DNA from: Candidatus Poribacteria bacterium
GTDB taxonomy: Bacteria; Poribacteria; WGA-4E; WGA-3G
Reading direction: 5' to 3'
DNA length: 64,000 nt
Assembly: GCA_022822085.1 (NCBI GenBank)
Contig: JAJECK010000091.1
Location: 1 to 64,000, forward strand
Shown here: piece by piece, positions 1-64,000 of the stretch
Layout: each line of letters opens with the position of its first letter
Position numbering within the stretch: position 1 is the first letter of the stretch
Notes under the pieces: generated by a model
What the model saw: the letters and a program-made list of their open reading frames with translations, nothing else
What the model was told of the DNA's origin: nothing
Databases searched by the model: none
Made by a program: the position numbers and the translations under genes

Positions 1-222
1 TAATTGATAATGCTACTGAGCGAAAAAATGCTATTCTCACAAAGTATCTATAGGGGTGCATGACGAATGCGTTTTTGTTTGATTTTCAGTTGTTTTTAGG
101 GTATGATACTGTTGTTAATGACTCTTGGTGATATATTTGATCAACGTGTCTACGAAAAAGACCCATAATTAAGTTGTACAATTTTGGGTGGTACTGTAAT
201 GAAACTGGCACTGGAGGACCTT

Positions 223-618
223 ATGAAAACGATACTTGCCCTCTCAATATTTCTCTCTGTGCTTGTGCTGCCTGCTTTCTGTCAAACACCACAGAATACT
301 GTAGAGACTGACATTGCAGTGATCAAGACTGAAATCGCAGTGATTAAGACTGAAATCAAGAATCTAAAAGAAACTGTGAGTAAAGGAATTGAAAGTGTTC
401 AGGAGGATTTTAAAACTGTTCAGAAAGGTTTTGACAGACAAAATAACATTATCATTGCCTGTATTGGTATCCCTTGGGCGGTTATCGCGCTCGGTGCAAC
501 TGTGTGGGGCATATTAGCACATAGGCGAAACAGAAAAGATCACACCCTCGAAAAGCAGATTGAGACGCTCACACAGGAGATCGAAACGCTCAAACAACAG
601 CGGATCGTCCAACCCTAA
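223..618 (+). CDS. Hypothetical membrane-anchored coiled-coil protein
   Basis: Unrecognised small protein of 131 residues. The ATG at 223 is chosen because GGAGG lies five bases upstream and the protein then opens with a signal-like stretch (residues 1-20). An earlier in-frame ATG at 199 has no comparable ribosome site. Residues 28-72 look like a heptad-rich coiled coil and contain a direct repeat of IAVIKTE (31-37 and 38-44). Residues 75-99 form a hydrophobic membrane segment, followed by the basic stretch HRRNRK and a second short coiled coil (105-127). It could be a periplasmic or cytoplasmic tether. It precedes leuC by 75 bases but shares no obvious function with it. Confidence 0.7.
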   Translation: MKTILALSIFLSVLVLPAFCQTPQNTVETDIAVIKTEIAVIKTEIKNLKETVSKGIESVQEDFKTVQKGFDRQNNIIIACIGIPWAVIALGATVWGILAHRRNRKDHTLEKQIETLTQEIETLKQQRIVQP

Positions 619-693
619 TACTCCGGATTGACGAATTCTTACTAACAACTTTTATTATTTTATGGACAAACAGGACAGAGGTAAAAGAAAAAC

Positions 694-2097
694 ATGAAAA
701 CACAAACGATGTATGAAAAGATATGGGACGCGCATCTCGTACGAGCATCAGAGGACGAGGTGCCGATTCTTTATATTGATACACACCTTGTTCACGAAGT
801 AACGTCCCCGCAAGCATTTGAGGGTTTACGACTCAACAACCGTAAGGTGCGACGACCCGATTTAACTTTCGCTACAATGGATCACAACGTGCCGACAACG
901 GACAGAAGCCTGCCTATCAAAGATCAGATTGCTGCAAAGCAGATGGAAACACTGGCACAAAACTGTGCCGAATTTGACATTTCACTCTACGACATCAACA
1001 GTCCTGAGCAGGGCATTGTGCATGTCATCGGACCTGAACTTGGCATCACACAACCTGGAAGAACGATTGTATGCGGTGATAGCCATACCTCAACGCACGG
1101 TGCGCTCGGTGCGCTTGCATTCGGTATCGGCACAAGCGAGATTGAGCATGTCCTTGCCACGCAATGTCTCTTACAACACAAGTCGGAAACTTTTGAGATA
1201 AGGGTTGACGGCACACTGCCTTACGGCGTTACTGCAAAAGACATTATCCTCTCAATTATCGGACATATCGGCATAGATGGCGGCAACGGTGCTGTGGTGG
1301 AATATACAGGTTCTACGATCCGATCCCTTAGCATTGAGGAACGGATGACTGTTTGTAATATGTCCATTGAGGCAGGCGCACGTGCGGGCATGATCGCACC
1401 TGATGACACAACATACCAATATATCGCTGACAAACGTTTTGCGCCGAAAGGTGAAGCGTTTGATGCAGCAGTCGAACGTTGGAAACAACTTCCGACAGAC
1501 GAGGGAGCACCCTATGATCGTGTGTTAAAACTTGATGCAACCGACATTGCACCACAGGTGACATGGGGTACAAATCCCGGTATGGTAACAGATGTAACAG
1601 GACATGTGCCAAATCCAGCGGATATGGACACAACCGACGAGAAACGTGCCGCAGAACATGCGTTGGAATATATGGACCTTCAACCCGGCACCCCTATGAC
1701 AGACATCACTGTGGACAGAGTTTTCATCGGCAGTTGTACGAACTCTCGTATTAGTGATTTACGTGCTGCAGCCGAGGTGGTGAAGGATAGGAAAGTTGCA
1801 GATACCATCAACGCAATGGTTGTCCCCGGTTCACAAGCGGTCAAACGACAGGCAGAAGCGGAAGGTCTGCACGAGGTTTTTCGTGCGGCAGGTTTTGAAT
1901 GGCGCGAGGCAGGTTGTAGTATGTGTCTCGGTATGAACCCCGATATCTTGACACCCGGACAACGTTGTGCAAGCACATCAAATAGAAATTTTGAAGGAAG
2001 ACAAGGCAAAGGGGGACGCACACACCTTGTCAGTCCGCAGATGGCTGCTGCAACTGCAGTCACAGGTCGTTTTGTTGATATTCGTACTTTTGGATAA
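694..2097 (+). CDS. leuC: 3-isopropylmalate dehydratase large subunit
   Basis: Isomerises 2-isopropylmalate to 3-isopropylmalate in leucine synthesis, as a heterodimer with LeuD. The 467-residue length is normal for the family. Aconitase-superfamily signatures are clear: [20 protein letters not shown] in the first half, and the three [4Fe-4S] ligands at Cys348 (FIGSCTNSR), Cys408 and Cys411 ([11 protein letters not shown]). A purine-rich GAGG precedes the ATG by about 13 bases. The partner leuD starts 751 bases downstream instead of immediately after, because a toxin-antitoxin pair lies between them. The assignment is firm. Confidence 0.97.
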
Positions 2098-2173
2098 GTC
2101 AATTACAGACATATATAAGATGAAAAAATAATACCAATAACACTCTCAATATTTAGGAAAAATGGAGGTAAAA

Positions 2174-2380
2174 ATGGAATCTATCATAATTGAAAAGATC
2201 AGAGAACTTCCTTTGGAACTTCAAGAAGAAGTCATTCATTTCATTGATTTCTTACGAAACAAAAAAAGTTCAAAACATAAGAAAAAACCGAACTTTGAAT
2301 GGATCGGTGGATTAAATATGTATCAGGACCAATTTACAGCCCTTGAACTTCAAAAAAAAGCATCAGATTGGAGGGATTAG
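2174..2380 (+). CDS. DUF2281-like antitoxin (VapB-type)
   Basis: A 68-residue protein opening with a pattern typical of DUF2281 proteins (IIEKIRELPLELQEEVIHFI, then DFLRNKK), followed by a basic linker and a C-terminal tail that would wrap the toxin. The start at 2174 is preferred over the in-frame ATG at 2162 because GGAGG (2164-2168) lies five bases upstream. Its stop codon overlaps the GTG start of the downstream PIN-domain gene by one base, the usual antitoxin-first coupling. Family assignment is by recognition of the N-terminal motif. Confidence 0.8.
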   Translation: MESIIIEKIRELPLELQEEVIHFIDFLRNKKSSKHKKKPNFEWIGGLNMYQDQFTALELQKKASDWRD

Positions 2381-2784
2381 TGTTTCTTGCGGATACTAAT
2401 ATTTTTCTTGAAGCATTGTTGGGACAAGACAAAAAAGACGATGTCCAATCATTCTTACAGAATATTGACTTGAGCACAATCTTTATTACTGATTTGTCGC
2501 TTCATTCTATAGGTATTATTCTATATAGATTGAAGAATTATACACTCTTTAGTTCTTTCACAGAGGATATAATTGTTGATGGAATCGGCGTTCTCTCATT
2601 ACCTGCGGAAGATCTTAAAACGCTGGAGTTGACAGCCGATAAATATAACCTTGATTTTGACGATGCATACCAATACACAGTTGCCTCGAAATATGAAATG
2701 CAACTCATAAGTTTTGATACAGACTTTGATCAAACTGATAGGAAACGAATGGAACCTTGTGAGGTATTACAATCAATATCTTGA
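2380..2784 (+). CDS. PIN-domain toxin (VapC-like ribonuclease)
   Basis: Predicted metal-dependent RNase of 134 residues. The GTG at 2380 overlaps the antitoxin stop codon and has GGAGGG four bases upstream. PIN acidic residues are visible: Asp in FLADTNIFLEALL near the N terminus, Asp in LDFDDAYQY, and Asp in ISFDTDFDQ near the C terminus. The length is standard, so this copy looks intact, unlike the two toxin fragments further downstream. It forms a toxin-antitoxin module with the preceding gene and sits inside the leuC-leuD interval. Confidence 0.85.
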   Translation: MFLADTNIFLEALLGQDKKDDVQSFLQNIDLSTIFITDLSLHSIGIILYRLKNYTLFSSFTEDIIVDGIGVLSLPAEDLKTLELTADKYNLDFDDAYQYTVASKYEMQLISFDTDFDQTDRKRMEPCEVLQSIS

Positions 2785-2848
2785 CATATATTAAACCTTT
2801 ATATAATGGAAAATTCCTAAAATACACACGGAAGGAGAAAACAAAAAA

Positions 2849-3439
2849 ATGGAAGCATTCAAAGAACACGTTGGACTTGTTGTACCACTTGACAGAATTA
2901 ATGTTGATACCGACCAAATCATTCCCAAGCAATTCCTAAAACGAATTGAACGCACAGGCTTCGGTGAATTTCTATTTTTTGATTGGCGTTATCTCGAAAA
3001 TAGTGATCCAAACCCGGAATTCATACTAAACCATAAGCGATATGATGGCGCGAGTATCCTCATAGCAGGTGCTAATTTCGGTTGCGGTAGTTCCCGGGAA
3101 CATGCTCCGTGGGCACTTCAACAATATGGTTTCAAAGCGATTCTTGCACCATCATTTGCCGACATTTTTCGCAACAATTGCTATAAAAACGGTATCCTGC
3201 CTATCGCCTTACCTGCAGACGTTATCGCATCGCTTAGTCAAGAAGCACAAGATACTGAAGGGTATCGGTTGATGGTAGATTTAGAAGAACAATCGGTTAT
3301 CTGTCCTGACGGCACTGCACACACGTTTGAAATCGGTGATTTTGAGAAGTACTGTCTGCTAAACGGATTGGATGAGATAGGTTGGACGTTACAGTATGAA
3401 TCTGACATTACTGCTTTTGAGAACCAAAGTCACCTATAG
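2849..3439 (+). CDS. leuD: 3-isopropylmalate dehydratase small subunit
   Basis: Swivel-domain partner of LeuC in leucine biosynthesis. The 196-residue protein carries the family landmarks: [20 protein letters not shown] near residues 12-31, [20 protein letters not shown] in the middle, and [17 protein letters not shown] after it. GGAG lies about 11 bases before the ATG. No leucine gene other than leuC is nearby. The assignment is secure. Confidence 0.97.
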
Positions 3440-3533
3440 ACACAAACTCTGCACTTTCAAACTATTTCCCGACAAATATAATTCAATTAACCTGTATCTG
3501 ACACAATTATACGATATTGTGATGGAGTTAAAA

Positions 3534-3794
3534 ATGGCACAACCGAATAAGATAAGAGTTAAATACAATAATGGTGTAATTACACCATTAGACAAACTCA
3601 ATCTTCCAGATGGACAAGAGCTTGAGCTTGAATTCAAAGTACTCCCTTCAGCCACTTCAGAACTTTCTAAAGAAGAAAAAAAAGACTTGATTCAAAAAAT
3701 GCGAGGTTCAATGAAAGGCACCTGGGGAAGTACCGTCAAAGAAATTGATGCTTGTATCAGATCAGAAAGGGAGCCATGGGACAGAAAACTTTAG
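3534..3794 (+). CDS. AF2212-like / DUF104 antitoxin, orphaned
   Basis: An 86-residue protein with an N-terminal beta-rich segment (KIRVKYNNGVITPLDKLNLP, then DGQELELEF) that matches the AF2212/DUF104 type of antitoxin, followed by a charged helical C terminus with the GTWGSTVKEIDA region that normally contacts a PIN toxin. The ATG at 3534 is chosen because GGAG (3524-3527) is correctly spaced; an ATG at 3522 is in frame. The downstream toxin reading frame begins inside this gene but stops after 26 codons, so the antitoxin appears to lack a functional partner here. Confidence 0.78.
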   Translation: MAQPNKIRVKYNNGVITPLDKLNLPDGQELELEFKVLPSATSELSKEEKKDLIQKMRGSMKGTWGSTVKEIDACIRSEREPWDRKL

Positions 3795-3856
3795 AAATTG
3801 ATTCAGCAGGTTCTGAAACCACGTCAATATTGTTGGATACATCTGTTTTTATATAG
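3776..3856 (+). pseudogene. 5' stub of a PIN-domain toxin
   Basis: The ATG at 3776 lies 19 bases inside the antitoxin gene, the arrangement typical of antitoxin-toxin pairs. The frame reads 26 residues ending in SILLDTSVFI and then meets TAG at 3854. LLDTSVFI is the canonical first strand and first acidic residue of PIN domains. No continuation of a PIN domain is visible in any frame before the selenoprotein gene at 3976. It is best read as a toxin truncated by deletion, leaving only its start. Confidence 0.65.
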
Positions 3857-3894
3857 ATGTGTCCGATCGATCAAAATTTATCTTTAGAACAGAT
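3857..3894. other. Junction between toxin stub and selenoprotein upstream repeat
   Basis: A short stretch, GTGTCCGATCGATCAAAATT and following bases, between the PIN-toxin stub and the inverted repeat. It shows no recognisable coding or repeat signal and marks where the toxin gene was cut off. Confidence 0.3.
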
Positions 3895-3975
3895 TTTACT
3901 TCTCCACAATAATCCTCAAAACTGCATCCGAAAATGTATATAAGTGAATAAAAAAATCTATAGTGGAGAAGTAAA
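3895..3975. repeat. 13-bp perfect inverted repeat upstream of selenoprotein gene 1
   Basis: TTTACTTCTCCAC at 3895-3907 is repeated inverted as GTGGAGAAGTAAA at 3963-3975, enclosing 55 bases. The right arm contains the ribosome-binding site (GGAG) of the TTG start at 3976, so pairing of the arms in mRNA would sequester it. The enclosed stretch GCATCCGAAAATGTATATAAG is closely similar to one near 6222, upstream of selenoprotein gene 2, indicating that the upstream region was duplicated along with the gene. It could be a regulatory hairpin or an element end. Confidence 0.5.
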
Positions 3976-5661
3976 TTGAGGACTCTATCAGACAAAATTA
4001 CGCTTAATCTTGACAGTGACGCAGAAGTGTCTGTCAAAGGCATTATTGCGCCGATTGAGCATACCGCGGGCAACTTTCATAGGGAATGGGAGGCGTTGGC
4101 GAATCTACGCGCTGCAGAACCAGAAAAGCAGTACTCTACGTCTGTGTTTCGAGATTTTCTTCCAGCCGAGACAGTTTCGGTGGGTGATTGCTGGCAGATA
4201 CAACAAGCCAGCGTCCAGAAATTACTGAAACAACTTCATCCGAATCCTTCTCTGGAAATGCGTGTGGAGATGTATGGGATAGAAGAAGCCAAAGGTCTTT
4301 GGGCATGCCTGCGCGCTTACAACAATCAATTCGTTCACATCGTGTTTCGCATTCACGCTGAATTTGCCTTAACCGACGGTTGGTTTACGCCTTCCCAATT
4401 CGCTGGACATCTCATTATTGATCGGGCACAAGAGACTATTGTTTTCTTTCAGATGTACCTCCCTGCAGGCACACTTAACTTTGACGTTCATTGGGAAACG
4501 ACATTAGAAGGTTGGGACGCTCCTCGATGGATTACAGATTGCGGCTATTGTTCGCAAATGGAGCTCCGTGCTGGAACACAAGATGTTCTACAAAACACCG
4601 AATTCACAGACACAATTACACAAGAAGAAGCAGAACGTTCGCTAATACTGAGATTCTACGAATCGCAACGAATTAACTGGATATCGTTAGAGGAAGCATT
4701 GGAAATGTCACCAGCACAACAGAAACCCGTCCATATCATTTCTCTGGATGGTCCTCTCACCGATGAGGCATGCTGAGGGAGCGGTAAAGATTTGAGGGCA
4801 GTTGTCCTCGGCAATGAACGTGTCATCAAATTCTTGAACGACAATTTTATCAACACATGGGTGTCAAATTTTGAATTAGGTAGGAAGCCGAGTGTTCAAG
4901 AATACCTTGTCAAAAGATACGCGCACGAATCTAAATCGTTTGACACAACACATCCGTTAGCACAAGCAATCAAGAGCGGTTGGCACGAACGCTCACCTGT
5001 AGACTGTTTTGTTATATCACCTGAGTTTGAATTGAGGGGTAAACTCGCTTTGAATAAATTCCTCTACGGAGGACATGACTGGGATGGCGGAAGGACAAGG
5101 GCAGAAAACTATCGACTTTTTCTCATAGAAGCCTTAGAAGGAAAATATCCCGGGTTTAGTGCTGATAATTCTTTCGCTTATCTATTAGGTGAGGAAGAAG
5201 ATATCCCCAAGCAAGAGAGTCCTTTCAAACCCTTCTTAACAGATTTGGATGTTGTGCTCAACCCTACGCAGCCTATGTTGGAAGTATTAGATGTAATCCG
5301 AACTCTGGAGGTTGGTTATCAGCAATCCACTATGGTAACAATTGATGCCACTGCCTTTGAAAAGGGTGGGATACTCACCATTGATATACGCCTCGGAAGT
5401 GCCGAACTTGCAGGTTCGTTCTATTTGTACGATAGCGACATCGTATTCCCCACAGAACGCGGACAACGTTACGACAAGTCTATTGCCAATGTTACGGATG
5501 TTCCACCCAGTGGAACGGGGCAAATTACCTATCCTTTCTACCGGAGTCAAGTTTTTAAGTTGGCGATTGTCTCTTCGGAACTTATGGATAAGAAGGAGTA
5601 TGTCAACGCCTTTCAGGCACGAATCTCTGTAGAACCAGTAGAAAAGCCTGAATCAATGTAG
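3976..5661 (+). CDS. Selenoprotein array gene 1 (Cys-Sec thioredoxin-like, UGA at 4774)
   Basis: One 561-residue reading frame if TGA 4774-4776 is read as selenocysteine (residue 267). The two halves are in the same frame, separated only by this TGA. Residues 1-230 form a domain I do not recognise, with motifs shared by all six copies: KGxIAPIE, EWxxLANxR, WACLRAYN (Cys111), FRIHAEF, GWFTPSQF, IIDR, and GYCxQMEL (Cys192). Around residues 252-270 a strand (HIISLDGPL) leads into DEAC-U-GSGK, then a helix with LNDNFINTWV and SPVDCFVISPEF, resembling a thioredoxin fold with a vicinal Cys266-Sec267 redox pair. The last ~130 residues look beta-rich. There is no signal peptide, so it is probably cytosolic. 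The start is TTG at 3976 with GGAG seven bases upstream. A SECIS-like hairpin follows the TGA. Confidence 0.85.
4794..4809 (+). promoter_or_regulatory. SECIS-like stem-loop, selenoprotein gene 1
   Basis: Starting 17 bases after TGA 4774-4776, GAGGGC pairs with GTCCTC (six pairs including one G-U) around the apical loop AGTT. Bacterial SECIS elements are short hairpins just downstream of UGA with a G-U or G-G-U in the apical loop, as in E. coli fdhF. Position and loop fit that model. The hairpin also encodes the conserved LRAVVL segment. Confidence 0.75.
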
Positions 5662-5808
5662 CATTTACGATGCTATACACTAAAGTTTGGATAAAGTCCA
5701 GGATGATTTAGTTTTCCGAAATTTTAGATTTTCGGGTACCACAGATCCACGGTAGGAGGGAACTCCGATTCCCGACTTTTCCGACAATGCGATATAGAGG
5801 TAAGACTT

Positions 5809-6093
5809 ATGCTTTCTATCACGTTGGATGTCCCGAGTGAACTTTCAACCCCACTTTCTATTTCCGGCTATAATCAAGAAAAACTGACTGAGGAGGCAAA
5901 ACGGTTGCTTGCGATCTCACTCTTCGAGCGTTACATTCTTTCTTTAGGGCAAGCTGCAAAATTGGCGGAACTACACTTGTGGGATTTTATTCGACTTCTG
6001 AGTCAGCAGGATATCCCAATTGCTGAATACGATGATGAGGAAATCCAACAGGAATTGAAGGCTGTCGAATGCTTAATACAACAAACAAAGTAA
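5809..6093 (+). CDS. UPF0175-family antitoxin
   Basis: A 94-residue protein with the UPF0175 layout: an N-terminal strand (LSITLDVPSEL), a helix with EEAKRLLAISLFERY, then ILSLGQAAKLAELHLWDFIR matching the helix-turn-helix segment, and LLSQQDIPIAEYDDEEI followed by a helical tail. Members usually precede a DUF3368 PIN-type toxin. Here only the last 24 codons of such a toxin follow. A GAGG lies about ten bases before the ATG. It sits between two selenoprotein paralogues with which it has no evident functional link. Confidence 0.78.
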   Translation: MLSITLDVPSELSTPLSISGYNQEKLTEEAKRLLAISLFERYILSLGQAAKLAELHLWDFIRLLSQQDIPIAEYDDEEIQQELKAVECLIQQTK

Positions 6094-6096
6094 CCG

Positions 6097-6171
6097 ATGC
6101 TACAAAAAGGCTTCCGACTCAGCAGGGGTTTGATCGATGCGGTGCTTGAAGAGGCAAGCGAAACACTTTGA
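6097..6171 (+). pseudogene. 3' stub of a DUF3368-type toxin
   Basis: Three bases after the antitoxin stop codon a 24-residue frame reads MLQKGFRLSRGLIDAVLEEA and ends at TGA 6169-6171. It resembles the last helices of DUF3368 toxins, which commonly end in a GFRxS-[x5]-hydrophobic-LxEAGE pattern. The catalytic PIN core is missing, so an internal deletion has probably joined the antitoxin end to the toxin end. The similarity is from memory of the family and would need a profile search. Confidence 0.5.
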
Positions 6172-6306
6172 AAACTTAACTTGCATGCAACACGAGTCGT
6201 CCAAACTTTAGTATATATAAGTGCATCCAAAAACGTGTATAAGCGAATCATTGCCACTTTTAATGGCAATGGTATCCTATACCGAAAAGGAAGTTCATGA
6301 CGATAA

Positions 6307-7923
6307 ATGAAAACTTTCAACAACAAAATTGCACTTAATCTTGACGGTGATGTGAGCGTGCTTGTCAAAGGCTTCATCGCACCGATTGAGTATTCTGGGA
6401 GCAACTTTCATGTAGAGTGGGACACGCTGGCAAATCTGCGCGTCGCTGAACCAGAAAAACAGTATCCCGCCTCAATTTTCTGCGACTTTCTTCCGAAGGA
6501 AACCGTCTCTGTCGGTACACCTTGGAAGATTGAGCACGCCGGTGCTCTGGAATTACTGAAGCAGCTTCATCCGAATCCATCTCTGGGTATGCGTGCGGAA
6601 CTGCCGCCCCATAAAACCGAATCTCAAGGACTGTGGGCATGCCTCCGCGCATACAACGCTGAATTCGCTGACATTGTGTTCCGCATCCACGCGCAATTTG
6701 ACCTAAAGGATGGTTGGTTCACACCTTCGCAGTTTACCGGGCATCTTGTAATTGATAGAATCAAAAGATCGGTTGACTTCTTTCAGATGTACGTTCCTGA
6801 AGGCACCATAAACTTTGATGCTAAATGGAAGATTGATCCAGACGAGGAGGGTCATATTACGGATAGCGGTTTCTGCCCGCAAATGGAACTCCGTGCTGGC
6901 ATAGAAAACGTTGGGCGAAACACTGAATTCATTGAATCTATTACACAAGAAGAAGTGGAGCACAAATTGAGTCGCTGCTTCTACAAATCGCAGCAAATTA
7001 ATTGGGTCCCGCTGGAAGAAGCGTTAGAGGTAGCACCCGCACAACAGAAACCGATCCATGCCATTTCCATAGATGGACCGCTCTTGGACGAATCCTGCTG
7101 AGGGAGCGGGAAATACTTGAGGGCAGGTGTCCTCTCTAATGAGCAAATCATCGAATTCTTGAACGACAATTTCATTAACACATGGGTCCCCAATTGTGAA
7201 TTAGGACGTATCCATAGTTTACGGGAACCGATTGCCAAAAGGCGCGAACGCGAGGGTAAGACGTTTGACACAACGCACCCGTTAGCACAAACGATTATCA
7301 AGGGGTGGAAAACCGGATCCAAAAAAGGATCCCCGGTGGATTGCTTGGTTATATCGCCGACGTTTGAACTCATAGGCAGACAACCCGCTAATGAACTCAG
7401 CGAAGATATTAAGTATAGTAGACTCCGACGGGTTGAGTATTACCTAACATTTTTCAAGGAAGCCTTGGAAGGAAAACTGCCCGGGTTGGGTAATATAATC
7501 CTGAATAGTGATAAGTATTCTCAGGATGTCCTAGATGTTTTCCGATCCCCGGTTGTTGGTTATGCTGATTATACCGTAGTCATAATTGATACGAGAGCGT
7601 TTGAAAATGGTGGCACGCTTACTATTGATATTGAGACTGGTAGAGCCGATGCAGATTGTTATTTCTATTTAGTTGATGGCGAAGACGAATTACCTACAAC
7701 CGAAAAAGTTACAAAAGATATGGTACTTGCACGGACATGGCTTGAACCTGATGAAACTGGACAACTTACGTGTCGTTTTGAACAAGGACAGTTTTTTAAG
7801 TTGGGTGCCACCGGGTGTAACTATAGAACTGAGAAAGGCAGCACCAACGCTTTTAAGGCAAAAATTTCTGTAGTGGAGAATTCAAATGAACACTTTACCA
7901 AACAAAATAATGCTCAACCTTGA
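6307..7923 (+). CDS. Selenoprotein array gene 2 (UGA at 7099)
   Basis: A 538-residue frame if TGA 7099-7101 is selenocysteine (residue 265). The halves before and after the TGA are in frame and align end to end with gene 1. Conserved motifs are KGFIAPIE, WACLRAYN, VFRIHAQF, GWFTPSQF, GFCPQMEL, HAISIDGPL, ESC-U-GSGK, LNDNFINTWV and SPVDCLVISP. The C-terminal beta-rich domain has the family pattern (AFENGGTLTIDI and FKLGATG). ATG 6307 is used; an ATG at 6297 is out of frame. The C terminus runs 38 bases past the start of gene 3, so the usual ISVEE end is followed by extra residues. The upstream region resembles that of gene 1 (GCATCC-[5]-CGTGTATAAG), suggesting the transcript of genes 2-6 begins here. 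Confidence 0.85.
7119..7134 (+). promoter_or_regulatory. SECIS-like stem-loop, selenoprotein gene 2
   Basis: GAGGGC and GTCCTC pair around the loop AGGT, 17 bases after TGA 7099-7101. The string GCAGGT at the loop is also present in the apical part of the E. coli fdhF element. Spacing is identical to the other five copies. Confidence 0.78.
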
Positions 7924-9124
7924 TAGTGACGCAGAGGTGTTAGTCAAGGGTTTCATCGCGCCGATTGAATACACACAATACAACTACCATGTTGAGTGGG
8001 ATGCCTTGGCAAACCTACGCGTCGTGGAGCCAGAAAAACGATATCCCACATCGATTTTCTCTGATTTCCTCACACAGGATCCTATTGCTATTGGCGATGT
8101 TTGGGAGATAAAACATGATGGTGTTTTGGAATTACTAAAACAACTTCACCCAAAACCCAATCTGGACATACATCTCAATGCAGGGGATTCTTGTGGTCTG
8201 TGGGCATGCCTACGCGCATTCAACGATGAATATGTTGACATCATGTTTCGCATCCATGCGGAATTTAAATTAACTGACGGTTGGTTCACCCCATCTCAAT
8301 TTAAGGGGAACCTTGTGATTGATCGCAGCAACGGAAGAATTGTCAGTTTTAAAATGTTTGTTCCAAAGGGTGTGCTCAATTTTGATGTTAACTGGTATAC
8401 GAAACTGGAGGGTTATAGCAAACCTTTATGGTACACTGATATCGGATACTGTCCACAAATGGAACTTCGTGCTGGGATTGATGAAATTCCAAATAGTATA
8501 GTATTTACGGAATCCATATCACAAGAAGTTGTAGAGAATAAACTGATACGTTGTTTTTACAAATCGCAGCAAATCAATTGGGTTTCGTTGGAGGAAGCAC
8601 TGAAAATCGCACCCATCCAACAGAAACCAATCCATGCTATTTCAATAAATGGACCGCTGGCAGACGAATCCTGCTGAGGGAGCGGTAAAAGTTTGAGGGC
8701 AGGTGTCCTCTCGGATGAGCAAATCATAACTTTCTTGAATGAAAAATTCATCAATACTTGGGTGCCTAATGCAGAATTGGGCAGAATCCGAAGTTTGCAA
8801 GAACCGATACAAAACAGACGAGTCCAAGAAGGTAAAGCATTCAACAAAAATCATGAATTAGCACAAACTATCATTAAGGGATGGAAAACCGGCACTAAAA
8901 AAGGCTCACCTGTCGATTGCTTCGTTATATCACCTGAGTTCGAACTGATGGGCAGACAATTGGTTAATGAACTGGACGACGACCAAAGAAATAGAGGACT
9001 ACCATCGGAAGAAGCATATTATCTCTCATATCTGAATGAAGCGTTGGATGGAAAACAACCAGGATTGGGTAATGTTGTTCTGACCTGTCAACAACCTATA
9101 CATGAATTAACGGACATAATCTGA
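7886..9124 (+). CDS. Selenoprotein array gene 3 (UGA at 8675, second UGA at 9122)
   Basis: Translation through TGA 8675-8677 (Sec264) gives a protein aligned with its neighbours: KGFIAPIE, WACLRAFN, MFRIHAEF, GYCPQMEL, HAISINGPL, ESC-U-GSGK, LNEKFINTWV, SPVDCFVISPEFE. The frame then meets a second TGA at 9122-9124 where paralogues have an Arg (DVFR in gene 4, DII-stop here), a one-base CGA to TGA change. No hairpin follows that second TGA, so it most likely ends the protein at 412 residues, deleting the C-terminal domain. The same frame stays open beyond it to 9859. It starts 38 bases inside gene 2 at an ATG preceded by GTGGAGAATTCAA. Confidence 0.8.
8695..8710 (+). promoter_or_regulatory. 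SECIS-like stem-loop, selenoprotein gene 3
   Basis: Hairpin of the same sequence as in gene 2 (GAGGGC, loop AGGT, GTCCTC), 17 bases after TGA 8675-8677. It supports the first TGA as the recoded one. Nothing comparable follows the second TGA at 9122. Confidence 0.78.
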
Positions 9125-9859
9125 ACATCCTCTAAAGACGATCAAAACCTGACTGTTGTAATGATAGATGCGACATCATGTAAAAATGGAGGAATGTTGA
9201 TCATCGATATTCTCATGGGAAGAGATGATGCAGAAGGGGCATTTTATTTATTGGACGGTGATTACATACTTCCAGCGGATAGAGAAGTATCAGAAGATGA
9301 TAGTCTTGCTTGGACGTGGGGTGAATCCGACGAGACACTTCAGATTAAGCATAGGTTTGTCAGCGGACAATATTTCAAGTTAATCGCAACACGTTATTGG
9401 GATGAAGATACTCCATATATCAACGCATTTCACGCAAAAATTTCTGTAGAAGGAGATACGGCAACTGAAATGAAGATTGTCCTGGATAAAGAACATCCGA
9501 AACAGAAGGTCATGGATACTTTTCGTGCCCCTGGACATGGAAATCAGGATTATACTGTTGTCAATATTGATGCATTAGCATTTGATAATGGTGGCACGCT
9601 TACCATAAAAATTCAAGTCGGGAATGCAGAAGCATCCGGTTCTTTCGACCTATTTGATGAAGATATTAAACTTCCCACAAAAGGCACTCCTAAGGAGGCT
9701 CTCAGTTCTACATGGGGAATTGCACCCGGTAACAATGGGACAATCACACACAGTTTTGAGAAAGGTAAAGTCTTCAAACTTGGAGCCACAGGTGACTGGT
9801 TCAGTAAGAAGGGAGACATAAATGCATTTCATGCAATAATATCAGTAGAGGAAAATTAA
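9125..9859 (+). pseudogene. Detached C-terminal part of selenoprotein gene 3, two beta domains
   Basis: The open frame after TGA 9122 continues without another stop to 9859 and is in the same phase as gene 3. It encodes two consecutive copies of the C-terminal domain seen once in the paralogues. The first runs from VMIDATSCKNGGMLIIDI to AFHAKISVE. The second begins near 9510 (VMDTFRAPG) and runs to AFHAIISVEEN. The domain was therefore duplicated, probably by unequal recombination in the array. It may be a separate gene if translation restarts at ATG 9161, or dead sequence, or part of a 657-residue protein if the second TGA is also read through. Confidence 0.6.
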
Positions 9860-9860
9860 A

Positions 9861-11399
9861 ATGGCAACTTCTCCAAACAAAATTACGCTCAATCTGAGTG
9901 GTAATGAAAAAGTAACAGTCAAAGGTTTCATCGCGCCGATTGAGACTATGAAACCTAACTTTCACGAAGAATGGGATGCACTGGCAAATATGCGTGTGAG
10001 CGAACCTGAAAAGGAGTATGGTCAGTCGGTTTTCCATGCTTTTCTTCCTAACGATCCTGTAGGTATCGGGGACTGTTGGAAAGTCAAAGAAGCTGGCGTA
10101 ATGGAGCTGCTCCAACAACTAAATTCTAATCCTAATTTGGATATGCATATTAATATTGGAGACTCCGATGGGTTATGGGCATGCCTAAGAGCATACAATA
10201 ATCAATTGGCACATATCTTGTTTCGTATTCATGCAGAATTTCAATTAGAAGATGGATGGTTTACGCCTTCTCACTTTGCGGGAGATTTGATTATTGACCG
10301 AACAAAAGGGGGTGTTGTTTATTTTCAACAGCATGTACCAGAAGGAAAAAGGTTTGATGTTAATTGGAAGAAAGATAAAGACGATCCGAACTATTTTTAT
10401 TCCACAGCATCCGGTGTATGTCCAAAAATTGAACTTAATGGGGGTAAGCGTCCCGCTCTGCGGGGTACAGAATTTGCTGTATCTATTACACAAAAAGAAG
10501 CGGAAAAGAAACTAATCAAGCAATTTTACAAATCGCAGCAAATCAACTGGGTTCCCTTTGAAGACACCCTAAAATTAGCACAGGCACAACAGAAACCGAT
10601 CCATGCATTATCTATAGATGGACCACTTGACGACGAGGCGTGCTGAGGAAGTGGCAAAAACTTGAGGGCAGGTGTCCTCTCCGACGACCGAATTATCAAT
10701 TATCTAAATGAAAATTATATCAATACATGGATACGTACTATTGAATTGAGAAACATGCGTGATACATTGGGATATCAGCAAATGTCCCCCTTGACGTGGA
10801 CTATTATCGATCATAAATGGCGTAGAGGTCCTGTAGACGCTTGGATCATATCTCCCGAACTTGAAGCAATAGGACATGTCCCGATCAATGAATACCTTGG
10901 AAACAACAGACGTGAAGATGGAACACTGGAAAGTGAAAATTACCTGTTGTTTCTCCAGGATTCCTTAGCAGGAAAACTCCCAGGATTAGGGAATATTGTT
11001 CTCACACCAGAACAGCCTTCAGATACACTATTAGACGTTTTTCGTACACCAGAATATGGGCATCAGGATTATACCGTTGTCGTTATTGACACTACTTCAT
11101 TTGAGAACAAAGGCACACTGACTATCAACATAGAATTGGGCAACGATAAAGCGTCCGGTTCATTCTTTTTGCTTGATGCAGCCCATAAACTATCCTTTGA
11201 TGCTCAGAACAAACGACCAGATGCTGGCATGTTTGATGGTGCACACGACATAGGCTGGTACGATCCATGCGAAATTGGTCAAATGACACATCAATTTGAA
11301 CAAGGACAAATCTACAAACTGGTTGGCATGGGATGGGCATCTAACGAAAAGGGAAGCATTAACGCTTATCAGGCTAAGATTTCTGTGGAGGAAGAATAA
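9861..11399 (+). CDS. Selenoprotein array gene 4 (UGA at 10644)
   Basis: A 512-residue frame with TGA 10644-10646 as Sec262. It carries KGFIAPIE, WACLRAYN, LFRIHAEF, GVCPKIEL, HALSIDGPL, DEAC-U-GSGKNLRAGVLSD, LNENYINTWI. In the thioredoxin-like part the segment corresponding to SLREPIAKRREREGKT is shortened and the SPVDC cysteine is replaced (GPVDAWIISPE), so that Cys is not essential while the Cys-Sec pair is invariant. The C-terminal domain is present. It starts one base after the stop codon of the gene 3 tail, consistent with co-translation. Confidence 0.85.
10664..10679 (+). promoter_or_regulatory. SECIS-like stem-loop, selenoprotein gene 4
   Basis: GAGGGC, loop AGGT, GTCCTC, 17 bases after TGA 10644-10646. 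The intervening codons are GGA AGT GGC AAA AAC where others have GGG AGC GGT/GGG AAA: several third positions and one Ser codon box differ while the hairpin bases are unchanged. Confidence 0.78.
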
Positions 11400-11400
11400 A

Positions 11401-12987
11401 ATGGACAGTCAAAACAAAAAAATATCTCTTAAGCTTAACAGGAACACAGAAGTAACGGTTAAAGGTTTCATCGCTCCGTTTGAATACGATTCATCCGACT
11501 TCCGCATAGAATGGGACGAATTGGCGAATCTACGTGTCGCTGAACCGGAGAAGCAGTATCCCGCATCCGTTTTTCAATCTTTTCTGCCATTAGAACGGGT
11601 TTCAGTCGGTGAATGCTGGCAGATTCAACAAGAAGATGCATTAAATTTACTGCGCCAACTCTCTCCTCGTCCACAACTGAAATTGCATATTAATTCGGGA
11701 GATCCTGACCGTGCTATGTGGGCATGTCTCCGTGCATACAATCACGAATTCGCTGAGATCCTATTCCGTATCCATGGACAATTCGTTATGAATCGCGGTT
11801 GGCTGACCCCTTCACAATTTGCGGGACATCTGATTATTGATAGGATAAAAGAGAAAATTGTCTCCTTTAAACTGCATGTGCCTCAAACTACACTGAACTT
11901 TGACATCGGGTGGACACAAGAAGATGGGAACACAGCTGCAGCTATCGGTTATTGTCCTCGAATGGAACTCTGTGTCGGTACACCGCTATTGGCTACGGAA
12001 TTCATCGCGTCAATTACGCAAGAAGATGCCGAAAATGCGCTCATATCGTGTTTCTATGAGTTACAGAAAATAAACTGGGTTACGCTGGAGGAAGCGTTAG
12101 AAATGGCACCCGCACAACAAAAGCCGGTTCATGTGATATCTGTAGATGGACCGCTTTTTGATGAGGCATGCTGAGGGACTGGCAAATGCCTGAGGTCAGG
12201 TGAACTCTCTGAAGATCGAATCATAGAATTCTTGAACGAAAACTTCATCAACACGTGGGTAACCAACGCTGAATTAGGACGCTCAGCCAGTTTGCGAGAA
12301 CCCATTGCAAAGCGACGCGAACGCGAAGGTAAGACGTTAAATACAACCCACCCCTTAGCGCAAGCAATTATGAAAAGTTGGAAAAAAGGTTCACCAGTGG
12401 ACTGTCTGGTTATTTCGCATGAGTTTGAACCGTTGGGCGGTATAGACTATAACGAGTTTCTCGAATGCATAGGGGAGTTTGATGACTGGGGAGATGCATA
12501 CCTGCATTTTCTCAAGGCATCCGTAGCAGGGGATCGTCCAGGATTGGGGAATCTTGTCCTAACGCCAGAACAACCATCACAAGAGGTAGTAGATACCTTT
12601 CGTGCCCCAATGGTGGTACATCAGGAATACAAAGTAGTCTACATTGACACTACCGCGTTTGAGAAGGGGGGAACACTCTCCATTGACATCCATGTCGGTA
12701 GAGATGATGGTATAGGGTTATTTCACCTATTGGATGAAAATAAAAAACTACCTACTGAAGAAGTTCCTGAAGGAATTGATCCTAAACAGTGGCACACACA
12801 ATTAAGTGATGCGTATAATAACGCTCTTAATGCACTTGCTCAATGTTGCGGTATATTCCCCGGTCAAACTGGACGAATTACCTATCAGTTTGACCGGGGT
12901 CAACGCTTCAAATTATGTGCAACTGGAGACCAATGGGGTGGTGTTGGAGACATAAACGCATTTCACGCAAAAATTTCTGTGGAGTAA
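11401..12987 (+). CDS. Selenoprotein array gene 5 (UGA at 12172)
   Basis: A 528-residue frame with TGA 12172-12174 as Sec258. The start ATG 11401 follows the previous stop codon by one base. It is the most diverged redox motif of the set: DEAC-U-GTGKCLRSGELSE, where Ser becomes Thr and an additional Cys appears four residues after Sec. The codon aligned with the TTG that follows the Lys in other copies is CTG here, which supports Leu decoding and argues against a separate start site. The N-terminal motifs (WACLRAYN, LFRIHGQF, GYCPRMEL) and the C-terminal domain are kept, with an insertion around AYNNALNALAQCCG in the latter. Confidence 0.83.
12192..12207 (+). promoter_or_regulatory. SECIS-like stem-loop, selenoprotein gene 5 (variant)
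   Basis: GAGGTC and GAACTC flank the conserved loop AGGT at the usual distance. Compared with the other copies the fifth pair changes from G-U to U-A, a compensated change that supports the stem, but the fourth pair becomes a G-A mismatch. The apical loop is unchanged. The element is plausible but weaker. Confidence 0.6.
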
Positions 12988-12994
12988 AACACAA

Positions 12995-14542
12995 ATGAAA
13001 TCTTTACATGATAAAATAACTCTCAATCTCAAAGGTAATGAGAAAATATTAGTCAGAGGGACCTTTACGCCGATCGAATATACAAAAGACAACTTTCACG
13101 TGGAGTGGGAGGAATTAGCGAATCTGCGTGTCGTTGTACCAGAAAAACAGTATGCTACATCAGTTTTTCAAGGGTTTCTCCCAAGCAAACCTGTTTTAGC
13201 CGGTGAAACATGGAAGATTGAAGAAGAAAGTGTGCTTGACTTGCTAAGACAACTTCATCCTGATCCACATCTGGTAAGGGATGCAGACTCCCAAGGACTT
13301 TGGGCATGCCTGCGCGCCTATAACGATAAATTCGTTGACATTGTGCTCCGTATTCATGCAGAATTTGCTTTAAAAGGGGGGTGGTTCACACCTTCACAGT
13401 TTGCCGGCAACCTCGTTATTGATCGAACGCAAGGAAAATTGGTACGCTTTCACATGCATGTACCTCAAACGATACTAAATTTCGATGTCGGTTGGGATAC
13501 TATAGGTTGCACGGACATTGGATTCTGCCCAAAAATAGAACTCTGTGCAGGCACACAACCTGATGTCGAATATGACATATCAATTACCCAAGAAGTAGCG
13601 GAACGCACGTTAATCCTCTGTTTCTACAAATCAGAGCAAATTAACTGGGTGCCACCCGATCAAGCGGTAGCAATAGCAGAAGAACAGGTTAAACTCATTC
13701 ATGTTATTTCAATAGACGGACCATTGACTGATGAAGCCTGCTGAGGGAGCGGTAAAGAATTGAGGGCAGTTGTCCTCTCAGATGATCAAATCATTAAATT
13801 CCTGAATGAAAACTTCATCAATACGTGGATAACCAATGCCGAATTAGGACGTACTCCCAGTTTAAGAGAACCAATTGCTAAACGATATGAACGAGAAGGC
13901 AAAACATTCAACACAGCACAATCTTTTGCACAAGCCATTATGAAAGGATGGATAGATGGATCACCAGTAGATTGTTTAGTAATTTCTCCGGAATTTGATG
14001 TCATGGGAAAATTACCGCTGAATGATTCCTTTGATGAATGTTCAAATAACGGAATTTCAGATGTTGATGGATATCTTACTTTTCTTAACGACTCGTTAGA
14101 TGCGAAATTTCCTGGTTTCAATCCAAGAACAACAGACGCATTATTGACCGGTGCTAATGTTGATCTCAATCACGAAAAACCAACAGATAAAGTGCTGCAC
14201 ATACTTCGTGCACCTAAATACGGAAACCAAGACTACAATGTAATTACCATTGATACGACTGCCTTTGAAAACGGTGGCACCCTCACGATTGACATCCGGA
14301 TGGGAAGTTCTAAATCTGGCGGGTCATTTGATCTTTTTGATGGAGACGCAGCGTTACCTAAACATGGCGTTCCCACTGAAGCACTTACCTCTGTGTGGGA
14401 TATTCCGACTGGTCAGAGAGGAATTATTGAGTATCAGTTTGATATGGGAAAAATTTTTCAACTGGGTGCTACTGGAACATGGTTTAGTGGAAAAGGAAAC
14501 ATAAATGCATTCCATGCTATTATTTCAGTGAAGGACAATTGA
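12995..14542 (+). CDS. Selenoprotein array gene 6 (UGA at 13742)
   Basis: A 515-residue frame with TGA 13742-13744 as Sec250. Motifs: RGTFTPIE in place of KGFIAPIE, WACLRAYN, VLRIHAEF, GWFTPSQF, GFCPKIEL, HVISIDGPL, DEAC-U-GSGKELRAVVLSD, LNENFINTWI, SPVDCLVISPEFD. The C-terminal domain ends AFHAIISVKDN. It starts seven bases after gene 5. It is the last member of the array, and a promoter for the ferredoxin gene follows 18 bases after its stop. The N-terminal domain is slightly shorter than in the other copies. Confidence 0.85.
13762..13777 (+). promoter_or_regulatory. SECIS-like stem-loop, selenoprotein gene 6
   Basis: GAGGGC, loop AGTT, GTCCTC, 17 bases after TGA 13742-13744. Identical to the element of gene 1, so the two loop types (AGTT in genes 1 and 6, AGGT in genes 2-5) split the array into ends and middle. 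Confidence 0.76.
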
Positions 14543-14560
14543 TTTGTTCTGATACACAAT

Positions 14561-14589
14561 TTGACATTTCTTTATAGATATGTTAAAAT
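14561..14589 (+). promoter_or_regulatory. Sigma-70-type promoter of the ferredoxin gene
   Basis: TTGACA at 14561-14566 and TAAAAT at 14584-14589 with a 17-base spacer. It lies in the 73-base gap after selenoprotein gene 6 and 27 bases before the ferredoxin ATG, so the ferredoxin can be transcribed independently of the array. Confidence 0.65.
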
Positions 14590-14615
14590 ACAACATATCA
14601 GGAGGTGCCGATTGT

Positions 14616-15074
14616 ATGGCGTATTTTATTACTGAAGAATGTATCGGATGTATGGCATGCTTAACCAACTGTCCCGTTGATGCGATCACCGGTGACCGCA
14701 ATATGCTACACATCATTGACCCAAATGTCTGTATTGACTGTACTGCATGCGGGATGGTCTGTCCGGTTGAAGCAATCCGAGACCAATTTGGTGATGTGTG
14801 TAAATTTATCCGTCGGCCAACCCATAGACCAATCGCTGTTATATATGAAGAACTCTGTTCTGGGTGTGATTTCTGCGTACATATATGTCCTTGGGAGTGT
14901 CTTGAATTGAAAGACCCAGAGACTGGCGAACATGCTGAAAGTTTCTTCGGTATCTGCGAATTGGTCAAACCAAAAGATTGCGTGGGTTGCAAGTTATGCG
15001 AAGAGGTATGCATTAAGGATGCTATCCGAATTGAATCACCCGTATTAGTAGAACTCGCTGAAGCTGCAGACTAA
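14616..15074 (+). CDS. Ferredoxin with four [4Fe-4S] motifs
   Basis: A 152-residue electron-transfer protein. Four CxxCxxCxxxC motifs are visible at Cys9/12/15/19, 39/42/45/49, 81/84/87/91 and 122/125/128/132; the first three are followed by Pro, as is common in 2[4Fe-4S] modules. It therefore looks like two bacterial ferredoxin modules in tandem joined by about 30 residues. ATG 14616 is preceded by AGGAGG ten bases upstream; an ATG at 14580 in the same frame overlaps the likely promoter and is rejected. It lies directly downstream of the selenoprotein array and 16 bases before gmk. A role as electron donor to the selenoproteins is possible but only suggested by position. Confidence 0.88.
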   Translation: MAYFITEECIGCMACLTNCPVDAITGDRNMLHIIDPNVCIDCTACGMVCPVEAIRDQFGDVCKFIRRPTHRPIAVIYEELCSGCDFCVHICPWECLELKDPETGEHAESFFGICELVKPKDCVGCKLCEEVCIKDAIRIESPVLVELAEAAD

Positions 15075-15090
15075 CAGACATCTATTACGA

Positions 15091-15747
15091 ATGTGTTCCA
15101 CACCTTTCAACCAAAAAAATTTAGTTATTGTCCTCTCCGGTCCTTCTGGCTGCGGTAAAAGTACTGTTGCAAAGGCATTATGTGACACGGACAAGACATT
15201 AAGATTATCAATCTCAGTTACAACGCGTCCTGCCCGACCTGATGAAGTTGACGGTGTAAATTACCATTTTTTGACACAGGATACTTTTGAGAAATGGATC
15301 AAAAATGATGCATTCTTAGAATGGGCAAAATACCATGATAACTATTATGGAACACCGAAATCCGAAATTGAAGCGGGACAGAAAGATGGTAAGGATACAA
15401 TTTTAGAAATTGAGGTAAACGGAGCCCTACAGGTCAAAAAACAAGACCTTACCCCTGTTAGAAGCATCCTAATTTTCCTTATTCCATCATCTTATACATC
15501 TTTAGAGCAAAGACTAAGAGGAAGAAAAACCGAATCAGAGGAAGAGTTAAAAAATAGATTAGAGATTGCAGAAGCGGAGATACACCAGATAACCCAATAC
15601 GACTACTGTGTAATCAATCATGAAGGTAGATTGGAGCACACTGTACGTCACATACAAGCAATAATTACTGCTGAGCGAAGCCGCGTCAATCCAGAACAGA
15701 CCTCAGCATTTATACAATCTTTCGGTATTCCAGATAGAGACGAATAA
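15091..15747 (+). CDS. gmk: Guanylate kinase
   Basis: Phosphorylates GMP to GDP with ATP. The 218-residue protein has the P-loop LSGPSGCGKST near residues 15-25, the GMP-binding stretch SVTTRPARPDEVDGVNYHF, and the downstream motif NYYGTPKSEIE. The length is typical. It begins a tight run gmk-coaBC-rsmA with 15-73 base gaps, a common bacterial neighbourhood for gmk and coaBC (rpoZ, often between them, is absent here). There is no clear Shine-Dalgarno before ATG 15091. Confidence 0.96.
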   Translation: MCSTPFNQKNLVIVLSGPSGCGKSTVAKALCDTDKTLRLSISVTTRPARPDEVDGVNYHFLTQDTFEKWIKNDAFLEWAKYHDNYYGTPKSEIEAGQKDGKDTILEIEVNGALQVKKQDLTPVRSILIFLIPSSYTSLEQRLRGRKTESEEELKNRLEIAEAEIHQITQYDYCVINHEGRLEHTVRHIQAIITAERSRVNPEQTSAFIQSFGIPDRDE

Positions 15748-15762
15748 TAATCCCAAATCAAA

Positions 15763-16962
15763 ATGGAACTTAAAAACCGAACCATTCTTTTAGGTGTTAC
15801 AGGTGGAATTGCCATCCATCGCTCGCTTGATTATGTCAGCCAATTGGTAAAATTAGGTGCATCTGTTCATGTTGTGATGACAAAAAATGCCACCCGTTTG
15901 GTAAATCCGTTACAATTTCAAGTTCTATCACGGAATCCCGTGCTAACTGACCTATTTGAAACAGGTGATGATTGGAAACCACCTCATATTGATCTAGCTG
16001 ACCGTACCGACCTACTTGCGATTGTCCCCGCAACCGCAAACATACTTGGAAAAATGGCAAACGGCATCGCTGATGATGCGTTATCTACTGTCTCTATATC
16101 TGTCCACTGTCCAATTCTCGTTGCTCCTGCGATGAATGGATATATGTATAAAAATCCGTTTGTTCAAAAAAACATATCTGAACTCAGTAAACAAGGTATT
16201 GAATTCGTTGCACCTGAAAGCGGCGATCTCGCTTGCGGTTATGAAGGTGTAGGTCGCTTAAACCAAATAGATACGATACTGCAACGCACAATAGAGTTAT
16301 TGGGACAACATCAAGATTTGGGGGACAAACGAATTCTGGTTACAGCCGGTGCTACACGTGAATACATCGATCCTGTCAGATTCATAACTAACAGGTCAAG
16401 TGGAAAGATGGGATACGCCATTGCCGAAGCAGCATCACAACGAGGAGCATCTGTTCAATTGATTAGTGGTCATGCAACAGTTCCACCACCCCAAGGTATT
16501 GAAATCATACAAGTTGACACTACCCAAGAGATGTATGATGTTGTTCTTGATATGTTTGATGACACAGATATTGCCATAATGGCTGCTGCCCCCTTAGATT
16601 TCCGTCCTTCAGAATATACACCGCAAAAAATAAAAAAGCACACAAACTCCTTATCCATATCATTAGACAAGAACCCCGATATAGCACAGAAACTTGGCGA
16701 AATCAAAGAACATCAGTTGACCATCTGTTTCGCTGCTGAAACGAATGATGTTCTTGAAAACGCGAAAGAAAAATTAGTACGTAAAAACTGTGACCTAATA
16801 GTTGCAAATGATATCCTCGCTGAAGGTGCTGGTTTTGAAAGCGATACAAATATTGTAACCCTAATGGATAAAACTGGGAATTTTGAACAACTACCACGTC
16901 TCTCCAAACATGAAGTAGCAAATGCTATTTTGGACCGGATCGCTAAGTTATTGGAACAATAG
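15763..16962 (+). CDS. coaBC: Phosphopantothenoylcysteine decarboxylase/synthetase (CoaBC)
   Basis: Bifunctional coenzyme A biosynthesis enzyme of 399 residues. The N-terminal flavin-dependent CoaC part shows GVTGGIAIHRSLDY, the His region HIDLADRTDLLAIVPATAN, the substrate clamp PAMNGYMY, and the active Cys in LACGYEGVGRL. The C-terminal CoaB part shows VTAGATREYIDPVRFITNRS followed by SGKMG, and the Lys-rich QKIKKHTNSL loop. Order and length match the bacterial fusion. It lies between gmk and rsmA. Confidence 0.96.
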   Translation: MELKNRTILLGVTGGIAIHRSLDYVSQLVKLGASVHVVMTKNATRLVNPLQFQVLSRNPVLTDLFETGDDWKPPHIDLADRTDLLAIVPATANILGKMANGIADDALSTVSISVHCPILVAPAMNGYMYKNPFVQKNISELSKQGIEFVAPESGDLACGYEGVGRLNQIDTILQRTIELLGQHQDLGDKRILVTAGATREYIDPVRFITNRSSGKMGYAIAEAASQRGASVQLISGHATVPPPQGIEIIQVDTTQEMYDVVLDMFDDTDIAIMAAAPLDFRPSEYTPQKIKKHTNSLSISLDKNPDIAQKLGEIKEHQLTICFAAETNDVLENAKEKLVRKNCDLIVANDILAEGAGFESDTNIVTLMDKTGNFEQLPRLSKHEVANAILDRIAKLLEQ

Positions 16963-17035
16963 TCTATCAATGCAATGATAATTGTTAGAATGCCCTGACG
17001 GATTTCAGTTGCCAAATTCACTGAATCACGCACGA

Positions 17036-17872
17036 ATGACACTTCTTCAACAAGCCCAAACCTTTTTCAGAGAACATCGTATATATCCCAGAAAGCAATT
17101 AGGACAACATTTCCTAATTAACCCCGAAGTCCTATCCATTATTGTTGATGCAGGTGAAGTTACAAAGTCTGATGTAATCATAGAAATTGGTGCTGGACTC
17201 GGCTGTTTAACATCTGCGTTAGCACAATCCGCGAAATATGTAATTGCAGTTGAAGTTGATACAAGATTACACATTGAATTAGAAACACAATTTAAATTTG
17301 ACGAACATATACAAGTAATCAACGCTGATATACTTGAAGTATCGTTACCATCCATCATTCCACAAAATACACATCCAAAGGTGATTGCTAATCTTCCGTA
17401 CGGTATCACTACACCTATCTTGTGGAAACTTCTGGATCACTCAGACATACTTAATAACTGTATATTGATGATGCAATGGGAAGTCGCAGAACGAATCATC
17501 GCAAATCCTGGTGGCAAAGATTACGGTGCCTTGACAATTGGAATTTCGTATTATGCGGATACAGAATTGATAGTGAAATTGTCACCTGAGAACTTTTACC
17601 CGGCACCACAAGTAGATTCTGCGCTGTTGAAAATAACTATGTTGGATAAACCGAGGGTTGCTGTGAACAATGAAACCCACTTCTTTAGGATTGTTAGGGA
17701 GGCATTTCGTGGAAGGAGAAAGATGCTTAAGAATTCTCTACGACGATTTGCTCCCCCTGAAACTCTGAGTGCAATATTTACCGAATTAAACATAGCCCCT
17801 GAAAGGCGTGCAGAAACATTAGATATAACAGAATTTGCAGCTATTGCAAACAGACTACAACCGAATGTCTAA
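17036..17872 (+). CDS. rsmA: 16S rRNA dimethyladenosine transferase
   Basis: Dimethylates two adjacent adenines in the 3' hairpin of 16S rRNA using S-adenosylmethionine. Motifs: KQLGQHFLINP near the start, the SAM site VIIEIGAGLGCLT, the catalytic IANLPYGITTPILW (NLPY), and the C-terminal helical domain with FRGRRKMLKNSLR. ATG 17036 gives 278 residues, close to the usual length; an in-frame TTG at 16982 would add 18 residues unlike the family. The gene converges on, and overlaps by 18 bases, the lipoprotein gene on the other strand. Confidence 0.95.
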   Translation: MTLLQQAQTFFREHRIYPRKQLGQHFLINPEVLSIIVDAGEVTKSDVIIEIGAGLGCLTSALAQSAKYVIAVEVDTRLHIELETQFKFDEHIQVINADILEVSLPSIIPQNTHPKVIANLPYGITTPILWKLLDHSDILNNCILMMQWEVAERIIANPGGKDYGALTIGISYYADTELIVKLSPENFYPAPQVDSALLKITMLDKPRVAVNNETHFFRIVREAFRGRRKMLKNSLRRFAPPETLSAIFTELNIAPERRAETLDITEFAAIANRLQPNV

Positions 17873-18895
17873 ATTCAATAGTTCCCAGTAGACTATCTTC
17901 CAATCCGATTCTTCCCGACGAAATTCAAATACACACTTAGCCTCAAGATGTCTTATTGCCTTATCTTCAGCATTTTCTGAGTCTACCTCTAACAGTAATT
18001 CTATAGACGCTTTTCTTGCATGAGTAATATCCATTTCTCTATCTTTAAACACGAATTGCAATTCAGAATATTTCTCAAAAACATTGGTGAAAGTTGGAAC
18101 AACGCTATCATAGTTTGGTGGGACTACACCTGATGCAATACCAATTTTGGTAACGCCCTCATCAGGTGCTGCATAAGATTCCGAAAATAGAGACTGGATT
18201 TTTGGCAAGTTATCAAAGTCTAATGACTCGAGTAGATCCGATAAGTTTTCAAGAAACGCGTTCAATTCGTCCGTAGGGTCATGCAGAGGCGTTAAAGAAA
18301 TTGGGAGTACCAACCGCGCTCTATTAAGTATAAATTTGTGGGTGAAGGGTTTGTAATCTGGATCAAGAATAGTAATTTCATGTTCTACTATGTACGGAAT
18401 ATCAAAAAACGTATAACCTCCATCCGCTTCAGTATTCACTCCCTTTCCTAATAAACGGACAACTGTTCCTGGAATAGGATTTTTTGTCTGGGCATCTTTC
18501 ACAGTTCCTGATACAGTGCCCATGAACGGAGTTAATGTTACATTTATTGTGACTTTTTCTTGGTTCAATGTAACATTTTTGGAAGATTCTTGATAATTCT
18601 CGCTGTGAACAGTTAGTTTTTGATTTTCTGTGTATGGGATTTCAGAAATAGTAAATTTACCTTCAGCATCAGTCTTTACTTCCTTTCCCATGAATTCAAC
18701 TGTTGCACCAAGAATCGGTTTGTTAGTATTTGCATCAAAAACAGTACCTGTCAAAGTGCCTGTAGTGCTTGTCTCAGGTTGAACAGGTAGTTTAGGGCTT
18801 TCTTTTTCTATATCTTCCCCTGTGCCGCAGCCAAAACAGATTGACAGAAAAAGCAATAATATGAGAATACGGGATTTAAACAGAAAAACTTGCAT
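17855..18895 (-). CDS. Lipoprotein with two carboxypeptidase-regulatory-like domains
   Basis: A 346-residue secreted lipoprotein. ATG 18895 is preferred to the upstream GTG because GGAG is five bases upstream of it. The N terminus is a lipoprotein signal with SICFGC as lipobox. Two related beta-sandwich repeats follow (TGTLTGTVFDANTNKPILGA and GTVSGTVKDAQTKNPIPGT), each with a GxxxxDxxxxxPIxGxxV signature of CarboxypepD_reg-like domains. The last ~120 residues, DPTDELNAFLENLSDLLESL onward, resemble a SnoaL/NTF2-like domain ending in WKIVYWELLNLDIRL, which I hold tentatively. Role unknown; probably a periplasmic or surface protein. Confidence 0.78.
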   Translation of the reverse strand: MQVFLFKSRILILLLFLSICFGCGTGEDIEKESPKLPVQPETSTTGTLTGTVFDANTNKPILGATVEFMGKEVKTDAEGKFTISEIPYTENQKLTVHSENYQESSKNVTLNQEKVTINVTLTPFMGTVSGTVKDAQTKNPIPGTVVRLLGKGVNTEADGGYTFFDIPYIVEHEITILDPDYKPFTHKFILNRARLVLPISLTPLHDPTDELNAFLENLSDLLESLDFDNLPKIQSLFSESYAAPDEGVTKIGIASGVVPPNYDSVVPTFTNVFEKYSELQFVFKDREMDITHARKASIELLLEVDSENAEDKAIRHLEAKCVFEFRREESDWKIVYWELLNLDIRL

Positions 18896-18970
18896 TTGCA
18901 CTCCAAATGTGATATTCTTTAATTATTAATTTATCAACTTATATTACTTGCATTAAAAGGAGGTGTCCCA

Positions 18971-19186
18971 ATGGCACGCGTATGTACATTATGTGGAAAA
19001 AGACCGAGAACTGGTCATAAAATCAGTGCATCTGACCAACATACGAAACGTCGTTGGCTTCCTAATCTTCAACGTGTTAGAGCGATGACCGAAAATGGAC
19101 CAAGACGAATACGTGTATGCACGTCTTGTATCCGTAGTGGTAAAGTTACTAAAGTCATCTCCCGCATGCAGTCGTCCGATATATAA
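18971..19186 (+). CDS. rpmB: 50S ribosomal protein L28
   Basis: A 71-residue ribosomal protein with the L28 core: MARVCTLCGKRPRTGHKIS, HTKRRWLPNLQ, and RIRVCTSCIRSGKVTKV. The two CxxC pairs mark the zinc-binding (C+) version. AGGAGG lies 8 bases upstream of the ATG. Its 3' end is only three bases from the end of the convergent rel gene, and both ends lie in one hairpin. Confidence 0.96.
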   Translation: MARVCTLCGKRPRTGHKISASDQHTKRRWLPNLQRVRAMTENGPRRIRVCTSCIRSGKVTKVISRMQSSDI

Positions 19187-19207
19187 GTCTTATATTTTTC
19201 GGACGAC
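19171..19207. terminator. Bidirectional hairpin shared by rpmB and rel ends
   Basis: GTCGTCCGA (19171-19179) pairs with TCGGACGAC (19199-19207), and inside it ATATAAG pairs with CTTATAT. The stem covers the last codons of rpmB and the last codons of rel, with a T-rich run in its 3' half for the plus strand. It is a likely terminator serving both convergent genes. Confidence 0.6.
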
Positions 19208-21322
19208 CCTATCCACCCCATTTAAACCTTTGATTGTATCCATTACCTCTTTCAACTGTTCCACCCCAGTTACTTCCAAGGTAAAATGATCATTTGCTGT
19301 ATCATCTATACTTGTTTTGTCAGAAGATTTAAAGTTCCCTGACCTGATGTTGACGTGGAAGCGTGCAATTGCAGTTGTTATTTCTCCCAACATACCAGGT
19401 TTATCATCACATTCTACGTATATTTGTGCTGGATAGGTCACACCATCTTCTGCACACATATTAACATCAATAAATCGTTCAGGTTCATCTAATAAGCGAA
19501 CACATCCACTTCTATGAACAGACACCCCACGCCCCCGTGTCAAATACCCTACTATGTCATCACCAGGAATTGGGTTACAACATTTCATCGCACGTACCAT
19601 ACCTAAGTCAATTCCATTTTCCAGTTGGATAGCAGATTCTGATCGTTTCGGGAGTTCTTCCTCTTCAGCAATTTTTCCCTTTTCTGGCTTTAACTGGTTT
19701 ACTACCTGCGTTGCAGAAGCATTACCATTCCCTATTTGGATATATAATTCCTCAACATTTTCAAATCTAAGTTGTTTAGCAATATCAAGTAGTTTAGGAG
19801 ACTTCATAAAATCGTTTGCATTCAGGTATGAAACTTGAAGTTCTGCTTTTAGGAAAGTTTTACCTAATTCAATCGCATCTGCTTTGTCCTTATCACGAAA
19901 CCAGTGTCGTATTTTAGAACGTGCGTTGGCTGTCTTTACGAAACGGATCCATGACCTACTTGGAGAACTCTTAGGGTTTGTTAAAATGTGGACGCGATCA
20001 CCATTCTGTAAAGGCTCACGTATCGGTTTAAGTACATTGTTAACCTCTGCACCACAACAAGTGTTTCCTATATCTGTATGAATTTTATACGCAAAGTCAA
20101 TTGCAGTTGAACCTGCTGGTAGTGCGTGGATATCTCCCTTGGGTGTGAAAACATAGACTTCATCCTGAAAGAGTTCCAATTTCATAGATTCTATGAATTG
20201 ACCTGGGACATCTTGTGTTTCTTGAATTTCCTCAAGCATCTCTTTATAATTGGCGAAAATGGAGAGTGCCTTCTTGGTTGTTGGTACGCCTTCCTTATAA
20301 CTCCAATGTGCTGCAATGCCATTCTCCGCAACCTGATGCATGGCTTTACTCCGAATTTGTATTTCAATCGGATTGCCACCGTCTAAAATAGTGGTATGGA
20401 GTGATTGGTAACCGTTCTTTTTCGGCTGCCCAATCCAATCTCTGAGGCGATCAGGTAAGTACCCCCATCTTAGATGTAAAACACCAAGTGCGTTATAACA
20501 ATGCCAGTCATCTTCAACAATTACACGTAGTCCAACTAAATCACAAATATCCTTAAATGGTGTTCCTTTCAGATGCATTTTTTGGTAGATGCTATAAATA
20601 TGTTTCGTTCTGCCCCTCACATTTGCAATGATACCGTGTTTCTTGAGTTCTGCATGAATTACTGCTTCCATTTTATTGCAGTAGGTTTGTCGCTCTTCCA
20701 ATTTTTCTTTCAGAAGGTCTGCTATTTCTCTATACACGTCCGGGAGAAGGTATTTGAGAGACATATCTTCAAGACGACTCATGATTGACCAAATACCGAG
20801 ACGGTGTGCTATAGGTGCGTATATTTCAAGAGTCTCTTTTGCGATCCGTAACTGTTGTTCTATGGTTAGGTGTTCTAATGTCTCCATATTGTGGAGTCGG
20901 TCTGCCAATTTTATCAAGATAACACGCATATCTTCAGCTGTTGCTAACAGTAACTTTCTGTAAGTATCCGCTTGTCGCTTCCGTTTACCGCCACTAAATT
21001 TATACCGTCCTATTTTTGTTACTCCCTCAACCAAGTGCGCAATGTTCGCACCAAACTTCTCCTCAAGCTTAGAACGTGTAACACCAGTATCCTCTAACAC
21101 ATCATGCATCAATCCCGCACAGATCGTGTCCATATCCAATCGCAATTGCGCCAGGATTTCAGCCGTTCTCACACAATGCATAAAATAAGGATCACCAGAT
21201 TTCCGCATCTGTTTTCTATGAGCATTTTCGGCAAAACTGTAACACTTTTTAAGGAAATCAAAGTCTGTTTCAGCTTCTGGATTATGTTTATGAATTATCT
21301 GTATTAGGGATTCCACACTCAT
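19190..21322 (-). CDS. rel: Bifunctional (p)ppGpp synthetase/hydrolase, Rel/SpoT
   Basis: Stringent-response enzyme of 710 residues with full-length architecture. The N-terminal HD hydrolase has His73-Asp74 in GLMHDVLEDT, so hydrolysis is probably retained. The synthetase domain follows (GRTKHIYSIYQKMHLKG, DICDLVGLRVIVEDDWHCYN and EIQIRSKAMHQVAENGIAAH), then TGS (VYVFTPKGDIHALPAGSTAI), a zinc-finger-like region with MKCCNPIPGDDIVGYLTRGR, and ACT (AQIYVECDDKPGMLGEITTA). The start codon lies 35 bases inside the end of recJ, implying translational coupling. Confidence 0.95.
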   Translation of the reverse strand: MSVESLIQIIHKHNPEAETDFDFLKKCYSFAENAHRKQMRKSGDPYFMHCVRTAEILAQLRLDMDTICAGLMHDVLEDTGVTRSKLEEKFGANIAHLVEGVTKIGRYKFSGGKRKRQADTYRKLLLATAEDMRVILIKLADRLHNMETLEHLTIEQQLRIAKETLEIYAPIAHRLGIWSIMSRLEDMSLKYLLPDVYREIADLLKEKLEERQTYCNKMEAVIHAELKKHGIIANVRGRTKHIYSIYQKMHLKGTPFKDICDLVGLRVIVEDDWHCYNALGVLHLRWGYLPDRLRDWIGQPKKNGYQSLHTTILDGGNPIEIQIRSKAMHQVAENGIAAHWSYKEGVPTTKKALSIFANYKEMLEEIQETQDVPGQFIESMKLELFQDEVYVFTPKGDIHALPAGSTAIDFAYKIHTDIGNTCCGAEVNNVLKPIREPLQNGDRVHILTNPKSSPSRSWIRFVKTANARSKIRHWFRDKDKADAIELGKTFLKAELQVSYLNANDFMKSPKLLDIAKQLRFENVEELYIQIGNGNASATQVVNQLKPEKGKIAEEEELPKRSESAIQLENGIDLGMVRAMKCCNPIPGDDIVGYLTRGRGVSVHRSGCVRLLDEPERFIDVNMCAEDGVTYPAQIYVECDDKPGMLGEITTAIARFHVNIRSGNFKSSDKTSIDDTANDHFTLEVTGVEQLKEVMDTIKGLNGVDRVVRKI

Positions 21323-23855
21323 CTTTTATTCGCTCCCAAATTTGCTGACAATCCTCTTGTAACTGGAATTTCAGGAATTCTTGGGTATTCTGCTGCAGCC
21401 ATTTACATTTTAGATAGGTTGTTGACCTTTCCAACTGTTTTTTTTCTGATGGAAGCAATTTGACATAATGCCTATCAGATTCGGTTTTTCTTTCAATGAA
21501 GACTAACTCTTCAAAGATAGTAAGTCCCATATTGATTTCATGTTCTGAAGTATCTACAAATGATTTAGTAAGACTTTCAACATCAATATAATTTGTGCTG
21601 GTGGTTTCTTTCAATTTTTTATAAAGCAATGTAAGAAACTCTTTATCAGGAACCGTGCTGTTTATACTTTCTTCCATCAACCGCACATCCGAATCACTAT
21701 TATAGAGCAGATGAAACAGTGTAGTATTCTGTGTATTTTCAGCAGGTTTACTTCGCGTGTAAAAATCCTCTGGCAGATATGTTAAATGACAGAAAACCAC
21801 ATGTTCAATGTCAGGAACAGTTTCTATTGCAGCTTCAGAAAAAGTCCCTGATGAAACAACTGCATTAAGTCTACCACTATTAAGTTTTTCTAAAAGTTCA
21901 ATTTCTTCTTCCAACGATGTTGTATCATCGTGTCTACCTATAATTGAAGAATGTTCGGGTATAATGTGTGTCAACAATTGTTCTATTTTTTCGGGATTAT
22001 GTACATATATTATACATCTATTTTTGCTATTGAGCAAATCTAAGAGATATTCTTTTTTGTTCTTGTTTCTTGAGTCAACGACTCTCCCAGATGCAGGAGC
22101 ATCACTGGGTGGAAAAATCGTGTGATTTATGGACCTTTCATGCACCCGGAAATCTTCAAGTATGAGTTGGACAGACACTGCACCGTTATACTCATTTATT
22201 TCTGGAGAATATGCCATATCTATTGAGATATCTGGCCGTCTAAATGTAGTAAAGTGGTCCGACTTCCTCCAACCTATAGCCTTAAGTTTAGATGCCCCAT
22301 CACTAACTCTCATAGAGAGATGTTGATTATCTTGTCCCATCAATGAAGGAATACCTTCAATTGATAATCTTTTGCTAATAAAGCGGGGAGATGGATTTTC
22401 TAAACCAAATGGTTCCATTATTGTGAACTGTTTTAAGGTTTCTAACGTAAGGGACTGTAAATTTGTTTCAAAATCTAATGTGAGTTTGGGTGTCAAGTCT
22501 TTTTCAGTAAGATGTTCACATGCGAATTCGTTAAATGCTTTTTTAAATTTAGGTAGATTCTCAGTTTTTAATGTGACACCCGCGGCTGCTTTGTGCCCAC
22601 CATGTTTGATGAGGAGATGTGAGCAGCTGTTCAAACTATCGGCAAGATTCATCCCTTCAATACATCGTCCCGAACCAGTGGTTTCATCACCATCTATTAC
22701 AAGCACAAAAATGGGTCGGTAATACTGTTCAAGTAGACGTGAAGCTACAATTCCCACAACTCCTTTTGCCTGTCCTCCCCATCCACCACTTGCTACCACT
22801 AACCCTTTAGTCTCTTTAAAGTTGTCATCTTGTATAAGTAATTTATTAGCATTTTCCTGTATGCGATTTTCTATGTTTTTTCGTTCCTGATTACATGAAT
22901 TTAAATCTTGTGCAAGTCTTTCAGCTGTCTCATCTGATTCAGTTATCAAGAGTTCTACAACATTTTTTGCGGTATCCATACGTCCTGCTGCGTTTATACG
23001 AGGTCCCAATCCCCATGACAGAGCACGGCCATCTAATTCCTTATCGGTATATCCGGCAACATTACACAGCTTTCGTATTCCGATACGACTTTGCTTGGTG
23101 ATTTCTTCTAATCCAAGTTTGCTTAACGTTCGGTTTTCACCGGTAATCGGTGCAAGGTCAACAACTGTTCCTAAAACAACGAGATCAAGCAATGTAGTAA
23201 GATATGTTTCATCTTCTATTAATCCTTGGGCAACTTTGTATGCTAATCCAACACCAGCCAAATCAGAGTAGGGATATTCATTTCCTGGAACTTTTGGTGA
23301 AATGATTGCATAAGCAGGAGGAGGGGCTTTTTCAGATGGTTGGTGGTGGTCTGTTAGTATTACATCCATACCAAGTTCATTCGCAAATTTAACTTCATCA
23401 ATTGAAGTAATTCCACAGTCAACAGTTATCAACAATTTACATCCGTTCTGGCTGATCTCTTTTATCGCCTGTACATTAAGGCCGTAACCTTCTTCATATC
23501 TATGTGGAATGTAGTACTCGGCTGGAAAATCAATATGCCGAAATGCATTAACTAATAAAGCAGTAGCTGTTGTACCATCTGCATCATAATCTCCATATAT
23601 GGTTATCTGCTCGCCATTCTTGATAGCAGCCTGAATTCGTTCGACTGCTTTTTCCATATCTGCCATGTCAAATGGAGAGTGAAGATCAGCGTAGGTTGGG
23701 TAGAGATAAGTTTTTGCAGCTTCGACCGTTTTTATACCCCGATTGACGAGAAGACGTGCTACAAGCGGTGTGATACCGAGTTCTGCTGCAAGCATAAGAC
23801 TCGTATTAATATCTGGGTTCTCGTAGTGCCAAGTTTTCGCGGGTTGCTGTCTCAT
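21288..23855 (-). CDS. recJ: Single-stranded-DNA exonuclease RecJ
   Basis: A 5'-3' single-strand DNA exonuclease of recombination and mismatch repair. The 855-residue protein has the DHH-family motifs GDYDADGTTA (Asp89, Asp91, Asp93), VDCGIT, and TDHHQPSE (Asp169-His170-His171), a PGNEYPYSDLAGVGLAYK segment, and DHHA1 with LIKHGGHKAAAGVT. After ~560 residues it carries a long C-terminal extension including a degenerate ATPase-like region, as in Firmicutes-type RecJ. It is followed by rel, overlapping 35 bases. Confidence 0.94.
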   Translation of the reverse strand: MRQQPAKTWHYENPDINTSLMLAAELGITPLVARLLVNRGIKTVEAAKTYLYPTYADLHSPFDMADMEKAVERIQAAIKNGEQITIYGDYDADGTTATALLVNAFRHIDFPAEYYIPHRYEEGYGLNVQAIKEISQNGCKLLITVDCGITSIDEVKFANELGMDVILTDHHQPSEKAPPPAYAIISPKVPGNEYPYSDLAGVGLAYKVAQGLIEDETYLTTLLDLVVLGTVVDLAPITGENRTLSKLGLEEITKQSRIGIRKLCNVAGYTDKELDGRALSWGLGPRINAAGRMDTAKNVVELLITESDETAERLAQDLNSCNQERKNIENRIQENANKLLIQDDNFKETKGLVVASGGWGGQAKGVVGIVASRLLEQYYRPIFVLVIDGDETTGSGRCIEGMNLADSLNSCSHLLIKHGGHKAAAGVTLKTENLPKFKKAFNEFACEHLTEKDLTPKLTLDFETNLQSLTLETLKQFTIMEPFGLENPSPRFISKRLSIEGIPSLMGQDNQHLSMRVSDGASKLKAIGWRKSDHFTTFRRPDISIDMAYSPEINEYNGAVSVQLILEDFRVHERSINHTIFPPSDAPASGRVVDSRNKNKKEYLLDLLNSKNRCIIYVHNPEKIEQLLTHIIPEHSSIIGRHDDTTSLEEEIELLEKLNSGRLNAVVSSGTFSEAAIETVPDIEHVVFCHLTYLPEDFYTRSKPAENTQNTTLFHLLYNSDSDVRLMEESINSTVPDKEFLTLLYKKLKETTSTNYIDVESLTKSFVDTSEHEINMGLTIFEELVFIERKTESDRHYVKLLPSEKKQLERSTTYLKCKWLQQNTQEFLKFQLQEDCQQIWERIKDECGIPNTDNS

Positions 23856-24242
23856 TGGGCAAATTTCTCTTGCAAATGTTTGTTACAATATAGCTTAAAA
23901 ATCTATTAGTAATTAGATTTAATGTATCATGAAATATATCATAAGTCAATGGAATCTATTTTTAGGCAGGGTTATTAGTTCTAAGAAGTATTGATTTTTA
24001 TGTATTACTAAGAGTTACCACCGTCGACAAGGTAGAATAGCGAAACCCACAAGTGTCCACTCTTCGCTTTGTGGAACTGAAGCGTGACACTCAAAATCAA
24101 AAATCCTTAAATTGACACATAAGGGTCTCTGGGCCCACCATTACTGCGTTTTATCAACTACGGAGAGGCACGGAGCCCGCCCTACAAGAGATAATGGATT
24201 GATAGTACAAAAACTTTACACATTCAAAAATCCAAGTGCATC
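23856..24242. other. Intergenic region with repeat fragments
   Basis: 387 bases between recJ and the dikinase-like gene. No gene is recognised. ATAGTACAAAAACTTTACAC near 24208 resembles sequence at 63764 and, inverted, at 38281, suggesting a dispersed repeat end. GAGGCACGGAGCCCGCCC near 24166 is similar to the short GTAGGCACACTCCGTGTGCC palindromes elsewhere in the window. Confidence 0.4.
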
Positions 24243-26393
24243 CTATCTAACCCAAGGTCTCGCTTGTTTAATTGAAATTTTTCCATCTTTGGTAATTTTA
24301 AATTCAATCTCCATCGCGAAATCGTCTGATAGGGCATCGTTAGTATAAAGATGACTGAAATTATTGTGTATTCTGGTAAGATACATACGTAATTCACGCA
24401 AAAATTTGTCTGTCAAAATCCTCTCATTGTCTGGTGTAAGATTAGAAGTTGACACAACCCTATATATACTACTATCATTCCAGTCTAACAATATCTCCTC
24501 TGGAATAGATTGTTCTTCAGGATTTGTCACAAGGTTCTCACCAACTTGGGTATTGAGATAATAATTCCCTATAGTCTGATAGACCACATCATCTGTAACT
24601 GCTACACCGTTAGCCACTTCATCCTTGAAATTGGGATGAATAAGAACTCCCATAGCAGTCTTGAAATGATCAATTCGATAGAAATCCCGTGCCTCAAAAG
24701 CGCGGAAGTTCCATAGACTTGCATACACCTGTTTGATAGACTTTGATAAATGCCCCTCATCAGGGTTGTGAGTAAATGAATCGTATAAACCTGCACCACT
24801 AAAACCAGGTAAATCTTCGTTATTAGTGCTGGAACGACATCTCAGGGACGTGTCGTTGGGAAATGACTTTTGTATATCTCCCAGAGCAGCCACCATCCAG
24901 TTGGGCATCTCTCCTTGTTCTATCTCTTTTCTGAATTTTTTCAGCTCAGCAATTTTCTTGTCATGAGAATTGTGAAAATCCTCGTCATTGAGTATTACCT
25001 CAGCTTTTGAATAAAAGTTGTTATGCTTCATAAACTCGTCGTAAAAGTAGAAAGGCACTCCAAAACCGTCTGGCACAGTCCCATCTGGAAAATCAAATGT
25101 CCGTAATGTTGCCACGTTAGCCGTTTTGACACCAAAACTTGATGAATCACTGAAGGTAATATCATCAAGCGGTAGTCCCTTTCTTACAGACAAATTACGT
25201 TTTGGGGTCTGATTATCCACTGGACGTATATCAGCAAAATGCTCTTCTACCTCCTTTTCTGTTGCCTCCCTAATTTCAAAGCCGTCGTGGTTAACCTTGT
25301 AGTAGACATATTTACCTATCAGTGGTTTAATTCGTTCACTTTCCCATGCCTTGTTTATAAAAGCGTTAGGCACTTTATCCTGTATTGCACGAAGGTTGAC
25401 ATGCGAAAGCGGTGTTTGACGAACACCAGTAATAATGCCAGCAACACGTGGCATGTCATTCGGTAACGTTTTGCAGATAACGATATCGCGAGGAGTGGGA
25501 CGTTCATCCACTTCCAACATTCGTAGTATACCGTAAGATTCTGCCAAATTTAAAGGGAGGAATCCGATGTTAGCATACAGATCATCTTCAAAATAGACAG
25601 AAAATTCTGCAGCATCATACAATGCCTTCTCTCGTTTATAAATTCCTATCGCACCCCACAACGGACAATATCCTAATCTGTTTTTCAAAATAGGCATTTT
25701 TTCTACAAGCAGATCGTGAACCATCTTTATTTGTGTAAAAGAAAATGCATCGTTCGGATTGAATTCAAAGGTATAGACACCTGATTCACCATTCGGGGAA
25801 ATGGAAAGTGGACGAAAACTTAGCACGCCACGCATCTGTCCTTGTCCTCTGCTTAAACCTACTGCCTGCATAAAACTGCCGTGAGAACGATGTGTCTTCG
25901 TATTCATGAAATAGAGTTGTGGGTTTTTTGTATTAGTATTTTCTACCTGAAATTTGACATACTCAATCCCAATCAACTGTGTGTCAATACGTACATCTGT
26001 TCCTTGATATGAAAGTTTTTTGAAAGTTTCGCGATCTGATATTGTCGCCGCACCGTCTTTGAACTGAACCTGTTCTGGGTTAAGGCGTGGACCTATAGGC
26101 GTTCTGGAACCTCGTGATCTCCCAGATCTTCCTCCTCCACGGGATTGGTTAAATCGGTTACGTTGTCCATCACGTATTTCACGTATCTCGCGTTGACTAA
26201 ATTGGACACCACTATCCCGTTCTATCCTCAAGATTCTTGTCATAAGGTCGTTTTCTCCAGTGCTAAGTTGACCATTCCCATCAAGATCAAATCGCACTTC
26301 ATCTTTCGAAAGTGTGTTCTGTGCAAATATGTTAACAATAAACACCATATATAATATAAGTGCTGAAGTAAAAACGTTGTATTTCTGTCGCAT
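24243..26393 (-). CDS. Secreted glucan-dikinase-like / PEP-synthase-like protein
   Basis: A 716-residue protein with an N-terminal signal peptide ending near IFAQ, an EF-hand-like calcium loop (FDLDGNGQLSTGE), and a Gly/Arg-rich low-complexity stretch (residues ~80-100). A swivelling phosphohistidine domain contains TPLSHVNLRA with His331, and a C-terminal ATP-grasp-like domain of the PPDK_N type contains RCRSSTNNEDLPGFSGAGLY at about 516-536. The order His domain then nucleotide domain resembles plant glucan water dikinase rather than PEP synthase, and there is no PEP/TIM-barrel domain. Export of an ATP-dependent enzyme would be unusual. Substrate unknown. Confidence 0.72.
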   Translation of the reverse strand: MRQKYNVFTSALILYMVFIVNIFAQNTLSKDEVRFDLDGNGQLSTGENDLMTRILRIERDSGVQFSQREIREIRDGQRNRFNQSRGGGRSGRSRGSRTPIGPRLNPEQVQFKDGAATISDRETFKKLSYQGTDVRIDTQLIGIEYVKFQVENTNTKNPQLYFMNTKTHRSHGSFMQAVGLSRGQGQMRGVLSFRPLSISPNGESGVYTFEFNPNDAFSFTQIKMVHDLLVEKMPILKNRLGYCPLWGAIGIYKREKALYDAAEFSVYFEDDLYANIGFLPLNLAESYGILRMLEVDERPTPRDIVICKTLPNDMPRVAGIITGVRQTPLSHVNLRAIQDKVPNAFINKAWESERIKPLIGKYVYYKVNHDGFEIREATEKEVEEHFADIRPVDNQTPKRNLSVRKGLPLDDITFSDSSSFGVKTANVATLRTFDFPDGTVPDGFGVPFYFYDEFMKHNNFYSKAEVILNDEDFHNSHDKKIAELKKFRKEIEQGEMPNWMVAALGDIQKSFPNDTSLRCRSSTNNEDLPGFSGAGLYDSFTHNPDEGHLSKSIKQVYASLWNFRAFEARDFYRIDHFKTAMGVLIHPNFKDEVANGVAVTDDVVYQTIGNYYLNTQVGENLVTNPEEQSIPEEILLDWNDSSIYRVVSTSNLTPDNERILTDKFLRELRMYLTRIHNNFSHLYTNDALSDDFAMEIEFKITKDGKISIKQARPWVR

Positions 26394-26558
26394 TGTCTTC
26401 CCCTATTGTATAGTAGATTATAGAATTAACTTACATTTCATTCTATGAATACAAGACATCCTCCTGCTTTTCTTCACGACCATGAGACCACTCCTACAAG
26501 TTGTTAGGATTAGGAAATCCTCCGCATTGATCCCATTTTAGTGCTTCTACTTAGGCTC

Positions 26559-26700
26559 TTTAGTCCCAGTGAATGCCAAAAGGCATTGGTCCCGTTGATT
26601 TGGTCCGGACGATATGTTTATCCTTCTACGCCGTTCGGACAGAACTCAAGAAAGTGGACAACTTTGTTTTCTATAAACATATCGTTCGGACGGGACTAAA
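26559..26700. repeat. Nested inverted-repeat element
   Basis: Outer arms TTTAGTCCC (26559-26567) and GGGACTAAA (26692-26700). Inside, GGACGATATGTTTAT (about 26609-26623) is matched inverted by ATAAACATATCGT (about 26673-26685), and AATGCC-AAAA-GGCATT forms a small hairpin. The core GGCATTGGTCCCGTTGATTT also occurs in the 90-base tandem repeats at 62.7 kb. It is a structured dispersed repeat of unknown function. Confidence 0.5.
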
Positions 26701-26793
26701 GTGGTATATTTAAATGAGGGACGTGCATAATTGAATTTAATTAGGATATAGGTTGGACTCTTATAAAAAGATAACATAAAAGGAGTCCTAACC

Positions 26794-26868
26794 ATGTGTT
26801 ATCCTGACCAGAAGTATTATATCACATTTTTCTTTCAACGTTACAAAGATTTTGACAGGGTCATTTAG
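26794..26868 (+). CDS. Possible 24-codon ORF or truncated gene start
   Basis: ATG 26794 is preceded by AAAGGAG with an 8-base spacing, an excellent ribosome site. The frame reads 24 codons (MCYPDQKYYITFFFQRYKDF, then DRVI) and stops at TAG 26866-26868. The stop falls in the 21-base sequence shared with the left flank of the IS at 50975, so this may be a gene start truncated by an insertion, or a genuine small peptide. No family recognised. Confidence 0.3.
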   Translation: MCYPDQKYYITFFFQRYKDFDRVI

Positions 26869-26885
26869 TTTGACGTAGTGATGCA

Positions 26886-26996
26886 TAGTAGTAGGCACAC
26901 TCCGTGTGCCGCAACCCAATCACGTGTAGTAGACACACGAAGCGTGCCGCAACCCGATCCCGTGTAGTAGACACACGAAGCGTGCCTACTACCGTG
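26886..26996. repeat. Tandem palindromic repeat, about 38-bp unit
   Basis: Three consecutive units begin GTAGTAGGCACACTCCGTGTG, GTAGTAGACACACGAAGCGTG and GTAGTAGACACACGAAGCGTG (shown to 21 bases or fewer), the first two followed by CCGCAACCC. The first contains the perfect hairpin GGCACAC-TCC-GTGTGCC, which recurs in both MITEs (38367 and 57006). This marks a genome-wide short palindromic family. Confidence 0.6.
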
Positions 26997-27110
26997 GTAT
27001 TCACAAGCGAAATCATCTCTCTAATCAATAAACATTAGTAATGAAATACAGCAGAAAATATTAAAACTAAATAACCCTGAGATTTTGAGGTGTCTATCAA
27101 CACCAATTAA

Positions 27111-27266
27111 ACGAGGGGTGTTACCGCTGGAATCGAGCACCATAAGAATGGACGCTGGTTTGAAAGGTTATTAGATGAATATTACATCTTTAGTCGTGCG
27201 TTACCACAGGACGAAATTGTGGATGTAATGAACAGTTCCTTTACATCAGTTGAATCAGAAGATTAA
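27111..27266 (+). pseudogene. Remnant of a LamG/concanavalin-like domain C terminus
   Basis: An open frame of 51 codons without a plausible start, bounded upstream by TAA, reads EHHKNGRWFERLLDEYYIFS then RALPQDEIVDVMNSSF. The pattern D/E-x-x-IFSRALPQDEI matches the last strands of LamG-like jelly-roll domains, where DEVRIYSRALSxxEI is usual. The rest of the domain is missing, so this is probably the tail of a deleted surface-protein gene. Confidence 0.5.
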
Positions 27267-27328
27267 CTCACTACAACATGCGGTAGTATAAAATCACAGA
27301 AATAGGGTGTGAGTAACATAAATACTAA

Positions 27329-27377
27329 TAATGCGCGATGAATTAAACGGGATCTATCCGTGATTCTTCGCGCATTA
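27329..27377 (-). terminator. Strong hairpin downstream of the TonB receptor gene
   Basis: TAATGCGCGATGAAT (27329-27343) pairs with ATTCTTCGCGCATTA (27363-27377), 14 of 15 pairs, with an inner ACGG/CCGT stem. It lies 14 bases beyond the stop codon of the minus-strand receptor gene and is probably its terminator. Confidence 0.6.
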
Positions 27378-27390
27378 CTTATGTATAGAC

Positions 27391-30387
27391 TTAAAAAGTT
27401 TGTGTTAACCGAGCCATCGCTAAACGGCCTATTTCTGGCGTACCTACAAACTGCTGATGCTTATGATCCAGCAGATTTTGGACTGTTAACGACAGCCGAG
27501 GTTTTGGACCGAGTGGAATAGCATAACCTGCATTTAAATCTAATGTATAATACGATTCCACTTCACCGACATACACACCTGATCGGACAGGAAACCCTTG
27601 AACATAACGTGCACGGAGACCAACACCTAACCCAAGGTTCTGGTTGGTATATTGAATATTTGCCCCGAACTTATTCTTAGGTGCATTCAGTGCAATATCC
27701 CCAATTCCATCAACATTCTCGAATAGATCTTTACTAACAAAAGAATAGTTTGCTCCCACACTCCAGCTCAGATTGAAGAAAAAGGTGAAGTTCAGGTCTA
27801 ATCCGTTGAGTGAAATGTCGCCATAGTTGCGATAGGTAAGCATCACGGCATTAGGATCTGCAGCCTGTTCAGGAGTCACTGTTCCATACGGAATAGAAGC
27901 GAAAGTAGTTATTATTTCATCCACAGGAGAACCGTTTTCGTTTCCACCATTCTCTTTCTTATCAAACTCCTGCAATGCAGTATTCAGAGATGCATTCTTC
28001 GGATCAGCCAACGCTTCTGTGAGTTGTTTTCCTAAGGTTTCATGATATGACGCTGCATCCAGAAATACATTGGGGGTTTCAACGAACAACGGTCCAATGA
28101 AATTGTTGATTCTTGAGTGATACACATCAGCAGAAAAAGCCAATTTGTTGAGTAGAATCCCTTTATAACCGACCTCATAAGTTTGGGTAATTGTTGGTTT
28201 GAGTGGGTCAACATTATTTACATCTTCAACATCAACAAATGACTTTGTTTCTGGATCAAAGGAACGTAACACATTTGTTAATCCAGCGACCTGTTCTGGA
28301 ATGGTACTGGCTAAACCTGTTGTTAGGTCAGTCACCATCGTTTCTGCAAGTGCTGCAACAAGCGTGGGTGGAAGTGATTCAAATAACTGCGCAACTAATT
28401 CTGGGAGTTGTTCAACTGGTATAGCACTTATTGCACCGGGTTGTTGGAATGTAGCTGGTAACAATTGCACTACTTCTGGTGGTAGATTTGACACAAGTGC
28501 TTGTATCTCCTCAGGTGACTGTGCCCCAATAATCGATGGAAGTTCCTCAGGAGTGAATTTTGCCCTTAATCCACTTTCAAATTTACCCAGAATTGCTCCA
28601 CGGCCAACATTCCACATGACATTTGTATACATCGGATCGTCAAGAGGAATATATTCTCCATCTTCAATTTTTGCTAAGGGAGAGAATGGTGAACGAAACA
28701 GTGGTTGACCGTTCTCATCTCTCCTGAAAGTGAATCCACTTTCCGAAGGGACACCTTGTGCTTTAATGTCAATATTTGGACTGAAACCTAATGCAGGTTC
28801 AAAGTCAGCACCTAACATAAATGCATCTGGGGCAGACAGAATATCAAGAAACAGGTTTGAGGTTCCTGGTGTATTAAATGCTCGGTTATATGTCAACCTA
28901 AAGTTATGGTCGTCGGTAGGTTGGAATGAAAGTGCGGCCCTTGGTGAAAGGACGACATTACTGAGATGGTTATGTGTATCTGCCCGACCTGCTGCAAGAA
29001 ACTTAAGTTGAGGTAGGATGTTAGTTTCCGATTGAAGATAAACACCTATCTCATTAATGTTGTCACTATTTTCATTAACACCATTAATTGTGCCATCTGT
29101 ATCGGGCCGTGTAAGCAATACATCCAGTCCATAGGTAAATCGTTGCACATCACCGATGCCATAACTGTGTTGGATCTGTCCTACATATTGATTGGAATAA
29201 TCAATGGTTGGTAAACCACTACGTAGGACATAAGTGTCCCCCGCATCGCTCATATTCACAAAGATCTGTGCGAAAAGATCTTTGTAGATGAAACGCGTTT
29301 GACCGTATGTATAAAGCCATCCATTCGCTTGACCGGCACCGATTCCTGTCAACTCAATGCCAGAAGCTTGAGTGCCACCAATGGAAAGAATCGCAGTCGT
29401 ATCATCATTAGGACTATAATCAAATCGAAATTCCCCACGTGCATAAGCAGTATCATAAATCGGATCTACTTTGACATTCTCAACATCCTCTTTAGCGCGT
29501 CCTTCTATCCAATCATCTCCACGGGTATAATTTGCAGTCAATTTATATCCGATCATATCATTGATGACACCTGCATGTCTGATCGAACCTGTGAGTATGC
29601 GTCGTTCGCCTCCACCGATGCTTACAGTTGTTCCACGTGATGTAAATGGTGACCGTGTGAGGATATGCATGACACCGTTTGCACTATTTGGACCATACAA
29701 TGCAGCACCTGGTCCTGAAACAACTTCAATCTGTTCAATGTCCTCGCTAATGGTTGGGATCAGTGTATATGCATTTACACGTAGAGATGGCACACTCGCA
29801 ATTCTATTATCTACAAGTGATAGTAAGTTACCTGAAAATACATTGTTAAAACCACGAACAACAACATACGATGTTCCGATACCTGAAGTAACGACATCCA
29901 CTGCTCGGAGTGACTTTAAATGTTCAGTAACACTCATCGCAACACGGTCCTGTATCTGTGAATCATCAACAAGAGCAACCGAGGCAGGTGCTTCAAGCAC
30001 TTTCTCCTTACGACGAGATGCTGTTATGGACACCTTATCAAGTTCAATAAAATCTGAGGAAAGTGTCATAACCACAGATTTTGTTTCATCTTCAGTAACC
30101 TCAACACCTGTTGAAACATTATCGGTATAACCGTTTGCTGTAGCAGTTATTGTGTACACACCCGCTGCTAAATCTGTCAACTCAATTGTACCACTTTCAT
30201 TAGTCATACCTTTTGTTGAATCACCTGTTTGTGGTTTGACGGTAATTGATACATCTTTTAGCTGATTGCCGGTTTGTGCATCTGTCACTGTGATATTCAA
30301 TGTAGCTGCTTGTGTAGTTATTGTTGCAACACCTAAAATAACACATAAGACGAATACCGTTATACTAACTTTTATCAATCGTTTCAT
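27391..30387 (-). CDS. TonB-dependent outer-membrane receptor
   Basis: A 998-residue outer-membrane transporter. It has an N-terminal signal peptide (to about TTQA), a CarboxypepD_reg-like domain (TLNITVTDAQTGNQLKDVSI), a plug domain (VSITASRRKEKVLEAPASVA, EHLKSLRAVDVV, IEVVSGPGAALYGPNSANGV), and a beta-barrel ending in the aromatic MARLTQTF. Around residues 600-730 the barrel is interrupted by an unusual Leu/Pro-rich helical insertion (SNLPPEVVQLLPATFQQPG, VEQLPELVAQLFESLPPTL). AAGGAGAT precedes the ATG. The ligand is unknown, and no TonB/ExbB or lipoprotein partner is adjacent. Confidence 0.93.
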   Translation of the reverse strand: MKRLIKVSITVFVLCVILGVATITTQAATLNITVTDAQTGNQLKDVSITVKPQTGDSTKGMTNESGTIELTDLAAGVYTITATANGYTDNVSTGVEVTEDETKSVVMTLSSDFIELDKVSITASRRKEKVLEAPASVALVDDSQIQDRVAMSVTEHLKSLRAVDVVTSGIGTSYVVVRGFNNVFSGNLLSLVDNRIASVPSLRVNAYTLIPTISEDIEQIEVVSGPGAALYGPNSANGVMHILTRSPFTSRGTTVSIGGGERRILTGSIRHAGVINDMIGYKLTANYTRGDDWIEGRAKEDVENVKVDPIYDTAYARGEFRFDYSPNDDTTAILSIGGTQASGIELTGIGAGQANGWLYTYGQTRFIYKDLFAQIFVNMSDAGDTYVLRSGLPTIDYSNQYVGQIQHSYGIGDVQRFTYGLDVLLTRPDTDGTINGVNENSDNINEIGVYLQSETNILPQLKFLAAGRADTHNHLSNVVLSPRAALSFQPTDDHNFRLTYNRAFNTPGTSNLFLDILSAPDAFMLGADFEPALGFSPNIDIKAQGVPSESGFTFRRDENGQPLFRSPFSPLAKIEDGEYIPLDDPMYTNVMWNVGRGAILGKFESGLRAKFTPEELPSIIGAQSPEEIQALVSNLPPEVVQLLPATFQQPGAISAIPVEQLPELVAQLFESLPPTLVAALAETMVTDLTTGLASTIPEQVAGLTNVLRSFDPETKSFVDVEDVNNVDPLKPTITQTYEVGYKGILLNKLAFSADVYHSRINNFIGPLFVETPNVFLDAASYHETLGKQLTEALADPKNASLNTALQEFDKKENGGNENGSPVDEIITTFASIPYGTVTPEQAADPNAVMLTYRNYGDISLNGLDLNFTFFFNLSWSVGANYSFVSKDLFENVDGIGDIALNAPKNKFGANIQYTNQNLGLGVGLRARYVQGFPVRSGVYVGEVESYYTLDLNAGYAIPLGPKPRLSLTVQNLLDHKHQQFVGTPEIGRLAMARLTQTF

Positions 30388-30506
30388 AAGATTATCTCCT
30401 TCATTGAGTAATATTGAGGGTTGCCATCTGATTAGTAAAAAGACATGTACGAATATTGAGTTAACAAAGTAATATAAATCACTTGTCCGAATTCACACTC
30501 CAAACA

Positions 30507-30534
30507 ATTATATTATGATGCAATAGTATTGCAA
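30507..30534 (-). promoter_or_regulatory. Promoter of the TonB receptor gene
   Basis: On the minus strand TTGCAA (30534-30529) and TATAAT (30512-30507) are separated by 16 bases, about 120 bases upstream of the start codon. The consensus -10 makes this a good sigma-70-type candidate. Confidence 0.5.
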
Positions 30535-30620
30535 ATCTGTATAGAAAAATCAAACTATTTTCTTTTCTCAGAAAACAGAAACAGTACATCAACTTACATA
30601 ATTCCTTCCCAATACCACAA

Positions 30621-31571
30621 TCATAAGAATTGGATAATATCCGAATCGGTTGGCAATGCAGGAATTACGCCAACTTTTTGAGTTGCCAATGCTCCTGCAG
30701 CATTGGCATACAGCATAATGTCATCAAGATCATTATTTGTTAATGCAGATAATTCAGTCTGTCCGATTAGTTTGGAAAGCATGGCAGCAACGAAAGCATC
30801 CCCCGCCCCAAGTGTATCCACAACTTCAACGGCATATCCATCAACATATCCATCAACTTTACCGTTTGTGTAATAGCACCCCTGTTCTCCTAAAGTAACA
30901 ATAAGTAACTCTACACCAAGTCCCAGTATACGTTTAATACCAGTTTCTAATTCAGTATCACCTGTTATAAATTCCCACTCCTCCTCAGAAATCTTGACAA
31001 CATTGGCGGACGGCATTACTTCCCATATCCAATGCTTTGCATCGTTAGCATTGTCCCATAACATTAGTCGTAAATTTGGATCATAAGAGATGAATGCACC
31101 TGCATCTTTTGCAATCTGTATTGACTTAAGTGTTGCTTCGCGTGTTGGAGAATGGCTAAGACTGACCGACCCATAGTGAAACAGGTCTGCAGATTTTATG
31201 TAATCTGCATCTATCTCATCAGGTGAGAGTTGTATGTCTGCACCTGGATGTCTATAGAAAGTAATATCTTTCATGCCATCAGATCGAGTAGCAACGAAGG
31301 CTAATGTTGTTCGTGAAGTCTCTCCTGCAATGAGGTATGTGGTATCAACTCGGTTTTGTTGTAGTGTTTCAAACAGGAAATCACCAAAAGGATCAGCACC
31401 AACTTTACCGATGAAACCTGTTTCTATACCGAGTTTGGCTAACCCAACAGCAACATTAGCAGGAGCACCTCCTGGAGCCTTGACAAATCCTGGTGCTTCA
31501 GCAAGTGTTACATCAGGTGTTGTGGATACGAAATCAATCAGAAGTTCACCGATACATAACGCTTTTGGCAT
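30621..31571 (-). CDS. PfkB-family sugar kinase (fructokinase-like)
   Basis: A ribokinase-fold carbohydrate kinase of 316 residues. It has the N-terminal CIGELLIDF and GGAPANVAVGLAKLG signatures, the middle GKVGADPFG, and the PfkB C-terminal signature DTLGAGDAFVAAML with the catalytic Asp. Length and motifs fit fructokinase or 2-keto-3-deoxygluconate kinase; substrate cannot be read from sequence. GAGG precedes the ATG. Downstream of the WD40 lipoprotein gene on the same strand. Confidence 0.88.
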   Translation of the reverse strand: MPKALCIGELLIDFVSTTPDVTLAEAPGFVKAPGGAPANVAVGLAKLGIETGFIGKVGADPFGDFLFETLQQNRVDTTYLIAGETSRTTLAFVATRSDGMKDITFYRHPGADIQLSPDEIDADYIKSADLFHYGSVSLSHSPTREATLKSIQIAKDAGAFISYDPNLRLMLWDNANDAKHWIWEVMPSANVVKISEEEWEFITGDTELETGIKRILGLGVELLIVTLGEQGCYYTNGKVDGYVDGYAVEVVDTLGAGDAFVAAMLSKLIGQTELSALTNNDLDDIMLYANAAGALATQKVGVIPALPTDSDIIQFL

Positions 31572-31657
31572 ACAGATTTATTCCTCTATCATGTAATCAT
31601 AAGATTTGTGTAAATTGGATGTTTGCTTACCTTGCCGACACTCTTTTCTTTAGTAAT

Positions 31658-33178
31658 TTACCTCTGTGGAACATCCCATAAAAGCACTGTCCCATCCCCA
31701 CTGGCACTCGCTATTGTGCGGCCATCCGGACTGAAGGAGACTTCATTGACGATAGAACCGTGTCCAGAGAAACTCACTAATGGATCCCAGCCAGACACAT
31801 TCCACACAGTCACTGTCCTGTCATTATTGGCACTGGCGATTGTCTGACCATCTGGAGATAAACGGACACTTAAGACCTTGTTATCATGCCCTTTGAGAGT
31901 TCTTAAAAGTTTGCGTGTATTTACATCCCAAAGATGAACTTTCCTATCCTCACTATCACTTGCGAGTATTTTTCTACCTGGTGAGAAATGGACGCTTTTG
32001 TCTCTGGATGCGTGTCGATCAAAGAGGGTTAGCAGTCTACCAGTGGTAGCATCCCACAAACGCGCCCTTCCCTCGTCGCTGGCAGTTGCGATTTTTAGAC
32101 CATCACGTGAAAAATCAACGCTGTGAATCCGAGTTGAATATCCTTTGAGTTTCTTAAGAAGTTTACCGGAGACAGAGTCCCAAAAATAGATTTCTTCTTT
32201 GTTAGCACTTACTATTGTTACCCCATCCGGTGAAAAACATATTCCTTGTCCTTCAAGAAAAATATCGTCGTCAAGTGTTCTAAGGAATTCACCAGAAGTA
32301 ACATCCCACAAGAGTACCCGACCACCATAAGATTGACTTGCGAGGGTTTTACCATCTTGAGAAAAACGAACGCTCTCGACCCAGGTGGTATGTTCTGATA
32401 ATGTCTTTATGTTTTCTCCTGTGGTCGTATCCCATAGACGTACAGTCTCATCGTTGCTGCAACTTGCCAGTATTTTACCATCTGGTGAGAAATCAATACT
32501 GTTAACATCGCTATCATGCCCTTTGAGCGGGTTTAAAGTCTCTCCTGTACGCACATTCCATAAATTGATTGTGCCACCTTTTGTTGCAGTGGCAAGCATG
32601 TGGCCGTCTGGCGAAAACCTAATACTCATAATACCTTTCATGTGTCTTGTGGTTCCTTTTAGATGGTCGCCAGTGGCAGTACGCCACAAGTGCATGTGCC
32701 CATCAAGACCGCCAGTAGCAAGTATCGTTCCATCAGGTGAGAAACTGATAGTAGTCACCATTAATCTATGTTCATTCAAAGTATATAAAAGTTCGCCAGT
32801 AGTAGTATTCCATATATGAACTGAACCATTATGAAAACCAGTTGCGGCTCTCGTGCCATCCTGCGAAATGCTCCCGCTATAAACATAATCAGAATTTTCT
32901 GTCAGCAGGGACAATTCTTGTAAAGTCACGGCATCATAGAGCCAGACCCCGATAGAACAAAAAACCGCGAGTCGAGAGCCATCCGCTGAATACTCAATTC
33001 CTTGTATCGTCCCTTTACCAAGACGTGCTTTTGCACCCTCAGGCAATCTGAACTGGGTAACTGGGTCATAATTGGCTTCTACTGGTTTTGGAAGACGCTG
33101 ATTCTGTTGGCAAGCAGTGATGCCAACAAGAATTAGAAAAGTGAGAAATAAGACGATTCTGCTCTTGAGTATAAACAT
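31658..33178 (-). CDS. WD40-repeat lipoprotein
   Basis: A 506-residue surface or periplasmic beta-propeller. The lipoprotein signal ends in GITAC. After ~40 residues about ten WD40 repeats follow, recognisable by recurring SFSPDGxxLATGGxDGxxxLW and GHxxxVxSVxFSPDG blocks. The segment just after the signal (RLPEGAKARLGKG) closely matches the start of the larger WD40 protein at 41.3 kb (KLPEGAKVRLSKG), so the two are paralogues. Function unknown; a protein-interaction scaffold is likely. Confidence 0.88.
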   Translation of the reverse strand: MFILKSRIVLFLTFLILVGITACQQNQRLPKPVEANYDPVTQFRLPEGAKARLGKGTIQGIEYSADGSRLAVFCSIGVWLYDAVTLQELSLLTENSDYVYSGSISQDGTRAATGFHNGSVHIWNTTTGELLYTLNEHRLMVTTISFSPDGTILATGGLDGHMHLWRTATGDHLKGTTRHMKGIMSIRFSPDGHMLATATKGGTINLWNVRTGETLNPLKGHDSDVNSIDFSPDGKILASCSNDETVRLWDTTTGENIKTLSEHTTWVESVRFSQDGKTLASQSYGGRVLLWDVTSGEFLRTLDDDIFLEGQGICFSPDGVTIVSANKEEIYFWDSVSGKLLKKLKGYSTRIHSVDFSRDGLKIATASDEGRARLWDATTGRLLTLFDRHASRDKSVHFSPGRKILASDSEDRKVHLWDVNTRKLLRTLKGHDNKVLSVRLSPDGQTIASANNDRTVTVWNVSGWDPLVSFSGHGSIVNEVSFSPDGRTIASASGDGTVLLWDVPQR

Positions 33179-33203
33179 GGAGTAACTCTATTTGAAGAAA
33201 AAC

Positions 33204-34286
33204 CTAAAATGTAGTTCGCAAAGTATGTGCTTGTCCTGTTTGTGCGGATCGATATCCCGCATCAAAAATCTCTATAACATGTCGGGCATGCTCAGCAGTC
33301 ACGATAGTCGATTTGTCCTCACGAATCCAGTCAACAAGCTGCATGATGTCTTCGTATACGTGTGCTTCCTGTATATTCCGATGCGGCCCGACAACATGTG
33401 GTAGTTCTCTTTTCGGTGCATCAATCGGGTTACCGTTGATGGTGCTACCTTCGATTGAACCTGCTGTCCCATTTATTGCCAATCCCCCTCTGATTGCATG
33501 TCCTGCAGCTGCACCGTAGATGAAACCGAAGAACGCTTCTCCGAAGTCAAGCAATATAAAGGTGTTATCGTCCATGTCGCACGGTAGCATTTCACCACGG
33601 AATTCGCGTTCTTTTAAACGCACTCCAGAGAAAGCTGTCACCCTCTTGACAGGTCCGAGGATACCTGTCATCGTATGCAATCCATAAACGGTCATATCGT
33701 ATAGAGGACCACCACCCGGTTTACGGAAATACCAAGCAGGGTTAATATTAGAAAGGACATCGTCACCTTGTCGGACAGCTTCACTTTCGTGGTATCTACC
33801 AAAGGAGGAACCTGTGGCAGCCCATGTTAACGTGCCGATTGCCCCATCCGCAATTAGTCGCTTGATCTCTTGATGAATAGGTCGTAACATCTGTCCCGGG
33901 GATGCAACTAATTTAACTCCTTTGCTTGCAGCGGATTCAATCAGGTCATCTGCCTCATCAACGGTGGTTGTCATGGTTTTGTTAAAATGCGCATGAAGTC
34001 CGTGTTCTATTGCAAGCTTGCCTTGCTCATAATGGAGCCCAATCGGTGATGCAATTGATACTGCGTCTACATGTCCATCAGCTAATAGGTCTGCAAAAGT
34101 TTGGTATGCATGAGGGACATTGAATTTCTCAGCAGCTGCTTGTGCTCTGCCGGGAACAGGATCACAGACTGCGGTAACCTTTAGCCTATCCTGGACATCA
34201 TCTTGCGTGAGATGAGGTAGAATTCCTCTGACAGATATACTACCAACACCGATGACACCGATACGCACTATATTGTTAGTTGCCAA
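33204..34286 (-). CDS. Gfo/Idh/MocA-family oxidoreductase
   Basis: A NAD(P)-dependent sugar or inositol-type dehydrogenase of 360 residues. The Rossmann motif IGVIGVGSISVRGILPHL lies near the N terminus; AVCDPVPGRAQAAAEKF and VDAVSIASPIGLHYEQGKLA follow, with FNKTMTTT in the position of the catalytic EKP-like motif. TTG 34286 is taken as start because GGAGGG lies six bases upstream; an ATG at 34322 would add 12 atypical residues. It overlaps the end of the upstream epimerase gene by 11 bases, so the two are probably co-translated and may act on one sugar. Confidence 0.88.
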   Translation of the reverse strand: MATNNIVRIGVIGVGSISVRGILPHLTQDDVQDRLKVTAVCDPVPGRAQAAAEKFNVPHAYQTFADLLADGHVDAVSIASPIGLHYEQGKLAIEHGLHAHFNKTMTTTVDEADDLIESAASKGVKLVASPGQMLRPIHQEIKRLIADGAIGTLTWAATGSSFGRYHESEAVRQGDDVLSNINPAWYFRKPGGGPLYDMTVYGLHTMTGILGPVKRVTAFSGVRLKEREFRGEMLPCDMDDNTFILLDFGEAFFGFIYGAAAGHAIRGGLAINGTAGSIEGSTINGNPIDAPKRELPHVVGPHRNIQEAHVYEDIMQLVDWIREDKSTIVTAEHARHVIEIFDAGYRSAQTGQAHTLRTTF

Positions 34287-35172
34287 GATATTCCCTCCAC
34301 GACGTTTTATGCTGCCATCCAACAGCGGTTTTAAGTTTATCGCAATTGAAAAACGATTGATGTCCTTCTAACGATTTGACTTTTGGGAGAAATTCCGGTT
34401 TGAACCGTTCAACAAGTTCAAGTGATGGCTCTAAAGCAACTGTATCATCTGCATTGAGAAAATAGACATCATGTGGTGGCAGTTCATCTGCTTTTTCCAT
34501 AATCATGCGATGTGCACTTGCAACATCTTCACTCCCCACCCAACACCAGAGCCATGGTGTCCAGCCATTTGTAGGTTTTGCATTTGCCGCTATCTGCTTT
34601 CTACGTTCTTCTGGAGTGATTCCAGACGGACGGGTCACATAGGTTCTGATACCGTAAGCACGTGTGTAGCTTGCAAGTAAATCTTCACCGCAACGTTTGG
34701 AGAAACTATATGAATCTTCCGGATAGCAGGGATGTTCTTCATCTATTGGTAAATAGTCTATTGGAATGTGGGTTTTGCTTATACGGAAACCGTGTCCTAA
34801 CGCGCAGTTGCTACCGGACATCACGACAGTCTGGACATCTGCTCCAATTGCAGCTTGTAGTAAGTAGTATGTACCGAGCATATTTGTTTTGAACGTGGCA
34901 TCAAATTCTATCCCTTGTTCTTCTGCACGTGCGCGTAATTCAGGGTGGTCAACAGGATTGGGTTGTGCACCAAGGTGTTGAATAGCATCCACACCTTCAA
35001 CAGCACGTTGACAGTCTTCAAATTTGTTCAAATCACCTTGAACAAAGGGTATATTAGAAAATTCATCTGAGGGTGGTCTGCGTGACATGAGTACAAGTGA
35101 GTATCGTTCTGCTAAATCACGGATTACATACGGACCGAGTCGACCACTTGCACCTGTAATTAAGACTTTCAT
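34276..35172 (-). CDS. NAD-dependent epimerase/dehydratase (extended SDR)
   Basis: A 298-residue nucleotide-sugar-type short-chain dehydrogenase. N-terminal VLITGASGRLGPYVIRDLA carries GxxGxxG, and the catalytic YSFSKRCGED supplies YxxxK. VMSGSNCALG occupies the usual Ser/Thr position. A clear promoter lies 46 bases upstream. It heads an operon with the Gfo/Idh gene. Substrate unknown. Confidence 0.9.
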   Translation of the reverse strand: MKVLITGASGRLGPYVIRDLAERYSLVLMSRRPPSDEFSNIPFVQGDLNKFEDCQRAVEGVDAIQHLGAQPNPVDHPELRARAEEQGIEFDATFKTNMLGTYYLLQAAIGADVQTVVMSGSNCALGHGFRISKTHIPIDYLPIDEEHPCYPEDSYSFSKRCGEDLLASYTRAYGIRTYVTRPSGITPEERRKQIAANAKPTNGWTPWLWCWVGSEDVASAHRMIMEKADELPPHDVYFLNADDTVALEPSLELVERFKPEFLPKVKSLEGHQSFFNCDKLKTAVGWQHKTSWREYLGN

Positions 35173-35217
35173 GAAATACCTTTCTTAACTAACAATTTTT
35201 ATGTAAATTTGAATGGT

Positions 35218-35245
35218 ATTATAGCAAGAGTGCAATTTTTGTCAA
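35218..35245 (-). promoter_or_regulatory. Promoter of the epimerase-oxidoreductase operon
   Basis: On the minus strand TTGACA (35245-35240) and TATAAT (35223-35218) match consensus exactly with a 16-base spacer, 46 bases upstream of the epimerase start codon. Confidence 0.75.
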
Positions 35246-35291
35246 GTTTATGCGCTAACAGTCCGTATCTTTTGAGTGATATTGCAAACCA

Positions 35292-35945
35292 TTAAACTGA
35301 CCGTTCAATGGACCAATGCCTGTCAGTGCTTTGAACTACTATCGTACCTGGCATATCCATCTTTGATAGCATCTGGTTGACTTCAGCAATGGTGAATGCA
35401 GCAAGGAAGGAGTCGTAATATAGTTTCTGTTGATAAGGGGTGTCATCAGCTGCATAGCGGTCAACGAAACCTTGCGCATCTGCTGGTGTTTCAGGTCGGA
35501 TAAGATCGCGAATTAACACGACACCGTTGGGTTTCACAACTCTCCCCATTTCTTGAAGTGCTTTCTCTGCATCATGGATATGATGTACGATGCTATTTGA
35601 TATAAGTCCATCAAAGGAGTTATCAGGATAGGGGAGCGTTTTTGCATCAATGAATTCAAGTGTAATACGATTCGTTAGATTGGCATCTTCAACGTGTCGT
35701 TTTGCAATCTTTAACATCTCTTTTGACAGATCAATAGCTGTTATTTGGATATTAGGACATTGTTTGGTAAGAAGGATGGGAATCTGTGCTGGACCTGTGC
35801 CGACATCAAGATAATGTCCAGTGTTAGCCCCGAGTTCAATAACTCGAAGGACGAATGCTTCGTCTACCTCACCGTGCTCCATTGCATCGTATTCTTCTGC
35901 GGCTTCCACTGTGTCCATTACTTCTTGTTCGACAATTCGTTTCAT
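35292..35945 (-). CDS. Class I SAM-dependent methyltransferase
   Basis: A 217-residue methyltransferase. SAM-binding motif I is YLDVGTGPAQIPILL, an acidic loop is ITAIDLSKEMLKIAK, and motif IV is FDGLISNSIVHHIHD, resembling the Methyltransf_11/UbiE group. The start lies 77 bases inside the upstream aldo/keto-like gene in another frame, an unusually long overlap. Substrate unknown. Confidence 0.85.
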   Translation of the reverse strand: MKRIVEQEVMDTVEAAEEYDAMEHGEVDEAFVLRVIELGANTGHYLDVGTGPAQIPILLTKQCPNIQITAIDLSKEMLKIAKRHVEDANLTNRITLEFIDAKTLPYPDNSFDGLISNSIVHHIHDAEKALQEMGRVVKPNGVVLIRDLIRPETPADAQGFVDRYAADDTPYQQKLYYDSFLAAFTIAEVNQMLSKMDMPGTIVVQSTDRHWSIERSV

Positions 35946-36726
35946 TCTCTGTTTTCCTAATGATTTCTGCGACTGTCTGCGCGTTCTGTTCTATCTGATC
36001 GGCTTGATATCGGGTATACATCCCAACTGCCATTGCATCAATTGGTTTAATATTCTCAAGTGCAAATCGAAATGCATCATTCGGTTCGTTTCTACCTGCT
36101 GCCAACACTTTTATGGCAATAATAGGGGTTGGTATGGATTGAATTGCAGATACCGCAATATCACGGTCAGCAGATAGATACATCTCTCTATGTCGTGTAT
36201 GATTATATAACGCACAAACATAAAAGTCAACATCAAAGCCTTCTGAGTAGCAATGCTTTAGGACATGTGGTTCATGTGTTCCGATACCGACTGCACAACC
36301 GAGGTCACGAATACGTTTGATGTTTTTTTTCAATGTGTTGAGTTTTCCTTCGGTGAACAACATATCTGTTGTACCACCGTGATGATAGATAGCAATCGGA
36401 TTATAACGTGCAATTATTTGTAGATAGTCGTTTAAGTCACTATATTCAGTATGTTTTGGAGTTTGTGCTATCCACTGAATCTTTCCACCTGTGTTCCAAT
36501 ATTCATTGAGTGTACGCATTATATGTTTATCTGCACGGGCAAGCACAGTGTTGATGCCATTCTGTTCTGCCTGGGCAAGGTCAGACATTATTTGGTTAGT
36601 GGTATAGTAATCTTCCATTGCTTTTGAAGCATCAGGAGACTGATGTGAAATGCCACTATATGGGTTTCCACCTATAATGAGACGCGTTATATTATATGAT
36701 GCGATGGAAATTGTTGGAATCTTCAC
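35869..36726 (-). CDS. Predicted TIM-barrel protein (aldo/keto-reductase-like)
   Basis: A 285-residue protein beginning IPTISIASYNITRLIIGGNP, with downstream strands such as GINTVLARADKH, IQWIAQTP, NPIAIYHHGG, GCAVGIGTHEPHVL, VDFYVCALYN, and IKVLAAGR. This regular strand-helix layout suggests a TIM barrel of the aldo/keto-reductase-related type common in sugar-degrading bacteria, but the catalytic Asp-Tyr-Lys-His tetrad is not clear. The last ~25 residues (ENETNCRTRSNGHSGSRRR) are basic and unlike the rest, and overlap the methyltransferase start, which hints that the true end may be earlier. Confidence 0.65.
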   Translation of the reverse strand: MKIPTISIASYNITRLIIGGNPYSGISHQSPDASKAMEDYYTTNQIMSDLAQAEQNGINTVLARADKHIMRTLNEYWNTGGKIQWIAQTPKHTEYSDLNDYLQIIARYNPIAIYHHGGTTDMLFTEGKLNTLKKNIKRIRDLGCAVGIGTHEPHVLKHCYSEGFDVDFYVCALYNHTRHREMYLSADRDIAVSAIQSIPTPIIAIKVLAAGRNEPNDAFRFALENIKPIDAMAVGMYTRYQADQIEQNAQTVAEIIRKTENETNCRTRSNGHSGSRRRIRCNGAR

Positions 36727-36783
36727 AGCATATCTTCCTTTGGTTCGGACAGCACGTATAGCTTACCTAATACCTTGATTTGT

Positions 36784-38046
36784 TTATTGTTGTGTATTTT
36801 CTAATACTGCTAAAATACATACGTAATTTTCACTAACTGCGATGCTCTTTGGATTACTTACTTGAAGTGGGACGATAGATAAAAGTTTATCGTAAAGGTG
36901 CGTATGTATACCTTCTTCAAGTTTTATTATTTTCAGAATTGAAAGAAATCCTTTAGCATTTACAACATAGAGATTTTTACCCGAGATTTGAAAATCAGTG
37001 ATTGGTCCTAAAAAACACTTGTCCTCAAAGTCTATTGACTGGGTTGAAGTATCTGAATCGATTTTCTGCATCTTTCCCGAATTTATGATTGCATAAGTGT
37101 TCTCTGGCATTCCATAGTTAAGTATTGTTTGTTCATGTGTTGATAGAAATCTGAGACATTCTCTATGTATATCATAGTAATTCTCACCAAATCGATAGCC
37201 GTATGGATTGTTACCTACTGGCATCTGTGCAGCATCATATACCACCAGAATATTTGAGGATGTATTAAGTTTCCCGACTCCAAGAAATTCACTTGCTCTA
37301 CGGATACTGTCATTTCTGTTTGTTCTAATTTGTAAAAAATACCGGTGTTCAATTAAAGGTGTTGTTAGTCCAACTGGATCACTTGATCTGCTTACTAATG
37401 GATACTTAATCTGTTCTACGATCTGAGATGTGTTTTTCGGGTATAGAAACTTCCATCGATCAGACATTTTTGCAGTCCTAATGAGTTTTATCTGAGCTTG
37501 GTCTTTTTCAAAAATATACAATGCGTCATTTACACCCATAACATAGAGATATGAATGCCAAGCATCAAAGCCATTGATTGGATTGTGATTTGGTAGATTT
37601 TTCGTTAGTTGCACAATGGGGATAGATGGATCTGATATGTCTATGAGATGTATTTTGTTCGGTGTGCCGACAACAAGATTTTGATCATAGAATACTACCT
37701 TCCCAATTTCATGGTCAAATTCCAGAGATGATAAATATGCAGGATGATCCGGTGTTGATACATCTATGACATGCAGGTGCCTTTCGGTAGTAACATAGGC
37801 GGTATCTCCGACAAGGATAACATTATTATTAGGATTAGTACTATACGGAAGTCTAATTGAAGTTATGAGTATCGGATTTTTCGTATCTGTTGTGTCTACA
37901 ATCGTGAATAGACTATCAATGGGTTTTTTAACAGTTACAGTATCTTGATTCTGATTTACAACACTCAAACTGCATCCAATATTAATTAATGCAATTACCA
38001 ATACTATGATTAAGATGTGATTGGAATTTTGTTTTATTTTTTGCAC
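36784..38046 (-). CDS. LVIVD-repeat beta-propeller lipoprotein
   Basis: A 420-residue exported lipoprotein. The signal ends with LINIGC. The body shows LVIVD-type repeats (LHVIDVSTPDHPAYLSSLEF, IHLIDISDPSIPIVQLTKN, DTAYVTTER, KNLYVVNAKGFLSILKII), characteristic of a propeller-like fold used by surface proteins. No enzymatic motif. The C terminus ends in a YVCILAVLENTQQ strand. Confidence 0.8.
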   Translation of the reverse strand: MQKIKQNSNHILIIVLVIALINIGCSLSVVNQNQDTVTVKKPIDSLFTIVDTTDTKNPILITSIRLPYSTNPNNNVILVGDTAYVTTERHLHVIDVSTPDHPAYLSSLEFDHEIGKVVFYDQNLVVGTPNKIHLIDISDPSIPIVQLTKNLPNHNPINGFDAWHSYLYVMGVNDALYIFEKDQAQIKLIRTAKMSDRWKFLYPKNTSQIVEQIKYPLVSRSSDPVGLTTPLIEHRYFLQIRTNRNDSIRRASEFLGVGKLNTSSNILVVYDAAQMPVGNNPYGYRFGENYYDIHRECLRFLSTHEQTILNYGMPENTYAIINSGKMQKIDSDTSTQSIDFEDKCFLGPITDFQISGKNLYVVNAKGFLSILKIIKLEEGIHTHLYDKLLSIVPLQVSNPKSIAVSENYVCILAVLENTQQ

Positions 38047-38661
38047 TGTTTTTTCTCCTCATGCCACTCAGTATTGTCTATAGTATAAGCAATATTTGTG
38101 CCAGTGTTGAAACTGCTAAATATGCGGTTATGTTCGGTATATTGATGAGACGAATTGTACATAATGGGGCAAATAAATTAAAAAGTGTACATTTTTGTGC
38201 AGATTTGTTTGCATTTATTCAAGTTTATTTTTGTATTTTGCAAAATAGTTTAAGCTTTACGTTGAAATGATAATACCAGGGTGTGTAAAGATTTTGTCAC
38301 TACATCTCATTTATCATGAGGGGCGGGCATAAATGATTCAACGCACAATATGTGCTTAAAGGTAGTAGGCACACTCCGTGTGCCGTCCACAAGTTCAAAA
38401 CACATAATGAATTGTGCTACTACAAACGCCAATTGGACAATGGAGCAGGACTTGAAATATGCCACTGTCTGTGTTGATCAACCAAATAATTATGCACACC
38501 CTTCATTTATCATCGTAGGTCGGAAGCTCCCTAATTTCCCTTATTAGTGCTGGGTTATCATATTCCATAAAAACTGATGATGAGATATAATAAATTAGAA
38601 TTGGTATAAGTGCCTCTGAATTGACTTGATACATCGTTTCTACCATGATATTATTAATACA
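38047..38661. other. Intergenic region containing a MITE
   Basis: A 615-base gap between divergent genes (LVIVD lipoprotein and tmk). It holds the 187-base MITE (38318-38504) and, near 38281, GTGTGTAAAGATTTTGTCAC, an inverted match to repeat ends at 24208 and 63768. TTGACT near 38618 with TGATAT/TATTAT sequences near 38645 could drive tmk, but spacing is not ideal. No gene is recognised. Confidence 0.5.
38318..38504. mobile_element. MITE copy 1 (~187 bp) with target duplication
   Basis: The element begins GAGGGGCGGGCATAA and ends with its imperfect inverse TTATGCACACCCTTC. It is flanked by a perfect 9-bp direct repeat, ATTTATCAT, at 38309-38317 and 38505-38513. Inside are the GGCACACTCCGTGTGCC palindrome and a non-coding core nearly identical to the element at 56956-57142. 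It has no coding capacity for a transposase, so it is presumably mobilised in trans. Confidence 0.8.
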
Positions 38662-39291
38662 ATGAAATATAAAGGTTTTTTCATCACAATTGAGGGTGTT
38701 GAAGGTGCGGGCAAAACTACCCAGATACACCGATTAGCAGAGGCACTTGGAGATGATGTAACAGTTACACGAGAACCGGGTGGCACACCAGTATCTGAAC
38801 AGATTAGAGACATCTTCTTAACAGCAGACACAATCTCAGCAGCAACAGAGTTATTGCTAATAGCTGCTGCGCGATCACAGCACGTCACTGAACTTATTCT
38901 ACCTGCCTTGAATAAAGGACAGACTGTTATCTGTGATAGATTTAGCGATGCTACAATTGCTTATCAAGGATACCGAAAAGGGATTGACCTACAAATTATT
39001 GAACAGATCAATCACATTGCAACAGGCGGATTAAAGCCTGATATTACATTTCTACTTGATTTACCACCAGAGATAGGATTGCAACGCAAACGTGACTCTG
39101 ACGAACCCCTCACCCGTCTTGAACATGAAACACTAACCTTACATAAAAAAGTGAGAGAAGGTTACTTAGCAGTGGCAAAATCGGAACCCCAACGCGTCAA
39201 ATTAATTGACGCACAACTTGATGTGGATACTGTCCATAATCTTCTCATAGCAGAAACAGAAAAAAGAATTCAGTTGTCACACAAGAAATAG
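38662..39291 (+). CDS. tmk: Thymidylate kinase
   Basis: Phosphorylates dTMP to dTDP. ATG 38662 gives 209 residues, the usual length. Visible motifs: FITIEGVEGAGKTTQIHRL (P-loop), VTREPGGTPVSEQIR, the DRF motif in ICDRFSDATIAYQGYRKG, and the LDLPPEIGLQRK region before the LID. It begins a run with holB, a common pairing. Confidence 0.95.
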   Translation: MKYKGFFITIEGVEGAGKTTQIHRLAEALGDDVTVTREPGGTPVSEQIRDIFLTADTISAATELLLIAAARSQHVTELILPALNKGQTVICDRFSDATIAYQGYRKGIDLQIIEQINHIATGGLKPDITFLLDLPPEIGLQRKRDSDEPLTRLEHETLTLHKKVREGYLAVAKSEPQRVKLIDAQLDVDTVHNLLIAETEKRIQLSHKK

Positions 39292-39327
39292 AATCTACAT
39301 AAAATCTATAGACGGACCAAATTTGAA

Positions 39328-40290
39328 ATGCAAAACACTATTATCGGACACCAGAACATCATCACACAACTTCAGAACGCGGTGAAATCAGAACGTGTTG
39401 CTGGTGCGTACCTTTTTTCAGGTGAGCAAGGTGTGGGTAAAGAGACTGTCGCATTATATTTTGCAGGTCTAATTTTATGTGAGAATAGTGCAGAAGGAAT
39501 TGTACCCTGTGGAGATTGCCGAGCTTGTCGTAAGATAACAAGTGGTAACCATCCAGACCTTCAAATTATACGACCAGAGGGATCACAACTCAAGATAGAC
39601 CAAATTCGGGAAATGCAACAGCAAATTTCGTATCAACCCCTTGAAGGACCTCGGAAAGTCTATATTATAGCAAATACCGAAAAGATGAATGTCTATACAG
39701 CCAATTCTCTTCTCAAAACACTTGAAGAACCACCCGCTGCATCGACGATTATTTTACTGACTGAAAACCTAAATTCAATACTACCTACAATTAGATCACG
39801 GAGTCAGATTCTTACTTTTTACCCCATGTCAACAGAAGAATTAGCATCGGCATTAGTAGGCAGTTTTTCCATAAAGCAAGAAGATGCAACTAATGCTGCT
39901 TTATTGTCTCGTGGGTTTGTAGGTAAAGCAATAACGCTTGTTGATAAAGGTATTAACGATAGCCAAGAAATCCCAGAAATATTAGAAGAAACGGACATAA
40001 TTGCAGCCTTCCGTTTAGCAGAACAATTTGAAAAGAATTTGGATAGTTTAGACGAATTAATCACTTGGTATCGTGACCTGCTTCTGGTACAACAAGGTGC
40101 ACCAAAAGAATTGATCACGCATACCGATGCGCTGGATAGATTACGGGCACTGGCTCCACGATACTCCCATATAAGACTTCAACGCGCTATAAAGACAGTA
40201 TTTCAAACGAAATCGTTAATCCAAAAAACGTATGTATCAAAGACATTTTCCTTGGAAGTTATGTGTATTAAGTTAATAGAAGGAAGATGA
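39328..40290 (+). CDS. holB: DNA polymerase III delta' subunit
   Basis: A clamp-loader subunit of 320 residues. The AAA+ core shows YLFSGEQGVGKETVALYFA (a degenerate P-loop, as common in delta'), a zinc module from LILC through CGDCRACRK, and KVYIIANTEKMNVYTANSLL followed by KTLEEPP. The sensor/SRC region is PTIRSRSQ, where the Cys of the SRC motif is Ser. It follows tmk by 36 bases. Confidence 0.92.
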   Translation: MQNTIIGHQNIITQLQNAVKSERVAGAYLFSGEQGVGKETVALYFAGLILCENSAEGIVPCGDCRACRKITSGNHPDLQIIRPEGSQLKIDQIREMQQQISYQPLEGPRKVYIIANTEKMNVYTANSLLKTLEEPPAASTIILLTENLNSILPTIRSRSQILTFYPMSTEELASALVGSFSIKQEDATNAALLSRGFVGKAITLVDKGINDSQEIPEILEETDIIAAFRLAEQFEKNLDSLDELITWYRDLLLVQQGAPKELITHTDALDRLRALAPRYSHIRLQRAIKTVFQTKSLIQKTYVSKTFSLEVMCIKLIEGR

Positions 40291-40315
40291 TTTGTAGATA
40301 TTTGTCTGTAAAGAT

Positions 40316-41266
40316 ATGTCAAATTTGTTGAACCATGCCAAGACATTAGAATCGGATGGGAACTTTCCAGAGGCCATACAAGCCTATGAGGATGTAATCC
40401 AATCCGTAGAAGAATCCGTTTTTGTTGCTGATGCTTATTTCCGACTTGGAAACGTCTATCGGGAATGGGATGAACTCTTTGCAGCACAACGTTTCCTTTC
40501 TCAAGCACATCAACTGGATCCTGAGAATTCAGAGATACGAGATGCAATAGAATCGCTAAATCAATACTTTTCTGAAAATAGAGAAGATATCGCTGACCAG
40601 ATGTCCCGTCAAAACAGCGATCAAATTGTATCACTATTTCGTATTGCTACTGGCATCAAATTGATTGCGATGGAGAAACCGGTGCAAGCATATCCGTTAA
40701 TGAAAAGTCGAACGAAGATCTATCCAAATGCTGCTGTCGCAAAACATCTTCTCACCGATATTAGTATTACCGAACAGGAACGTAATTCTGCCATTGAATA
40801 TTTAATTGAAAGAGATTGGCTTGTGAGGACAAGTGCGGATTTATACACTATCTCTGACAGCGGTTTATATGCCTTTTATACAGCATTAGCAATATTGCAT
40901 GTAGACAATGAAGCATACTCGGATGCGATTGCTTGTTATGAACAAGCCTATTGGTTGGATAGTGATAATCTCGGACCTTTATATCAGAAAGTTATCTGTT
41001 ATGCTGCCCTTGAAATGTGGAATGATGTAATAACGAACATAAGAGAACTTCCTTCTGAGATACCGACTGAGATTGATCAAGTGGCATATTATACTGCAGT
41101 TGCATTGAGTAATCATCACACATTTCAACAAACAAATGATGAACAAGATAAACAGACTGTCATTGATGCATGTAAAACGGTGTTGAGTTTAGATAAAAAA
41201 GACAAGACTATTTTGAAACTACTTGACTCCTATCAAGACAAAAAGAGTTGGTGGCGGAGGAAATAA
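40316..41266 (+). CDS. TPR-repeat protein with winged-helix-like middle
   Basis: A 316-residue cytosolic protein, no signal peptide. TPR units are visible at both ends (NFPEAIQAYEDVIQ with FVADAYFRLGNVYREWDELF, and AYSDAIACYEQAYWLDSDNL). The middle segment (AIEYLIERDWLVRTSADLYT) resembles a small winged-helix or FG-repeat-free spacer and is not recognised. Its stop codon abuts the ATG of the following WD40 gene, suggesting a shared transcript with tmk-holB. Confidence 0.75.
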   Translation: MSNLLNHAKTLESDGNFPEAIQAYEDVIQSVEESVFVADAYFRLGNVYREWDELFAAQRFLSQAHQLDPENSEIRDAIESLNQYFSENREDIADQMSRQNSDQIVSLFRIATGIKLIAMEKPVQAYPLMKSRTKIYPNAAVAKHLLTDISITEQERNSAIEYLIERDWLVRTSADLYTISDSGLYAFYTALAILHVDNEAYSDAIACYEQAYWLDSDNLGPLYQKVICYAALEMWNDVITNIRELPSEIPTEIDQVAYYTAVALSNHHTFQQTNDEQDKQTVIDACKTVLSLDKKDKTILKLLDSYQDKKSWWRRK

Positions 41267-43645
41267 ATGAAAAACATAATTTGTTTGACAATACTCGTCG
41301 TTTCGGTGGTATTTTTACCGAACATTGAGGCACAAGAGACTATTCAATGGAAATTACCTGAAGGAGCAAAAGTTCGTCTTAGCAAAGGCGTGATAACCGA
41401 TATGCAACTTTCACCTGATGGATCAAAGCTGGCAATAGCGAGTTCCGTTGAGGTAAGACTTTACGATGTAGACACTGGTGCAGAAAGCGTCCTCCTAACA
41501 AAAAACACAGATTTGGTTGGATCGGTTGCTTTTTCTCCAAATGGCACTAAACTGGTTTACACAAGCGGAGAGAAGAAATGTTACGTTTGGAACTTGTCAA
41601 ACAATAAAATTATAACTACTTTCAATACCAACGAATCTTCATATAAGTCATTGAAGATTCTTGCAGATGAAAAAACACTCGTTGCTCACACATGGACAGA
41701 CACATTTGTGCTTTGGGACATCACCAATGGCGAACTATTAGATTTAATTAGTCCAAAAGCATCCAAAATTAGAATTAAAGGTATGGATTGGCACCGTGCC
41801 ATAGATGGTGTTGGTAACGATAACGGTTTTGTGGTCTATGCAATTGGCAATCATGACGGTACCATTAGTATCCAAGATGGACGTACACATCAACTGATAC
41901 GAACACTTATATCTCGAACTAATGAAGATGCTTTTCTGAAGGTTGGTCAAGAACAAGAACCTTCTGTAATCGTAAGCATTCCGCGAGCCCCAGAAAATGA
42001 AGACGATCCGAAACATCATCCCACAACTTTTAGGGATGATGGAAAACCTTTTCCTATCCAATACAAGTTGAATCCACAGACTTCATTGCGTGCACAATTA
42101 GATAAACAACCGATCAAACGGATATCGGAAATTAAATTTTCACCAGATGGCAAATTGCTTGTAAGCAAAAGCAACTATGAGATCCCAAGATGGGGCGGAT
42201 CCTCAGGATCCAGTGGCCCCACAGAACTTTGGGATGTAGAAACTGGTGAGCAACTGGGAGCATTCCCTTGGTGGGTGGATGCAAAGTTTTCGAGCGATAG
42301 CAAGACTATTGCTTTGTTATCACATAGTGGTTTCAGTCATGGTAGATGTGATATTTGGGATATGATTGACAGACATCAAATGGCAGAATTTGAATCTATT
42401 ACAGAAGTCCAATTTTCTGGTGATGGTAGAACCTTATATTTAAGGCAAGGAAAAAGTTACGATAATCAGGGAACTGTCGTAGAAAGACCGAGATATACGA
42501 TTTGGGATATAACATCGCAAAGTGAAATTGTATCAGTTCATCCTATAGATGATCGAGATGTTCTTTCCCATAAACAACTGTTATCTTACGATGGTTCTGT
42601 TCTTGTTACGGCTAATGATAATTCTACAATTGATGTATGGAAAACCAAATCAGACACGCAGATGCACACGCTTACCAAAGGTAATATCAATAAGTTCAAT
42701 GCATTAGCATTTAGTGACGATGGCAAAACATTAGTAAGTGGAAGTTCAGAAGGATTACATTTTTGGGATATAGAAAATGGAACACTACGGAACACAATAA
42801 CAACAGAAAAAGCGGATATACAAGGTTTAACTTTTGAAAATGATAACAAGACTCTAACGACTGTTGGATTTGGATCCACAATTCAGTGGGATGTTACCAC
42901 TGAGGAACAAATTTCCGCAGATAATACTCGAATTAATTTTATTGCTACTGTAGGATCATCTCATTTTCACGATGGTACAATCATTGAGTTTTTAATGTAT
43001 GCAATCTCACCGAATTGTAAGTCAATTGCTGCTAAGAATAGAAAAGTCGAGGCAATTGAAATATGGCAGACTGACACACGTAAACGAATAGGTTTGCTCA
43101 AAGATGATGCATTTAAGACTGCCAGAGGTGCGATGGCACTTATTCCTGATGGTAGTATTTTAGCAACTGTAAATCAGTTTGGCAAAGCACATGAAGTATA
43201 TTTGTGGGATACGGACACAGGTGAACGAATTGCAATATTAAATATAACAAAGAACTTGATTGAAAAAGTGTTTGCAAGCTTTATGGACATTCAAACTTAT
43301 GCATTGATGTTTGATTTTAGCGGAGAAACATTAGCAGTTGGAACTCATAAAAAGGACATCCAATTGTGGGACGTTGATACACAGAAACGTGTGAGAATCA
43401 TCAAGACTTCACATAAGCATGTTATATGCAAAATAGCATTTTCTCCAGATAGCAATTTTATAGCAAGTGGGGATACGGGTGGTGACATTCATGTTTGGGA
43501 TGCCAAAACTGGTACACATGTTGCCGCATATAAGGGACATAAATTGAATATAAATGTTCTGGTGTTTTCAAAGAACAGTAGATATCTTGCAAGCACAGGC
43601 TTGTATGACGGCACTATTTTTCTATGGGATGTACCCAAAAAATGA
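41267..43645 (+). CDS. Large secreted WD40-repeat protein
   Basis: A 792-residue exported beta-propeller protein. The signal peptide ends near NIEAQ. About a dozen degenerate WD40 units follow, for example MQLSPDGSKLAIASSVEVRL, VAFSPNGTKLVYTSG, IKFSPDGKLLVSKS, LAFSDDGKTLVSGSSEGLHF and IAFSPDSNFIASGDTGGDIH, each closing with an xWD or LWDV element. The length allows two propellers. It is paralogous to the WD40 lipoprotein at 31.7 kb but lacks the lipobox Cys. It starts immediately after the TPR gene stop. Confidence 0.86.
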   Translation: MKNIICLTILVVSVVFLPNIEAQETIQWKLPEGAKVRLSKGVITDMQLSPDGSKLAIASSVEVRLYDVDTGAESVLLTKNTDLVGSVAFSPNGTKLVYTSGEKKCYVWNLSNNKIITTFNTNESSYKSLKILADEKTLVAHTWTDTFVLWDITNGELLDLISPKASKIRIKGMDWHRAIDGVGNDNGFVVYAIGNHDGTISIQDGRTHQLIRTLISRTNEDAFLKVGQEQEPSVIVSIPRAPENEDDPKHHPTTFRDDGKPFPIQYKLNPQTSLRAQLDKQPIKRISEIKFSPDGKLLVSKSNYEIPRWGGSSGSSGPTELWDVETGEQLGAFPWWVDAKFSSDSKTIALLSHSGFSHGRCDIWDMIDRHQMAEFESITEVQFSGDGRTLYLRQGKSYDNQGTVVERPRYTIWDITSQSEIVSVHPIDDRDVLSHKQLLSYDGSVLVTANDNSTIDVWKTKSDTQMHTLTKGNINKFNALAFSDDGKTLVSGSSEGLHFWDIENGTLRNTITTEKADIQGLTFENDNKTLTTVGFGSTIQWDVTTEEQISADNTRINFIATVGSSHFHDGTIIEFLMYAISPNCKSIAAKNRKVEAIEIWQTDTRKRIGLLKDDAFKTARGAMALIPDGSILATVNQFGKAHEVYLWDTDTGERIAILNITKNLIEKVFASFMDIQTYALMFDFSGETLAVGTHKKDIQLWDVDTQKRVRIIKTSHKHVICKIAFSPDSNFIASGDTGGDIHVWDAKTGTHVAAYKGHKLNINVLVFSKNSRYLASTGLYDGTIFLWDVPKK

Positions 43646-43661
43646 ACTTCAAGGGTGAGAT

Positions 43662-44195
43662 ATGCGAAATCTAATATTGTCGTGTTTCGTTTTATTATTG
43701 ATCGGATGTGGACCGAAGAGTATTCCATATTCACAGAAGACAAATTCTGTCAACCCGAATGAAACAGCGCGAACACATTATGAATGGGGTCTTGAATATG
43801 CCAAAGCAGGCGACCTATCCCAAGCAGTCACTGAGTTTAAATTAGCTATTGAGCATGAACCGCGATGGGCAATTCCACATTACAATCTCGGTTCTGTATA
43901 TGGAAATATGGGGGTGCTTGACAAAGCAATCATTGCGTGGGAACGGGCAACGCAACTGGATACAGATTTTGCAAAAGCACACTATAACCTTGCCGTTGCT
44001 TATGCAGTGAAGGCTGAGAGGACATTAGGATCAGGTGGGAAGCGGACTTATATTGAGAAATCAATTGTCTCTTTACGGGAAGCAATTCGGGTGGATAAAT
44101 CAACTCTGACCGCAGCTAAAATGGAAGAAGCATTTGATAGTATTCAAGAATTGCCAGAATTTAAAGAATTGGTCAATTCAACCGAACCAAAATAG
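43662..44195 (+). CDS. TPR-repeat lipoprotein
   Basis: A 177-residue lipoprotein with signal MRNLILSCFVLLLIGCGPKS. Three TPR-like units follow (ARTHYEWGLEYAKAGDLSQA, AIPHYNLGSVYGNMGVLDKA, FAKAHYNLAVAYAVKAERTL). The end of the upstream WD40 gene is 16 bases away, and AGGGTGAGAT precedes the ATG. Probably part of an envelope complex with the neighbouring WD40 and TPR proteins. Confidence 0.83.
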   Translation: MRNLILSCFVLLLIGCGPKSIPYSQKTNSVNPNETARTHYEWGLEYAKAGDLSQAVTEFKLAIEHEPRWAIPHYNLGSVYGNMGVLDKAIIAWERATQLDTDFAKAHYNLAVAYAVKAERTLGSGGKRTYIEKSIVSLREAIRVDKSTLTAAKMEEAFDSIQELPEFKELVNSTEPK

Positions 44196-44280
44196 AAATC
44201 TATCACGTTACATCAAATGTAAATTTATTCATTCAACACAAACTAAACTATTCTGTCATAGATACAAACGGAGTTGAAGT

Positions 44281-45309
44281 ATGTCCTATACTGGCGAAAA
44301 CTTACCAATTGACCAAATACTTTGCGGGGACAATATGGAACTTATTCAACAACTGCCGGATTCTTGTATCCAGTTAGTTATTACCTCTCCACCTTACTTC
44401 CAGCAGCGCGATTACGGTGGTGGGATGGGGAATGAAGGTAATGTCAAGGAGTATATTGACAAATTACTATGTCTCTTCCGTGAATGTATTAGAGTGGTAA
44501 GTAATAATGGAAATATAGTTTTCAATGTAGGTGACAAATATCAGGACAGCAGTTTACTTCTTGTTCCATATCGTTTTGCACTTGCAGCCATAGATACAGA
44601 ATTGGTCAGACTTGTTAATGAAATCACATGGGTTAAAAAGAATCCTACCCCTCGTCAGTTTAAACGCCGTCTTGTAAGTAGTACAGAACCTTTCTTCCAT
44701 TTCGTGAAATCCGATGACTATTTCTACAACCCTAAAGCATTTTTGTCTGAATCGCGTCCGACTCAGAAGTCAAAAAAGAAGACCGACACTAAAGTCGGAC
44801 AACGATATTTTGAACTGATTGACGAATCTGAGTTATCTGATGCGGAGAAAGCAGTTGCTCGGATTGAACTTGCAGAGGTGATTCAAGAGGTAAAACGGGG
44901 CAAAACACAAAGTTTTAGAATGAAAATACGTGGTATTCATGCAGAACCGTTCGGCGGACAGATGGGTGGACGTACATTACAACTAAAGAATAAAGGGTTT
45001 ACAATCATTCGGATTCACGGAAACAAACTCAAGCGAGATTTGATTGAGACATCAGTTGCATCGGATAAAGGAAATATACATCCTGCAATCTATCCGGTTG
45101 ATCTGATTGAGGAGTTCTTACATCTTCTCACACCTCCTGGTTCTGTTGTACTTGATCCTTTCATGGGCTCAGGATCAACAGCAGTTGCCTGCAAAAAACT
45201 TGGCAGGCATTACATTGGATATGACATAAATACTAAATATTGTGAATATGCACGACAGTGCTTAGATGGGACACCATATAGAAATCTGCACCTGTTAGAC
45301 GGAGTTTGA
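44281..45309 (+). CDS. Orphan DNA methyltransferase, TSPPY-type
   Basis: A 342-residue adenine-N6 or cytosine-N4 DNA methyltransferase. Catalytic motif IV is TSPPY at residues 35-39, and the SAM-binding motif I is LDPFMGSGSTAVACKKLG at about 290. This order (IV before I) is the beta class, and TSPPY favours N4-cytosine. The middle 140-250 is the target-recognition region. No restriction enzyme or specificity gene is adjacent, so it is probably solitary and regulatory, or part of a lost system. Confidence 0.9.
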   Translation: MSYTGENLPIDQILCGDNMELIQQLPDSCIQLVITSPPYFQQRDYGGGMGNEGNVKEYIDKLLCLFRECIRVVSNNGNIVFNVGDKYQDSSLLLVPYRFALAAIDTELVRLVNEITWVKKNPTPRQFKRRLVSSTEPFFHFVKSDDYFYNPKAFLSESRPTQKSKKKTDTKVGQRYFELIDESELSDAEKAVARIELAEVIQEVKRGKTQSFRMKIRGIHAEPFGGQMGGRTLQLKNKGFTIIRIHGNKLKRDLIETSVASDKGNIHPAIYPVDLIEEFLHLLTPPGSVVLDPFMGSGSTAVACKKLGRHYIGYDINTKYCEYARQCLDGTPYRNLHLLDGV

Positions 45310-45404
45310 TGAAATACCCACGTAAAATTACTGATTGGTGAAAGTCTTCTTAGACATTTCTACAAAAAATTGAACCGAAAAAGTAACACTCCTCATCACA
45401 TCAC

Positions 45405-46331
45405 ATGCCACAGTACACAACACTTTCCACAGAAGATCTCGTGCACATTTTGAAGCATTATGAAATCGGTAGACCGATAAGGTTAGAAGATATAAACGGA
45501 GGATATGGAAACAGCAACTTCAAGTTGACTACGACAGAAGGTACATTCCTACTTAAAATTTGTGATGAGAAAAACGTGGATCAACTTAAGATGCAGGTCC
45601 AATTATTGGACCATCTTCAACAATATGAATATCCAACCGTATATCCAATCTTACAGAAAAACCACGAAGCACTCCTCATTACCGATATATTTCATGTGAT
45701 GATTTATCCATTTTTGAATGGAGGCACACCTCAACCGTCCAAACAGGTATCAACTCAGATCGGGGCAGCGTTAGGGAAGTTACATTCTATACCGCCACTT
45801 CCAGATCTTCCATGTTTTCCAATGGGTATAACTGAAATTATTCCATTTCTGGAAGAGGTGAAAGGCACACAATTTTCTGGTCATCCTTTTGTAATATGGT
45901 TAAAATCTGAACTTGAGTGGATTGAACCAGAATTGGACAAACCACTACCCACTGGTCCCCTGCACGGTGATCTGTTCTTAGACAATACACTGTTTGATGG
46001 AGACAATATGGTGGCAATCCTTGACTTTGAGGAAGTGTGTTTTGATAAAATGATGATTGATGTCGGTATGGCAATAATTGGAAGTTGTTATACTGTCCAA
46101 CATCAATTGGATCCTTTATCTGTATGCGGTTTCTTAGAAACGTACAACGCTATTCGCTTGATGACAGATGAGGAATGGGACAGTTTAGATTGTTATGTTC
46201 ACTATGCAGCACTATGTATTGCATTCTGGAGATTTAGACAATTCAATCTTCGTCATCCTGATGAAAGCAGTGCTGATAAGTATTTTGAAATGATTGTCCG
46301 AAGTGCAAATTGGCAGTCAATAAGACTATAA
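45405..46331 (+). CDS. Homoserine-kinase type II-like phosphotransferase
   Basis: A 308-residue member of the aminoglycoside-phosphotransferase kinase fold. The N-terminal GGYGNSNFKLTTTEGTFLLK is the nucleotide loop and Lys; catalytic GPLHGDLFLDNTLF (Brenner motif HGDLxxDN) and metal-binding AILDFEEVCFD follow. The spacing and the CFD/CIAFWRFRQFN tail resemble ThrB type II homoserine kinase, my preferred reading, but choline-kinase-like enzymes are possible. It overlaps the earliest possible start of the ABC-F gene but not its preferred one. Confidence 0.78.
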   Translation: MPQYTTLSTEDLVHILKHYEIGRPIRLEDINGGYGNSNFKLTTTEGTFLLKICDEKNVDQLKMQVQLLDHLQQYEYPTVYPILQKNHEALLITDIFHVMIYPFLNGGTPQPSKQVSTQIGAALGKLHSIPPLPDLPCFPMGITEIIPFLEEVKGTQFSGHPFVIWLKSELEWIEPELDKPLPTGPLHGDLFLDNTLFDGDNMVAILDFEEVCFDKMMIDVGMAIIGSCYTVQHQLDPLSVCGFLETYNAIRLMTDEEWDSLDCYVHYAALCIAFWRFRQFNLRHPDESSADKYFEMIVRSANWQSIRL

Positions 46332-46360
46332 CCAAAAACGAGTTAAACACGGTACTTGAT

Positions 46361-48094
46361 ATGTCATTAGTAACTATAAATAATGTCACAAAACGTTATG
46401 ACCCTGATATAATATTGGACGATATTTCTGTCGCGATTGCTCCAGAAGACAGAATTGGACTAATTGGCCGTAACGGATGTGGGAAAACAACGTTACTTAA
46501 AATTATAGCAGGTCTACTTACTGATATTAAAGGTAATGTCGTTGTAGCAAAGAATGTCCGCATAGGATATTTGAGTCAAGAACCTGAGTTAGCACATGAA
46601 TGCACTTTAAAACAGGAAATGCTCAAGGTTTTTGAAGAACGACTTGCACTTGAAGATAAAATGCTCATGCTTGCAGAACAGATGGAGACACGAGAAACGC
46701 CACATCTCCTGCAAGAATATTCCCGTGTTCAGGAAAAACATGAACGACTGGGGGGATATGACTATGAGCATAGGATTAATCGTATACTCGGCGGTTTAGG
46801 TTTTCGCGAACAAGACTTCAATCTACCGGTCAATGTCCTGAGCGGAGGACAGAAGAGTAGGGCTACTTTAGCAAAATTACTACTCGAAGAACCCGACCTA
46901 CTTCTCTTTGATGAACCGACGAATCATCTTGACATTAATGGAATTGAGTGGTTAGAAAATTATCTCAATACCGAATTTAAAGGTGGTGTTCTTGTCGTTT
47001 CTCACGACAGGTATTTCTTAGATAAAGTTGTTAGGAAGGTCTGGGAACTTGCAGATGCGGAAATTAATATCTACCGTGGGAACTATTCTAAATATCTTGA
47101 AATAAAAAACGTTGAGCGGCTCGTTGATACACGTGCTTACAAAATTCAACAAGCATTTATTGCACAAGAACAGGAATTCATTGATCGGAATATAGCAGGA
47201 CAACGAACTCGTGAGGCACAAGGTAGACGGAAAAGATTAGACCGGCTGGAAAAAGTAGATAAACCTAAATCTGACGCACCAACAGTGAAACTAAACTTTT
47301 CCCAAGATACACGCGGTGGAAACGATATATTAAGATGCCATAATGTCGGAAAACAGTTTGGCGATAAGGTCTTATTTACTGACCTTAATTTTGAAGTAGA
47401 CCGTGGTGATGTCGTTGGAATAATAGGACCGAATGGCACTGGGAAAACAACCTTATTCCGGATGATTTTGGGACAGGAAAAACCAACACAAGGTGAAATG
47501 TGGGTCGGTCCCACCCTCAAGTTCGGTTATTACACACAGGAATTGGAAGGACTCAATACTGAAAACGAAATCCTTGAAGAAGTCTGGGAACTTTGCCCCG
47601 AAAAAACACCGTATGAAATTCGAAGCTATTTAGCAAAGTTCCTGTTTACCGGAGATGATGTATTAAAACGAATCGGAAATCTCAGTGGTGGTGAACAAAG
47701 TCGTGTTCAACTTGCAAAACTGTTATTAGAAAACGCTAATGTCCTGCTACTTGATGAACCTACAAACCATTTGGATATTTCTGCACGGGAAGCACTTGAG
47801 AAATCTCTCGCACAGTATACATCGACCCAGTTTATTATCTCACATGACCGATATCTACTGAATAGTTTGGCTACCAAAATGTTGATTTTTGAGACAACAA
47901 AAGAGGGGACGCATGTCCATTTTTTCAATGGAAATTATGCAGAATACGAAGCCGAACAACAACGAAAACTTGATGAGAAACAGAAACAACTACAACCGGT
48001 AAGTGAAACAACAGAATCTACAACGCAACCAACTAAATCCAAATCCAAACGTAAGCGAAAAATGAAAGCACAACGTCTGGTTGGAAGCAATTAA
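46361..48094 (+). CDS. ABC-F family ATPase
   Basis: A 577-residue cytosolic ribosome-associated ATPase with two ABC domains and no membrane segments. First domain: GLIGRNGCGKTTLLKIIAG, NVLSGGQKSRATLAKLLLEE, DLLLFDEPTNHLDING. Second domain: GIIGPNGTGKTTLFRMILGQ, NLSGGEQSRVQLAKLL, NVLLLDEPTNHLDISARE. Between them is the P-site-tRNA-type linker rich in charged helices. The C-terminal ~50 residues are a lysine-rich coiled tail (KSKSKRKRKMK) like Uup. ATG 46361 is the usual family start. Confidence 0.93.
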   Translation: MSLVTINNVTKRYDPDIILDDISVAIAPEDRIGLIGRNGCGKTTLLKIIAGLLTDIKGNVVVAKNVRIGYLSQEPELAHECTLKQEMLKVFEERLALEDKMLMLAEQMETRETPHLLQEYSRVQEKHERLGGYDYEHRINRILGGLGFREQDFNLPVNVLSGGQKSRATLAKLLLEEPDLLLFDEPTNHLDINGIEWLENYLNTEFKGGVLVVSHDRYFLDKVVRKVWELADAEINIYRGNYSKYLEIKNVERLVDTRAYKIQQAFIAQEQEFIDRNIAGQRTREAQGRRKRLDRLEKVDKPKSDAPTVKLNFSQDTRGGNDILRCHNVGKQFGDKVLFTDLNFEVDRGDVVGIIGPNGTGKTTLFRMILGQEKPTQGEMWVGPTLKFGYYTQELEGLNTENEILEEVWELCPEKTPYEIRSYLAKFLFTGDDVLKRIGNLSGGEQSRVQLAKLLLENANVLLLDEPTNHLDISAREALEKSLAQYTSTQFIISHDRYLLNSLATKMLIFETTKEGTHVHFFNGNYAEYEAEQQRKLDEKQKQLQPVSETTESTTQPTKSKSKRKRKMKAQRLVGSN

Positions 48095-48129
48095 ATTGCT
48101 ACAATACACAGTATTTTCAACATTTTAAT

Positions 48130-48158
48130 TTGACACCCGCTAATTTTAACTATATAAT
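48130..48158 (+). promoter_or_regulatory. Perfect-consensus promoter of the MarR gene
   Basis: TTGACA (48130-48135), a 17-base spacer and TATAAT (48153-48158) match the sigma-70 consensus exactly. The -10 box overlaps the left arm of a 30-base palindrome, so a bound repressor would block it. Confidence 0.82.
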
Positions 48159-48183
48159 TTATGTCGTATACGACGGAAATTAT
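48154..48183. promoter_or_regulatory. 30-bp palindromic operator, likely MarR autoregulation site
   Basis: A perfect 12-base palindrome, GTCGTATACGAC (48163-48174), is extended by ATAATTT on the left and AAATTAT on the right, with a two-base mismatch between. It overlaps the -10 box and transcription start and lies 26 bases before the MarR-family ATG. The placement is classical for MarR autorepression. Confidence 0.72.
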
Positions 48184-48208
48184 ATCTTATGTAGGACGTA
48201 TTTGATAA

Positions 48209-49087
48209 ATGTCTAAAAACCGGGAGTTTAACAAAGAAATTGATTTTGTCATGCGAGTGATGCATCACGCGCAAGCCGCAGTCAAATCCAGGTTTATTCA
48301 AGATGTAGTACCCAATCGACTGACAGTCGTACAATTCAACGCCATACAACACTTACATTGGTTTGGTGGTGAAGCTGGTATGTATGTCAGTGAATTAGGT
48401 GAACACTTAGGACTTGCACATAATACAGTCTCTGGTTTAGTCAATAGACTTGAGAAGCACGGTTGGGTAGTCCGTTGTAAATGTGATGAAGATCGAAGAA
48501 GGGCACGTATTCAACTAACACCACAATCTGAGGAACTCTTTCAAGAACGTGTCCAATACGCTGCAGATTTCTGGGAACAAACTATTGGACAACTTTCAGA
48601 TGAAGAAAGAGAAAACTTATTAGGAAGTTTAAAGAAGTTGAAACATGTAATGGCAAAACCAGTCTGGCCAAGTTATGCGCAAATGCATCCTCGTGATGCT
48701 GACCATTTGCGTGAAAAATTTGAAACTGAACTTGACGAACTTGTTCAAGCAAAGCTTAAACTCGTTGGAATCAGATTAATACTTGCCAAAATCGCTGAAA
48801 AGCGGAATGAACACGAACTTGCCGCATACCTTAACCAAGCAGCTTCTGAAGAAATTCATCATACAAACCAATTATTCTCACTACTTGGTCATGGTGAAGA
48901 TTTTCATACCCTTCTGTCATCACTCGTTGATGAAGACAAAGTGGTCTACGAAGAGTTATTAACTTTAACTGAAAATGCACCCTGTAATGAAGATGATGAG
49001 GAGTTAATTCTTCTCCAACAGATGCTTCAAGATAGTCATAGATATAAACGATGGTTTAGTAAAGTCCAAAAGCAAAAGAATCGGTAA
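48209..49087 (+). CDS. MarR-family regulator with rubrerythrin-like C-terminal domain
   Basis: A 292-residue protein about twice normal MarR length. Residues 1-147 are a MarR winged-helix (LTVVQFNAIQHLHWFGGEAG, LAHNTVSGLVNRLEKHGWVV, then DEDRRRARIQLT in the wing). Residues ~170-290 are helical and align by eye with rubrerythrin: KIAEKRNEHELAAYLNQAAS followed by EEIHHTNQLFSLLG (Glu214, Glu215, His217, His218). The first iron-ligand Glu of rubrerythrin is not evident, so metal binding may be lost or altered. It has its own promoter-operator and is 62 bases upstream of an ECF sigma gene. A redox- or peroxide-sensing role is inferred. Confidence 0.8.
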   Translation: MSKNREFNKEIDFVMRVMHHAQAAVKSRFIQDVVPNRLTVVQFNAIQHLHWFGGEAGMYVSELGEHLGLAHNTVSGLVNRLEKHGWVVRCKCDEDRRRARIQLTPQSEELFQERVQYAADFWEQTIGQLSDEERENLLGSLKKLKHVMAKPVWPSYAQMHPRDADHLREKFETELDELVQAKLKLVGIRLILAKIAEKRNEHELAAYLNQAASEEIHHTNQLFSLLGHGEDFHTLLSSLVDEDKVVYEELLTLTENAPCNEDDEELILLQQMLQDSHRYKRWFSKVQKQKNR

Positions 49088-49149
49088 TTTCTTTTAATCA
49101 CAGACCCACTGATTATCAGCTGTCGGTCAATGACACAAAAGAGGAGAAC

Positions 49150-49767
49150 ATGCAGTCCCAAAGCCACGAAAGTATTCCTTCTGACTGTAATGATGATGAT
49201 GCCCATCTGATTGAACAATTTCAGAAAGGCGACACTGCAGTGTTTGATACGCTTTTTACTCGCTATCAAAAACGCACTTATCGGTTAGTTCAACGTTTTG
49301 TCCCAAACCATGAAGATGCCCTTGATATTACGCAAGATGCGTTCATACGCGCTTATCAAGGCTTAGGTGACTTCAAAGGTCAGTGCCAATTTTATAGTTG
49401 GCTATACCGAATAACGTTCAACCTGTGTATTGATTTTCTTAGGAAAAAAGCGCGTTCGGAAGTAATGGTATATGAATCTGAAGAATCTGAGGAATTGCCA
49501 ATGGCTAATTTCCCTGACTTACGATCAGATTCACCTGCTAAAGCTGCTGAGAATAAGGAACTTAGAATCCAAATTCGGAAGGCGATTCGGCAACTCCCAC
49601 CCAAGCAACGTCAAATCTTTATCTTACGCCACTGGGACGGTTTATCACTAAAGGATATTGCTGTTAAAGTTGGAAGGTCAGATGGAACAGTCAAAGCACA
49701 CCTATTCCATGCACATCGCAACTTACGTAAACATCTACGACCTTATTTGAAGGAATCAGATGTTTAA
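49150..49767 (+). CDS. ECF-type RNA polymerase sigma factor
   Basis: A 205-residue sigma-70 family member. Region 2 is seen in VFDTLFTRYQKRTYRLVQRF, DALDITQDAFIRAYQGLGDF and FYSWLYRITFNLCIDFLRKK; region 4 in LPPKQRQIFILRHWDGLSLK and DIAVKVGRSDGTVKAHL. GAGGAG precedes the ATG. No anti-sigma gene follows: the next gene, ftsY, is convergent. Possibly regulated through the MarR/rubrerythrin protein upstream or by an unlinked factor. Confidence 0.93.
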   Translation: MQSQSHESIPSDCNDDDAHLIEQFQKGDTAVFDTLFTRYQKRTYRLVQRFVPNHEDALDITQDAFIRAYQGLGDFKGQCQFYSWLYRITFNLCIDFLRKKARSEVMVYESEESEELPMANFPDLRSDSPAKAAENKELRIQIRKAIRQLPPKQRQIFILRHWDGLSLKDIAVKVGRSDGTVKAHLFHAHRNLRKHLRPYLKESDV

Positions 49768-49799
49768 CAATCCTTACTAAAGTACATATTATTCGTTAT

Positions 49800-49829
49800 C
49801 CAACCTACCATCTCCGCATGGTAGGTTGG
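49800..49829. terminator. Hairpin between the sigma factor gene and ftsY
   Basis: CCAACCTACCAT (49800-49811) and ATGGTAGGTTGG (49818-49829) form a perfect 12-pair stem with loop CTCCGC in the gap between convergent genes. There is no T tract, so it may be a bidirectional or Rho-assisted terminator. Confidence 0.65.
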
Positions 49830-49889
49830 ATAGTCTGATGCGGTAGTAAACAACTTTTCCATCATAAATATTAGAAGGTAATTTTGTAA

Positions 49890-50891
49890 CTATTGAGTTA
49901 TTTCCACAGTCCCTTCAATCGTAAATAATGCTTCAACAAAATCATCTGCAGCAAAATCGCGTAAATCATCAAGTTTCTCCCCAATACCGATGAGTTTGAC
50001 AGGAGCACCGAGTTCAGATTTCACTGCTATCACAATCCCGCCTTTTGCAGTTCCATCCAATTTGGTTACCACAACACCAGTAATAGGTACAGCTTCATTG
50101 AATATTTTCGCCTGCATCAATGCATTTTGTCCAACGGTACCATCAATAACAAGCAGAACCTCATGGGGTGCACCTGTATGTGCTTGACCCATTACACGTC
50201 CAATTTTTGATAACTCATCCATCAACGGTTTTTTCGTATGGAGTCTGCCGGCTGTGTCAACGATCAATACGTCCACTTCTCTGGTTTTTGCAGCTTGAAC
50301 AGCATCAAAAACTACTGATGCAGGATCTGCCCTTTCTCCACCGCGAATTAATTCTGCTCCTGCCCGTTCACACCAAATTGCCAATTGATCCTCTGCAGCA
50401 GCACGGAACGTATCTCCTGCAGCTACAAGCACACGGTTTCCATTGGCATTGAAACGGCTTGCGAGTTTTCCAATAGTCGTGGTTTTCCCTGCACCATTAA
50501 CGCCAAGTACTAATATTGTGTAGGGTGAGTCACCTTCCAGTTTTAATGGTACATCTTCACCAAGAAGCTTCAGTACTTCATCTTTTATGACTGTTCCTAA
50601 GTCAGATGAATCTCTCAGACCTCTCTCCTTAACAGTCTCTCTAACATTCTCCATCAATGCCAGGGTCGTATCAACTCCTACATCAGACTGGATTAGTATC
50701 TCTTCGATTTCCTCCATTAAATCTTCATCTATTTTTCTGCCTACGCGAAGCAGACCTGACAATTGGGAAATAAAACTATTGCGGGTCTTCGCTAAACCGG
50801 ATTTTAAACGATTGAACCAATTATCTTTTTGATTTATATCTTCTGGTTCAACGCGTTTTTTATCACCACCTTTGAATATGTTTCTGAGCAT
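49890..50891 (-). CDS. ftsY: Signal recognition particle receptor FtsY
   Basis: A GTPase that docks SRP-ribosome complexes at the membrane. The 333-residue protein has a short charged N terminus, the N domain (FNRLKSGLAKTRNSFISQLS), and the G domain: GVNGAGKTTTIGKLA (G1), DTFRAAAEDQL, VDTAGRLHTKKPLMDEL (G3), and VTKLDGTAKGG (G4), finishing with IGIGEKLDDLRDF. AAGGAG precedes the ATG. Confidence 0.96.
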   Translation of the reverse strand: MLRNIFKGGDKKRVEPEDINQKDNWFNRLKSGLAKTRNSFISQLSGLLRVGRKIDEDLMEEIEEILIQSDVGVDTTLALMENVRETVKERGLRDSSDLGTVIKDEVLKLLGEDVPLKLEGDSPYTILVLGVNGAGKTTTIGKLASRFNANGNRVLVAAGDTFRAAAEDQLAIWCERAGAELIRGGERADPASVVFDAVQAAKTREVDVLIVDTAGRLHTKKPLMDELSKIGRVMGQAHTGAPHEVLLVIDGTVGQNALMQAKIFNEAVPITGVVVTKLDGTAKGGIVIAVKSELGAPVKLIGIGEKLDDLRDFAADDFVEALFTIEGTVEITQ

Positions 50892-50993
50892 TCAATTCTC
50901 CTTAATTTAATATTTTCTAATGTAAATGGCGGTATGAATTATACCATATTATATAATACAGAAACAATGTCTGAACAGGGTTATTTAGTTTTA

Positions 50994-52012
50994 CGCTCAT
51001 GTCAAGAATGAATGCATTTCTATGTTTGAACAAGTTGTGATATAAACCGAGTCGTCCGAGTTTTGAGATTAATAGCAAACTCACAGATAGCAATATAGCC
51101 AGCGAGGCATTTTTTATGAACGCCACGAAATGGACGCAGAAAGTTGCGAATGGTCGTCCACATACCTTCAATCGTATTGATATGAACTTCTCGGATACCA
51201 TCAGCATCGTCATCTCGCGCCCATTCATGATCTCCATGGCAGACTACAGCATGGCAGCGGTCAAGCGCGTTGTAGCCACGCCAAGCATCTATATAGACGA
51301 TGGCATCACAATGTGTGAACTGATGCACGTGAGCCGTGAGGGTCGCTTTATCGGTGTGATGTGCCAAACGCAATCGCACGGCACGACTCTCCCGTCCCAG
51401 CGTGCCAACGACCGGAGGCCGGTCGTTGGCATAAGTGCCGTGGCCTTTGCGCTTGTTGCCACGCCGCCGGGGTGGGTCTTCAGGATCCCGATGCGGTTCG
51501 CCTTTCTCACCCGCGTTTTGGAACATCTCATCAGTCTCTACAACCGCATCTGGCAACGCCGAATCCGGCTCTATCGCTACGGCATTAGACTGAAGCACAC
51601 GCCGTATGGACATTACGGTTTGACGACTCACACCGATTTCACGACCCAGTTGTCCACTCGAAACACCTTGACAGATACCCCGCAACAACAAAACCACCTA
51701 CGAAGGTGTCCACTGGGTCTGTTGAAAAGCTGTGCCACTATAGAGATTGGACACACCATCACACGAAAGACACCGATAGATTTGCAGACGACTCTTCCGA
51801 GTCCTGTCGAAATGACGTGCCTCCTTCACGCCGAAATGACGTGCCTCCTTCACGCCCGCATCACAATGAGGACAGTGTCCGCCTTCCGGGTGAAAGTGTT
51901 TCAGCAACCGAGCGGTCGCTTGTTCTTCATCAATGAGGTCTATTATTGGAAAATCCATACACTAAAGTTTACGCGATTCAAAAAAACTTTGCATCAACTT
52001 TTTACATGAGCG
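50994..52012. mobile_element. IS1595-type insertion sequence
   Basis: About 1.02 kb bounded by imperfect inverted repeats: CGCTCATGTCAAGAATGAATGC at 50994-51015 is matched by the complement of 51991-52012 at 17 of 22 positions (motif given in two parts elsewhere: CGCTCATGT is identical). It encodes one minus-strand transposase, interrupted by TAG. Its GC content is visibly higher than the surroundings, indicating recent transfer. No clean 8-bp target duplication is seen, so the exact ends are uncertain. Confidence 0.7.
51020..51958 (-). pseudogene. IS1595-family transposase with internal TAG
   Basis: The frame from 51958 to 51020 encodes a ~312-residue IS1595-type DDE transposase broken by TAG at 51698-51700 (WTPS-stop-VVLLLRGICQG). 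The N-terminal part has a CPHC...CLSC zinc ribbon split by a 24-base tandem duplication (GVKEARHF twice). The C-terminal part has VETDEMFQNAGEKG, VYIDAWRGYNAL and INTIEGMWTTIRNFLRPFRG, the ISXO2-like catalytic motifs. A CAG to TAG change is the simplest cause. Both parts are in the same frame, so readthrough would restore the protein. Confidence 0.82.
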
Positions 52013-52032
52013 AATAATGTAGTGGAAAAGTG

Positions 52033-52061
52033 TTTACTTCAGTTGGGATTTCTGCTATAAT
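52033..52061 (+). promoter_or_regulatory. Promoter of the mazG-like gene
   Basis: TTTACT (52033-52038) and TATAAT (52056-52061) separated by 17 bases, 35 bases upstream of the ATG and just outside the IS right end. Confidence 0.55.
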
Positions 52062-52095
52062 ACTGACACACATTAAAATTAGAACGGACTATCTG

Positions 52096-52449
52096 ATGGA
52101 TTATACGCTTGAAAATTGTCAAAAAATAGTAGACAAATGGATTAACTCTTATGGCGTGCGATATTTTTCTGAACTTACCAATACTGCTATTCTTATGGAA
52201 GAAGTCGGTGAGTTAGCCAGAATCATGGCACGCCGATACGGAGACCAAAGTTTCAAGGAGAATGAAGAAGATTTGAACCTTGAAGATGAGATGGCAGACA
52301 TCCTCTTCGTTCTGATATGTTTGGCAAATCAAACAGGAATCCAACTTGAAGACGCATTCAAAAAATCTATGGTAAAGAAAACAGATCGTGATAGGGATCG
52401 GCACATTAATAATCCGAAACTCTTTGATGATAGTGGAGATGACCTATGA
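52096..52449 (+). CDS. MazG-like nucleotide pyrophosphohydrolase
   Basis: A 117-residue all-alpha NTP-PPase, hydrolysing nucleoside triphosphates to monophosphates. The metal-binding motif is split as EEVGELARIMARRYGD and LEDEMADILFVLICLANQTG (ExxE and ExxD). Size fits the short MazG/YpjD group. Its stop TGA overlaps the ATG of the next gene (ATGA at 52446), indicating coupled translation. Confidence 0.88.
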   Translation: MDYTLENCQKIVDKWINSYGVRYFSELTNTAILMEEVGELARIMARRYGDQSFKENEEDLNLEDEMADILFVLICLANQTGIQLEDAFKKSMVKKTDRDRDRHINNPKLFDDSGDDL

Positions 52450-55169
52450 TGTTGTCCAGATGTTTTCTGTCTTTTATAGTTACGCTCTTATTCACAGGTT
52501 GTGCTTATTTCCATAAGACACAATCAAGTCCATCTGTGATTGTCGATCCACTAATTGAACGAAATCAGCAATGGCGTGAAAACGTTGAGGCAGGTAATTC
52601 TGCCATCCAACAAGGACATCTGCAAGATGCGCTTGCTGCCTTCAATGCCGCAATAAATGTCCGCCCCAATTCCAGTCTATCCTACTATAAAATTGCAGAG
52701 ATATACTTACATCTTGAGGAATATGAGAAAGCAAAGGACGCATTTGTATCATTTTTGAAACTTGAACCAAATCATATCACTGCCCTGAATTCCGTCGGAT
52801 TTATTTTTGAGAAATTGAATGATTATAGTAGTGCAGCGAAGTATTATGAACGAGTTCTGAGTATATCCAACAACGATCTCTATGCATTAAACCATCTCGG
52901 TTTAGCATATAAACAATTAAATCGACTTGATGATGCCGAAACACAACTCCGTAAGGCATTGACACTTGATCCGAACTGTGAGAGTCAAGCATCAGAAAAT
53001 TTACATATTTACTTAGGATTAATATATCTGTTGCGCGGTGATGTCGGTGAAGCGATTGCAGAATTTCGAGAATCAATTCGATTATTTCCAAATGATGTTT
53101 GGGCAAGGCAACGACTTGCGTCAATATATGAAGACAACCAACGTTACTTTGAGGCACAACTTCAATATCAGCAGCTTCTGGAAGTAGACCCAAACAATCT
53201 TTTTGCAAAGACAAGATTACAGGCACTTGCTCAACTTAGAGCTACACCGACTCAGACAATAGATATTCCGCCAGTTTCTATTCTTGAAACGGACGTTCCT
53301 CAAATCATAGCTGATGCTCCAAATGCTGAAGATTATCCTGATGCGGATGTTCTCATTTTGTTCAACCATTTCAGTCATGATGTCCTACCAACAGGACAGG
53401 CACGCTACACTACTCATCAAGTTGTGAAACTGCTCAATGAAAGAGGCATACAAAAATACGGTGATATTGCAATCCCTTACCAACCGAATACGCAAAATAT
53501 CGGTGTTAACATAGCACGAACAATTGCACCAGACGGAACGGAATATATTCCCCCAGCAGAAGCCTACAATGATGTTACACCACCAGGGTTGTTATCTTAC
53601 AATTTATATTCTGATATGTTGTGGCGTGTGATTTCTATGGTAGGGTTGTCTCCGGGAGTATGCATTGAATACAAAGTCACGCTTGAAGACAAATTAGAGC
53701 AAGTAACAGGGAACAAAACCTGGATCACAGGCGGCTATAACTTTCAATCTTCAGAAGTAACACTTGAAACGGTATTTGCGCTACGGATACCGCAGGATTA
53801 TTCTATCCAATGGAAAACCGACAACTTTGAAATTGAACCTGATATATATTATGATGACAACGGCATTTCATTATTCATTTGGCGCAATGGGGAAGTTCCA
53901 GCACTCAAAATAGAAGATAGAATGCCGCATATCAATGATGTTGCTATGCGTTTGCGTTATTCTTCAATTGAATCTTGGAAGGACGTTTACAGGTGGTATA
54001 AAGACCTTGCTAAAGGCCGTTATGTACCCGATAATCATTTACAGGAAACATTAGAAAAACTCATAGAAAACCAAAAAACAGAAAATGATATTATTCGAGA
54101 AATTTATCATTTTGTTGCAAAACAGATTCGTTACGTTGGCATAGAACTTGGACAGGGGGCGTACCAACCCTCTCCTGCTACTGAGGTGTTACAAAAACAG
54201 TACGGAGATTGCAAAGATAAGACCACTTTGCTTATTTCAATGCTCGATCTCGTCGGTATAAAGGCGTACCCGGTAATGGTTAGTACCGCTCCTTATGAAA
54301 GAATTGATACTACTTTACCATCACTTAGCCAATTCAACCACATGATAGCAGCGATTCCAATTGATAAGGATAACTATATATGGCTGGATGCTACTTCTAA
54401 TACTTGTAGTTACGGTGATTTGCCTTATAGAAACCAAGGGAGAATTGGGTTTCTAATAGGAGATGCAGACGGCACTTTTGTTGATATTCCTATATATCCA
54501 GCAGAATCCAATAAATTAGTATCTAAAACAGAGTTATGGTTAAACAAAGATGGTAGTACGCGTGGTGAAATACATATTCAGTTGACTGGACAATATAATT
54601 TAAATTCTCGTTGGACATATAAACAAATTCAACCGTCTGAATGGAAGAACACACTTGCTGCCGAAATCAATCCTTTATTTCCCAATATTGTAATAGACGA
54701 TGCCACAATCTCCGATTTATATGATTCCGATTCACCCCTCAAAATATCAATATACTTTCACATAGAAAAATATCTTATGAATCTCAATAATCAAACACTC
54801 CTTCAAATGCCAATAGATGAATTTACCGAATACGCGGAAATATTTGCCGCACCAAAACGTCTTTATTCCCTCGACCTAAATTATCCTATGCAGATAGAGA
54901 AAACAGTCCAGATTCACCTGCCAGATGGTTGGACAGCGGCACTTCCGGATGATATAAATCAGGTGAAAAGCTATGCTGCCTTAGATAGACAATATAGGCA
55001 ACATGATAATGTAGTCAATTATCGTCTAATATTTACATTAAAACAACGGACAATACCTGTTATGGAATATACAGAAGCAAAACGATTCTTCAATCTGATT
55101 GCGAATGAGGATCATAATAGTCTCCTACTGAATACAAAGAACGAAAATATATCCAACTTAAGATATTAA
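52446..55169 (+). CDS. TPR-DUF3857-transglutaminase lipoprotein
   Basis: A 907-residue exported protein. The signal ends at LLFTGC (lipobox). Five or six TPR units occupy residues ~45-255 (for example LQDALAAFNAAINVRPNSSL and FEAQLQYQQLLEVDPNNLFA). A DUF3857 beta domain follows (~300-540), then a transglutaminase-like core with catalytic Cys589 (GDCKDKTTLL), His632 (FNHMIAA) and Asp648 (WLDATS), and a C-terminal beta domain. The triad is intact, so thiol-dependent cross-linking or peptidase activity in the envelope is plausible. It overlaps the mazG-like gene by four bases. Confidence 0.9.
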   Translation: MMLSRCFLSFIVTLLFTGCAYFHKTQSSPSVIVDPLIERNQQWRENVEAGNSAIQQGHLQDALAAFNAAINVRPNSSLSYYKIAEIYLHLEEYEKAKDAFVSFLKLEPNHITALNSVGFIFEKLNDYSSAAKYYERVLSISNNDLYALNHLGLAYKQLNRLDDAETQLRKALTLDPNCESQASENLHIYLGLIYLLRGDVGEAIAEFRESIRLFPNDVWARQRLASIYEDNQRYFEAQLQYQQLLEVDPNNLFAKTRLQALAQLRATPTQTIDIPPVSILETDVPQIIADAPNAEDYPDADVLILFNHFSHDVLPTGQARYTTHQVVKLLNERGIQKYGDIAIPYQPNTQNIGVNIARTIAPDGTEYIPPAEAYNDVTPPGLLSYNLYSDMLWRVISMVGLSPGVCIEYKVTLEDKLEQVTGNKTWITGGYNFQSSEVTLETVFALRIPQDYSIQWKTDNFEIEPDIYYDDNGISLFIWRNGEVPALKIEDRMPHINDVAMRLRYSSIESWKDVYRWYKDLAKGRYVPDNHLQETLEKLIENQKTENDIIREIYHFVAKQIRYVGIELGQGAYQPSPATEVLQKQYGDCKDKTTLLISMLDLVGIKAYPVMVSTAPYERIDTTLPSLSQFNHMIAAIPIDKDNYIWLDATSNTCSYGDLPYRNQGRIGFLIGDADGTFVDIPIYPAESNKLVSKTELWLNKDGSTRGEIHIQLTGQYNLNSRWTYKQIQPSEWKNTLAAEINPLFPNIVIDDATISDLYDSDSPLKISIYFHIEKYLMNLNNQTLLQMPIDEFTEYAEIFAAPKRLYSLDLNYPMQIEKTVQIHLPDGWTAALPDDINQVKSYAALDRQYRQHDNVVNYRLIFTLKQRTIPVMEYTEAKRFFNLIANEDHNSLLLNTKNENISNLRY

Positions 55170-55323
55170 TGTTATTGTGAACTTAAAAGCTATACAATTT
55201 GTTACATATTGATTTAGGAATATACTGAATTTATTCATTATCCAACGAGATTTGTTTCTACTGTCTCTGGCAAGATTACAGATATGATTTTATCCTACAT
55301 ATAGTTTAAGAGGAATCAATTAT

Positions 55324-56928
55324 ATGAGTGAAAACAGAAAACCAAATATCATTCTCATCCTGAACGATGATATGGGATTTTCGGATTTAGGGTGTTATGG
55401 TGGTGAAGTCAATACACCGAATTTAGATCGACTCGCAGCTGGTGGCATTCGGTTTACACAGTTTTATAATACTGCCCGATGCTGTCCCTCTCGTGCCTCA
55501 ATGCTTACTGGACTCCACCCGCATCAAACTGGCGTAGGGCACATGATGGGTGATGATGGATTAGATGGGTATCGTGGAGATCTTAATGATCGCTGCATCA
55601 CGATTGCAGATGCAGTCCGTTCTGAAGGTTATGGCACATATATGAGCGGAAAATGGCATATCTCCAGACACACCGGGCCAGATGGGCCCAAACATAGTTG
55701 GCCCTGTCAACGCGGTTTTGATGAGTATTACGGTATAATCACAGGGGCTGCCAACTTTTGGAAACCAAACACATTGACGCGAGACAATACGCGACTTGAT
55801 AGTGACGATCTACCAGAAGGATATTTCTTTACAGATGCTGTCAGTGATGAGGCGGTGAATTTTATACAAAACCACCATGATAAAAAAGGTGATAGTCCGT
55901 TCTTCACTTATGTTGCGTATACCGCCCCACATTGGCCCTTACATGCACACGAAGAAGACATAGCGGAATACAATGGAAGGTTCGCAGCAGGGTGGGATGA
56001 ACTCCGAGAACAACGCTTATCACGAATGCGTGAGATGAAGTTACTGGATGAAGCGTGGGGACTGACTGCCCGCGACCCATCACAACCTCCATGGAGTGAA
56101 GCACAACATCAGGAATGGAACCAACGGCGTATGGAGGTTTACGCTGCACAGATAACACGCATGGATGCAGGAATAGGACGCATCATCGATACACTTGAAG
56201 AAACGGGACAATTAGAGAATACTCTTATTCTGTTTTTGGCTGATAATGGCGGATGTGCAGAGGAACTCGGTGGACCGCCTGCAGTGCGTGACAGGGATAC
56301 GCACATCAGTACCCAGCTAACCTCTGACGGGAAACCTGTTTATCGCGGCAACGATCCGAGTATTATGCCCGGTCCAGAAACGACCTATCAGAGTTATGGA
56401 GTGCCATGGGCAAACTTGTCTAATACGCCGTTCCGCCTCTATAAGCATTGGGTGCATGAAGGTGGAATCGCAACGCCATTGATTGCGCATTGGCCTGATG
56501 CCATACAATCAGCAGGGGAATTACGACATCAACCCGGACAACTCACAGATATAATGGCTACCTGCCTTGAGGTTTCTGGGGCAACATATCCTGAAGAACA
56601 TGACGGTAACCCGATTTTGCCGTTAGAAGGGACAAGTTTAGTTCCAATTTTTGACGATAAAGATAACGGTAAGGAAATCTTGTTTTGGGAACACGAAGGC
56701 AACTGCGCAATCCGTCAAGGAGATATGAAACTTGTCTGTAGATTCCCAGGAGATTGGGAACTCTACGATCTACAAGCAGAACGGACAGAAATCAACAATA
56801 TCGCTGACAAGCATTCACAAAAGGTCAAGGAATTAGACGGTTTGTATCAAGACTGGGCTAACCGATGCTTTATCTACCCTTGGGATAAACTCCAAGAGCA
56901 TCGCAGACAACGCAGACAGCAAAGGTAA
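55324..56928 (+). CDS. Sulfatase, Cys-type (arylsulfatase-like)
   Basis: A 534-residue sulfatase. Metal-binding ILNDDMGFSDLG (Asp15, Asp16) and the formylglycine signature CCPSRASMLTG (Cys53-x-P-S-R) are followed by SGKWHISRH and LILFLADNGGCAEELGG. No classical signal peptide is visible, unlike many exported sulfatases. It would require a formylglycine-generating enzyme or anSME, not seen in the window. The likely substrate is a sulfated polysaccharide or aryl sulfate. Confidence 0.94.
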   Translation: MSENRKPNIILILNDDMGFSDLGCYGGEVNTPNLDRLAAGGIRFTQFYNTARCCPSRASMLTGLHPHQTGVGHMMGDDGLDGYRGDLNDRCITIADAVRSEGYGTYMSGKWHISRHTGPDGPKHSWPCQRGFDEYYGIITGAANFWKPNTLTRDNTRLDSDDLPEGYFFTDAVSDEAVNFIQNHHDKKGDSPFFTYVAYTAPHWPLHAHEEDIAEYNGRFAAGWDELREQRLSRMREMKLLDEAWGLTARDPSQPPWSEAQHQEWNQRRMEVYAAQITRMDAGIGRIIDTLEETGQLENTLILFLADNGGCAEELGGPPAVRDRDTHISTQLTSDGKPVYRGNDPSIMPGPETTYQSYGVPWANLSNTPFRLYKHWVHEGGIATPLIAHWPDAIQSAGELRHQPGQLTDIMATCLEVSGATYPEEHDGNPILPLEGTSLVPIFDDKDNGKEILFWEHEGNCAIRQGDMKLVCRFPGDWELYDLQAERTEINNIADKHSQKVKELDGLYQDWANRCFIYPWDKLQEHRRQRRQQR

Positions 56929-56955
56929 TTTGTTTTCTATAACCAATAGCTATCT

Positions 56956-57142
56956 GAGGGGTGTGCATAAATAATTCAACGCACAATATGTGCTTAAAGG
57001 TAGTAGGCACACTCCGTGTGCCGTCCACAAGTTCAAAACGCACAATGAATTGTGCTACTACAAATAGCAATTGGACAATGGAGCAGGACTTGAAATGTGC
57101 CACTGTCTGTGTTGATCAACCAAATAATTATGCACACCCCTC
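56956..57142. mobile_element. MITE copy 2 (~187 bp) with target duplication
   Basis: The element begins GAGGGGTGTGCATAA and ends TTATGCACACCCCTC, a perfect 15-base terminal inverted repeat. It is flanked by AGCTATCT (56948-56955) and AGTTATCT (57143-57150), seven of eight matching. The core is nearly identical to the copy at 38318-38504, including the GGCACACTCCGTGTGCC hairpin. Length and termini define a non-autonomous element. Confidence 0.85.
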
Positions 57143-57226
57143 AGTTATCTAATCAGTCAATATAAAAAGGCGATTTGCCAACATAGAATTACATGTGGTA
57201 ATATGCAATAAATTAGGAGGAAGTAA

Positions 57227-57733
57227 ATGATTGAGATTGGAGGACTGACATTTTCATCGTTCGCAGATGTACGAAAGCATGTACATAATCTATTAAATAA
57301 TTCCCCGATGGATGAACCGCTATCAGGAACAGATGGTGAAATAATCCAAGAACTATTCTTACACCATCCCGATGCAGAAGAGAAAATTGGGGACAACGAA
57401 ATACAGTTTTTTAAGGTTGGGCAACATAAGGAGGCAAAGGCACGCGCATTTTGTATTGTACGGTCTGATGATACTGAAGATACATTCAGTATAAAAAAGT
57501 GTGTCTCTGCATGGACACGAACACAAACAGAAAAAGCATCGGCAAAACCTGATGCAAGTATGACACCGAAACGACAACAAGTTGTCAACACATTAAGTGC
57601 AGATCAAGTCCCCGATGCAGAAGGGTTGGCGGGACTGGTAATTCGGTTTCAACGGGTTGTGGACCTTCATGTCCAACTCGGTAAAGAAATTGAGCAGATA
57701 CAAAACATATTAGCGGATGAATCAAATAAATAG
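57227..57733 (+). CDS. DUF3223-like (DeCL-type) protein
   Basis: A 168-residue cytosolic protein. The first ~110 residues match the DUF3223 pattern: a helix with FADVRKHVHNLL, LFLHHPDAEEKIG, and FCIVRSDDTEDTFSIKKCVS. This domain is known from bacteria and from the C terminus of plant RNA polymerase V and DeCL proteins; its role is unclear. A C-terminal helical extension (LVIRFQRVVDLHVQLGKEIE) is predicted to form a coiled coil. AGGAGG precedes the ATG. A perfect 18-pair terminator follows. Confidence 0.78.
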   Translation: MIEIGGLTFSSFADVRKHVHNLLNNSPMDEPLSGTDGEIIQELFLHHPDAEEKIGDNEIQFFKVGQHKEAKARAFCIVRSDDTEDTFSIKKCVSAWTRTQTEKASAKPDASMTPKRQQVVNTLSADQVPDAEGLAGLVIRFQRVVDLHVQLGKEIEQIQNILADESNK

Positions 57734-57736
57734 TTA

Positions 57737-57787
57737 CAAAGACAAATGCGGGTAATTAATAGATATAGATACCCGCATTTGTCTTTG
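57737..57787. terminator. 18-bp perfect stem terminator
   Basis: CAAAGACAAATGCGGGTA (57737-57754) pairs perfectly with TACCCGCATTTGTCTTTG (57770-57787) across a 15-base AT-rich loop. It starts four bases after the DUF3223 gene stop and lies 15 bases before the end of the convergent lactonase gene, serving both. Confidence 0.82.
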
Positions 57788-57802
57788 CAATTCAGGACTA
57801 TG

Positions 57803-58900
57803 TTATGCACTGCATGCAAGCAGTTTCAAGCATACCGGGTTAGGTACTTCAGCAACGTTTCCTGTATCGGTGAGTTCCCCTGTCCGAGGGTTAACAGCAA
57901 ATGTAACAACCGTACTAGTCTGCTGGTTGGCGGCAAATAGGAAAGTACCTTCAGGATTCAAGCCGAAGTTACGAGGGGTTTGTCCACCCGTAGATTCACA
58001 TCCGAGATAACTTAATATTCCAGTCCCTTGATCAATTTCGCATATTACGATGCTATCATGCCCACGATTAGATCCGTAGAGAAACTTACCTGATGGATGA
58101 ACATGGACATCTGCACAGTGACTTGTTCCATCAAAGTCTTCGGGTAGCGTGGAAATAGATTGGATTTCAGTGAGAGCACCTGTGTTCGCATCATATTGAA
58201 ACGCAGTGAATGTAGAATCCAATTCGTTGATAACATACGCAAATTTTCCATTTGGATGGAAATCAAGGTGTCTTGGACCTGCCCCTGGATGCACCCGCGC
58301 CCACGGTTGCCTGTTAGCATTGAGTTTCCCGTTATCTAAATCCAGTTGATAGATAAGTATTTTATCCAGACCTAAGTCAGGAGCAAATGCATAACGGTTA
58401 TCAGGGGCAATCATAATTGCATGTGCATGGGGTTCAGTTTGCCGGCCTGGATTAATACTTGAACCTTGATGTTGCACGAAATCGGATGCTTCACCGAGTC
58501 TACCATCTTTCCCAATCGGCAATGCAGCGACACTGCCGCCACCGTAATTCGCAACAAGCAGATATTTGCCTGTCGCATCAACACTCACATGACACGGAGC
58601 ACCACCACCTGTGGCACGTTGGTTAAGGAAACTTATCTCTCCTGAGCTGCCATGAATGTAAAATGCTGTGACTGCACCGCTTGCTTTACCTTCAAAATCA
58701 CCGATCTCATTTACCGAGTAAAGATAACGACCACTCGGGTGAATGTCCAAAAACGATGGATTGACAACGCCTGTTACTTTACTTGAATATTCTAAAGCAC
58801 CTGTCTCTCCATCTAAGCGATAGACATATATACCTTCACTATCACCGTGTGTATAAGTGCCAACATAAACATAATAGTCTTGATTGTTTGCTTGTGCCAT
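57803..58900 (-). CDS. Lactonase-family beta-propeller (6-phosphogluconolactonase-like)
   Basis: A 365-residue seven-bladed propeller of the YbhE/Pgl lactonase family. Signatures are YVGTYTHGDSEGIYVYRLD at the N terminus, HPSGRYLYSVNEIG, FHPNGKFAYVINELDST, TEPHAHAIMIAPDNRYAFAP, and the ending SNRGHDSI then LGCESTGGQTPRNFGLNPEG. No signal peptide. AAGGAG precedes the ATG. It lies 26 bases downstream of a sulfatase gene on the same strand, so they are likely co-transcribed. Confidence 0.9.
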   Translation of the reverse strand: MAQANNQDYYVYVGTYTHGDSEGIYVYRLDGETGALEYSSKVTGVVNPSFLDIHPSGRYLYSVNEIGDFEGKASGAVTAFYIHGSSGEISFLNQRATGGGAPCHVSVDATGKYLLVANYGGGSVAALPIGKDGRLGEASDFVQHQGSSINPGRQTEPHAHAIMIAPDNRYAFAPDLGLDKILIYQLDLDNGKLNANRQPWARVHPGAGPRHLDFHPNGKFAYVINELDSTFTAFQYDANTGALTEIQSISTLPEDFDGTSHCADVHVHPSGKFLYGSNRGHDSIVICEIDQGTGILSYLGCESTGGQTPRNFGLNPEGTFLFAANQQTSTVVTFAVNPRTGELTDTGNVAEVPNPVCLKLLACSA

Positions 58901-58926
58901 TAAATGTTTCTCCTTGTTAAAATGTA

Positions 58927-60531
58927 TTATATAACCTTTACCTGAAGTGTGTTCTCATCGCTCTCTTTATAGCCAATTCGTATAGCTTTCGTACGAATGG
59001 TGGTTTCACCTTTTGGCAAACGTAGTGGTTCTGTGTACAATTTCCAATGCACATCCTCACCTTGTTCCATAGTATATGCTATTGATGCTCCTTGCGTGGA
59101 ACAGTGAAGTTGTAATAACAGTGGGGCTTCCCACTCTCCATTATCCTGAGCGGGTCCTCTACCTGGATTTGAAGCGTTAATTGGGATGAAAATTGGAGAA
59201 GCGGTTTGTGGTTGTTCTCCATTAGGATACCACTTCGCTTTCATCTGTTCTTCAGAAATATCTCCCATATCACCGAATTCGGATTGCCATTCTGCTAAAG
59301 TGTTCCGCATCCGTTCAAGTACATCTGCAAGTGAGGTATCCTCTGCTAAGTTGCTGAGTTCATATTTGTCATTTTCAACGTCATAGAGTTCCTCTGTGGG
59401 ACGAGGGTAACGGAACATAGTCAATCGATCTCCCTCTAACTTACCTTCTGCATAAAGTCGCCACATCTCTTGCATTACAGGATGTCGGTTGCGGTAAGGA
59501 ATCCAGAGCAGATACGGTTTTTCAGGGTAATAATTTCGGATGTATTTATACTTTTTATCCCTGACTGCACGTATCATGTCATAAGATTCATCATATCTGT
59601 CGCGAGTTGCGAAGATGTAGTCACGTTCAGTTTTTTGTGGTCCGAGAAAAGGTTGTCCTTGTACGTGCTGCGGTGTCTGTACTCCACACAACGATAACAC
59701 AGTTGGTCCCAGATCAATTAGACTGACTAATTGGTCACTTTCACTGTTTGGTGAGATTTCTCCGTGCCAGCGTACTATGAGCGGTATCCGAATTCCTGCA
59801 TCATAGGGCCACCGTTTGCCGCGTGGGAGTCCTTCGCCATGATCACTCCATAAAAAGACGATTGTGTTCTCAGCGAGTCCATCTTCTTCTAACTGATCTA
59901 ACAACTCACCTACCCGTGTATCTGCAGTAACAAGATTGTCATATTGCCGTGCTAATGCTTCACGCGCTTTCGGTGTATCTGGTAGATATGGAGGTAATTC
60001 CACATCATCTGGATTCGTCGTAATTGGTCTGTTGTCCCTGTCCCACATGCCGCTTTCGTGCGTAACACCGGGATTGAAAACAGAAAAGAAGGGTTGTCCT
60101 TCTTCACGATTTCGCCAGTGTCCTTGGTTGCTGTTGTCGTCCCAAGCAGTAATAGGGGGTGTGAACTGATAGTCTGTTTTGCTGTTGTTTGTACAGTAGT
60201 AACCAGCACCTCTCAGATATTCAGTGAAGGTCTTAACATAAGGAGGTGGAACAGCAGAATACGGTGTTGGCATGTTCGGAGTGTTACGGTTTGTATGTCC
60301 TGTCCGCATGTGGTGTGTGCCTATAGAGGTCTGATACATGCCTGTGATGATAGCGGAACGGCTTGGGGCACAGACACCTGCTGTTGAAAATGCATTTGGA
60401 AAACGACACCCGCCTGCAGCGAGTCTGTCAATGTTCGGTGTGCGTGCAATTGGGTCGCCATAGCATCCAAAACGTGGGGTTGTATCTTCTAAAGATATCC
60501 AAAGAATGTTTGGACGATCTGGTGTGTTCAT
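58927..60531 (-). CDS. Sulfatase, Cys-type, with CHB_HEX_C-like C terminus
   Basis: A 534-residue sulfatase. ATG 60531 is chosen since GGAG is five bases upstream; an earlier ATG would add 13 residues. The active-site signature is CAPSRSAIITG (Cys54-x-P-S-R), preceded by WISLEDTTPRFGCYG and followed by FLWSDHGEGLPRGKRWPYDA. The last ~80 residues (TQGASIAYTMEQGEDVHW, LRLPKGETTIRTKAIRIGYK) resemble the C-terminal domain of chitobiase/beta-hexosaminidase, a likely carbohydrate-binding accessory. It is transcribed with the lactonase gene. Confidence 0.92.
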   Translation of the reverse strand: MNTPDRPNILWISLEDTTPRFGCYGDPIARTPNIDRLAAGGCRFPNAFSTAGVCAPSRSAIITGMYQTSIGTHHMRTGHTNRNTPNMPTPYSAVPPPYVKTFTEYLRGAGYYCTNNSKTDYQFTPPITAWDDNSNQGHWRNREEGQPFFSVFNPGVTHESGMWDRDNRPITTNPDDVELPPYLPDTPKAREALARQYDNLVTADTRVGELLDQLEEDGLAENTIVFLWSDHGEGLPRGKRWPYDAGIRIPLIVRWHGEISPNSESDQLVSLIDLGPTVLSLCGVQTPQHVQGQPFLGPQKTERDYIFATRDRYDESYDMIRAVRDKKYKYIRNYYPEKPYLLWIPYRNRHPVMQEMWRLYAEGKLEGDRLTMFRYPRPTEELYDVENDKYELSNLAEDTSLADVLERMRNTLAEWQSEFGDMGDISEEQMKAKWYPNGEQPQTASPIFIPINASNPGRGPAQDNGEWEAPLLLQLHCSTQGASIAYTMEQGEDVHWKLYTEPLRLPKGETTIRTKAIRIGYKESDENTLQVKVI

Positions 60532-60554
60532 TCTGACTCCTTGTTTTGACAAAG

Positions 60555-60583
60555 ATTCTACCCTAAACAACGGTTTAAGTCAA
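60555..60583 (-). promoter_or_regulatory. Promoter of the sulfatase-lactonase operon
   Basis: On the minus strand TTGACT (60583-60578) and TAGAAT (60560-60555) are 17 bases apart, 24 bases upstream of ATG 60531. Confidence 0.7.
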
Positions 60584-60608
60584 TAGGATTGTCCACACCC
60601 GAATTTTG

Positions 60609-60637
60609 TTGACATATATCAGACAGACAAGTAAAAT
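60609..60637 (+). promoter_or_regulatory. Promoter of the CBM9-like gene
   Basis: TTGACA (60609-60614) and TAAAAT (60632-60637) with a 17-base spacer, divergent from the sulfatase promoter and about 25 bases away. The transcript leader is short, ending in the AAGGAG of ATG 60672. Confidence 0.7.
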
Positions 60638-60671
60638 GAAAACAAGAAAAATACACAATAAGGAGAAAAAA

Positions 60672-61475
60672 ATGTTAAAACTGGCAAATTTATCTGTCAT
60701 CCTATGTTTTCTCTTTGTCCTTTCAGCGAATGCGGATTTTCTACCAAAGGATAATAGTGATGACTTCGGACTAAAATATGGAGAATCAATCGCCGGCATG
60801 ACACCCACTAATCCGAAAATAGATGGAAAACTTGATGATTGGAGACATGCTGTCTGGGTTGCATTTAACTCCGAAAAAGAACTGTTACGTGGCAAAGGCT
60901 CATGGAAAGGTGAAGATGACCTGACTATGACATGGTCAACGATGTATGATGAAAAAAACTTCTATTTTGCTGCCGCTGTCCGTGATGATCTCTTTGCACC
61001 TGCAGCAAATCCCGATCAACCCTGGGCAGGTGATACAATTTTTTTGTATGTTGACTGGGAAAAACTCCGAGCAGGAGTCCCAGTATTTAAACCTAATTTT
61101 GCGCGAATAAACAATAAAGCACTTGTTACAGATTTCAGTGGAATAAAAAATGCAAATTTGCCAAATTCAGATATAGCAATTACACCAACACCCGATTTGG
61201 GAAAGGGTGGAATGATTTACGAGGTCGCAATGCCGTTTGATTGGATTACGGAGGAAAAGATTGGGAATGGAACAGAAATTGGGTTTACGCCAGGATACGA
61301 AGAGGGAACGGATAATCCAGAAAAAAGACCAGCAGAAGTCTTTATGTGTTGGAACGGATTGAATCCTGACGATTCAGCAAATCTTGGAACTCTAAAGTTT
61401 GGAGGACCACTATCTGTCAATTCAAATGGAAAATTAACGATCATTTGGGCACAATTGAAGTTATCTGGAATATAA
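60672..61475 (+). CDS. Exported CBM9/DOMON-like protein
   Basis: A 267-residue secreted protein, signal peptide ending at NADF. The body has the CBM9-like opening PKIDGKLDDWRHAVWVAF, then the strands WSTMYDEKNFYFAAAVRDDL and GDTIFLYVDW, and the late IYEVAMPFDWIT, typical of the carbohydrate-binding module family 9 or DOMON-like fold found alone in polymer-degrading bacteria. ATG 60672 has AAGGAG upstream. Divergent from the sulfatase operon, consistent with polysaccharide use. Confidence 0.82.
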   Translation: MLKLANLSVILCFLFVLSANADFLPKDNSDDFGLKYGESIAGMTPTNPKIDGKLDDWRHAVWVAFNSEKELLRGKGSWKGEDDLTMTWSTMYDEKNFYFAAAVRDDLFAPAANPDQPWAGDTIFLYVDWEKLRAGVPVFKPNFARINNKALVTDFSGIKNANLPNSDIAITPTPDLGKGGMIYEVAMPFDWITEEKIGNGTEIGFTPGYEEGTDNPEKRPAEVFMCWNGLNPDDSANLGTLKFGGPLSVNSNGKLTIIWAQLKLSGI

Positions 61476-61608
61476 TCTAATTTTGTTTGTATCAACATAG
61501 TAAAATAGTTTGACAATCTAATTCTGATAATAGTAAACTATTATAGTAAGATCCGAAAATATATGCACGCTTTGGGGTGGGACCTAAACAGATGGACTGG
61601 ACTTTGCT

Positions 61609-61663
61609 GTACCACAAACTTTTAGTTTGTGACGTATATTCGTAAACTAAAAGTTTGCGGTAC
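61609..61663. repeat. Long imperfect hairpin repeat
   Basis: GTACCACAAACTTTTAGTTT (61609-61628) is matched inverted by AAACTAAAAGTTTGCGGTAC (61644-61663), 19 of 20 pairs. It lies between the CBM9-like gene and the DUF815 gene and may be a terminator or a dispersed palindromic repeat. GATCCGAAAATATATGCACG near 61551 resembles the leader repeats at 62640 and 63870. Confidence 0.6.
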
Positions 61664-61704
61664 TACAGTGTGCAAGTAATTATAGATTTCACTATAAACA
61701 CATA

Positions 61705-62598
61705 ATGGTAGAAAACAAGAACAAACAAGAAGAACTTTTTACACAACTGCTGGAAAAAATAGACGTTTTATTATCTCGCTTGGGTGCAAATACAACAAAC
61801 GCATCATACGAGTGTTTTGACAACTATATAGCATTTAAATGGCAAACACACAACGGAAACGGTCACCTTGTTCCGGTTAAACACCCACACCTTGTGGACA
61901 GTGCGGATCTAATCGGTATAAATTCTCAATGTGATTCGTTAGACCAAAACACACGTCAGTTCCTTCAAGGAGTACCCGCAAATCACGTTTTGCTATGGGG
62001 AGACCGTGGCACAGGTAAGTCGTCTCTTGTCAAAGCGATGTTGAAACGATATGCAGCACAAGGGCTCCGGTTAATCGCTGTAGAAAAAGACGGACTTGTT
62101 CATCTACAAGAAATCGCTGAGTTAGTGTGGGATAGACCGGAACGATTTCTCCTATTCTGTGATGACCTCGCTTTTAGTGAACACGAACCGGAATACCGGG
62201 AATTGAAGGCAGTGTTAGAAGGTGGAATTTCTGAATGTCCAAAGAACATACTTATCTATGCAACCTCTAATCGTCGGCACTTGATGCCACGACAAGTAGC
62301 AGAAAATCAATATCCGCAGAACGATGAAGATGAACTCTATCCACGTGAAGCTACAGAAGAAAAAGTATCACTAAGCGACCGTTTTGGATTGCGACTGGCA
62401 TTTTACAGAATCTCACAGAATACCTATTTACAAATTGTTACCCATTATGCCAAAAAATTTGAAATTGATATACAAACCGATGAATTACATCGTGCAGCTT
62501 TGGAGTGGGAGGCATCTTCAAGCGGACGTTCCGGACGAGTAGCATATCAGTTTGTTACAAATCTCGCAGGACAATTAGCACTTACGGATAACAATTAA
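61705..62598 (+). CDS. DUF815-family AAA ATPase
   Basis: A 297-residue predicted P-loop ATPase. Walker A is GDRGTGKSSLVKAML (99-113), Walker B is FLLFCDDLAFSE, with the family-specific RELKAVLEGGISECPKNILI and ATSNRRHLMPR. The N-terminal ~90 residues precede the core as usual. The function of the family is unknown; the fold resembles DnaA/DnaC-type loaders. Confidence 0.9.
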   Translation: MVENKNKQEELFTQLLEKIDVLLSRLGANTTNASYECFDNYIAFKWQTHNGNGHLVPVKHPHLVDSADLIGINSQCDSLDQNTRQFLQGVPANHVLLWGDRGTGKSSLVKAMLKRYAAQGLRLIAVEKDGLVHLQEIAELVWDRPERFLLFCDDLAFSEHEPEYRELKAVLEGGISECPKNILIYATSNRRHLMPRQVAENQYPQNDEDELYPREATEEKVSLSDRFGLRLAFYRISQNTYLQIVTHYAKKFEIDIQTDELHRAALEWEASSSGRSGRVAYQFVTNLAGQLALTDNN

Positions 62599-62635
62599 CG
62601 ATAACTTCACACATTGGATCAATCAGTTTGTATAG

Positions 62636-62878
62636 TACAATCCGAAAATATGTTCACATTTCAATGAATAACAATCCGTATACACACTCGCGCTGGCGAG
62701 GCGGGGAATGCCTAAATGGCATTGGTCCCGTTGATTTCTTCCAAACCTCGCCAATGTCCAAGTATCCGTACACACACACGCGCTGGCGAGGCGGGGAATG
62801 CCTAAATGGCATTCATACCGTTGATTTCTTCCTAACCTCGCCAATGTCCAGGTAATTGTGGTTTTTACTATATACAGA
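62636..62878 (+). repeat. Leader-like repeat with 90-bp tandem duplication
   Basis: Two consecutive 90-base units (62674-62763 and 62764-62853) each contain TGGCGAGG...CCTCGCCA outer arms and an inner AATGCC/GGCATT hairpin. Flanks ATCCGAAAATATGTTCACAT upstream and GTCCAGGTAATTGTGGTTTT downstream recur at 63868-63977 before the next gene. Both occurrences end about 15-20 bases before a start codon, so they could be a common 5' leader or a repeat inserted twice. Confidence 0.65.
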
Positions 62879-62893
62879 TAGGATGGAAAATTC

Positions 62894-63670
62894 ATGAGTG
62901 ACCTACAGACACAACAATATCTCTTTGATGTACAAGGTTATTTAGTCATTGAAGATGTTTTGAATTCTGATGAAGTGGCTGAACTCAATCAATGTATTGA
63001 CGAACAGAAACTCCCTGAACCGGGAAAGGAACAAAGATTTGGTAGCGCACCCGATGGTCCAGGTTTTTTACAGTGGGGAAAATCGTTTTGTAATTTACTT
63101 GATCATCCGAAGATTATGGAAATTCTGCGTATCCGTTTAGGAGACTGCTTTCGGCTTGACCGAATATACGGCATGTATATGCGGGAGGGGATGCCAAGAG
63201 GTGGACTGCATGCAGATTATGGGGCTACATCTCCTACCTCAAACGCAAAACCGGGAGAATACTTTCCTTTTCGGGATCACGAAATACACAACGGTTTTGT
63301 CGTAGTAACATGGAATTTGGCAGACACTGGACCCGACTATGGCGGGTTTTGTTGTATACCAGGAAGCCACAAGAGCAACTATAAACTACCACACGAGATA
63401 GCGGCTGAACCTGAAAATGCACCATGTGTTACAATTCCGAACGCTCCTGCCGGATCAGCGATTCTGTTTTCTGAGGCATTGACACACGGCACAGCAGCTT
63501 GGAACGGAAAACACCAACGCCGTTCACTCCTATATAAGTATTGTGTATCGCACATGGCTTGGACTTCTCGGAGAGTAGCACACCCACAAGATATAGAATT
63601 AACTGAACGACAAAAGATTCTATTCCGCGAACCTGCAGATCCACATCGCCACTTTCCATCGCTTTTTTGA
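62894..63670 (+). CDS. Phytanoyl-CoA dioxygenase (PhyH)-like Fe/2OG oxygenase
   Basis: A 258-residue non-haem iron oxygenase. The HxD ligands are His106 and Asp108 in GGLHADYGATSP; the distal His is His198 in EALTHGTAAWNG, with Arg209/210 for 2-oxoglutarate. The family PIGSH-like GFCCIPGSHKSNY is clear. PhyH-like genes are very abundant in Poribacteria. The last residues PHRHFPSLF may follow a frameshift: the alternative frame continues to TAG 63740 with FFDVYRAGKTVLPYREIEIE. Confidence 0.92.
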   Translation: MSDLQTQQYLFDVQGYLVIEDVLNSDEVAELNQCIDEQKLPEPGKEQRFGSAPDGPGFLQWGKSFCNLLDHPKIMEILRIRLGDCFRLDRIYGMYMREGMPRGGLHADYGATSPTSNAKPGEYFPFRDHEIHNGFVVVTWNLADTGPDYGGFCCIPGSHKSNYKLPHEIAAEPENAPCVTIPNAPAGSAILFSEALTHGTAAWNGKHQRRSLLYKYCVSHMAWTSRRVAHPQDIELTERQKILFREPADPHRHFPSLF

Positions 63671-63742
63671 TGTCTATCGCGCGGGTAAAACTGTACTACC
63701 GTATCGGGAAATCGAGATTGAAAACCATCCCTACAATAAATA
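63656..63742 (+). pseudogene. Out-of-frame possible tail of the PhyH gene
   Basis: In a frame different from the PhyH stop, the DNA from about 63656 reads HRFFDVYRAGKTVLPYREIE then IENHPYNK and stops at TAG 63740-63742. It has the composition of a real protein tail, and a one-base indel in the run near 63660 would fuse it to the PhyH frame. It may be a natural frameshift or an assembly error. Confidence 0.35.
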
Positions 63743-63994
63743 GTTATGAATAGTTGTTGGTAAATAGTACAAAAATTTTACACACACCTACTATTCAGTG
63801 CATTTCTATATCAACTTATGATATAATTATAGTGAATACATGGTCAACAATGGTAATCATTTTAGTAAAATCCGAAAATATGTTCACATTTCAATGAACA
63901 CAATCCCCCCACACTCGCGCTGGCGCGGTTTCCTAACCTCGCCAATGTCCAGGTAATTATGGTTTTTACTATATAACACAATATGGAGGAAAAT
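63743..63994. other. Upstream region of the last gene with repeated leader
   Basis: It contains ATAGTACAAAAATTTTACAC near 63764 (also near 24208) and, from 63868 to 63977, a third copy of the leader repeat in which most of the inner hairpin is deleted, leaving TGGCG-CGGTTTCCTAACCTCG. GGAGG (63985-63989) is the ribosome site of the gene at 63995. Confidence 0.55.
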
Positions 63995-64000
63995 ATGAAA
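63995..64000 (+). CDS. Start of a gene cut by the window end
   Basis: ATG at 63995 followed by one Lys codon, with GGAGG five bases upstream and the same leader repeat as the PhyH gene. Product unknown. The shared leader suggests another member of the PhyH neighbourhood. Confidence 0.55.

What the first reader, a model, noticed from the sequence alone, without database searches (positions are those of the whole stretch)
9122..9859. Second in-frame UGA and duplicated C-terminal domain in array gene 3
Gene 3 alone has another TGA (9122) where its paralogues encode Arg, followed by an open frame encoding two copies of the C-terminal domain instead of one. No SECIS-like hairpin follows this TGA. 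It may be a recent nonsense mutation, a gene split with restart at ATG 9161, or an accidental second Sec. The extra domain shows that recombination within the array is creating new proteins.
Basis: partly seen in the sequence, partly recalled or inferred. Interest (0 to 1): 0.62.

Follow-up and report, generated by a model that had tools for sequence, protein, structure and literature searches.

The report
Truncating stop in a selenoprotein paralogue
One of six neighbouring selenium-protein genes in a bacterium of the group Candidatus Poribacteria has an arginine codon changed into a plain stop codon, which most likely makes a shorter protein without its two tail domains; the extra tail domain itself is old and common in relatives, so the case is mostly an ordinary gene-decay event.

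Summary
Gene 3 (7886-9859) of a six-gene Sec-UGA array has a second in-frame TGA at 9122-9124, at a near-invariant Arg. The frame then stays open for 244 codons encoding two C-terminal domains (CTDs). Its closest orthologues (G005, G015) have the same two-CTD layout, with CGA (Arg) and CTG (Leu) at the site. The TGA lacks the SECIS that follows all six Sec-UGAs (matrix score -108 versus 54-64), so a second Sec is very unlikely. ATG 9161 has no Shine-Dalgarno, is not conserved and would cut off the first CTD strand, so a useful restart is unlikely. The post-TGA region has no further stop or frameshift and evolves no faster than in TGA-free orthologues, so the change is young, erroneous or still read through. 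Control genes give no sign that UGA is a sense codon. The extra domain is not a recent duplication: full-length two-CTD genes occur in 18 other sampled genomes, and CTD2 belongs to a different lineage from CTD1. Best reading: a recent CGA-to-TGA nonsense change (or a base-call error) truncating the protein to its Sec-thioredoxin core. A second independent CGA-to-TGA case lies in G010, a single-contig genome.

The parts
7886..9859 (+). Gene 3 of the array: N-terminal beta domain, thioredoxin-like domain with Cys-Sec, CTD1, CTD2
   Evidence: profile hits
8675..8677 (+). First in-frame TGA, the Sec codon (DESC-U-GSGK)
   Evidence: same motif in 116 family sites; matrix score among 54-64
8695..8710 (+). 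SECIS-like hairpin GAGGGC-AGGT-GTCCTC after the Sec-UGA
   Evidence: 95% of cells paired, 9 cells with changes on both sides, in 49 distinct sequences
9122..9124 (+). Second in-frame TGA, read here as an ordinary stop; CGA in orthologue G005, CTG in G015
7886..9121 (+). Predicted main product (412 aa with Sec): N-terminal domain plus Sec-thioredoxin core; last 15 residues are disordered linker
   Evidence: AlphaFold2 model, mean pLDDT 86.4, residues 398-412 below 50
9092..9451 (+). CTD1 (beta sandwich); contains the TGA in its first strand region
   Evidence: profile hit 134.9 bits; structure from the model of CTD2
9161..9163 (+).
9494..9853 (+). CTD2; 76% identical to CTD2 of the G005 orthologue, only about 40% to CTD1 of the same gene
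9857..9859 (+). TAA that ends the full frame
3976..14542 (+). Six-gene array of Sec-UGA genes (g1 3976-5661, g2 6307-7923, g3 7886-9859, g4 9861-11399, g5 11401-12987, g6 12995-14542)

Best explanation
The 9122 TGA is a recent single-base change, CGA (Arg) to TGA, that acts as a normal stop. Translation passes the first UGA by inserting Sec with SelB and the SECIS hairpin (inferred from anatomy), goes on to 9122 and ends there. The product is the N-terminal domain plus Sec-thioredoxin core without either CTD. This resembles the few CTD-less members found naturally in relatives, so the truncated protein may still work as a redox protein. The 735 bases downstream, with the CTD1 remnant and CTD2, are a leftover reading frame that has not yet decayed. 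The two-CTD layout was inherited, not created here. Shown: TGA, open frame, orthologue codons, no SECIS, no decay, old layout. Inferred: termination at 9122, reality of the base, and function of the short protein.
For: The closest orthologues, G005 (74% identical) and G015 (65%), are uninterrupted with CGA and CTG at the site; CGA to TGA is one transition, at a CpG. There is no SECIS, while SelA, SelB and tRNA-Sec are present for the first UGA. The 732 bases after the TGA have no stop or frameshift; 3.3-4.0% of single changes there would make a stop, so zero hits bounds the untranslated age to about 0.10-0.12 changes per site, against a saturated dS of 1.2-1.8 to G005. Unique amino-acid changes, G000 versus G005: N-terminal 19:9, Trx 17:9, CTD1 23:12, CTD2 8:14, so no acceleration specific to the post-TGA region. 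The core folds confidently without the CTDs, and CTD-less Sec members exist (L064, L065, L013). Two other long conserved genes of the window (907 and 998 aa) show no internal in-frame stop in full-length matches across the family, so UGA is a stop in these genomes.
Against: A base-call or assembly error in this 158-contig assembly would look the same; no reads or second strain are held. Perfect preservation after the TGA also fits readthrough. The only two internal stops in full-length family domains, here and in G010, are both at Arg/CGA positions; by codon opportunity CGA is about 8% of transition routes to a stop (calculated from the counts), so two of two is mildly surprising, though this is post hoc, n = 2, and CpG mutability could explain it.
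Confidence: 0.66

Rival explanations
1. Sequencing, assembly or strain-mixture artefact: the true or dominant base is C and gene 3 encodes an intact two-CTD selenoprotein.
For: The orthologue has CGA; the post-TGA region is fully conserved and under the same constraint as in TGA-free orthologues. The genome is a 158-contig assembly.
Against: A single substitution error in a consensus is uncommon (general knowledge); the independent G010 case lies in a single-contig assembly, so real CGA-to-TGA changes probably do occur in this family.
Confidence: 0.17
2. Leaky stop: UGA 9122 is partly read through by a near-cognate tRNA, giving a major short core and a minor long form with two CTDs.
For: No decay after the TGA in G000 or in the G010 case; both cases are UGA at Arg/CGA positions.
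Against: No recoding element was found; the base after the stop is A, not the leaky C (general knowledge); UGA is not read through in control genes; the UGA is not conserved in any orthologue.
Confidence: 0.1
3. Split gene: a second protein starts at ATG 9161 (or at ATG 9471 before CTD2) and is made separately.
For: An open frame of 232 codons from ATG 9161; ATG 9471 has AGGAGA upstream, but 14 bases away.
Against: No Shine-Dalgarno at 9161, unlike the array starts; ATG 9161 is not conserved; the product would lack the first strand of CTD1.
Confidence: 0.05
4. Second selenocysteine at 9122.
For: The cell has Sec machinery and the codon is UGA.
Against: No SECIS: score -108 versus 54-64, rank 1193 of 2650 TGAs in the window; the site is Arg or Leu, not Cys, in relatives, and bacterial Sec needs a SECIS immediately 3' of the UGA (PMC9312934).
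Confidence: 0.02

Closest known systems
Bacterial selenoproteins decoded by UGA plus an immediate 3' SECIS (SelB type)
   Same: The first UGA of all six array genes: UGA, then a hairpin GAGGGC-AGGU-GUCCUC; SelA, SelB and tRNA-Sec in the genome
   Different: The second UGA at 9122 lacks the hairpin and is not at a Cys position; the protein family has no Pfam or NCBIfam model
Multi-Sec selenoproteins such as vertebrate selenoprotein P
   Same: More than one in-frame UGA
   Different: There the UGAs are decoded as Sec; here the second UGA shows no sign of decoding and is not conserved
Nonsense-interrupted paralogues (young pseudogene or truncation allele in a multigene family)
   Same: One base change from an orthologous sense codon, frame otherwise intact, other paralogues intact, relatives with frameshifts or deletions in the same family (L046, L049, L052, L066)
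   Different: The stop falls at the domain boundary, so the remaining protein may keep its redox core
DsbH / AGR2-type thioredoxin-fold proteins
   Same: Best PDB fold matches of the core: 7tkv (Thioredox_DsbH domain), 3ira, 2ju5 DsbH, 3ph9 AGR3
   Different: Cys-Sec in the active-site motif, an added N-terminal beta domain, low overall coverage (query TM about 0.2)
Beta-sandwich domains (GOLD domain, C-terminal part of Tk-SP, ColH collagen-binding domain)
   Same: Fold matches of the CTD with query TM about 0.55-0.62
   Different: Sequence identity 5-18%; fold likeness only

Membership tests
Bacterial selenocysteine site (for TGA 9122) | SECIS hairpin immediately 3' of the UGA | tested here: not met
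   Matrix score -108.3 versus 20-70 in 116 Sec sites; free energy -2.9 kcal/mol
Bacterial selenocysteine site (for TGA 9122) | Cys or Sec at the same position in homologues | tested here: not met
   Arg in at least 90% of 47 aligned CTDs; CGA in G005, CTG in G015
Bacterial selenocysteine site (for TGA 8675) | SECIS, conserved UGA and Sec machinery | tested here: met
Nonsense-interrupted gene | Stop codon where orthologues have sense, with homologous sequence continuing in frame | tested here: met
Nonsense-interrupted gene | Relaxed constraint or further lesions after the stop (expected only if old) | tested here: not met
   No further lesion in 732 bases; rates as in TGA-free orthologues: too young, an artefact, or still translated
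Nonsense-interrupted gene | The stop is real in reads and terminates translation | not testable with these tools
   No reads, strains or peptides held
Recent within-gene tandem duplication of the CTD | CTD1 and CTD2 are each other's closest relatives | tested here: not met
   CTD1 groups with CTD1s and single CTDs of related cores; CTD2 lies in a clade with gene-6-type CTDs; about 40% identity between them
Genetic code with UGA as sense | In-frame UGA inside unrelated conserved genes | tested here: not met
   No internal UGA in full-length matches of 907-aa and 998-aa genes across the family; non-array TGA-ended ORFs in the window extend at most 38 codons

The most novel reading that the evidence does not exclude
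UGA at the core-CTD boundary or inside a CTD is a leaky or programmed stop in this selenoprotein family, making a short Sec-thioredoxin core and a long form with CTDs; the parallel CGA-to-UGA changes in G000 gene 3 and the G010 g4 orthologue would be two independent instances.
Probability: 0.07. Interest if true: 0.6.

Novelty: new member of a known kind. Interest (0 to 1): 0.3.

Why it matters
It settles what the second UGA is probably not: not a second Sec, and not a sign of a new code. It gives a clean natural contrast inside one reading frame, one UGA with a SECIS that should be decoded and one without that should terminate, and a natural CTD-truncation allele. The comparison also shows that the CTD is the changeable part of a so far unnamed Sec-protein family in Poribacteria: absent, single or double, with CTD2 of one lineage attached to several cores.

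Tried and rejected
Second Sec: rejected on the missing SECIS and on Arg/Leu in relatives. Restart at ATG 9161: rejected as likely, on Shine-Dalgarno, conservation and structure. UGA reassignment: rejected with control genes and ORF extensions. Long-dead pseudogene tail: rejected on the intact frame and on rates. Recent tandem duplication of the CTD: rejected by the CTD tree. Relaxation of CTD1 at conserved columns: no clear signal, 3 departures in G000 against 3 and 4 in the orthologues. Rows marked '2 TGA' for G013 and G023 were followed up and are not second internal stops in a CTD. A third control gene (855 aa) has single stops in several rows of the table; their positions were not checked, so it is not used. 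Pfam, NCBIfam and Rfam gave no convincing match. The one genome-contig scan gave only other Poribacteria, no second assembly of the same species. Papers on Poribacteria selenoproteins: none found in the library.

Full report
What is there. The window carries six tandem genes (3976-14542) of one family. Each has a first in-frame TGA in the motif DE[AS]C-U-G[ST]GK, followed by a conserved hairpin. Gene 3 alone in the window has a further TGA at 9122-9124, then 244 open codons with two CTDs. The organism is a member of Candidatus Poribacteria, judged by the named relatives found. SelB and tRNA-Sec lie together on contig 94 and SelA on contig 104 of the same genome.

Orthologues. A tree of 115 family members places gene 3 with L044 +5839 (G005) and L055 -14270 (G015) with 99% SH-aLRT support. 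Both have two CTDs and no second TGA; their codons at the site are CGA and CTG. In a search of 58 genomes of the family, 21 other genes in 18 genomes match gene 3 over its full length, and every one has exactly one internal TGA, which is the Sec codon in those read here. So the two-CTD layout is old and the second TGA is private to this genome among those held.

Origin of the extra domain. In a tree of 135 CTDs, second CTDs need only 2 changes of label and sit in a clade with CTDs of gene-6 type; first CTDs need 13 and sit with single CTDs. On the core tree the two-CTD label needs 14 changes, at least 10 of them forced by well-supported branches (two of the 23 labelled genes, in L046 and L058, are probably broken single CTDs). 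CTD2 is therefore not a copy of CTD1. Shuffling of one CTD lineage onto several cores, or repeated loss, explains the pattern; the data do not choose between them.

Is it Sec? No sign of it. A position matrix from 116 Sec sites gives the six array Sec-UGAs 53.8-64.0, the next best TGA in the window -48.5, and 9122 -108.3. The matrix was trained on the array sites too, so their scores are favoured, but the gap is over 100 bits. The Sec hairpin itself pairs in 95% of cells with 9 two-sided changes. Bacterial Sec insertion needs a SECIS directly after the UGA (PMC9312934).

Is it a restart? Array starts have GGAG-like sites 6-9 bases upstream (13 for g2); ATG 9161 has none. Homologues have TTG, AAT, GTG, ACA or ACG at that codon. 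A product from 9161 would lack the first strand of CTD1 in the predicted fold.

Is UGA a sense codon here? Two other long genes of the window (907 and 998 aa), searched in 58 genomes, show no internal stop in full-length matches; one G016 row with 2 TGA is a partial match overlapping its neighbour in another frame, which I read as a frameshift. A third gene (855 aa) shows single stops in several rows whose positions I did not check. TGA-ended genes outside the array extend at most 38 codons past the stop.

How old is it? The post-TGA region has no stop or frameshift. Given that 3.3-4.0% of single changes there make a stop, zero hits bounds untranslated drift to about 0.10-0.12 changes per site (my calculation, 95%). 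Synonymous divergence from G005 is saturated at 1.2-1.8. dN of CTD1/CTD2 is 0.28/0.16 for G000-G005 and 0.31/0.21 for G005-G015, a pair without the TGA. So the change is young, an error, or the tail is still made.

How often does this happen? Among 151 CTD and 124 core profile hits in the fetched loci, two full-length domain hits hold a non-Sec stop: 9122, and the g4 orthologue in G010 (L050), where AAA TGA CCA stands where this genome has AAA CGA CCA. Frameshifts or deletions occur in L046, L049, L052 and L066. Family members are thus lost or shortened now and then, as expected in a multigene family.

What the short protein would be. The pre-TGA product folds with mean pLDDT 86.4 and ends in a disordered tail. 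The best PDB matches are DsbH/AGR-like thioredoxin folds. Members without a CTD exist in L064, L065 and, more distantly, L013. The CTD is a beta sandwich with GOLD- and jelly-roll-like matches; its role is unknown, and binding or targeting is my guess. The most likely effect of the TGA is therefore a core-only protein, not necessarily a dead gene.

Verdict. The claim of ongoing domain creation is not supported for gene 3. Interest is modest; the parallel G010 case keeps a small chance for leaky stops open.

Noticed in passing
L050 (G010:C1), reverse strand, offset 7623; g4 orthologue: A second independent internal TGA in a CTD, at an Arg that is CGA in four orthologues; the rest of the gene is intact and the genome is a single contig.
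   Followed up: partly
L052 from 7887 (G012:C82:175889-177454): A family member with TCA (Ser) in place of the Sec-UGA (DEAC-S-ESGK) while the SECIS hairpin sequence is kept: a natural Sec loss.
   Followed up: partly
window 3976-14542 and loci L043-L082: The whole Sec-protein family has no Pfam or NCBIfam match and forms arrays of several genes in many Poribacteria genomes.
   Followed up: partly
window gene ends, e.g. 9845-9861 and 11386-11401: The conserved end of the CTD (ISVEE, GTGGAGGAA) appears to double as the Shine-Dalgarno of the next array gene.
   Followed up: partly
L012 (G000:C112), reverse strand: A seventh full-length Sec gene of the family outside the array, with a neighbouring 480-codon open frame that carries a CTD but no Sec core.
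   Followed up: no
L064 -12598 and L065 +8788: Two orthologous Sec members that end 129 codons after Sec with no CTD, natural core-only forms.
   Followed up: partly

Follow-up and report, generated by a model that had tools for sequence, protein, structure and literature searches.

What does a transcriptional regulator sense when its DNA-binding half is joined to a domain of iron-protein lineage whose metal site has been altered? The question is raised by a gene in the window, the 64,000-nucleotide stretch of Candidatus Poribacteria DNA analysed here, which combines a MarR-type winged helix with a rubrerythrin-like helical domain. Ferritin-like diiron proteins are widespread, as enzymes and as stores. 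In a literature search confined mostly to papers available without subscription, no bacterial transcription factor with a ferritin-like diiron sensor half was among the matches listed, and among the matches listed for MarR control of ECF sigma operons (8 of 26) there was no close case. Few regulators of Poribacteria have been studied, to our knowledge. The reading put forward, with a probability of about 0.58, is that the protein acts as an autoregulated MarR repressor of its own sigma-factor operon, with the rubrerythrin-derived C-terminal domain as a metal-free effector half. The fusion, the substitutions, their conservation, the operon and the promoter/operator layout are read from the sequence, and what we infer from them is the binding, the repression, the signal and the sigma regulon.

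The gene and the parts of its product are arranged as follows.

48209 to 49087, + strand: MarR–ferritin-like (rubrerythrin-lineage) fusion regulator, an open reading frame of 292 aa with an ATG start
48320 to 48502, + strand: MarR winged helix-turn-helix (wHTH), residues 38-98 (Pfam MarR_2, E 9.6e-12; Foldseek MarR structures, E 1.2e-4)
48482 to 48484, + strand: Cys92 in the wing, Cys in 58 of the 62 alignment rows with a residue there
48665 to 48691, + strand: interdomain linker motif WPSYAQMHP, residues 153-161, consensus WPSYxQxHP in an alignment of 63 rows
48695 to 49084, + strand: C-terminal ferritin-like domain, residues 163-292, from sequence comparison and structure models

The MarR half lies above the Pfam cut-offs of two families, MarR_2 (45.3 bits, cut-off 27) and MarR (37.7 bits, cut-off 24.6). 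MarR structures are also the best Foldseek matches (E 1.2e-4) of a full-length AlphaFold model, built on two sequences and of low confidence (pLDDT 57.5). Between the two halves, residues P151, W153, P154, S155, Y156, Q158, H160 and P161 are each at least 95% conserved over the 63 rows, and this conservation of the WPSYxQxHP linker fits a single fusion event. The joining of a MarR domain to a ferritin-like domain of rubrerythrin lineage, which the initial annotation proposed, is borne out by the MarR_2 match and by a two-step profile comparison presented below, and the two are conserved as one protein.

Of 84 Poribacteria genomes, 63 encode a relative of the protein over its whole length, two of these relatives being cut by contig ends. 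Such relatives are found in 52 of 58 genomes of family f1, 8 of 9 of f4, both of f6 and the single genome of f7, and are absent from f2 (0/2), f3 (0/3), f5 (0/6) and f8, f9 and f10 (0/1 each). A protein in OY282386.1, also from a Candidatus Poribacteria bacterium, is 89% identical to the window protein. The same search (E up to 1e-10) found the fusion in none of 302 other genomes; relatives were also sought in sets of 97 and 84 genomes. Further non-Poribacteria sets, which may overlap, contained the fusion in 0 of 4, 0 of 132 and 0 of 385 genomes at E 1e-18 or better, with only two plain MarR matches at that level. Viral contigs yielded no relatives (9 stretches), and the plasmid search gave no fusion: each of its 6 records covered no more than about 30% of the query, within the MarR part. 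Five MarR proteins of other genomes, chosen as long or high-scoring (L082-L086), and two more (L151, L152) were considered as candidates and set aside, none of them matching the C-domain profiles. In two of these proteins, L082 and L085, from other lineages (genomes G293 and G300), the winged helix is followed at the C-terminal end by a cluster of Cys residues, a CxxC and others, that might serve as an Fe-S or zinc sensor.

The origin of the C-terminal domain is not apparent from the window protein taken singly. Residues 163-292 match no Pfam family in a single-sequence search, and so fall below the PF02915 Rubrerythrin cut-off. A search of Pfam and NCBIfam with the domain alone gave nothing over threshold and one sub-threshold match to an R2-like oxidase (E 0.09). 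The link is provided by the f6 orthologues of genomes G072 and G076, which come from the same taxonomic class, have about 35-37% identity to the window protein and pass Pfam Rubrerythrin at 37.3 and 37.1 bits, respectively (cut-off 22.8). Rubrerythrin is not among the families listed for the f7 protein (G073) in the same search. The G072/G076 C-domain profile matches symerythrin and sulerythrin at E about 7e-6. In hhalign, window-type C-domains (58 rows) align with those of G072/G076 at a probability of 99% (E 1e-18, 133 columns), and the latter align with seven stand-alone Poribacteria rubrerythrins at 97% (E 3e-11). Direct comparison of window-type C-domains with the stand-alone rubrerythrins is weak (probability 6.7%, score 23.1); as controls, 50 column shuffles score at most 17.8, the MarR half scores 14.6 and the reversed alignment 12.0. 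Chance resemblance to rubrerythrin is ruled out by the two-step comparison with these controls. In a tree of 16 of the 63 fused domains and the 7 stand-alone rubrerythrins, the fused domains form one clade (support 99/97), in which those of f6 lie nearest the rubrerythrin outgroup and that of G073 forms a long branch. On this profile and tree evidence, the C-terminal domain of the window protein is a descendant, via forms such as those of G072 and G076, of the rubrerythrin / ferritin-like superfamily. The rubrerythrin-like stretch AAYLNQAASEEIHHTNQLF remarked on earlier is present at residues 205-223, and its ExxH pair is E215-H218. The rubredoxin domain of classical rubrerythrin is absent, the protein ending at residue 292 right past the helical domain, with one Cys in its C-terminal half. 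Among stand-alone proteins, the one that matches the f6 fused domain most closely (E 9.5e-16) is a rubrerythrin-like protein of 144 aa (L135, genome G074), possibly a relative of the donor of the fused domain.

Structure prediction agrees in part with the four-helix bundle whose absence the initial annotation would have taken as counting against it. The domain is helical, with helices in the right order at about 161-198, 202-225, 232-255 and 264-290 (the last in two pieces), and confidence is modest, the AlphaFold model of the domain alone, built on a two-sequence alignment, having a mean pLDDT of 70.7. Its top 50 Foldseek matches are ferritin-like, with a best E of 0.086 and an rmsd mostly of about 17 Å, which means that the modelled helices are not packed like those of ferritins. 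In VIA-align the best match is 6n63 (Z 11.6, 2.7 Å over 121 residues) and the next has a Z of 8.9; helical bundles below about Z 13 may match in this comparison merely by common arrangement. PDB 6n63 is, we presume, the IMEF encapsulin cargo, an iron-binding protein.

The diiron ligands of sulerythrin are given as E20, E53, H56, E92, E126 and H129 in PMC9589262. The corresponding positions of the window protein are K182, E215, H218, D243, S276 and Y279, of which two are identical, one is a conservative change and three are lost.

48752 to 48754, + strand: Lys182, in place of the helix-1 Glu (E20); Lys in 60 of 60 rows outside f6, Glu in both f6 rows
48851 to 48862, + strand: Glu215-x-x-His218, the kept helix-2 pair (E53, H56); Glu in 59 of 59 and His in 58 of 59 f1 and f4 rows
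48935 to 48937, + strand: Asp243, in place of the helix-3 Glu (E92); Asp in 59 of 59 f1 and f4 rows, Glu in f6
49034 to 49045, + strand: Ser276-x-x-Tyr279, in place of the helix-4 ExxH (E126, H129); S in 44 and N in 15, Y in 58 and F in 1 of the 59 f1 and f4 rows, E and H in f6

These counts come from the alignment of 63 rows, one of them without the C-domain, in which f1 and f4 together contribute 59 rows (the window protein and 58 close orthologues). Helices 2-4 were mapped through the alignment of the G072/G076 C-domain profile with symerythrin/sulerythrin; for helix 1 the ungapped register of that alignment was extended, and the Glu reached in this way is also aligned with the rubrerythrin Glu by hhalign. 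The initial annotation was correct in seeing no first iron-binding Glu, the position being Lys182, and beyond this loss the helix-4 ExxH is also gone (S276/Y279). The diiron carboxylate ligand set (4 carboxylates and 2 His, as two ExxH and two Glu) is thus incomplete in the window protein. In f6 it is kept in full, as E, ExxH, E, ExxH, and the f7 protein has K, L, H, R, V and H at the six positions. Judged by these residues, a diiron centre is unlikely in the window protein and a diiron sensor is likely in G072 and G076. The iron- or peroxide-sensing repressor first suggested for this locus is accordingly disfavoured for the window protein as a diiron centre, with three ligands lost, and is plausible for its two f6 relatives.

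It is doubtful that the domain of the window protein is still metal-bound, with a single iron or zinc at E215/H218/D243, and that the protein is thereby the iron- or redox-sensing repressor originally proposed. The three residues, kept in 59/59, 58/59 and 59/59 f1 and f4 rows, could from their identity bind one metal ion. A site of this type also tolerates one lost ligand, since the E126A and E126D variants of sulerythrin still bind two irons, according to PMC12851003. Against a single metal, all f1 and f4 rows lack three ligands at once, and a fixed positive charge (K182) stands in place of one of these. The genomes themselves point the same way: among 59 sampled, all 35 of f1 and all 9 of f4 lack a PF02915 rubrerythrin over threshold, and such proteins are present in both f6 genomes, in f7, in f8, in 2 of 6 of f5 and in 1 of 3 of f3. 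The f7 genome has rubrerythrins yet a changed site, and is therefore an exception to any simple link between the site and genomic rubrerythrins.

Selection on the C-terminal domain bears on what the altered site is for. Median pairwise dN/dS of this domain is 0.066 in g1, 0.093 in g2 and 0.076 in f4 (saturated pairs dropped; 131/136, 496/496 and 24/28 pairs kept), and that of the wHTH is 0.045, 0.046 and 0.036, respectively. Across the window protein and its 58 close orthologues, near-fixed residues occupy five of the six ligand positions. Decay of the domain is ruled out by these values and fixed residues: C-domain ratios of 0.07-0.09 together with fixed residues indicate a site that was changed and then held. 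It is improbable that the domain is merely a structural or dimerisation module and that the signal is read at the MarR ligand cleft or at Cys92. The wing Cys is present in 58 of 62 rows and the C-domain changes at roughly double the rate of the wHTH, which would suit this view; a mere scaffold would not need near-fixed residues at K182, E215, H218, D243 and Y279, the former metal-site positions. The domain probably once sensed iron and has since taken on another function, in keeping with the metal-free effector half of the preferred reading.

What the regulator controls is suggested by the DNA around it.

48130 to 48158, + strand: sigma-70-type promoter, TTGACA, 17 nt, TATAAT, with 12 of 12 consensus positions and the same layout upstream in related genomes
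48163 to 48174, no strand assigned: candidate operator, the perfect palindrome GTCGTATACGAC, 4 nt past the -10 box and conserved in relatives
49150 to 49767, + strand: ECF-type RNA polymerase sigma factor, 205 aa, second gene of the operon (Sigma70_r2, E 1e-17; Sigma70_r4_2, E 2.5e-17)

The palindrome has its sole exact copy in the 5.63-Mb genome of the window at this promoter. The exact 12-mer occurs in 16 of the 18 genomes of the genus set, at the fusion-gene promoter in all 16 and nowhere else in 14 of them; the further exact copies, one in G016 and two in G010, lie in or beside unrelated coding sequence. In the two other genomes of the set, the fusion gene is present with a palindrome carrying one mismatch (G001) or no fusion gene was found (G011). 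Over 62 loci in all, a site with at most two mismatches lies within 250 bp upstream of the gene in 17/17 g1, 30/33 g2, 1/1 g3, 1/1 f7, 1/8 f4 and 0/2 f6 loci, the chance level being 0.5% of mononucleotide shuffles. The best upstream site of the remaining 7 of 8 f4 loci is 3-4 mismatches from the g1 form. The operator is thus weak in f4 and absent in f6, so that operator and protein did not stay together throughout. A wider operator regulon was rejected: in G000, one-mismatch sites add 7 to the exact site, fewer than the 17 of a reversed-pattern control, so none is evident, and the extra exact sites are at unrelated coding sequence. GTCGTATACGAC is taken as a candidate site for the predicted MarR dimer at its own promoter. 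By eye, a second conserved stretch, roughly TATATCnGATATAGGAC (48175-48203), lies about 20 bp past the operator in many related genomes; it might represent another binding site or belong to the ribosome-binding region.

In 60 of 63 loci the ECF sigma gene comes directly after the fusion gene, in the same orientation. The other three are a locus at a contig end (G053) and the two f6 loci with intact sites. Sigma orthologues with E under 1e-77 are found in 59 genomes, all with the fusion, and that of f7 is weaker (E 3e-54); the six f1 genomes without the fusion lack the sigma orthologue too. At the f7 locus, where sigma gene and operator are both present, positions 215, 243, 276 and 279 are L, R, V and H, so that a K-E-H-D-S-Y core is not needed in every such operon. 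Beyond the sigma gene, the window and those further f1 loci that were viewed have a gene named by eye as ftsY-like on the opposite strand. Between this gene and a MazG-like gene of the window (also named by eye), two adjoining open reading frames at 51020-51958 (- strand) resemble one transposase split by a stop or frameshift.

In the two f6 loci, the fusion gene is followed by genes for an ABC exporter and a DUF1854 protein, probably a target other than the sigma factor. The best NCBIfam match of the exporter is a cyanophycin-metabolism-associated ABC transporter, then MsbA, with exporter and DUF1854 protein under the cut-offs. In these loci (L034 1894-5580 and L033 2485-6254) the exporter has an N-terminal zinc-ribbon-like pair of CxxC. 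It is very unlikely that the fusion protein serves additionally or chiefly as an anti-sigma factor, with its C-terminal bundle binding the adjoining ECF sigma: tight adjacency and co-occurrence with the sigma gene would suit it, as would the lack of any other anti-sigma-like gene on the same strand directly after the sigma gene in nine loci viewed by eye, but the wHTH is the best-conserved part and a palindrome lies at the promoter, which points to transcriptional control, and G072 and G076 have the domain without an adjacent sigma gene.

Under the autorepressor reading, the MarR repressor, presumably a dimer, would bind the one palindrome just past the -10 box of its own promoter and would shut off a two-gene operon encoding the regulator itself and the ECF sigma factor. 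The effector half would be the C-terminal domain, derived from a rubrerythrin-type diiron protein. In its ancestral state, preserved in G072 and G076 with complete diiron ligands, this domain probably sensed O2, peroxide or iron. In the lineage of the window the site appears to have been rebuilt to a K-E-H-D-S/N-Y core, which should not hold a diiron centre and is more likely to bind a small ligand or to respond to oxidation without metal. The DNA would be released on a signal received by the C-domain or by the wing Cys92, and the resulting burst of sigma factor would switch on a wider regulon. A more specific version is offered very tentatively, namely that K182, E215, H218, D243 and Y279 form a rebuilt, metal-free core that senses oxidants or a small molecule and controls the ECF sigma factor, with the iron version kept in deeper relatives.

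The presence of intact-site and rebuilt-site forms in one phylum makes the loss of metal and the change of signal in a regulator directly testable. Should the domain prove to be a metal-free sensor, the before and after states of one sensor would both be at hand. The locus would also be an example, from Poribacteria, of an ECF sigma factor controlled in a compact and self-contained way by a one-component repressor.

Several known systems share parts of this arrangement. The nearest solved MarR-family repressor by sequence is Tm0710 (2a61), and the likeness to this family lies in a winged-helix domain over the Pfam cut-off and in a palindrome that overlaps the promoter of the fusion regulator itself. 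Plain MarR proteins stop near its residue 150, whereas the fusion regulator has an extra ferritin-like domain of about 130 residues. With sulerythrin, symerythrin and rubrerythrin (PDB 1j30, 3qhb) it has in common the helix order, descent through G072/G076 and the helix-2 ExxH; it differs from them in having Lys for the helix-1 Glu, Asp for the helix-3 Glu and SxxY for the helix-4 ExxH, and from rubrerythrin-type proteins in being fused to a DNA-binding domain, without a rubredoxin domain. The IMEF encapsulin cargo, the best VIA-align match to the C-domain model at a Z of 11.6 (under the level of about 13), is a stand-alone iron cargo. A parallel for the altered site is offered by the class Ie ribonucleotide reductase R2e, in which, according to PMC11846895, the Glu ligands are replaced (QSK and VPK forms) and the protein works without metal. 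R2e is an enzyme and the window protein a putative regulator, and the likeness is one of analogy only: a metal site of the same general kind, with Glu ligands swapped, Ser and Lys among the replacements, and function kept (PMC11846895).
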